Source: a virus
IMG/VR virus record: IMGVR_UViG_3300030107_005633
Location: 1-25,538 of that record
Strand: one strand, 5' to 3'
DNA: 25,538 bases
Shown: positions 1 through 25,538 of the stretch, one piece after another
Layout of the letters: each line of letters begins with the position of its first letter
How positions within the stretch are numbered: position 1 is the stretch's first letter
The notes under the pieces: model-generated
The model's input: only the letters and a program-made list of their open reading frames with translations
The model's database searches: none
What the model was told of the DNA's origin: nothing
Made by a program: the position numbers and the translations under genes

Positions 1-273
1 AAAGGACGTGGTCCGATCCAACTCACAGGTCGCAATAACTACCGTAGATATGGCACTTTGCTCAGTCTTCCGCTCGAAGCAATCCCGACTGTCGCAGCGC
101 AACCTCAAGTCGGGTTCCGGGTTGCTGTTATGTACTGGACCGACAAGGCATTGAACAGTTGGGCTGACGCGGGAGACTATCGTCGGATCACTAAGCTTAT
201 CAACGGTGGATATAATGGTCTTGAAGACCGCAACCGCCGACTCAAACGCATTCGCAATATCCTCGGAGAGTAA
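1..273 (+). CDS. GH19 chitinase-like endolysin, C-terminal part (5' truncated)
   Basis: The frame is open from base 1 and stops at 271-273, so only the last 90 residues are present. The first residues read KGRGPIQLTGRNNYRRYG, the GRGPIQLTGR-NY signature of glycoside hydrolase family 19 enzymes. In phages these cleave the peptidoglycan glycan backbone to release progeny. Downstream the VMYWTDKALNSWAD and ITKLINGG segments also fit the family's C-terminal half. The upstream catalytic glutamates lie outside the window. It is followed after 2 bases by the next gene and heads a run of small membrane or exported proteins, which supports a lysis role. Family assignment is confident; the cleavage specificity is inferred. 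Confidence 0.88.
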   Translation, partial: KGRGPIQLTGRNNYRRYGTLLSLPLEAIPTVAAQPQVGFRVAVMYWTDKALNSWADAGDYRRITKLINGGYNGLEDRNRRLKRIRNILGE

Positions 274-275
274 TC

Positions 276-656
276 ATGGCTGCAACCATCACCAGTCTCG
301 ACACCCGGTTTACCGACGTTGTCTTTCGCCAGACCGCAGGCACCGCTGCGGGAGACTTCAATGTCACGGGCGGCAGTGGAACACTGTATGCTATCGACAT
401 CAACAACGCTTCAAGTGAAATCGCGTGTATGAAGTTCTATGATGCCAAGTCTGCCGACAATACAACCGCTGCAATCTTAGCTTTCACGGTACCTGTGGGT
501 GGGCGTCGTCAAATGTACATCCCTGACGGACTTGCATTTACAAACGGGCTGTGCATTCGTTGTACTGACCAAGACGTGAATGACGGAAGCTCCCCCGGCT
601 CTGATGGCGCAACCCCCTCGGGCTCAGCTGTCGGTATCGTCGTTATCGTTTCTTAG
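276..656 (+). CDS. Hypothetical beta-rich phage protein, paralogue 1
   Basis: 126 residues with a good SD (GGAGAG) before ATG. No signal peptide or membrane segment is seen. The composition (many T, G, S, V, A, alternating hydrophobic pattern) suggests beta structure. It shares a scaffold with the next gene: an LY--(R)ID-N-S run, then K-YDA-SA, then P---RQ--(V/I)PDG--F--G, and GSS near the end. The two are therefore tandem paralogues. Position just after the endolysin suggests a virion-surface, fibre-associated or lysis-linked small protein, but no family was recognised. Function unknown. Confidence 0.85.
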   Translation: MAATITSLDTRFTDVVFRQTAGTAAGDFNVTGGSGTLYAIDINNASSEIACMKFYDAKSADNTTAAILAFTVPVGGRRQMYIPDGLAFTNGLCIRCTDQDVNDGSSPGSDGATPSGSAVGIVVIVS

Positions 657-665
657 GAGAAAATC

Positions 666-1034
666 ATGGCTTTCGTAAAGAACCCAGTCGCTGGTGTACT
701 CGCAGCAAATATTGTTGAAGATATCAACGGTAATGCTACGGCTCAGGCGAACGTACTCTCGGGTGCAACAACTCTGTACATGGTGCGTATCGACAACTCT
801 TCTAACTCAGCCGAGACTGTTTACTTGAAGTTGTATGATGCGACATCCGCTACAGTTGGAACCACTCGCCCCGCCGGGATCTTCTCTTGTCCTGCCAGCA
901 CCAGTCGGCAGTACAGTGTGCCCGATGGCATCACATTCTCAAGCGGTATCACCTATGCTGTCGTCAAAACCGCAGGGTTGCAAGGGTCTTCGAACCCAAG
1001 CGCCACTGTAAAAGTTTACTTAGCAACGGCTTAA
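666..1034 (+). CDS. Hypothetical beta-rich phage protein, paralogue 2
   Basis: 122 residues preceded by a strong AGGAGA SD. It repeats the pattern of the preceding gene (TLYMVRIDNSSNS, VYLKLYDATSA, STSRQYSVPDGITFSSG, GSSNPSA), so it probably arose by tandem duplication. It has no Cys beyond one, no signal peptide and no membrane helix. Either a small virion decoration or fibre-tip protein or a lysis-region accessory would fit; the sequence gives no catalytic motif. The divergence between the pair is large enough that both appear kept by selection. Confidence 0.85.
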   Translation: MAFVKNPVAGVLAANIVEDINGNATAQANVLSGATTLYMVRIDNSSNSAETVYLKLYDATSATVGTTRPAGIFSCPASTSRQYSVPDGITFSSGITYAVVKTAGLQGSSNPSATVKVYLATA

Positions 1035-1036
1035 TC

Positions 1037-1294
1037 ATGTCTGAAGAAATCAAAGAAACATCCGCACCCGAACCAAGCCTTCTCCAAAAGATTGGAGACG
1101 GTATCAAAGGTGTCTTCCTCAGCCTATTCGGTTCCCAAAGCCGTCTTTCCTATCGACGCTTGCTCGTCTTTGGGGTCGGCACAGGGTTCTGCGTGTCGGG
1201 ACTTCTTGCCTCTGACGAGTGGCTCTACCTCGCATTGGCTTACATCGGCGGTGACTCTGCTCAGAAAGCCATTTCAGTTTTCCGTAGGGGCTAA
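1037..1294 (+). CDS. Small membrane protein, holin candidate
   Basis: The ATG at 1037, two bases after the preceding stop, is chosen; an upstream in-frame start would overlap the previous gene by about 150 bases. The 85-residue product has an acidic/polar N-terminus, an amphipathic stretch (LLQKIGDGIKGVFLSLF), a membrane helix at about residues 42-58 (LLVFGVGTGFCVSGLLA), a second hydrophobic stretch at 62-72, and a basic C-terminal end (FRRG). Size, two hydrophobic segments, basic tail and position after an endolysin fit a holin, which would permeabilise the inner membrane. No specific holin family was recognised, so this is inference. Confidence 0.7.
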   Translation: MSEEIKETSAPEPSLLQKIGDGIKGVFLSLFGSQSRLSYRRLLVFGVGTGFCVSGLLASDEWLYLALAYIGGDSAQKAISVFRRG

Positions 1295-1296
1295 CG

Positions 1297-1611
1297 ATGG
1301 ACGTGACCCTCGAGACTGTCCTGTACATATTCGTCACGGGTTCCGGCCTGATGATTGTTTGGCTGACGGGTATTCAACCCGGCTTTCAGAAATGGCAGGA
1401 CATTCGACGGGCGCGTGCAATAACTCGACCAAAGAAGAACCAACCGACACAACCAAAACCCGACATGGAAAAGGTTCGTGAGTTGATCTCCACTGAAATC
1501 GACGCACGTCTCGCCGCTGCTGAAGAAGAGATCACACTCGCGGGTCAGTCCGAGACTCCCGCTGCTGACCTCGCTGTCTTGGGGAGATCTCGTCGTAGGC
1601 GGAAAGACTGA
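1297..1611 (+). CDS. Small membrane protein with charged C-terminal tail
   Basis: 104 residues. A single N-terminal membrane helix (about residues 8-26, VLYIFVTGSGLMIVWLTGI) is followed by a basic segment (KWQDIRRARAITRPKK), so the tail is predicted to be cytoplasmic. The remainder is a charged, probably helical region with a terminal RSRRRRKD. It lies between the holin candidate and another exported protein and overlaps the next start by one base (TGATG). The topology argues against a classical inner-membrane spanin. It could be a second holin, an antiholin or an unrelated membrane factor. Confidence 0.7.
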   Translation: MDVTLETVLYIFVTGSGLMIVWLTGIQPGFQKWQDIRRARAITRPKKNQPTQPKPDMEKVRELISTEIDARLAAAEEEITLAGQSETPAADLAVLGRSRRRRKD

Positions 1612-2021
1612 TGCTTGCATACGTTTTTATCTCCATTGCGGTGGGAGAGGTCCCAGTTCGACCCGAGCCACCACCTGTGATTGCGGGTGAGTGTCCCTAT
1701 ACAATAGGCTTGGATATCGGAAATCCGGTACCAGTTGTGTTGGCTACAGATGTCATCAATTGTGCGGCTGTGGCAGTACCCCTGTCGGAATACCAAGATC
1801 TGCTGCTCACCGAAGAGTGGGCAGAGTCACTACATATGTACACAGTTATCGATAACGAGCTCAGGAACCAAGAACTAAACTGGTATATTGCCCAGTTAGA
1901 GGTCGCTCAAACTCCTGAGCCATTTTGGTCTCGTGCGGGTACAATGATCGGAGTCGGCGTACTCTCCGGCGCAGCGTGTGTTCTCACATCTGCCTGGGCT
2001 ATTCAACAGGTGAGCCAATAA
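1611..2021 (+). CDS. Exported/membrane protein, possible spanin-like lysis accessory
   Basis: 136 residues, starting on the A of the previous TGA stop. The N-terminus (MLAYVFISIAVGEVPV) looks like a short signal or anchor. The middle is Pro-rich, then helical and acidic (ELRNQELNWYIAQLEVAQ). The C-terminus carries a membrane helix (GTMIGVGVLSGAACVLTSAWAI). Two Cys residues lie in the middle part. A protein tethered at both ends in the lysis region could have an envelope-disrupting role, but no family is recognised. Downstream overlap with the next gene is one base (TAATG), indicating translational coupling. Confidence 0.65.
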   Translation: MLAYVFISIAVGEVPVRPEPPPVIAGECPYTIGLDIGNPVPVVLATDVINCAAVAVPLSEYQDLLLTEEWAESLHMYTVIDNELRNQELNWYIAQLEVAQTPEPFWSRAGTMIGVGVLSGAACVLTSAWAIQQVSQ

Positions 2022-2227
2022 TGTCTATCGACGCGAAAGTTACGGACTCCATACATAAGGTAATAACGGCTGCAATGGTCGCGAGCTTAACCGGTATGTT
2101 CAAGTTTTATGTAGATGTCAGCACAGAACTGGCGGTCTTGACAACAGAAGTTGAGCAAGCCAATGAGACAGCCGCTGAAATCCTCGAAATCCTTGATACA
2201 ATAGCACCGAGAACCACCGAGAGGTAA
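2021..2227 (+). CDS. Small membrane protein with C-terminal coiled coil
   Basis: 68 residues from the ATG that shares its A with the upstream TAA stop; an upstream in-frame start overlaps the previous gene extensively and was not used. A short polar N-terminus leads to a hydrophobic helix (about residues 15-32, VITAAMVASLTGMFKFYV). An acidic heptad-like helix follows (ELAVLTTEVEQANETAAEILEIL). N-in topology with a periplasmic coiled coil resembles inner-membrane spanin architecture, although it is short. Function is inferred from topology and position only. Confidence 0.65.
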   Translation: MSIDAKVTDSIHKVITAAMVASLTGMFKFYVDVSTELAVLTTEVEQANETAAEILEILDTIAPRTTER

Positions 2228-2229
2228 TC

Positions 2230-2445
2230 ATGTTCATTCTCCTCTGCTTTGCCTGTAGTGCCCTCGCCGAAGAAGCCCCCGGGGAAGACACGGCCGCTGA
2301 ACAGTTGACCGACCAGATGGTCGAGATCCGTGAACGTCTTGAGAGGCTCGCAGAGGACGAAGCTGTCGAGGGAGATGAAACCGAAACAACCCCGGCCGAA
2401 GAGGTCGAGGTTGTTGGAGAAACGGTCATTGTCGTTGAGGGTTAA
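2230..2445 (+). CDS. Small exported acidic protein
   Basis: 71 residues behind a GAGG SD. Residues 1-13 form a short hydrophobic signal sequence (MFILLCFACSALA) ending in an ALA motif suited to signal peptidase I cleavage before EEAPG. Two Cys occur, but they do not form a good lipobox. The mature part is very acidic, with a predicted helix (LTDQMVEIRERLERLAEDEA). It could partner the preceding membrane coiled-coil protein as an outer spanin-like or periplasmic factor. Its TAA stop overlaps the stop of the convergent regulator gene. Confidence 0.65.
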   Translation: MFILLCFACSALAEEAPGEDTAAEQLTDQMVEIRERLERLAEDEAVEGDETETTPAEEVEVVGETVIVVEG

Positions 2446-2720
2446 CGGTGCTTGCGAGCATCGATACGCGCATCCTCTCCGTGGTCAACGAGTAAAACAA
2501 GCCAATCACCGTAAGTTTTCGGTTCTCCGTCGATGACCTTGACCGAGAAGGCCTTGGCCAAACCTTTGACGTGACGGATTGTTGGTGTGCGGCGCGCGTT
2601 CTCGAGCCGACTAATCTCGGGTTGCGTGATGTTGGAACGGCGAGCAAGTTCGCTCATGCTCCAACCTCGTCCTTGTCGGCAGTACTTAACGAGGCGGGAG
2701 AACTCTGACGGTTGAGACAT
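2442..2720 (-). CDS. XRE/Cro-CI family transcriptional regulator
   Basis: 92 residues from the ATG at 2720, preceded on the minus strand by GAAGGAGG with good spacing; the frame remains open further upstream but has no comparable start. The N-terminal half is a lambda-repressor-type HTH: LVKYCRQGRGWSMSELARRSNITQPEISRLENARRTPTIRHVKGLAKAF, including the recognition helix TQPEISRLE and the P-T-----LAKAF helix 5. There is no protease or dimerisation domain, so it resembles Cro more than CI. It is divergent from the early operon and has a back-to-back promoter. It probably binds the 112-base intergenic region to control itself and the helicase operon. Confidence 0.9.
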   Translation of the reverse strand: MSQPSEFSRLVKYCRQGRGWSMSELARRSNITQPEISRLENARRTPTIRHVKGLAKAFSVKVIDGEPKTYGDWLVLLVDHGEDARIDARKHR

Positions 2721-2750
2721 GTGGACCTCCTTCTGTCGATGTCTGATGAC

Positions 2751-2779
2751 AGGGTAGTCTAACGATGTCATGTCGTCAA
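2751..2779 (-). promoter_or_regulatory. Putative promoter of the XRE regulator
   Basis: On the minus strand TTGACG (2774-2779) is followed 17 bases later by TACCCT (2751-2756), giving a good -35 and a weak -10. An imperfect dyad TGTC-N4-GACA (2740-2751) touches the -10 and is a plausible operator. The -35 box is part of an inverted repeat (GTCAA at 2775-2779, TTGAC at 2788-2792) shared with the plus-strand promoter. Confidence 0.5.
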
Positions 2780-2787
2780 GTTTTAAG

Positions 2788-2816
2788 TTGACAGCCTGAC
2801 CTAACTCCCCTATTAT
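2788..2816 (+). promoter_or_regulatory. Near-consensus sigma70 promoter of the early operon
   Basis: TTGACA (2788-2793), a 17-base spacer and TATTAT (2811-2816) closely match the sigma70 consensus. The expected transcription start near 2823 leaves only about 10 bases before the helicase ATG, just enough for the GGAGG SD at 2824-2828. It faces the regulator promoter, with -35 boxes 8 bases apart, so one bound repressor could block both. Confidence 0.82.
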
Positions 2817-2832
2817 TCGGCGCGGAGGTAGC

Positions 2833-4686
2833 ATGTTCAAACAACCAAGATTCAAGTACTATATTCACTCGGGACCTCGAAGCCTTTATCGACTTGAGAC
2901 CTTAGTTCCGGGGTGCCTCGTCTACGGTCGGTACGCAACCCAACGAGGCAGACTGGAGCACCTGATGGGGGACGGAAACGTCGAGATAGAAATTCTTGCT
3001 CCCGTCCACGGAGCTTGGTTGGTCGAGCAGTGGCTGACACACTTCGGTGTCAGCTCCTACGCAGATCAGATTGGCCCCGCCATCGACACTTGGGCATCCG
3101 TACCAAAGGGTGACCGTGCGGCAGAGGGGCGCAGACTTGTTGAGTCGAATCCAGAGATACGGTCGCATGTTCCAGACCTCGCAACCAACTACCAACTGGC
3201 CAACGTACAGTGGGCCAGTACGCGCCCCTGGGTGCTCAATCTCTGGGCCTGCGGTAGCGGTAAGACTCTGGGGTCCCTGCTTGCGTCTCTGACGACTCCT
3301 GGGCCTGTTCTGGTCGTGTGTCCGGCCAAGGCCCGTCATGTGTGGTGGAGTCAAGTTCAAGAGTACACACACATCAAGCCGTACCGTATTCGCCCTGTGT
3401 CGGAGCAGCGTAAGGGCCATGTCCCGCTAGACCAATATCTCATGGAGTGTACCCAAGAGGGGACAAGACCCTTTGTGATTATCGGGTCCGAGAGTTTGGC
3501 TGACAATTTTGAGACGGTACAGTTGGTCTCACCTACGGTTCTTATCTTCGACGAGATCCATACGCACGGCTCGGCCAAACGCTGGACCGCAGTTGAACAA
3601 CTCGATGGTGAGGTCAAGTTCAAGAAGCGCAAAACTTCAGGTGGAAACCGACACACCCGATCTGTCGCAGCGATGGATGCATCTAGGTTATCCAGTGTTA
3701 AGCTTCGCATTGGGTTGACAGCAACCCCTCTCGATGATGGCCGACCCCGACGTTTGTGGAGCCAACTGGATTTACTTGTACCCGGCGGGTTCTCTCATTC
3801 GTATCGCCGCTTCGCAGAGAGATTCTGCGATGCAAGGCCCAGTCCTTGGGGCGGTATCGACGACAAAGGAAGCAGCAACCTTGAGGAACTCCGCGCACGG
3901 TGTTCGTTCTTCACACATGAAGTACCATACTCTGAGAGTCACTCAGAGCTGCCCGCCACTCGGGTGCAGGTCATGTATCTGTCTCACACAGAACTCAATC
4001 GAGCCGGTCGGTTCAGTGATGACCAGACATTCGGGCAGGCCATGAAAGCCATGGCAAAGCAGAAAGGTCTGGCGAAAGAGAGAATGGTTGAGTCTCGACT
4101 TGCTGAAGCGTGCTCAAGGAAGCGTCGGTTTGTCATCGAAGAAGTTCTCGAAGGTCTCCAAGGTGGCGGTAAGGTCGTGGTATTCACCGCCAGACGCCGA
4201 GAGACAGAGGTCTGGGCCCATGAGTTGAAGAAGAAAGTGGGTCGAGGCGATGAGACGGCCGGGATGAATGCGCCTGTCTGGATGGCCCACGGTGGTGTGC
4301 CCGAGTCTGAGCGCGATAACATCATCGAAAAGTTCCGGCAGTCCGATGGTCCCTGCTGCTTGGTCGCAACCGGTCAGTCTGTGGGTACAGGTGTCGATGG
4401 TATGCAGACAAGTGACCTCGCCATCTTTGCAATGCTGCCGTGGAAGCCCGGAGACTTTGTCCAGTGGAAGGGACGGTTCGACCGGTTGGGTGGTCGGGCC
4501 ACTCTCCTCAAGGTCGTGGTGGCACAGGGCACCTACGATGAAAGAGTCGTTGAAATCTTGACGGACAAATTTGGGCCGATTGAAACGTTTTTAGCCGCTG
4601 ACGAGCTAAAGGGACTTGATACTAAGCTCCTCGGTATCGAGGATGAACAGTCGCTCATCGACGATTTTCTTGCATCGTTAAACTGA
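2833..4686 (+). CDS. SF2 (SNF2/DEAD-like) helicase
   Basis: 617 residues; the ATG is preceded by GGAGG. ATP-dependent DNA translocase or helicase motifs appear in order: Walker A ACGSGKT (about 139-145), motif II DEIH (240-243), motif III LTATP (295-299), a C-terminal RecA lobe with KVVVFTARR, and motif VI QWKGRFDR (544-551). The first 120 residues precede the helicase core and may bind DNA. Phage members of this group open replication forks or remodel recombination intermediates. It is the first gene of the early operon and is followed by nuclease, RecA-fold ATPase and SSB genes. The exact subfamily is uncertain. Confidence 0.93.
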   Translation: MFKQPRFKYYIHSGPRSLYRLETLVPGCLVYGRYATQRGRLEHLMGDGNVEIEILAPVHGAWLVEQWLTHFGVSSYADQIGPAIDTWASVPKGDRAAEGRRLVESNPEIRSHVPDLATNYQLANVQWASTRPWVLNLWACGSGKTLGSLLASLTTPGPVLVVCPAKARHVWWSQVQEYTHIKPYRIRPVSEQRKGHVPLDQYLMECTQEGTRPFVIIGSESLADNFETVQLVSPTVLIFDEIHTHGSAKRWTAVEQLDGEVKFKKRKTSGGNRHTRSVAAMDASRLSSVKLRIGLTATPLDDGRPRRLWSQLDLLVPGGFSHSYRRFAERFCDARPSPWGGIDDKGSSNLEELRARCSFFTHEVPYSESHSELPATRVQVMYLSHTELNRAGRFSDDQTFGQAMKAMAKQKGLAKERMVESRLAEACSRKRRFVIEEVLEGLQGGGKVVVFTARRRETEVWAHELKKKVGRGDETAGMNAPVWMAHGGVPESERDNIIEKFRQSDGPCCLVATGQSVGTGVDGMQTSDLAIFAMLPWKPGDFVQWKGRFDRLGGRATLLKVVVAQGTYDERVVEILTDKFGPIETFLAADELKGLDTKLLGIEDEQSLIDDFLASLN

Positions 4687-4708
4687 CTCAGGTAAGTTGT
4701 CTTCAACC

Positions 4709-4723
4709 GCTGACGCTGTCAGC
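4709..4723 (+). other. Perfect short hairpin between helicase and nuclease genes
   Basis: GCTGAC-GCT-GTCAGC forms a 6-bp stem with a 3-base loop in the 65-base gap. No U-tract follows, so it is not an intrinsic terminator. It may protect or process the mRNA, or be chance. Confidence 0.35.
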
Positions 4724-4751
4724 CTAATTCCGACTGTTCCGAGAGTACCAT

Positions 4752-5693
4752 ATGACAAAAGCTCGCATCATCGATGCAGGGCGCAGTGACCGAGGGTGGT
4801 CGCGCGTCGGTAACTTTTTCAAATGCCCACAGTTGTTCGCTTACGGCGAGCGCATTGGCGTAGAGCTGATTCCTGCTGACCCCTTATTGAAGGGTAGTCT
4901 GGGGCACCTGCTTCAAGCACACCTACACGGTCGATGGGGTGCCGCCCAGGGCGGCTGTTGGGTTGACAACGAGTGGGTCTCTGAGCCAGAGCAGCTCCTT
5001 GCGCCCGAAGAAGCCGCCACCATATGGGCTGAAGCGAACGGAGCACAGCGGCATCTGCCGTTGATGCTTGAGATATTCGATGCCTATTTGGATCGGTTCC
5101 CTGAACCACCGGGACGCATCCTTGCAGTGGAGCACCAGATCACAGGTGTCTTAGGTACAGATCCCAACGGAGAGTGGGGACTCTGGGACAGAGACAACCC
5201 GCACATCACACCGACACCGTTGGACATGCCGGGGCACCCAGACCACGGCAAGCCCATCACGCTCACACGTCGAGTGGACCTTACCATTCGAGATGGAGCC
5301 GGACGCGCATGGGTCTGGGACCACAAGCATCAAGCTCGGGTCAACCCGGGCAAGAGTGTCGAGGCCTACGCCATCGACGGTGGGTTTACAGCTTTCAGAA
5401 TACTGGGCCGACAAGTGTGGGACAACTTCGGTGGGCTGGCACTAAACCTAATCCAAACTCGTAAACCGTGGAAGGTTGCTCGAGTGCCCGTACCCTTTAC
5501 CCCGTGGCGTGACACTCACTTTGCTGAGATGTTGTGGCGCGCTGAACATGAGATCGCACGGCTGGACATTGACGGTACCGATCATTGGTGCTGGCCCAAG
5601 GCTCAACACGAAACAACATGCTTCGGTCGTTATGGAGGTTGTTCCGCCCTTCGCCTCTGCATGTATGGGAAATCTGAAATAAATAGTCGATAA
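4752..5693 (+). CDS. PD-(D/E)XK nuclease, Cas4/RecB-like with Fe-S cluster
   Basis: 313 residues. The N-terminal motif GWSRVGNFFKCPQLFAY contains the first cluster Cys (C25) in the F--CP--F context typical of Cas4/AddB-type nucleases. The catalytic core shows E127 (LAVEHQI), D176 (RVDLTIRD) and D190-x-K192 (WDHKH). Three C-terminal Cys (C290, C297, C303; C-x6-C-x5-C) complete a likely 4Fe-4S site. Family members resect DNA ends as metal-dependent exonucleases. Between a helicase and a RecA-fold ATPase, it probably generates single-stranded tails for phage recombination. The SD before ATG 4752 is weak (GAGA). Confidence 0.88.
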   Translation: MTKARIIDAGRSDRGWSRVGNFFKCPQLFAYGERIGVELIPADPLLKGSLGHLLQAHLHGRWGAAQGGCWVDNEWVSEPEQLLAPEEAATIWAEANGAQRHLPLMLEIFDAYLDRFPEPPGRILAVEHQITGVLGTDPNGEWGLWDRDNPHITPTPLDMPGHPDHGKPITLTRRVDLTIRDGAGRAWVWDHKHQARVNPGKSVEAYAIDGGFTAFRILGRQVWDNFGGLALNLIQTRKPWKVARVPVPFTPWRDTHFAEMLWRAEHEIARLDIDGTDHWCWPKAQHETTCFGRYGGCSALRLCMYGKSEINSR

Positions 5694-5697
5694 GGTC

Positions 5698-5726
5698 TTG
5701 ACGCTATGACAAGACTGCTATAGACA
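5698..5726 (+). promoter_or_regulatory. Possible internal promoter
   Basis: TTGACG (5698-5703) is followed by an AT-rich TATAGACA stretch (5719-5726) at 15-17 bases. The -35 is good and the -10 weak. The 110-base gap before the ATPase gene is long for this operon, which makes an internal promoter plausible. Confidence 0.35.
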
Positions 5727-5803
5727 TATTGGCATACCGCAGTTGACCGGTTTACGTCAGCAACACTACTACCATCACTACTACTAACAGAACTGGAGAA
5801 TCC

Positions 5804-6790
5804 ATGACCTCACCACCTACGGTGATGTGCGCGGTATTCGGAGCGCCAAAGAAGAAGAAGACCAGCGACATGCTGGCGGCGTTTCCGACCGCACTATTCA
5901 TCGGCGTACCAAGTGCCATCACACTTGTCGCGCAAAATGAGTTGGGCTACAGCCCAGCCATCTACCCACAACCGCCGCAGACCTTAACGGATCTGAACCA
6001 TGCCTTGGAGAGCATCGCTCATCAGGGGATCGCGCAGCAGTACGGTGCAATCGTCATTGACGATGCAAGCCATCTCTGTAAGCGTTCCATGCTTGTCTGG
6101 CAGGATGAGGCCCCTATGGGTCGATCCGGCCGAAAGGATAAGTTCTATGCTTACCAGATGCTGGATCAAGCATTGCTTCAGCTGTCGAGTTTGAGTCGTC
6201 ACATTGGAGTGCATCTCGCGATGACATTCCATGAGAAGACATCAGGCGAAGCAGCCGACGGGAACTTCACGCCAGGCGGACCAGATGTTCCGTCTCGCAA
6301 CCAAGTGAAGACCATCCCGTCTTGGTGCGACATCACAGTCCGGGCAATGGTTGATAAAACCTACCCTGATCCTTGGTTCCCAGGTGTTTACTACTGCGAC
6401 CCAGCCAACTCTCAATGGGTTACTGGCGACCGTACCGGCGTATGCTGGAAGCAGACACCAGGCAATCTTCGTGAGATTCTGCGGGCATCAAACTCAGGGT
6501 ATCGGCTCGACCGACTCCCAGGGCTTGAGTGGCAAGACGACATTGCGGATCAAGTTGCCGATCGTATCTGCGCCGGTGAAGATCCCAAGGTTGTCTGTCG
6601 TGACATCGCCGCAGAAAACGATGTTGAGAAGCTGGGTAGACTCCCTCTTCGATGGGCCTGTCAGGACGGGATAGCCCGCGCAGTCCTACGTACTCGTCAA
6701 CAGAGAGATCTGTTTGACTTCACATCTTCAGCCAAGCCGAAGCGCAAAACGTTGGGCAGCCGCCCAGCCGGACCACCGACGCCTACCTGA
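5804..6790 (+). CDS. Sak4-like RecA-fold ATPase (recombination)
   Basis: 328 residues with a GGAG SD. It has a P-loop near the N-terminus (VFGAPKKKKTSDM, residues 11-23) in which the second Gly of the Walker A box is replaced by Lys (G-x4-K-K-T). A Walker B follows at YGAIVIDDASHL (D86, D87). The overall layout of a short N-terminal P-loop, a Walker B about 70 residues later and a basic C-terminal tail (KPKRKT) fits phage Sak4/RecA-core ATPases. These act with phage SSB proteins in strand annealing. The SSB-like gene follows directly. An alternative is a generic phage AAA ATP-binding protein. Confidence 0.75.
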   Translation: MTSPPTVMCAVFGAPKKKKTSDMLAAFPTALFIGVPSAITLVAQNELGYSPAIYPQPPQTLTDLNHALESIAHQGIAQQYGAIVIDDASHLCKRSMLVWQDEAPMGRSGRKDKFYAYQMLDQALLQLSSLSRHIGVHLAMTFHEKTSGEAADGNFTPGGPDVPSRNQVKTIPSWCDITVRAMVDKTYPDPWFPGVYYCDPANSQWVTGDRTGVCWKQTPGNLREILRASNSGYRLDRLPGLEWQDDIADQVADRICAGEDPKVVCRDIAAENDVEKLGRLPLRWACQDGIARAVLRTRQQRDLFDFTSSAKPKRKTLGSRPAGPPTPT

Positions 6791-6845
6791 AACCCCGACG
6801 GGAAACCGTTACAACCAAAACCATAACTACTAACACGGAAATACT

Positions 6846-7427
6846 ATGTCTTTCGTCATTCCTACCGGTGCCTTCGAGCACGTCACGCCTCTCGGAGCAA
6901 CCCCACCAGCCGCTGGGTACTATGCTGTAAAAATTACAAAGGTTGAGAACAACCAACGTGACAAAGCACACACCCGTCGCATCCACTGTCAGTTCGAGAA
7001 CGGCTTCTCGATGTTCGAGTTTCTTCATTGCGCGTACGACGAGGAGGGTAACCCTTACCCTGGCCTTGAAATGAAACAAGTTCGCGGTCGTCTTGCGGCT
7101 CTTATGAGCATCCTGTTCTCCTTGGGTTACACCAAGGACCAATTGATGAGCGGAGAAGTCGGCACTGAGACCCTGCTGTATGGTACCAACGGCGGCCGCA
7201 AAGCCTACGTTGAGTTCATTCCCGGTCAAAAGGGCGTCCAGGGTTCCTACTCCACCATCCGTCGCTTCGTGTCTGAAGCTGTCTTCAATGCCAACAAAGA
7301 CAAAGAGTACGCGAATCCCCACGCGGTCACTACCAAGACTGCATCGGCCGCCACCAATAATGGTGTGCGTGCTCCCGCCCCTGCCGGTCATGCCCTGCCA
7401 TCCCCTGCGCAAGGCCTGATTCGATAG
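6846..7427 (+). CDS. Single-stranded DNA-binding protein-like (OB-fold candidate)
   Basis: 193 residues. The first ~150 residues alternate beta-type segments (GYYAVKITKVENNQ, RRIHCQFENGFSMFEFLHC, KAYVEFIPGQ) with a central helix (RGRLAALMSILFSLGY). The C-terminus is a low-complexity Ala/Pro/Thr tail. This fits phage SSB-type (DUF669-like) OB-fold proteins, in which the tail is flexible. It lies between a Sak4-like ATPase and the DNA polymerase, where phage SSBs are typically found. The usual acidic C-terminal tip is absent (it ends GLIR). The assignment rests on pattern and context. Confidence 0.65.
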   Translation: MSFVIPTGAFEHVTPLGATPPAAGYYAVKITKVENNQRDKAHTRRIHCQFENGFSMFEFLHCAYDEEGNPYPGLEMKQVRGRLAALMSILFSLGYTKDQLMSGEVGTETLLYGTNGGRKAYVEFIPGQKGVQGSYSTIRRFVSEAVFNANKDKEYANPHAVTTKTASAATNNGVRAPAPAGHALPSPAQGLIR

Positions 7428-7538
7428 TTCCTGCCCCATTGGGGGCCGAGTTCATGGAAGTCGTGCTTGGTCGGTCGGTCTAGCACATGCTTACTCCGCT
7501 TCCGCGAACTTCGGTCCCCTTTTTCTTTTGGTTGTGTC

Positions 7539-10253
7539 ATGTCCTGCGACCCCACAGAACTGGGTGCCCTCTGCGACCAATGCCCCCTCGGTCCGCGCGG
7601 AGTCTTTCGTCCTGACTTCTTTCAGCCCGTTCTACCTGAACATCGCGGTGCAGCCAAAACTCTCGTCGTCACCAATAGTCCGACGATGGACGACGAGAGA
7701 GAAGGACGGCCTTTACAGGGTGCCTCAGGTCAAGAACTGACCTCTGCCCTCCACCGTGCCGGTCTTCGGCGCAAAGACGTTTCCGTCACACCTGTGATTC
7801 TCTGCCGCCTACCGGGTGCCGCAGCAGGTGCATGGAAACGACTCAAACGAAAACTTGACGCGACAAACAAGAAGCGCGCGGAGATGGGGGCCAAGCCCAT
7901 CCTCCCGCCGACGCACTACTGCCGCCCACGTCTCCTCAATGACCTCGCAAAGTACAAGCAGGTTGTCCCGTTGGGTAAGATTGCTACGCAAGCTGTGACA
8001 GGCTCAGACGCCTCTATTGAGCGAACACGCGGTGACCTCATCTTTGTCAGCGCAGAGATGCGCCGGACGTTCAAGCGAGATGAGGCGGTCTGGAAGGTGG
8101 TGCCTGCAATGCACCCTGCGACCACGCTCCGCTCTCCAGCATGGAGACCTGTCCTCGTGGCGGACCTACAGAAAGCAGACCGCTGGTTCAACGGTCGGTT
8201 ACGCTGGTCCAAACCCGAAACACTGTGGCGACCCACACCTCAGGAACTACGCGACTGGTTTGCACGGGACGAACCGTTCTGGGCGTATGACCTTGAGACT
8301 GACGGCATTCACACCAATAAGTGTAATGTTCGGACGATTGCCATCGCTACACCGGACAGCACACTTCATGTGTCTCAGGCGGTGGGTCTGTCTTTCCTAT
8401 CTACTGACGGGCACACTCGGTTCTACGAACCAGAGGTCGAGGCCGAGATATACGACATCCTTCGTGGCGCATTCACAGACGGACGTATCTGGGTGGGGCA
8501 CAACGCCGGCTATTTCGACCGCAAAGTCGTTGAGACCTGGCTGGGCGTGACTCCACACCCCATCGTCGACACACTGTTCGGCGCACGGTTTCGAAGCCCG
8601 GATCTGCCCAAGGGACTGAAGACCGTCGGGTCCATTCTCACTGACGTAGAGCGGTGGGAGACCACAGAGAAGGGGACCAAGATCGCAACAGGTTCCGAGG
8701 ACGATGATGAACTTCTCAAGTACAACGTCATCGATGCTGTGGTCAACGTCAGGATCACGAGACCCCTGTTGACAGATGCAGATGAGGTCGGTGCGTTCCG
8801 TCCCCTCAGCGAGGACATCCGACCACCGGGCTGGCCCACTGACCGGGCATGGAATCTCTGGGAGGTGGACCACCACACCCAAGAGATGTGCGTCGAAATG
8901 AACAAGAACGGTGTTTGGATCGACCAGAAGAAAAGGTTCGAACTGGAAGTTGAGTACGAGCACTCTGTCATCCAGCGAGAGAAGCGCATCCGTGAACTGG
9001 GCGATGACCTGTCCCCCGGCTCCTACGATCAGATCCGACATCTGCTTTATGAGAAGTGGAAGCTGCCGATTCCTCCAACGATGGATGCCCGAGAGTTTTA
9101 TACCGACACCGGGCTGCCCGGCACAGACGACAACGTGCTCCGTGCCCACATGGCAGGTGGTCTGTTGTCAGAGAAGCAAGCTGCGTTCATCCGTGAGCTT
9201 CGATTGTTTCGTCGAGAGAAGAACAAGATCCTCGGCACGGTCCTCATCCCCCTGCGGACCAGAGAGGAAGACCCAAAGAAGGGGTTGGTCTGGGAAGATG
9301 GACGAGTTCGAAGTACGTGGAACGCCCATGTCACGAGCGTCGGTCGTCTCTCCAGCAGCGGTCCAAACCTCCAGAACATCGGGAACCGGAAGGGCCAGGG
9401 CCGACTCAAGTCTGTCTTCGCAGCACCACCGGGACGCATCTTCGTGGGTGCTGACCTTGACCAAGCGCACTTGAGGATCACAGCAAACTACTGGAAGATC
9501 CCTCGTTTGCTCGAGTGCTTCGAGAAGAACCTCGACCCACACGGACTGCTCTGCCAAGACATCTTCGGCAAAGACTATGAGAACGCAGATGGTTGGGGAC
9601 CCGAAGGGTTCTCCGTCGCACGCAAGCCGCCCAAGGGGAAAGCCAAGAGTATGCGTGACGTCATGAAGACGTTCCGGTACGCCAGTATCTACTGGGCAGA
9701 TCCCAACACAGTCTGGCGTGTACTGACCTCGACCGAGACGGACGATGCACAGTTGCCCTACGCAAATATGACCAGCCGCCAGGTCAGAACATTTCACAGA
9801 CGCTGGCTCAAGGCCGAACCCGAGTGGCTCCAAGCGTGGCAGCTGATGCTCAATATCTTTGCGGCTCAGGGCTATATCGAAGAGCCTGTCATGGGTCGAC
9901 GGTCTGGCGGACTGAGCGACGGAAAGAAGAACGAAGTCGTGAACTTTCCCATTCTTGCTGCCGAATCAAGCCTGATGCGTATCGCTGAGATTCGAATCCG
10001 CGATGCGTTCCCTTACGAATTTGCCGGCCCTGGGACCGGAATGATCCACCAGTGCCACGACTCGATAGCCGTCGAGGTGCCGCTGCCTCCAGGGTGTGAC
10101 CCACTCTGGAAGCCCAAACGTGGTGAGCCTCTGCCGCCGACGCTGGAGCACTGGAAAAACTTGGTCGAGGAGTGCATGACTGTCCGGGTACCCGGATGGC
10201 CTGTCGTCCTTACCTCAGAGGCCGATGTCGGCCGAACTTTGAAAGATGTATAG
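7539..10253 (+). CDS. Family A DNA polymerase with N-terminal UDG-like Fe-S domain and 3'-5' exonuclease
   Basis: 904 residues from ATG 7539; an earlier in-frame TTG (7467) is less likely, although no clear SD precedes either. Residues 1-220 resemble a family 4/5 uracil-DNA glycosylase: C12, C15, C89 and C128 are placed like the four Fe-S ligands, and MHPATTLRSP (191-200) matches the HP motif. The catalytic GEAPG box, however, reads TNSPT (45-49). A DnaQ-type exonuclease follows (DLETDG 251-256, GHNAGYFD, YNVIDAV). The polymerase domain has motif A DLDQAHLR (D639), motif B RDVMKTFRYASIY (706-718) and motif C HDS (840-842). It is the phage replicase. C-terminal motifs leave no doubt about the polymerase part. 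Confidence 0.95.
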   Translation: MSCDPTELGALCDQCPLGPRGVFRPDFFQPVLPEHRGAAKTLVVTNSPTMDDEREGRPLQGASGQELTSALHRAGLRRKDVSVTPVILCRLPGAAAGAWKRLKRKLDATNKKRAEMGAKPILPPTHYCRPRLLNDLAKYKQVVPLGKIATQAVTGSDASIERTRGDLIFVSAEMRRTFKRDEAVWKVVPAMHPATTLRSPAWRPVLVADLQKADRWFNGRLRWSKPETLWRPTPQELRDWFARDEPFWAYDLETDGIHTNKCNVRTIAIATPDSTLHVSQAVGLSFLSTDGHTRFYEPEVEAEIYDILRGAFTDGRIWVGHNAGYFDRKVVETWLGVTPHPIVDTLFGARFRSPDLPKGLKTVGSILTDVERWETTEKGTKIATGSEDDDELLKYNVIDAVVNVRITRPLLTDADEVGAFRPLSEDIRPPGWPTDRAWNLWEVDHHTQEMCVEMNKNGVWIDQKKRFELEVEYEHSVIQREKRIRELGDDLSPGSYDQIRHLLYEKWKLPIPPTMDAREFYTDTGLPGTDDNVLRAHMAGGLLSEKQAAFIRELRLFRREKNKILGTVLIPLRTREEDPKKGLVWEDGRVRSTWNAHVTSVGRLSSSGPNLQNIGNRKGQGRLKSVFAAPPGRIFVGADLDQAHLRITANYWKIPRLLECFEKNLDPHGLLCQDIFGKDYENADGWGPEGFSVARKPPKGKAKSMRDVMKTFRYASIYWADPNTVWRVLTSTETDDAQLPYANMTSRQVRTFHRRWLKAEPEWLQAWQLMLNIFAAQGYIEEPVMGRRSGGLSDGKKNEVVNFPILAAESSLMRIAEIRIRDAFPYEFAGPGTGMIHQCHDSIAVEVPLPPGCDPLWKPKRGEPLPPTLEHWKNLVEECMTVRVPGWPVVLTSEADVGRTLKDV

Positions 10254-10261
10254 GAGTAACA

Positions 10262-10702
10262 ATGCAACAGATTGGCAGATGGTTTTTGGCTCACAGTAGG
10301 GGAACAAGTGTCCCCGAGATTGAGCAAATGTGTGCGGAACTCGAACCACGATTGTGCGGGGGCGGTTGGCTTGCTCAGGTCACACCCGGACGAGATGACT
10401 TCTCAATGCGCGCTGCCGCAGAGGGTGGCTGGAAGGGTTGGGCCCGAGGTATCGGAGTGGCTGAGAGCTGGGATGGTAGCCCGCTTTATCACGGATGCGT
10501 GGTACCGGTTCACACGCGCAACGACCTCTGGGTCGGACGCGCCACGGCAGACATCGTGCAGAGCTTCCTCTGGGAGAGCAAACACGCGATGCTCTGGATT
10601 CTCAGTGAAGAGAGGCTGGTCCGAGTCACCGACATTCAACGCGGACCTGATGACGAGTACAAGCGCTGGGCGAAACTTATCATCGAAGGCGGTGCGGAAT
10701 GA
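10262..10702 (+). CDS. Hypothetical phage protein in replication operon
   Basis: 146 residues from ATG 10262, five bases after an AGGAG that overlaps the polymerase stop; longer in-frame starts run into the polymerase gene. The protein is Trp-rich (about 10 Trp), with GGWLAQVTPGRDDF, GGWKGWARGIG and HAMLWILSEERLVRVTDI segments, and looks like a compact alpha/beta fold. No catalytic motif or family is recognised. Its stop overlaps the next start (ATGA), so it is translationally coupled to the methyltransferase-like gene. Confidence 0.8.
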   Translation: MQQIGRWFLAHSRGTSVPEIEQMCAELEPRLCGGGWLAQVTPGRDDFSMRAAAEGGWKGWARGIGVAESWDGSPLYHGCVVPVHTRNDLWVGRATADIVQSFLWESKHAMLWILSEERLVRVTDIQRGPDDEYKRWAKLIIEGGAE

Positions 10703-11316
10703 GCGGTCGCACACGGAAACACGGTGAGCGCGCACCACTGGATGCCTACTATACAGACGACCGAGTTGCTTGGGCGATTGTTCAGGAGGTCATGCGTCAC
10801 ATCATTATTATGGACGAACCGCCTCTGAGAATTCTTGAGCCGCATGTCGGCGGTGGTGCTTTCATTCGGGCGTTCAAACGTCTCAACAACCCGAAGATCA
10901 AATACACGGCCATGGATTTAAACCCTGAGTCAGAGGGTCTGAAGCTTGCGGATACGGTGCTTCCTTGTGGAGATTTCCTCGAGTTCGCTGAGAACTGGAA
11001 TCCCAAACGCAAGCCCTACGACATCGTGATCGGCAACCCCCCGTTTTCTGATGACGGAGTTGTCGTGGCGCACGAGCACATCGAGGCTGCCCGTAAGGTT
11101 GGCCGGTGGGTGATTATGCTCACCCGTGTTGGTCTCTTCACTGCGCTCCGCCGTCGTGAATGGTGTCGCAAATTCAAGCCCCTACTTACCTACGACCTCG
11201 CCCCTCGTCCCAGTTTCACTGGCCGAGGAACAGACAGCGCCGAGTACCGCGTCAGCGTGATCGGTCCCTACCTACCTCACACAAGCCGCCACAACATTCT
11301 GTGGTGGAAGGAGTAA
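10699..11316 (+). CDS. N6-adenine DNA methyltransferase-like protein
   Basis: 205 residues. It shows a Rossmann SAM-binding motif I, ILEPHVGGGAFIRAF, an acidic motif II region (YTAMDLNP), and motif IV IGNPPFSDD. NPPF is the catalytic signature of amino-methyltransferases acting on adenine N6. Motif order (I before IV) fits gamma/Dam-type enzymes or small phage methyltransferases. It lacks a large target-recognition domain, so specificity is not predictable. It may mark phage DNA against restriction; RNA or protein substrates cannot be excluded. It overlaps the upstream gene by 4 bases and sits 1 base before the ATPase gene. Confidence 0.8.
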   Translation: MSGRTRKHGERAPLDAYYTDDRVAWAIVQEVMRHIIIMDEPPLRILEPHVGGGAFIRAFKRLNNPKIKYTAMDLNPESEGLKLADTVLPCGDFLEFAENWNPKRKPYDIVIGNPPFSDDGVVVAHEHIEAARKVGRWVIMLTRVGLFTALRRREWCRKFKPLLTYDLAPRPSFTGRGTDSAEYRVSVIGPYLPHTSRHNILWWKE

Positions 11317-11317
11317 C

Positions 11318-12784
11318 ATGAGCATTCTTACCAAGAAACCATACGTATCGAAAGTTGTGTCCAACTTGAAGAGTCCCTGTGACTCGGCATGGAGCACCAC
11401 TCTTACTGAGAAAACTCTCATTGTCGGAGACAACGGGAGCGGAAAGACCGCGATTGTCCAAGCGCTTGAGCTGGCACTGACTGGTGCTGCGGACGACATT
11501 GTTGGGCGATCAGGTGTCAAAGATGTCGGTACGCTGAAAGGTCTCGCACCGGGCGAACCTCTTTCGTCTGAAGTCATCCTCTCCAACGGGCAGATGGCAT
11601 CATTCTCCCTCGACGGGAAAAAGCGCCACATGTCTGCTTACGAAGACGCTTTGGTATTACGGGATGTCAAGGCAGCACTGCTCGCTGGACCTGCCAAGGC
11701 GCGTGAGGCGTTGCTGCATTGGCTGTCTGACGACATTGACCAGTCAGCCATTCTCGGAGCACTGTCCGCAGATGATGCCAAGGCGATGATGGAGATCGGT
11801 CAGCACAAGAAAGGTGCCCCTGCGGTCGTGCTGGCTCGGGTCATCGACCATCTAAATTCCCAAGGCCGCAAACTGAACGCTGAAATCAAAGGCGCGAAAA
11901 AGATCATCGAGCAGATGTCTGGTGAACTCACCAGTCGCCCCCTCGACGAGGACATCGAAGCAGCCGAGACAGCCGCAGCCGAGGCACAGAAGAAACTGAA
12001 CGAGTCCAAGGCAGCACACGCTCACGCACTGTTGGCTGTGTCTCGTGACGCAGCAGAGACATGGTGCCCTGTCTGCTCCAGCGAAGTGGGTGCAGACCAT
12101 CTCGGCAAAGTTTTCCGATTTTGGGAGGCGCAGTTGGGTAGCGAGAACATTCTCGCCTCTGATGTCGTTGAGGCGCACAAGCACTTGACTGAGATTCGCG
12201 CAGCGGCTCAGGCTTGGGACCGCATGACAAACTCCCGTCGTGCCATCCGAGAGATGGAGCAGAGCGTTGAGAAAGGCAAACGGTTGAAAGCTGTCCTATC
12301 TGAGGTGTCTACTCGACTGCTCGACACAGCGCTGGGCCGATTCGTCGTCGAGGTCCAAGAACGTCTGCCCTCTGGCTGGACATTTGGGATCAACGCAAGC
12401 GGAACGGTGCGTGTCGGACTGCGTAGTCTCGACGGCACACTCCGTCCCAGTCTCTCTGGCGCTGAGTGGGCTGCGGTGACTGCCGCAATTGGCTCTGTGG
12501 TGGCCGAGCGCAGAGCGGTTGAAATGCCTATCCTTATTCTGGAGGACCGTGCGTGGGATGAAACCACACTTGCGTCTGTGATGACATCCCTCCGGTCATT
12601 CAGCGGTCAGGTTATTATCACGACGACGCGCGGACCAAGCGCACCGGTCGCAGGATGGAGCGTTGTCTCCGTTGATCTCGACCAACAGGGACCCACCTCC
12701 CGTATCATGCGTCGACTGACTGAGACAGGATATACTGAGACAAATGCCGACAGGGCTCAACTGCAAAGTTTGAGTCGTCAATAA
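11318..12784 (+). CDS. Rad50/SbcC-like SMC-type ATPase with CPVC hook
   Basis: 488 residues with an AAGGAG SD. Walker A GDNGSGKT (37-44) and the preceding KTLIVGDN are typical of RecF/SbcC/Rad50 heads. A short coiled-coil arm (about 180-225) leads to a CPVC turn (C250-C253), the zinc-hook signature, then a return helix. The ABC signature SLSGAEW (378-384) and Walker B ILILEDRAWDE (405-415) close the head. The arm is much shorter than in bacterial SbcC (about 1,000 residues). Such ATPases act with an Mre11/SbcD nuclease on DNA ends and hairpins. A metallophosphoesterase three genes downstream is a possible partner. Confidence 0.85.
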   Translation: MSILTKKPYVSKVVSNLKSPCDSAWSTTLTEKTLIVGDNGSGKTAIVQALELALTGAADDIVGRSGVKDVGTLKGLAPGEPLSSEVILSNGQMASFSLDGKKRHMSAYEDALVLRDVKAALLAGPAKAREALLHWLSDDIDQSAILGALSADDAKAMMEIGQHKKGAPAVVLARVIDHLNSQGRKLNAEIKGAKKIIEQMSGELTSRPLDEDIEAAETAAAEAQKKLNESKAAHAHALLAVSRDAAETWCPVCSSEVGADHLGKVFRFWEAQLGSENILASDVVEAHKHLTEIRAAAQAWDRMTNSRRAIREMEQSVEKGKRLKAVLSEVSTRLLDTALGRFVVEVQERLPSGWTFGINASGTVRVGLRSLDGTLRPSLSGAEWAAVTAAIGSVVAERRAVEMPILILEDRAWDETTLASVMTSLRSFSGQVIITTTRGPSAPVAGWSVVSVDLDQQGPTSRIMRRLTETGYTETNADRAQLQSLSRQ

Positions 12785-12796
12785 GAAGGAGGCATC

Positions 12797-13030
12797 GTGA
12801 TCTGTGCCGAATGCGGTGCTCGCCTATATGTACTGACCTCAAGGCACAGCGGTAGCGACAGGGATTTCCTGCGTAACAAGAGCCTCATCGCTACCGCACT
12901 TAAGGTGGTGGGTTGGTACACAGCCGAGTGGGTGGTTCGTCACCGGCAGTGCAAGAAATGCGGATGGAGCACCAAAACAATAGAGATACCGATGGACGAT
13001 TTACAGAACGGATGGACCCCGAAGGAGTAA
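12797..13030 (+). CDS. Small zinc-ribbon protein (NrdR-like Cys pattern)
   Basis: 77 residues from a GTG start behind GAAGGAGG. Two CxxC(G) knuckles (C3-C6 in MICAECG, and QCKKCGW) flank about 50 residues containing a basic VVRHRQCKKCGWSTKT. The pattern resembles the zinc ribbon of NrdR-type or transcription-factor proteins, but no ATP cone is present. It is probably a nucleic-acid-binding accessory to the replication genes around it. Its stop shares an A with the next ATG (TAATGATG). Confidence 0.75.
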   Translation: MICAECGARLYVLTSRHSGSDRDFLRNKSLIATALKVVGWYTAEWVVRHRQCKKCGWSTKTIEIPMDDLQNGWTPKE

Positions 13031-13032
13031 TG

Positions 13033-15087
13033 ATGGAACAGATGGAAACCGAGCGCCCAGGCGATGACAGCACACACTATCTACGTGCAGTACTCGAGGC
13101 GGAAACCAAGGAAGCAAGGGCAGATGCGCTTGCGGAAGCACGTACGCCAGAGGCGATGGACCTACTGGCCGAGGACTGGGCCGACGACGCACAGCGTAAA
13201 ATACTGACGACTCTGTTCTCATCGCTCGAAGCGACACCCGGCTGCACTGTCAAAGCGCGCTCACTGCGTAAGGCCATTGAGGGTCTTGCATCCACGCGAC
13301 AGACGGAGGCGCGGCTTGATCAACTTGAGGCCGCAATCACCGAGACAACATTGGCTGCTGCGCTGACAGGTCGCCTGCCCCCTGAGAGTCTGGTGTCGGC
13401 ACCTGTGCTGGCTGACCTCCGGGTACCTCGTGGGTATCAAGTCGCACCCAATGGTATCTTCAAGCTGTCGGCATCGCCCGATGGAGACGTAGTCGCCACT
13501 CGCATCGCAGCCACACCGATATTCATCGTGGGTCGCACCATTGATGTGTTGTCGAGCCAGGCGTACAGACAGGTCGTGTGGCTCACGCCTCAGGGCTGGG
13601 CGTCTCGGGTGGTGGACCGTCGTACCCTCTGCGACGGTCGGCAAATACTGGGCCTCGCAACTTACGAAGCGCCGGTCAGTTCAAACACTTCAGGTCAGAT
13701 TATCTCGTGGTTGTCAGAGTTTGAGGCAGAGAACCTGTGGCGGTTCACGACGGTACAGACAACACCGCGCATGGGTTGGCAGCCGGATGGATCGTTCATG
13801 TTGCCCGATCAGCACTACGCCCTAACTGCCGCAGCCCGGTACAAATTCATGCCCCCTGACGGGCAGGAACATGTGTCGAGGGGCTGGCTGACGAGCGGGA
13901 CATGGGAGGGCTGGCAGGAAGCTGTCGTCGGTGTCTCTGAGCATCCAATCATGATGATCGCAATCTATGCCGCAGCCACCAGCCCGTTGCTCCAGATCTT
14001 CAACATCCCAGGGTTCGTCGTAGACATTTGTGGTGAAACGTCGGGAGGTAAAACAACGGCCTTACGTCTTGCGGCCAGCGTTTGGGGTAAGCCCAGTGAC
14101 TCATACCCCACAGCCATGTACTCATGGGATGCGACACGGGTATGGATTGAACGCACAGCCGGTACGCTGTACAACCTGCCGCTGATTCTCGATGAGACCA
14201 AGCGGGTCAAGAACACCAAGATCATTCGAGATGTCATCTACGATTTCTGTCAGGGGCAGGGTCGAGGTCGTGGTCGTCCAGACGGCACACGTCGGTCAGA
14301 GACATGGCGCAGTGTCCTCATCTCCAGTGGAGAGGGGTCAGCCGTCACGTACAGTCAGGACGCAGGTACCCGTGCTCGTGTCATCACACTCGACGGGAAG
14401 CCGTTGGGCATCGACCCGTCAAAGGGTGGTCCTGCCGCTGACAGACTGCAAGCTGGTATCCGAGTGCACCACGGGCATTTGGGTCGTCGACTCGCTGAGT
14501 ATCTGGTGGCAACGCAAAACGACCATCAGGCTCTGAGAGATCTATTCCACCAGTGGCGACAGCACTACACAGACAATGCGCGAAACGCCGTTGCCAAGAG
14601 ACACGCGGCATACCTGGCTGCCATGGCTGTCACAGCCACGATCCTGCATGATCATCTCGATGTGCCCGCTGCTCAGTGTGACCCCTTCTTGATGCTGGCC
14701 GAGGCGGCCCACAAGTCTGGCGGAGAATCCGACCGTCCGTTGGAGGCATTGCAGGATCTGGTGTCTTGGTGCGCCGCCAATCAGAATCGGTTCTGGGGTC
14801 GTCATGATCGAGGTCCAAACGGCGAACCCCGCGTTCCCTACGGTGGGTGGGCTGGTGTCTGGGGCGACGGAGACGACTGGAGTTTCATCGCCATTTCTGG
14901 TGCGACATTGAGGAACCAACTTGAGTCTGCTGGACACCATCCCCCTGAGATTCTGTCTCGGTGGGCTGGGCGGGATTGGCTTGTCAAGAGTTCATCTCGA
15001 CTCAGTCGCACGGTTCGTCTCGACGGTCAACCTACTCGCTGCTATTGTATTCGCAAAGAGGCCATCGAGTTGGCCCTGATCGATTGA
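13033..15087 (+). CDS. DUF927-type ATPase, helicase/primase-associated
   Basis: About 684 residues. ATG 13033 is preferred over 13030 because it lies 5 bases after AAGGAG; the longer open frame upstream overlaps the zinc-ribbon gene. The C-terminal half carries a P-loop VDICGETSGGKTTALRLAASVWG (K340), Walker B LPLILDETKRV (D387, E388), and LISSGEGS and RVITLDG segments, as in DUF927 proteins of phages and integrative elements. These are RecA/AAA-like ATPases often linked to primase domains and thought to be replicative helicases. The N-terminal ~200 residues are mainly helical with no visible primase motif. It probably serves as the phage replicative ATPase. Confidence 0.82.
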   Translation: MEQMETERPGDDSTHYLRAVLEAETKEARADALAEARTPEAMDLLAEDWADDAQRKILTTLFSSLEATPGCTVKARSLRKAIEGLASTRQTEARLDQLEAAITETTLAAALTGRLPPESLVSAPVLADLRVPRGYQVAPNGIFKLSASPDGDVVATRIAATPIFIVGRTIDVLSSQAYRQVVWLTPQGWASRVVDRRTLCDGRQILGLATYEAPVSSNTSGQIISWLSEFEAENLWRFTTVQTTPRMGWQPDGSFMLPDQHYALTAAARYKFMPPDGQEHVSRGWLTSGTWEGWQEAVVGVSEHPIMMIAIYAAATSPLLQIFNIPGFVVDICGETSGGKTTALRLAASVWGKPSDSYPTAMYSWDATRVWIERTAGTLYNLPLILDETKRVKNTKIIRDVIYDFCQGQGRGRGRPDGTRRSETWRSVLISSGEGSAVTYSQDAGTRARVITLDGKPLGIDPSKGGPAADRLQAGIRVHHGHLGRRLAEYLVATQNDHQALRDLFHQWRQHYTDNARNAVAKRHAAYLAAMAVTATILHDHLDVPAAQCDPFLMLAEAAHKSGGESDRPLEALQDLVSWCAANQNRFWGRHDRGPNGEPRVPYGGWAGVWGDGDDWSFIAISGATLRNQLESAGHHPPEILSRWAGRDWLVKSSSRLSRTVRLDGQPTRCYCIRKEAIELALID

Positions 15088-15099
15088 TGCGAGGCGTCG

Positions 15100-16080
15100 A
15101 TGGCTATTGGTGTTTCAGACTATCTGATGGAGATCTATGAAGCGAGGAAGGACCAGGTTGACTGGTCACAGTCGTCGCGTCAGATCGCGAAACTGCTCGG
15201 TATCTCACCCACCAGCGTCGGTAAACTGAAACAGCTGCGTGTCTCTGAGCTCGGTGAGGACGCCATCAAACGAAAGTTCGAGGCGATTGAGGGGCCGGGG
15301 TCCGACAAGCCACGACCCACTCACCTCGTCATCGGAGACGCCCATGCCGCCCCGGGCCAAAGCCTCGGGCGGTTCCTGCTTTTGGGCCGCATGATTCGAG
15401 ACATCCGACCCGACGTTGTCATTTGCATCGGGGACTGGGCAGACATGGAGAGTCTGAGCCACTACGACAAGGGCAAGCGTTCATTCGAGGGACGCCGATA
15501 CAGTCGTGACATCGATGTAGCCAACCGCGCACTGGCCCTGCTACACCAACCCATCGACGAACACAACGCGCAGTACCCAGATAATCCTGTGCAACCTCGG
15601 TTCGTGTACTGCGAGGGGAATCACGAGTATCGGATCGAGCGTGCCAAGATCGACAGCCCGGGCATCGACGCCATCGATCTGTCAGACATTGATTTCGAAC
15701 GTAGGGGCTGGGAGGTGTTCCGATTCCTTAAGCCGGCTGAGATCGATGGTGTGATGTATTGTCACTACCTGACCAGCCAGAACACAGCCCGTGCGATTGG
15801 TGGTGTCAACGCTGCCAGGTCCCTGCTGCTGAAGAAGCATATCAGTTGCGTAGTCGGCCACTCTCATCTGCTCAACTACAACACGACGATGGCAGGGATG
15901 TCGCGACGCATGCACGCACTGGTCTGTGGATATTACTGTGACGTACCGCAGACATACGCTGAACAAAGTAATGCCGGGTGGTGGCCCGGCATCTGTGTCC
16001 TCCGTCGTGTCGAGGATGGTGACTACGATTTGGAACTCTGGTCTATGCGTCGGATCCGCGATCGGTGGAAGAATCGGTAG
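15100..16080 (+). CDS. Calcineurin-like metallophosphoesterase with N-terminal HTH
   Basis: 326 residues. All two-metal phosphoesterase motifs are present: GDAH (D80, H82), GDWAD (D112), GNHE (N174, H175), a His at 222 (CHYL) and GHSH (H254, H256). The first ~50 residues contain a helix-turn-helix (SRQIAKLLGISPTSVGKLKQL), suggesting DNA targeting. Phage members of this superfamily can be DNA nucleases (SbcD/Mre11-like) or phosphodiesterases. Presence in the same operon as a Rad50-like ATPase supports, but does not prove, a DNA-processing role. Its 3' end overlaps a convergent gene by 38 bases. Confidence 0.88.
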   Translation: MAIGVSDYLMEIYEARKDQVDWSQSSRQIAKLLGISPTSVGKLKQLRVSELGEDAIKRKFEAIEGPGSDKPRPTHLVIGDAHAAPGQSLGRFLLLGRMIRDIRPDVVICIGDWADMESLSHYDKGKRSFEGRRYSRDIDVANRALALLHQPIDEHNAQYPDNPVQPRFVYCEGNHEYRIERAKIDSPGIDAIDLSDIDFERRGWEVFRFLKPAEIDGVMYCHYLTSQNTARAIGGVNAARSLLLKKHISCVVGHSHLLNYNTTMAGMSRRMHALVCGYYCDVPQTYAEQSNAGWWPGICVLRRVEDGDYDLELWSMRRIRDRWKNR

Positions 16081-16636
16081 ACTTGTCGGCCGGTATCCAT
16101 CCAAACGAACCACTCTCACGTCGCCCGAAGTGGTAGTCCGAACGATGGGTCCATCCGTACTCTGCGTTTATCAACCGCACCACACGTTGAATGAGCGCAT
16201 ACTGCGAGTCCATATCGTCGAGATCTTCCCACAGGTTGTCGAGGTGACGCACGAATCCGTCGACGTTGCTCTTGTGGACGAGTCCTTGGAATCGTTTCGA
16301 TTCAGTGGTTTTGGGTCGGAACCCGAACCACCCACCGGGAATTCGAGGACTATTTTCCAAGTGGTCCTTGACGACATCAACCAACTGCTCCCAATCATCA
16401 TCGACGGACTGCGTTTGTACACTACGCGCCGGAGCAATGGGGGACATATGTTGTTCTATTTCGAGTTGGGTTTCCCGTAGGTCGCATAGAATCGTGTTCA
16501 GTTCTTGGCTCAGTCGTGCTTGTCGGCACTCACGTTCCTCCGTAGTCGAGCAGACAAGCTCCGAGACAGCCGTTTGATCCACGACTGTGATGAGTTGGTG
16601 CACTAATTTAGACAAATGTTTATACATATTAGTCAC
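16043..16636 (-). CDS. Hypothetical protein, last gene of minus-strand operon
   Basis: 197 residues from a GTG start with AGGAG six bases upstream. It is mostly helical and charged, with Cys residues near 29 and 37, a helix EERECRQARLSQELNTILCDLRE, a Gly/Trp-rich turn (GGWFGFRP) and a polar C-terminal tail rich in S, T and D. No family was recognised. It is the distal gene of the accessory operon and its 3' end runs antisense into the phosphoesterase gene. Function unknown. Confidence 0.75.
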   Translation of the reverse strand: MTNMYKHLSKLVHQLITVVDQTAVSELVCSTTEERECRQARLSQELNTILCDLRETQLEIEQHMSPIAPARSVQTQSVDDDWEQLVDVVKDHLENSPRIPGGWFGFRPKTTESKRFQGLVHKSNVDGFVRHLDNLWEDLDDMDSQYALIQRVVRLINAEYGWTHRSDYHFGRRESGSFGWIPADKSTDSSTDRGSDA

Positions 16637-16673
16637 AGGGATCTCCTGTTGATGGGTTGGATAGGTCGCCTCT

Positions 16674-17045
16674 TCAGGCGCGTATTGATTCAGCTGTCGG
16701 GTCGGAGTTACCGAACGACCGCAGGAATAGCAAGCTGTCAGTCAACGCCTCAAGCGCGTCCACAACATCCGTGCCGCACCCCATCGCGATTATGCCGTGA
16801 CGTGTTGACGCAGAGGTCATATGGACATCTGCTTTGAGTCCGGTTTTCTCCGTCTGGGGATCCATCTTCCACGTCCGGATCTCGATGGGCTCTTCCGACC
16901 ATGCCCCCCAGCGGGACACGATTCCCTGAATGATCAGTTCCGTGTATCCGCTAATCATGTCGTCAAGGTGGTCTGATTCCATCGGTCCCTCACAATCATC
17001 GTAGCCCAACCCGTCACGGTTGGGACACCAAATGTCGGCGCTCAT
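16674..17045 (-). CDS. Hypothetical phage protein
   Basis: 123 residues. ATG 17045 overlaps the TGA of the upstream alpha-CTD-like gene (ATGA), which fixes the start; a longer frame reaching 17159 is rejected. The protein has MSADIWCPNRDG and GYDDCEGPM near the N-terminus (two Cys), an ELIIQGIVSRWGAW helix and a central beta segment (ADVHMTSASTRHGIIAMGCG). No motif identifies a function. Translational coupling implies expression together with the putative transcription factor. Confidence 0.75.
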   Translation of the reverse strand: MSADIWCPNRDGLGYDDCEGPMESDHLDDMISGYTELIIQGIVSRWGAWSEEPIEIRTWKMDPQTEKTGLKADVHMTSASTRHGIIAMGCGTDVVDALEALTDSLLFLRSFGNSDPTAESIRA

Positions 17046-17536
17046 GATGTTGACCCGTCGAAGCTTCGGCCGCACAGCGTTGCGCACTGCTTCCGCCCCT
17101 TTCCGCAGGTGGGACATAGAATAGCCCCAGTCGCAATCATCTGCTTCTCTGTGAAGCATTCGGGATTGAATTCGTGGAGCGCACTGCGCAGGTTGTTGAT
17201 TCCTGTGACACCCAACGACCGCACATCTATCGTCCCCTCGGCAACACGTACAAGATCCGACAGGTCCAAGGGTGCGCCTGTCATAGTTTCATGCTTCTTT
17301 AGTGCATTCATTGTGCGGAATGACAGCTCGTACTCGAAGGGCAGTGCGTTCTGTATCGAGTCCAAAGATACGGCCGCGTAAAACTCGTCTCGTCGCTTCA
17401 CCTCAGCCCACTCACTGAGCACGATACCGACTGCGGTTTCGATCGTTGCATGTCCAAGTTCCTCGGCGAATTTACAGAGGGTGTTGAAGTCTTGTGTTGA
17501 AAGAGTACATCCACCGATACGTGTTGCGTTACTCAT
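17042..17536 (-). CDS. RNA polymerase alpha-CTD-like protein with RHH-like N-terminus and Cys4 cluster
   Basis: 164 residues from ATG 17536 (AAGGAGG SD, 9-base gap). Residues 8-50 look like a ribbon-helix-helix unit: a short strand, TQDFNTLCKFAEELG, then TIETAVGIVLSEWAEVKRR. Residues 69-123 align by eye with the bacterial RNAP alpha C-terminal domain. YELSFRTMNALKK matches LELTVRSANCLKA, keeping the counterparts of E. coli R265, N268 and K271. SDLVRVAE matches GDLVQRTE, and VRSLGVTGINNLRSAL matches the helix-hairpin-helix NLGKKSLTEI. The C-terminus has C141, C144, C151 and C155, a likely zinc site. I infer a phage factor that binds promoter DNA or the transcription machinery. I have no family name for the whole protein. 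Confidence 0.72.
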   Translation of the reverse strand: MSNATRIGGCTLSTQDFNTLCKFAEELGHATIETAVGIVLSEWAEVKRRDEFYAAVSLDSIQNALPFEYELSFRTMNALKKHETMTGAPLDLSDLVRVAEGTIDVRSLGVTGINNLRSALHEFNPECFTEKQMIATGAILCPTCGKGRKQCATLCGRSFDGSTS

Positions 17537-17885
17537 TGCTGTCGTCCTCCTTTTCAAATACGTAGGTGCCGCGATGGCTGATCCACAGAGTGGAACCATC
17601 GTCGAGTGTTACTGCTAAACCCACGACATTCCGACGTGCGCCCTTCTCGTTGATCTCGATCAACTCCGTTGTTTTCTCCGCACGGATGCCGTCAGCGTTG
17701 AGTCGCTCAATGAGACTCTGAGCCGAGCGGTGATACCTTGCCTTGAATGACCGGGCATTACCTGTCAGGGTCGAGCCGCTCCAAGCCTCCTCGCCTCGAA
17801 TGAGGTCTTGCTGGTATGTACCTCGTGTGTGACTACTGAGGATGTTGTGAATGGTCTCCAGTGTCAGTGTTCGTTCTGTGTTCAT
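17529..17885 (-). CDS. Hypothetical phage protein
   Basis: 118 residues with GGAGG six bases before ATG 17885. The N-terminal part is helical (ETIHNILSSHTRGTYQQDLIRGEEAW, then a basic RSFKARYHRSAQSLIERL). The C-terminal part alternates beta strands (KTTELIEIN, NVVGLAVTLDDGSTLWISHRGTYVF) and an acidic tail. It overlaps the next gene by 8 bases and the previous one by 4 (ATGA). The basic helix followed by strands could bind nucleic acid, but nothing specific is recognised. Confidence 0.78.
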   Translation of the reverse strand: MNTERTLTLETIHNILSSHTRGTYQQDLIRGEEAWSGSTLTGNARSFKARYHRSAQSLIERLNADGIRAEKTTELIEINEKGARRNVVGLAVTLDDGSTLWISHRGTYVFEKEDDSNE

Positions 17886-18085
17886 TCCTCACCTCCAAAC
17901 ATGGCAGACCACTCCGAGGGGCTGATGCCTGTCATAATGAACTCGCGTAGTGCTGGCTCGATACCGACGAACGCGTCCTGTGCGAGCGTCCCTGCTTTCC
18001 ACTTGTCGAGCATCTCCTGAGTCAGCCCAGGAATGAGCATTGTGCGTGTCAACCCTGAAACTAAACTGGTACGTGTGATAGTCAT
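17882..18085 (-). CDS. Small phage protein with EFIMTGISPSEW motif
   Basis: 67 residues from ATG 18085 with AAGGAG six bases upstream; the longer open frame to 18148 overlaps the upstream gene without a better start. The C-terminal half, with QDAFVGIEPALREFIMTG and then a SPSEWSAMFG end, matches a pattern I have seen in small uncharacterised phage proteins (REFIMTGI-PEEWD). The first half is a polar linker with SGLTRTMLIPGLTQEM. Function unknown. It is coupled to the 118-residue gene by an ATGA overlap. Confidence 0.78.
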   Translation of the reverse strand: MTITRTSLVSGLTRTMLIPGLTQEMLDKWKAGTLAQDAFVGIEPALREFIMTGISPSEWSAMFGGEE

Positions 18086-18095
18086 ATCTCTCTCC

Positions 18096-18260
18096 TTACT
18101 CGCAACGGAGCACGATAACCGTGCTTCCTTCGGCAATGGTGCCGACAACCCAGCTTGTCCGGGCGTGGCAGAATGTTTGGTCGGTCAACTCGATTGACAA
18201 CCACTGGTCGCCTGTCGAGTCGATGATGCCGACCCAAAGTCCAAAGATTGCTGTGTACAT
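18096..18260 (-). CDS. Very small hypothetical protein
   Basis: 54 residues from ATG 18260, five bases after AGGAG; the frame is open further upstream but that part overlaps the preceding gene. The sequence is almost entirely beta-like (AIFGLWVGIIDSTGDQWLSIEL, WVVGTIAEGSTVIVLRC), suggesting a small barrel. Two Cys residues are present. No function is recognised. It sits 10 bases before the next gene of the operon. Confidence 0.65.
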   Translation of the reverse strand: MYTAIFGLWVGIIDSTGDQWLSIELTDQTFCHARTSWVVGTIAEGSTVIVLRCE

Positions 18261-18288
18261 GCTTACTCCTGTGCCCTGAGGGCTGTGA

Positions 18289-18693
18289 TTATTTCTCGAC
18301 CATGCGATGAGTGATGTCACCGATGAGCTCGGCAGCTTCGATGGACAACTCTCCATTGTCGTTGAACAACTCAGTGAGAGCCATGGCCACGTAGAGAACT
18401 GCGGTGACTGCGCACCAGTATTCTTGGCTGATGAGGTCCGAACCGCTGCCCTTCATGCCTGACAGCCAGGCGTCGGGCACGACCTCGTGGAGGTCGCAGG
18501 ACTCATACGCGTGTTCAATCAGACCGCATGAAAAGTCGAAGTTATCGAACACGTCAAGCGTATCTGCGACGGGTCGCAGGGATAGGAACTCGGTCGCCCA
18601 TTTGGCGAACGTGTGAGCCTCGTCGCCCGTGAGGACCTTCTCGACGTGTTGATAGGTTTTGATCTGGTTCGCTCGGATTTCTTGTCTGTTCAT
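18289..18693 (-). CDS. Hypothetical helical phage protein
   Basis: 134 residues with an AGGAG/AAGGA SD before ATG 18693. It is mainly helical: a charged N-terminus (RQEIRANQIKTYQHVEKVL), a central segment with two Cys (FSCGLIEHAYESCDL) and a hydrophobic helix WCAVTAVLYVAMALTELF. That helix could be buried or membrane-associated. It is the first gene after the 107-base gap with TTATAC motifs, so it may start a separate transcript. Function unknown. Confidence 0.75.
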   Translation of the reverse strand: MNRQEIRANQIKTYQHVEKVLTGDEAHTFAKWATEFLSLRPVADTLDVFDNFDFSCGLIEHAYESCDLHEVVPDAWLSGMKGSGSDLISQEYWCAVTAVLYVAMALTELFNDNGELSIEAAELIGDITHRMVEK

Positions 18694-18734
18694 TCCTTCT
18701 CCTATCGAGGGTAGGTTGTCTATGTAATACAGTT

Positions 18735-18774
18735 TTATACGTTGTGGTATAACTTTCTTCGAAGTGCTTTATAC
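18735..18774 (-). promoter_or_regulatory. AT-rich gap with three TTATAC/GTATAA motifs, possible promoter/operator
   Basis: The gap 18694-18800 lies between the C5 methyltransferase stop and the 134-residue gene. On the plus strand TTATAC occurs at 18735-18740 and 18769-18774, with GTATAA inverted at 18747-18752. The first two form a 6-bp dyad with a 6-base spacer. On the minus strand GTATAAA could serve as a -10, but no good -35 is at 16-18 bases. A phage-specific promoter or repressor site is possible. Confidence 0.35.
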
Positions 18775-18800
18775 AGCTGTACGAAACAGTTGCTTCTTCC

Positions 18801-19898
18801 TCACTTGGTTGGGATGGTGCGGGCCACAACCTCTGCGAGTTTCGGCGGCACGGCATTGCCGATCTGCCGGTACTGACTGCTCTGGCTGCCCTGCCAAGCC
18901 ACGACGGGGAACCCCTGTAGTACCGCGACCTCGGCGATAGTCAACCGCCGACGCTCGGTCAGTGTGCTCTGCGCTCCGACCTCGGCCGCCTCAATCCACT
19001 GAGCATCCGACGCATGGACGGGCCCCTCGTTGAATGGAACACGGCCACGGTCTTTGTACTGTCCCCGCGCCTCAATGTTGAGGAGCCAAGGTCCGGCATT
19101 CGATACGCGTCGAGCCGCTATTGTGACAGAAGGCTCTTGGTCCAGCCGCCGATAGGTCCGGTCCTCTCCGGGTCGCGGGTTCGTACCACCACCAACAATA
19201 CGTTGGGTTCGGCCCCGTGGTCCCTCGCCGGACACATCAAGTCCCAACGCAGCGCCCATGCTGACCCATGGCTTGAGTCCGCCCACACCGCCCTTGGCGT
19301 GTGTTGGCTTGGGTTGTCCGAGCGGCTCAGGGCCAGCCCAGATGAACACCCGCTTGCGTTTCTGAGGCAATCCAAAATCGGCAGCGTTGAGCGTGTACCA
19401 TCCGACGTGCTTGAACCGTTGGCGCAGTTGCTTTAGGATGACGTGGTTGAAGTAGCACGCGGGGCATGACATTGGCTTGGGGTCAGCACCGCGTCGACAC
19501 TCCGCCTTGCCCCGATGGAACGTCAGGCCGGGCACGTTCTCTGCGAGGAACCACATTGGGTTCAGGGCATCGATCCACGCGACGGTGGCGGGCCACTTGT
19601 TTCGGTCGTCGGATGCGCCTTGCCGTTTGCCCGCTTGGCTGAACGCCTGGCACGGGAAACTCGACCACAACAGGTCAGGGCGACTGACCTCGAAGCTGTT
19701 CACCATCTCACCTACAACAGACGCCATGATGTCTGGGTCGTCGACACTGCCGCAGAGTACCGGGGCTGCTGGCATCGACGCATCGACCGTGCGGCATGCG
19801 TCCGCATCCCATTCGACCATGCCGATGTGCTCAAACCCTGCGGCCTCCAAGCCTCGGGCTGCTCCGCCGGCTCCACTGAATAGTTCAACGACATTCAT
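18801..19898 (-). CDS. C5-cytosine DNA methyltransferase
   Basis: 365 residues from ATG 19898 with GGAGG six bases upstream; the frame is open to 20081 but the extension overlaps another gene. Motif I is VELFSGAGGAARGLEAAGF, motif IV FPCQAFSQAGKR with catalytic Cys83, motif VI LAENVPG (E120), motif VIII QKRKRVFIW, and C-terminal RLTIAEVAVLQGFP with RQIGNAVPPKLA (motifs IX-X). All are intact, so it should transfer methyl from SAM to cytosine C5. An unusual Cys-rich insert (ECRRGADPKPMSCPACYF) follows motif VI. No partner restriction gene is nearby, so it is probably an orphan anti-restriction enzyme. Confidence 0.95.
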   Translation of the reverse strand: MNVVELFSGAGGAARGLEAAGFEHIGMVEWDADACRTVDASMPAAPVLCGSVDDPDIMASVVGEMVNSFEVSRPDLLWSSFPCQAFSQAGKRQGASDDRNKWPATVAWIDALNPMWFLAENVPGLTFHRGKAECRRGADPKPMSCPACYFNHVILKQLRQRFKHVGWYTLNAADFGLPQKRKRVFIWAGPEPLGQPKPTHAKGGVGGLKPWVSMGAALGLDVSGEGPRGRTQRIVGGGTNPRPGEDRTYRRLDQEPSVTIAARRVSNAGPWLLNIEARGQYKDRGRVPFNEGPVHASDAQWIEAAEVGAQSTLTERRRLTIAEVAVLQGFPVVAWQGSQSSQYRQIGNAVPPKLAEVVARTIPTK

Positions 19899-20164
19899 GA
19901 CTGACCTCCAATGAAATCCTGTGGGTTGTCTCGACGCACCTGCGCCAGTGAGATGAACTGTGATGTCTGGTGCCCACCCGGTCCTTGGTAGTGGGCTGCC
20001 CACAAGGACCGACCACAACGCGTCACACCGATCCAGCGTGACGGACGGGAGCTTGGGTGCGTGCGGACCCACTGCCCGCACTTCAGGACGACTTCTCCTC
20101 GACGTATCTGTGCACGTAGATTAGGGGTCAGTAGGATGGTGGGGACATACATGGTCTGCATCAT
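19895..20164 (-). CDS. Small hypothetical protein upstream of the methyltransferase
   Basis: 89 residues from ATG 20164 (GGGGAG six bases upstream). Its stop overlaps the methyltransferase start (ATGA). The N-terminus (MMQTMYVPTILLTPNLRAQIRRGEVV) resembles a small beta/helix unit. The rest has CGQWVRT and RWIGVTRCGRSLWAAHYQGPGGH, rich in Arg, Trp and Gly. It could bind DNA or the methyltransferase. No family was recognised. Confidence 0.72.
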   Translation of the reverse strand: MMQTMYVPTILLTPNLRAQIRRGEVVLKCGQWVRTHPSSRPSRWIGVTRCGRSLWAAHYQGPGGHQTSQFISLAQVRRDNPQDFIGGQS

Positions 20165-20460
20165 GACAATCTCCCCTGCCCCATTGGTTGCCCGATGGTA
20201 CGCCCCATCAGAATCTCCTGTCCAAACTGGAGTACCAGTTGGTACACCATTTCGTCTGTTGTGTCGCGGCAATCCGCAACACATGTCGCCGCGTACCGGC
20301 TCCCATCTGTTCCGATCTCCTCAAGGACAACGACAGGTGCGTGGGCGACCCAGTCGTAACGTTCCGCCAAGTCCTCATCGGACTCGGTGCGCCAAGATGG
20401 TGCGATGCTCGGGTGCCCCAGCACCCACAGACGACGGATTTTATCTCGGAGATCGTTCAT
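20161..20460 (-). CDS. Small hypothetical phage protein
   Basis: 99 residues from ATG 20460 with GAGGTG upstream; it is flanked on both sides by 4-base ATGA overlaps, which fix both ends. The N-terminal basic helix (NDLRDKIRRLWVLG) precedes an acidic segment (TESDEDLAERYDW), a strand VVVLEEIG, and a helix EMVYQLVLQFGQEILMG. Two Cys are present. Function unknown. Confidence 0.75.
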   Translation of the reverse strand: MNDLRDKIRRLWVLGHPSIAPSWRTESDEDLAERYDWVAHAPVVVLEEIGTDGSRYAATCVADCRDTTDEMVYQLVLQFGQEILMGRTIGQPMGQGRLS

Positions 20461-21026
20461 GAGCGCACCTCACGCAGGGCAAGTAGGGCCTGACGGGCAT
20501 CGTCAGGGGTTCGGTGTCCGTACTCATCGTTGATGTTGGCTGCGTCGAATAGACGGATACCCGTACCGACGTAGCGAACAGCGGCCTCATCCCCTACCTC
20601 AATGACTTGAGTGGGCTCAATCGTCATGGGGTCGACAGCACAGACCCAGACATGGGGGATCCACACGTTGCTCTCGAACAACGCCCACCCATGGTAGAAT
20701 CGGAACGACTTCATGGTGTCGACGTTGTTTTGGAACATCTCTTCGTCAGTCAACTCACGACCAATCCGACGACGCTCTGTCTCGTACGTGAGAAACATCT
20801 GGCTTTCCAAGAACAAGTACATGCATTGTTGGATGTCATGTGACCGTTGGGGCTGATGCTTCACAGGGATCGCTGAGTCTTTGAGGCGTCTGAATGACTG
20901 TTTGACTTCCACAGTCTCGGGAACCTTCTCGTGTACAACGGCGATGCCGCCCAGCCCCATGAGGAACTCAGAGATATCGGCACGAGTAAGCGGTGTACGA
21001 CGGTTTTCGGATCTGATCTCAAGCAT
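20457..21026 (-). CDS. Hypothetical phage protein
   Basis: 189 residues from ATG 21026, five bases after CGGAGG; a longer frame to 21119 lies inside the upstream gene. The region YHGWALFESNVWIPHVWVCAVD, ending PMTIEPTQ, resembles a small-protein pattern in which a G-A segment precedes an H-W strand and a D-PT turn, seen in uncharacterised phage proteins; no catalysis is proven. N-terminal LTRADISEFLMGLGGIAVVHEKVPE and a helical middle (QQCMYLFLESQMFLTYETERRR) complete it. It overlaps the preceding gene by 8 bases. Confidence 0.78.
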   Translation of the reverse strand: MLEIRSENRRTPLTRADISEFLMGLGGIAVVHEKVPETVEVKQSFRRLKDSAIPVKHQPQRSHDIQQCMYLFLESQMFLTYETERRRIGRELTDEEMFQNNVDTMKSFRFYHGWALFESNVWIPHVWVCAVDPMTIEPTQVIEVGDEAAVRYVGTGIRLFDAANINDEYGHRTPDDARQALLALREVRS

Positions 21027-21528
21027 TGTTGCCTCCGTTCTTTGGAAAGTATTTGCGGTAGCGTGTCTTCTTACAGGTGGGTTGGTCGTCACGACGACCT
21101 GCTCGGTTGTTCCAACCACGGCCGTGTTTTCGGGTCGTTTGTTCTTCGGACCAACCAGCAGCTTTCAGCGAGGTGCCCGGCTCCGAATCGAGGATGTATG
21201 TTTGGATGAAGTGGTACCCCATGGCCTCTGCGGCTCGGGCTGCCCGGGCATACAGGAACGAGCAGACATTGTAGGTACCGTCTGTCGCCAGACGTGTGAC
21301 CTCCAGCGCCCATGTCTGGTCGACTGCCCGGGCTACCGGACGACCCGAGATGATGACACCGCAGGTGACCCACTCGTCACCGTCGAGACGGTCACAGGCC
21401 ATGGCCCACTTGAGTCCCTGAGGAACTTTGTGGTGCCGGTGCAGTTCTGCCACGATAGACTTGGCCTCTTTGAACGAGCAGGGGCGGGCCCTGAGTTTGG
21501 GTTTGGGGGTGTGTTGGTTCATGTTCAT
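21019..21528 (-). CDS. XF1762-family protein (GNAT-like fold)
   Basis: 169 residues with a GGAG SD; the start overlaps the upstream stop (ATGA). It carries the family pattern SFKEAKSIVAELHRHHKVPQG, then GVIISGRPVARA, then WALEVTRLATDGTYNVCSFLYARAARAAEAMGY, then YILDSEPGTSLKAAGW. Phage XF1762 proteins are conserved, usually near replication or methylation genes, and look like GNAT acyltransferases. The substrate is unknown. The C-terminus is basic (KKTRYRKYFPK). The family recognition is good; a biochemical role cannot be read from sequence. Confidence 0.88.
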   Translation of the reverse strand: MNMNQHTPKPKLRARPCSFKEAKSIVAELHRHHKVPQGLKWAMACDRLDGDEWVTCGVIISGRPVARAVDQTWALEVTRLATDGTYNVCSFLYARAARAAEAMGYHFIQTYILDSEPGTSLKAAGWSEEQTTRKHGRGWNNRAGRRDDQPTCKKTRYRKYFPKNGGNNA

Positions 21529-21737
21529 TCTTCTCCAATGGTGATCTCACCCAGGCTTTCCAGTCGGCGCAGTGTCAGTCTCAACTCAAAGGGTGAGATA
21601 GGGATAAACCCGTTGATGCACACCGCTTCGAGTTTCGCAATGTCAACGATGCCTCGGTTGATGTGGCGACGGACGATTCGGTTGAAGGTCCGTATCCGGG
21701 CTTGTTTTTCTTCGAATGATTTGGGTGGGGGCCGCAT
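21525..21737 (-). CDS. Small basic protein, first gene of the minus-strand operon
   Basis: 70 residues with GGAGAGG upstream of ATG 21737. A basic N-terminal half (FEEKQARIRTFNRIVRRHINRGIVDIAKLEAV) leads to SPFELRLTLRRLESLGEITIGEE. This resembles a short winged-helix-type helix followed by a beta wing. It could be a small DNA-binding protein. It lies about 30 bases downstream of a good sigma70 promoter, so it should be the first translated product of the operon. Confidence 0.75.
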   Translation of the reverse strand: MRPPPKSFEEKQARIRTFNRIVRRHINRGIVDIAKLEAVCINGFIPISPFELRLTLRRLESLGEITIGEE

Positions 21738-21772
21738 GTCCTCTCCGGTGTCGGATTTGTTCTCGCCCCAAC

Positions 21773-21801
21773 AATGTACAATCTACAGGGGGCAGAGTCA
21801 A
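21773..21801 (-). promoter_or_regulatory. Sigma70-type promoter of the minus-strand accessory operon
   Basis: On the minus strand TTGACT (21796-21801) is followed by a 17-base spacer and TACATT (21773-21778). The predicted start, near 21766, leaves a leader of about 30 bases before ATG 21737. It can drive the tightly coupled block down to the methyltransferase and perhaps to 16043. Confidence 0.7.
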
Positions 21802-22022
21802 GACATCTTGGTTTAAATAGTTTGTGAGAATGTTCAACCACGTCGACAGTGCCGACACGATCTCGGACAAAAATAATTCTACCGTCCGAGGGTCCAGTGT
21901 TGGGGCTGTTGGGTGTTTCGGTCAAAAACTGTCCGACATGTCAGGATGTCAGTGCGGTTGGGCGAGTCGGGGATACTTCCCCTTGAACGTCAGCTGTCAC
22001 GTGTTTGATCCTCTAAGTTATT

Positions 22023-22040
22023 GTAACCATTAGTGGTTAC
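22023..22040. repeat. Palindrome GTAACCA-N4-TGGTTAC (site 1)
   Basis: GTAACCAT at 22023-22030 and GTGGTTAC at 22033-22040 form a near-perfect dyad. The same half-site recurs singly at 22078-22085 (GTAACCGC) and 22191-22198 (GTGGTTAC), and as a perfect dyad at 22244-22262. Confidence 0.75.
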
Positions 22041-22100
22041 GACAAACGCCAGCTTGGCCGAACCATATAGTGAAATGTAACCGCAACCGCCTGACACGCT

Positions 22101-22180
22101 GTAGAGATGTATAGACTCTATGCAGTAGGGGTAGAGACCTATCTGTATAGGGCTAGTAGAGAGAGTCTCTATATATAGAT
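22101..22180. repeat. GTAGAGA repeats with adjacent AT-rich palindromes
   Basis: GTAGAGA begins at 22101, 22131 and 22156. Each is next to, or part of, a small dyad: ATAGA-c-TCTAT (22111-22121), CCTAT-N4-ATAGG (22138-22151), and TAGAGA-N3-TCTCTA (22157-22171). A 12-base perfect palindrome (22168-22179) follows. The block is far more AT-rich than its surroundings. It could be an origin unwinding region, a terminase-binding (pac) site or an operator array. Confidence 0.6.
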
Positions 22181-22243
22181 ATTGTTTTATGTGGTTACAC
22201 TGTATAGTATCTATGATAAGACCCATTGGACCTATCAAAAAAC

Positions 22244-22262
22244 GTAACCACTTGGTGGTTAC
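22244..22262. repeat. Perfect palindrome GTAACCAC-N3-GTGGTTAC (site 2)
   Basis: A perfect 8-bp dyad with a 3-base centre ends 17 bases before the small terminase ATG. Its right arm is part of a 13-base direct repeat, GTGGTTACACTGT, also present at 22191-22203. Binding here would block ribosome access or transcription of the terminase gene, so autoregulation is plausible. Confidence 0.75.
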
Positions 22263-22279
22263 ACTGTGAGGATGACTCT

Positions 22280-22825
22280 ATGAAAGATCCCAATAAACCT
22301 TCGTTCTTGCGCAACCCATCAAGCGGTTCTCTGAAAGAAGAGTTACAACCGGCACAATTGACGGTCGTGTCTCCGAAGGAATCTGAGGTTGTTGAGATGC
22401 TCGCAGAAGAGAGTCTGTACAAAGACAATCGTCAGGCCAAACAACTGGTCACTCGATTGCTTGAAAGCGGGTACACCGTCGCCGCTGCGGCGCGACGGGT
22501 AGGACTCAGGGCGAGCACCGTCTGGCGCTGGTCGAATGAACCGCAGGTGCTCCAGGCCATCGAGGCTGGGAAGATGAGACGACGCAGCATACTGGGTCAA
22601 GGACTTGAAGAGGCGGCCGAGGTGGCCCTGACTGCCCTAACGGATGTGGCAGGTGACCCAGGTGTCGCTCCAAAGGACAGAGTTCAGGCAGCACAGGCTA
22701 TACTGGATCGGTGTGGGATCACACCCACTAAACAGGCGGAGGCAGGGACGGCCGTGGCTGTGTCAGTCGATGTTGATTTTGACGAACGCTTGGCGCGCAT
22801 TGTCGCAGCCCAACAAACCCACTGA
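22280..22825 (+). CDS. terS: Small terminase subunit-like DNA-binding protein
   Basis: 181 residues from ATG 22280 (GAGG eight bases upstream); a longer frame from 22226 would run across the palindrome and has no SD. An HTH at about 65-86 (YTVAAAARRVGLRASTVWRW) is followed by helices and the segment VAPKDRVQAAQAILDRCGI, characteristic of many phage small terminases. The C-terminal tail ends FDERLARIVAAQQ. TerS recognises packaging sites and recruits the large subunit. The palindromic region just upstream is a natural candidate binding site. The large terminase is not in this window, which is unusual. A related HTH regulator is the alternative. Confidence 0.78.
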   Translation: MKDPNKPSFLRNPSSGSLKEELQPAQLTVVSPKESEVVEMLAEESLYKDNRQAKQLVTRLLESGYTVAAAARRVGLRASTVWRWSNEPQVLQAIEAGKMRRRSILGQGLEEAAEVALTALTDVAGDPGVAPKDRVQAAQAILDRCGITPTKQAEAGTAVAVSVDVDFDERLARIVAAQQTH

Positions 22826-22836
22826 GGAGAGAGAAA

Positions 22837-23208
22837 ATGCACGGAAAATACCCCACCGGAGGCGGATGCCCCATGTCTGATGCCAGGATGACAGCCATGG
22901 GAGACATGCACCCCGATTTCTCAGGGCCGAGTTACACCCAAGCCAAACGTATCATGTTGGTGGTTGGTCCGGAAGAGAATGATGAAGATTATGGGCCCGA
23001 TGAGACCGAGCCGACCGTCGGGATACTCGACGATCTGTCCGCAATGGCTGACAAATTGTCACAGAGTTCCGAACTACACGCCAAACAGGCCGACCGACTC
23101 CGACAGATTGTCAGTGAGTTGGAGCAGTCAGAGGTCGGACCAGCGGACCAGCCGGCCGAACCGGATGAGGACACCCGCCGGCTGACGGAAGGAACACCAC
23201 TGGACTAG
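22837..23208 (+). CDS. Acidic hypothetical protein after small terminase
   Basis: 123 residues with GAGGAG upstream. The N-terminus is GK/M-rich (KYPTGGGCPMSDARMTAMGDMHPDF), then SYTQAKRIMLVV. A long helix with coiled-coil character follows (SAMADKLSQSSELHAKQADRLRQIVSELEQSE). The C-terminus is acidic and disordered. Very acidic overall. The helix suggests oligomerisation or a scaffold-type role; no family was recognised. It is probably cotranscribed with terS. Its stop is embedded in the first hairpin of the structured region. Confidence 0.75.
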   Translation: MHGKYPTGGGCPMSDARMTAMGDMHPDFSGPSYTQAKRIMLVVGPEENDEDYGPDETEPTVGILDDLSAMADKLSQSSELHAKQADRLRQIVSELEQSEVGPADQPAEPDEDTRRLTEGTPLD

Positions 23209-23480
23209 TGGTCCGACCAGATGTGCTCTTCGAGCATATGCCCCTTTCCCCCTGGGATACCAGGCGGCAGCTGCCCGCCGGCCGACAACCTCGTACCCCC
23301 GCCGGCACTGGACCAGCCAGCCGGCCGACCGACTTCGGGGGTGAAGGTGCTTCACCCCGCCAAGGGGTGAACCAGGGTCACCCCAGCTGTACCTGGTACA
23401 GCTTTCGCGTGGGCGCTGCGACCACGCGGTGTCCGAGGGTCCGTGCTACCCCGGGTCTGATGACCCGAGGTGCGCGCGGT
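23197..23480. ncRNA. Structured multi-hairpin element A (candidate RNA)
   Basis: There is no coding region between 23209 and 23479; instead a chain of hairpins is seen. Stems: 23197-23211 (5 bp), 23209-23219 (4), 23224-23236 (5), 23251-23264 (5), 23263-23279 (5), 23301-23325 (9 with a bulge), 23338-23358 (9), 23364-23384 (7), 23385-23403 (up to 9), 23406-23428 (7) and 23452-23467 (6). The segment 23337-23446 is homologous to 25217-25320. No U-tract ends any stem, so these are not classic terminators. Strand of transcription is unknown. On the minus strand it would be the 3' region of the 122-residue gene. Confidence 0.6.
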
Positions 23481-23848
23481 TACATGTACGAAAGTAGTTT
23501 GTGCACTGTTTGAAGGTGTACACTGTCGGTCTCCGAGTCCCCATCTTCAAAGTGTTGCTCCATCTCTTCAAGAAACAACTTGACACGGGCAAGTAGGACT
23601 TGACGAAAGAAGTCGGCCTCTCTATCGAGTTTGTTTAGTAGAGAGATTTGCATCTCATAAGATACAATATCGTCGGTACGCACTCGGATTTCTTCCACGA
23701 TATCTTCGGTCGTGTGGTTTTCAACCAAGTAACGACCAAAGGATGTAGGTGACAAAATAGATTCGAGGTCACAAGTGGTAGCGTCTTGATGTTCGAGTTT
23801 CCAAGACTCAAGGCAACGAAAAAGAATAGCGATTTCAATTGGTGTCAT
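23480..23848 (-). CDS. Hypothetical helical protein (cassette gene 3)
   Basis: 122 residues. It is acidic and almost entirely helical: IEIAILFRCLESWKLEH, TEDIVEEIRVRTDDIV, SLLNKLDREADFFRQVLLARVKLFLEEMEQHF. Its visible composition is more AT-rich than the replication genes, which may indicate different ancestry. Its start overlaps the zinc-ribbon gene by 14 bases and its SD is weak, implying coupled translation. Element A begins right at its stop codon. No function is recognised. Confidence 0.7.
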   Translation of the reverse strand: MTPIEIAILFRCLESWKLEHQDATTCDLESILSPTSFGRYLVENHTTEDIVEEIRVRTDDIVSYEMQISLLNKLDREADFFRQVLLARVKLFLEEMEQHFEDGDSETDSVHLQTVHKLLSYM

Positions 23849-24059
23849 TGTCTATCCGTTGTTTGGGTTGCGACGGTGTGGACGGTGTCGAGGGTTGGTT
23901 CGGAACTTTATGATTATCATGCTTACTCCAGAGGGATTGACCGCATTCGGTACAGGTTGGGTGTGATTTGGGTGTCGGTTTAACGAACGCCCATGGTTCG
24001 AAGTGGTTACAAGACATGCAGCCGATACGCCACATGTCAGGATAATAGTTACGGATCAT
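23835..24059 (-). CDS. Small zinc-ribbon protein (cassette gene 2)
   Basis: 74 residues. Two CxxC pairs (CMSC near residue 14, CTEC near 36) separated by about 20 residues make a zinc ribbon, and the tail is Ser/Pro/Thr/Gln-rich and disordered. The start overlaps the stop of the upstream 292-residue gene (ATGA) and has little SD, so it depends on coupling. It may bind nucleic acid or a protein partner encoded in the cassette. Confidence 0.7.
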   Translation of the reverse strand: MIRNYYPDMWRIGCMSCNHFEPWAFVKPTPKSHPTCTECGQSLWSKHDNHKVPNQPSTPSTPSQPKQRIDNDTN

Positions 24060-24934
24060 TCGGCGGACTGTAAGAAGGCACCGCCAATACCGTTCCGTGC
24101 CTTACCTTTGGGAGCAAGTGCGCAGATAACCCCGCCATCATAGAACCGCGCGTCATGTTCGTCACCGTCGACAACGGGGACACCGCGCCACGTGCCACGA
24201 TCCAACACGGTCAATACGTCCGCTTTGGATCGGAAAACAACGGCCACGGGTCTATCGGCCTCAAGGTACCGTTGCGCCTCGGACCATGATCCGGGTTTCT
24301 CAGAGAGGGAGAAAGTTAGTTTGTAGTTGCTTGGAAGGTTCTTCCGATAGCGCAAGGGGAACTTAGTGTAGTCGTAAAAATCGACCTCAGGGTAGTCTGT
24401 CATGATCGCGCGCATGGCAGGGTGTTTCTCCCAACGGTTGTCCGATGTACCATTGCCGCGGACTTGCGCCTTGAATCCGCCAGCCCGCGCACGACGCTGC
24501 AGGGTTTCGACATCCGCACGATACAGCGCAGCAAAGCCCTTGCGGTAGGCTTGCCATAGGACGGTTTTACGTGCGCGGCCGATGGGTACCGAAGGTGAGA
24601 ACCCGCCATGACCCGCAGTGTCAAGGCATGCCGCGCGGCAACCATCCGACGCCATAGGACAGAGGTTCGTTCTCATGAGACGCGCAAGGTTTGCGCCCGT
24701 GACGTATTCGTCACGCCAGCGGATATCTTGCCCGGTCTTCTCCCACAAGTCCAGCAACCGCGCGACCTTATCGGCGGGTGACATGTACATAACGCCCGTG
24801 AGAAATCCCTGTTTCTCGCCTTTACGTGTCTTTGCGTCGTTTCCGACGGCCAGCAGATAGTAGCCGTTGTTTTTCGGTAGATACTGTGGAAGATCGCCTG
24901 ATGCTTGGAGGTCTTTAATAGTTGGTCGGTCCAT
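24056..24934 (-). CDS. Phage Cys-cluster protein, GP88-like/DUF7227-like (cassette gene 1)
   Basis: 292 residues with AAGGAG six bases before ATG 24934. A segment LCPMASDGCRAACLDTAGHGGF puts Cys at 92, 99 and 103 (C-x6-C-x3-C), followed by ARKTVLWQAYRKGFAALYRADVETL. Then come VRGNGTSDNRWE, VDFYDYTKFPLRY and TFSLSEKPG. I recall this order (Cys cluster, R-T/W helix, R-NG-SD, FYDYTK) from phage 'gene product 88' type proteins of unknown function; the name is from memory. The cluster might bind Fe-S or zinc. It has a dedicated consensus promoter. Confidence 0.72.
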   Translation of the reverse strand: MDRPTIKDLQASGDLPQYLPKNNGYYLLAVGNDAKTRKGEKQGFLTGVMYMSPADKVARLLDLWEKTGQDIRWRDEYVTGANLARLMRTNLCPMASDGCRAACLDTAGHGGFSPSVPIGRARKTVLWQAYRKGFAALYRADVETLQRRARAGGFKAQVRGNGTSDNRWEKHPAMRAIMTDYPEVDFYDYTKFPLRYRKNLPSNYKLTFSLSEKPGSWSEAQRYLEADRPVAVVFRSKADVLTVLDRGTWRGVPVVDGDEHDARFYDGGVICALAPKGKARNGIGGAFLQSAE

Positions 24935-24963
24935 GATTCTCTCCTTTGTTGAATCACTCTACT

Positions 24964-24992
24964 CTAATAACCAACCTGTCATAGTGTGTCAA
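24964..24992 (-). promoter_or_regulatory. Sigma70 promoter of the three-gene cassette
   Basis: On the minus strand TTGACA (24987-24992), a 17-base spacer and TATTAG (24964-24969) make a strong promoter. Transcription should begin near 24957, giving a 23-base leader with an AAGGAG SD. A GTGGTT block immediately precedes the -35 and matches part of the GTGGTTAC half-sites near terS. Confidence 0.75.
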
Positions 24993-25092
24993 CCACATAG
25001 GGTAGGTATTTTGAGATCGCCCTTACCCCATACCGCAGGTACCTACTGCCTTATGCGACAGCTCTCACAGCTGACTTAGTACCTGTGTTATC

Positions 25093-25338
25093 GGGGAGGG
25101 TCGACGCTTCCCGTGTTGTGGGTGCTCCCCGCAACACATACGGCCGTCAACATGCAGCACCTTGAGCAGGTCCGAAGGACCCGGCCGGCTCAACCGGCCG
25201 GCCCAGAGCCTGGGCCGGGGGTGAACCTTCGTCACCCCTAAGGGGGTGATGGTTAATCACCCCAGCTGGGACAGCTTCGACTGACGGGGTCGGACCCCGC
25301 CGCGTTGGCGAGGTCCGTGCCGGTGCTATGCATACTGC
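25093..25338. ncRNA. Structured multi-hairpin element B (candidate RNA)
   Basis: The stretch 24935-25338 holds no gene. From 25093 a possible pseudoknot occurs: GGGGAG 25093-25098 with CTCCCC 25125-25130, interleaved with GTGTTG 25113-25118 and CAACAC 25132-25137. Then come hairpins at 25169-25181 (5 bp), 25181-25201 (8), 25200-25216 (7, overlapping), 25218-25238 (7), 25243-25263 (7), 25264-25276 (5) and 25285-25299 (6). The conserved CGAGGTCCGTGC lies at 25309-25320. It matches element A in order and orientation. On the minus strand it follows the partial gene that ends at 25339. Confidence 0.6.
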
Positions 25339-25538
25339 TTAAGCATTATCGGCCTCGCGGATCTCGTTGTAGGCATAGCCCCAAATGTCAGCGGGGACAC
25401 TATGTCCGTAGTACTCACGGACCACGTCAAGCCACTGTTCAAGGCAGAGCAGGTGGATCACGTTGTAAAGGTACTCGGTATTCGCTGCGGTGTTGACAGC
25501 AAACCAGTGACGAAGGGAAGGATGCCCGTTGTATTTTT
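25339..25538 (-). CDS. 3' part of a small phage gene (DUF7249-like), truncated by window end
   Basis: The minus strand is open from the window edge to a TAA at 25339-25341 and encodes at least 65 residues with no start inside. The N-terminal part (KYNGHPSLRHWFAVNTAANTEYLYNVIHLL) follows the YNG-S---W-V----N---LY pattern of small phage proteins that I associate with DUF7249. WLDVVREYYGHSVPADIWGYAYNEI follows. Few residues should be missing. Function unknown. Its stop directly abuts the structured element B. Confidence 0.65.
   Translation of the reverse strand, partial: KYNGHPSLRHWFAVNTAANTEYLYNVIHLLCLEQWLDVVREYYGHSVPADIWGYAYNEIREADNA

Follow-up and report, generated by a model that had tools for sequence, protein, structure and literature searches.

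Two clusters of short hairpins, A and B, in the DNA of a marine-type phage seem to be noncoding 3'-end or terminator elements that lack a U-tract and mark the ends of transcription units, a reading to which we assign a probability of about one half on the basis of sequence and position. Both elements represent an atypical form of the already published class of U-less hairpin clusters. The window, that is, the whole stretch of DNA that was analysed, is the complete IMG/VR record IMGVR_UViG_3300030107_005633 of 25,538 bases and constitutes a phage fragment. In a preliminary description the two elements had been put forward as a candidate new structured RNA; the hairpin clusters are real and were correctly observed, and were over-read in that respect. 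In 25 of 43 related phages, the place of A is taken by a small candidate RNA gene, detected with a covariance model termed R1, and this gene is more novel than A and B themselves.

Genomic context

The gene content of the window includes a family A DNA polymerase, a Mom-like protein, a metallophosphoesterase, the terminase small subunit (TerS) and a GP88-type gene. The polymerase (7467-10250, plus strand) has a uracil-DNA-glycosylase-like domain fused to its N-terminus (Pfam PF03167, 1.3e-12), and the Mom-like DNA modification protein (phrog_1384, 1.4e-29) is encoded at 21022-21528 on the minus strand. TerS (22226-22825, plus strand; phrog_2538, 1.1e-06; relatives 46-54% identical) is followed by a small gene (22837-23208, plus strand) that is syntenic in relatives (best E 8e-12) and is the last plus-strand gene ahead of A. 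Around the start of TerS there are GTAAC/GTTAC palindromes, at 22244-22262 in the window and just upstream of TerS in L091, L092 and L096; for the window copy, a T-run comes next on the minus strand (22265-22241).

As had been described before, A and B bracket a cassette of three genes, all on the minus strand. These encode a GP88-type protein of 292 amino acids (24056-24934; Pfam PF17338, 8.5e-35; phrog_1617), a protein of 74 amino acids recognized from ORF tiling and sequence, with CxxC pairs that look zinc-ribbon-like by eye (23835-24059), and a protein of 122 amino acids (23480-23848), for which a family search of Pfam and phrog gave no match. A promoter-like sequence, TTGACA-N17-TATTAG, which was found by consensus match and begins with TTGACACACTA, is located upstream of GP88 (24964-24992, minus strand), and an RBS-like AAAGGAGAG precedes this gene. 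B is found upstream of the promoter-like sequence, behind the next minus-strand gene, of which the translated C-terminal 65 codons (25339-25536) have no family match. Both copies thus do lie behind the ends of minus-strand genes, A about 33 nt past the stop at 23480 and B about 18 nt past the stop at 25339.

The relatives found through the DNA polymerase are phages with records as long as 74 kb, in most of which the polymerase is about 60% and TerS about 50-55% identical. In these phages, TerS and the homologue of the small gene at 22837-23208 face a convergently oriented block of minus-strand genes, and it is this gap that is occupied by A in the window, where the adjoining minus-strand block is the three-gene unit of GP88 and the 74- and 122-amino-acid genes. 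GP88 is absent from all 25 polymerase relatives searched, and the two records that do have it were retrieved only with the GP88 query itself. In two relatives, the accessory minus-strand block contains a tRNA gene (L094:4942-5025, plus strand; L086:4937-5020, minus strand); the window has none.

Organization of A and B

Read on the plus strand, the core of A (23337-23446) consists of hairpin 1 (GGGGTGAAG-GTG-CTTCACCCC, a GGGGTGA/TCACCCC dyad, 23338-23358), hairpin 2 (GGGGTGA-ACCAGGG-TCACCCC, 23364-23384), hairpin 3 (AGCTGTAC-CTG-GTACAGCT, 23385-23403) and hairpin 4 (CGCGTGG-N9-CCACGCG, 23406-23428), followed by the tail CGAGGGTCCGTGC, which reaches 23446. In the core of B (25217-25320), hairpins 1 and 2 are GGGGTGA/TCACCCC dyads (25218-25238 and 25243-25263), hairpin 3 is AGCTG-GGA-CAGCT (25264-25276), hairpin 4 is CGGGGT-CGG-ACCCCG (25285-25299), and the tail CGAGGTCCGTGC reaches 25320. 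Every hairpin named in the preliminary description is found in its place, and the cores have the extents given there. Both arrays are longer, with an extra 9-bp hairpin abutting B (CCGGCCCAG-AGC-CTGGGCCGG, 25198-25218) and another beside A, towards the minus-strand gene (CGGGTC-TGAT-GACCCG, 23452-23467), which was read from the sequence and is present in the computed fold. A possible kissing interaction of hairpin 1 with hairpin 2 (GGU/ACC in A, ACC/GGU in B) would comprise 3 bp only and lie partly within longer stems.

The exact dyad GGGGTGA-N7-TCACCCC occurs four times in the 25.5-kb window, twice in A and twice in B, and these four shared dyads are far above the chance level. With up to three mismatches allowed, the window contains 7 matches versus 1.67 expected, and none of 100 shuffles reaches 7. 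The fold z-scores of A and B range from -4.1 to -5.1 over both strands, with none of 200 dinucleotide shuffles being as good. In hairpin density over stretches of 120 nt, A (score 37) and B (score 23) are the top two of the window; in 889 kb of related phage DNA the highest score is 25, below that of A.

A and B are direct, only partly similar repeats. In the three shared hairpins, 19 of the 19 base pairs are identical to the letter, and there is therefore no covariation between the two elements. In the alignment, 11 of the 14 letters of the dyad centres differ while the 38 arm letters are invariant, and each of the four dyads has a spacer of 7 nt, in spite of the variable length of the other loops. 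The shared stems are thus kept by identity and not by compensatory change. Such change had been proposed for the fourth stem, which has 7 bp and a 9-nt loop in A versus 6 bp and a 3-nt loop in B, so that the two cannot be aligned pair by pair and the proposal falls. When the minus strand of B is folded, a different hairpin, CGGACCUCGCC/GGCGGGGUCCG, is preferred over the fourth stem.

No match to the core pattern of A and B exists in 2.9 million viral contigs of IMG/VR, and no homologue was found among annotated phages (INPHARED) and plasmids (PLSDB), where blastn gave only short, insignificant pieces. The DNA-polymerase relatives are without a copy of either element. Comparison with Rfam 15, which had been suggested as a check, yielded nothing at the gathering threshold and only chance-level matches in a permissive search. 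Two pattern matches in 84,980 GTDB genomes were discarded, both being located within coding genes and corresponding, by our own estimate, to about the rate of chance. Because none of the databases searched gave a homologue, a new RNA family is unsupported for A and B, and with covariation absent as well, the idea of a new structured RNA with compensatory stems lacks support for these two elements.

A looser scan for tandem dyads returned ten other viral contigs, which were rejected as homologues, being iteron-like arrays with near-constant centres. In L106, L107 and L109-L112, tandem GGGTGA-N7-TCACCC repeats are found in helix-turn-helix genes that resemble replication initiators, an identity read from their translations. 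These arrays have the half-sites and the 7-nt spacing of A and B, in tandem; they are mostly coding, with a centre that is nearly constant within each array, whereas the two elements of the window are intergenic, have unrelated centres and possess additional hairpins. The arrays show that other viruses employ the GGGTGA/TCACCC half-site in iteron-like repeats, and they are unrelated to A and B.

Role at the ends of transcription units

In the work of Gupta and Pal (2021), clusters are made up of short hairpins less than 15 nt apart, poly-U is unnecessary, and 98% of the correctly identified sites are located at most 80 nt from a stop codon (PMC8355165). A and B each contain at least two short hairpins (stem of 2-10 bp) separated by less than 15 nt, and on the minus strand both lie within this distance of about 80 nt from the stop codon; from A to the stop of the plus-strand operon it is about 129 nt. 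On neither strand is A or B overlapped by a terminator-like site that has a U-tract, in agreement with what had been stated. The conclusion that had been drawn from this, namely that plain terminators do not explain the elements, is valid for the type with a U-tract and had left out of consideration that U-less hairpin clusters are a published class of terminators (PMC8355165). Like its members, A and B comprise several closely spaced hairpins near a stop codon in the absence of a U-tract, and A sits between converging genes; unlike them, they are two copies with invariant dyad arms and a constant spacer, known here from their sequence. The same paper describes the V- and X-shaped classes of WebGeSTer among terminators of this kind, and its reference list includes Ingham et al. 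(1995) on early terminators of phiC31 without poly-U. To judge from that entry, the phiC31 terminators are likewise phage inverted repeats at transcription-unit ends without poly-U, a likeness at the level of description. The terminator activity of U-less hairpin clusters rests largely on prediction matched to RNA-seq.

Termination or protection of the transcript would be the most likely function of A and B. The GC-rich hairpins may fold one by one behind RNA polymerase as it leaves the gene; once folded, they would help to free the polymerase, and the mRNA would keep a structured, nuclease-resistant 3' end. In this manner, B would end a minus-strand unit entering from the right, after which the new, putative promoter (24992-24964, minus strand) would drive the GP88, 74- and 122-amino-acid genes. 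A would end the cassette unit and, because its hairpins form on both strands, might also end the converging TerS operon on the terminase side. Given the positions of the stop codons and the promoter-like sequence between B and GP88, the cassette looks like an insulated accessory unit, with each element ending one unit. The alternative of a 3'-UTR stability or processing element, as raised in the preliminary description, agrees with position and structure and overlaps with our preferred reading, its effect on transcripts being only inferred.

Some observations count against a role at transcript ends. The plus strand of B folds better than the minus strand, though the gene of B ends on the minus strand, and the invariance of the arms, with differing centres and a fixed 7-nt spacer, exceeds what structure alone requires. 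Confidence in this role is moderate, partly because recognition of the sequence accounts for invariant arms better than structure does by itself. In favour of the role, the corresponding gap of related phages is closed by a GC-rich hairpin with a minus-strand U-run, which together form an ordinary terminator. U-less hairpin clusters are widely predicted as terminators and rarely tested. Two natural, near-matched copies located where neighbouring transcription units end would provide a clean test bed, and their invariant arms raise the question of whether sequence or structure is decisive.

Alternative readings

The main rival to a 3'-end function is that a dimeric protein of phage or host binds the GGGGTGA-N7-TCACCCC dyads in DNA (or RNA), in the manner of an operator or iteron, the hairpins being a by-product of symmetry. 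Among the phage's own proteins, candidates for such binding would be the helix-turn-helix proteins encoded at 2442-2855 (minus strand) and 22226-22825 (plus strand). It stays alive because the arms are invariant and the spacer is constant, identical as they are in four copies with free centres; the recurrence of tandem arrays in unrelated viral contigs, several of them within helix-turn-helix replication-type genes, also speaks for it. These arrays, however, keep their centre nearly constant, unlike the dyads of A and B, for which the centres differ and the near-exact sites in the 25.5 kb are limited to the four. Moreover, protein binding leaves the AGCTG, CGCGTGG and CCGGCCCAG hairpins and the placement at gene ends unexplained, and on balance we regard it as unlikely. 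It had also been envisaged that A and B delimit a mobile cassette; the cassette might equally be recombination-borne, with the two copies as direct repeats used for insertion. The bracketing of three genes in direct orientation and the lack of GP88 in the polymerase relatives are in keeping with it. Nevertheless, the two copies are direct, with partial similarity only, instead of terminal inverted repeats, and the scanned cassette genes 1 and 3 (GP88 and the 122-amino-acid gene) belong to no recombinase family. A promoter-like sequence of its own, and an element B that goes with the end of the gene before it, are also what a common accessory unit of transcription would show; overall, we hold mobility to be highly improbable.

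According to a further reading, the two elements belong, in diverged or remodelled form, to the small-RNA family that occupies the same convergent gap in related phages. A is at the syntenic place of the R1 gene, and the order on the minus strand agrees: 5' hairpin, linker, small hairpin, strong hairpin. Of the R1 linker GTCAGTCCGAA, B has GTCAGTCGAA (25276-25285, minus strand; core motif GTCAGTC-GAA), which resembles the conserved linker GGTCAGTCCGAA of the relatives, and A has none. The window contains no other match to GTCAGTCC?GAA, and 1 of 2000 shuffled A/B sets has one, for a motif that was picked after seeing B; one exact GGTCAGTCCGA lies inside a gene at 1543, by chance. The TTGACACACTA with which the cassette promoter begins is present in 7 of the 20 relatives searched, once each, and in six of the seven it is at the RNA gene. 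On the other hand, the R1 covariance model, run with filters off, gives no hit to either element at E values up to 10. A promoter directly upstream, as in R1, is lacking (best scores 6 for A and 8 of 12 for B, without a TTGACA-like -35), there is no U-tract as is found in most R1 members, and the strong hairpin is unrelated in sequence to that of R1. As regards location, on the minus strand where the TerS operon ends against converging genes, A agrees with R1 and B does not, and the R1 copy of one relative itself lies elsewhere. With a negative model set against position, order and GTCAGTCGAA, membership of A and B in R1 is not claimed, and a diverged link is a possible, minority reading that we hold to be rather improbable. 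It could be imagined, with as little probability, that remodelled R1 copies, with the GP88 cassette between promoter and RNA body, became paired, sequence-constrained 3'-end elements of mRNAs in place of a free small RNA.

A candidate RNA gene in related phages

The R1 sequences appear to represent a genuine, conserved and previously undescribed RNA gene of the related phages. The covariance model finds it at 25 of 43 TerS loci (E < 0.1), each time on the minus strand; many of these contigs overlap with those used for training, and for the six weakest matches the E values range from 0.0007 to 0.098. The predicted RNA of about 75-100 nt is located in the convergent gap, for example at L153:4447-4541, L147:4482-4575, L151:4470-4563, L154:4357-4457, L166:4446-4522 and L173:4377-4453. 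Its modules are, in order, a TTGACA-like promoter, a 5' hairpin GACC..GGTC, the conserved linker AGTCCGAA, a small hairpin that is not always present and, last, a terminator-type GC-rich hairpin whose loop is rich in pyrimidines, next to which a U-run is found in most members. The loci that hold R1 match no Rfam family.

In a MAFFT alignment of 11 members, 97.8% of the cells pair and 6 of 13 pairs are changed on both sides. None of 500 shuffles reaches the covariation score, a comparison in which relatedness is unmodelled and the structure comes from this very alignment. For 9 of the 11, folding is better in the minus than in the plus sense. A -35 box TTGAC (or TTGGC) is positioned at -37/-38 in 17 of 22 loci, and the promoter scores above random windows (p about 1e-12, uncorrected for relatedness). 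One relative, G012, carries an R1 copy about 7 kb from TerS (L188:1785-1863, minus strand), with a TTGACACACTA promoter of its own; since this copy is so far away, R1 would not merely be the terminator of the TerS operon. With its promoter at a fixed distance, beside TerS, R1 makes a concrete candidate for a new regulatory RNA encoded by phages.

A scan for the linker that required extra bases after GAAA gave chance matches apart from one known R1 member. A target search among the relatives gave a lead in one subclade, where the pyrimidine-rich loop of R1 could pair with the ribosome-binding site (GGAGAGA or GGAGAGG) of the gene behind the DNA polymerase. One position covaries (L025, L026 and L055 versus L035 and L037); the site, by the polymerase stop codon, is partly coding, and other subclades do not fit.
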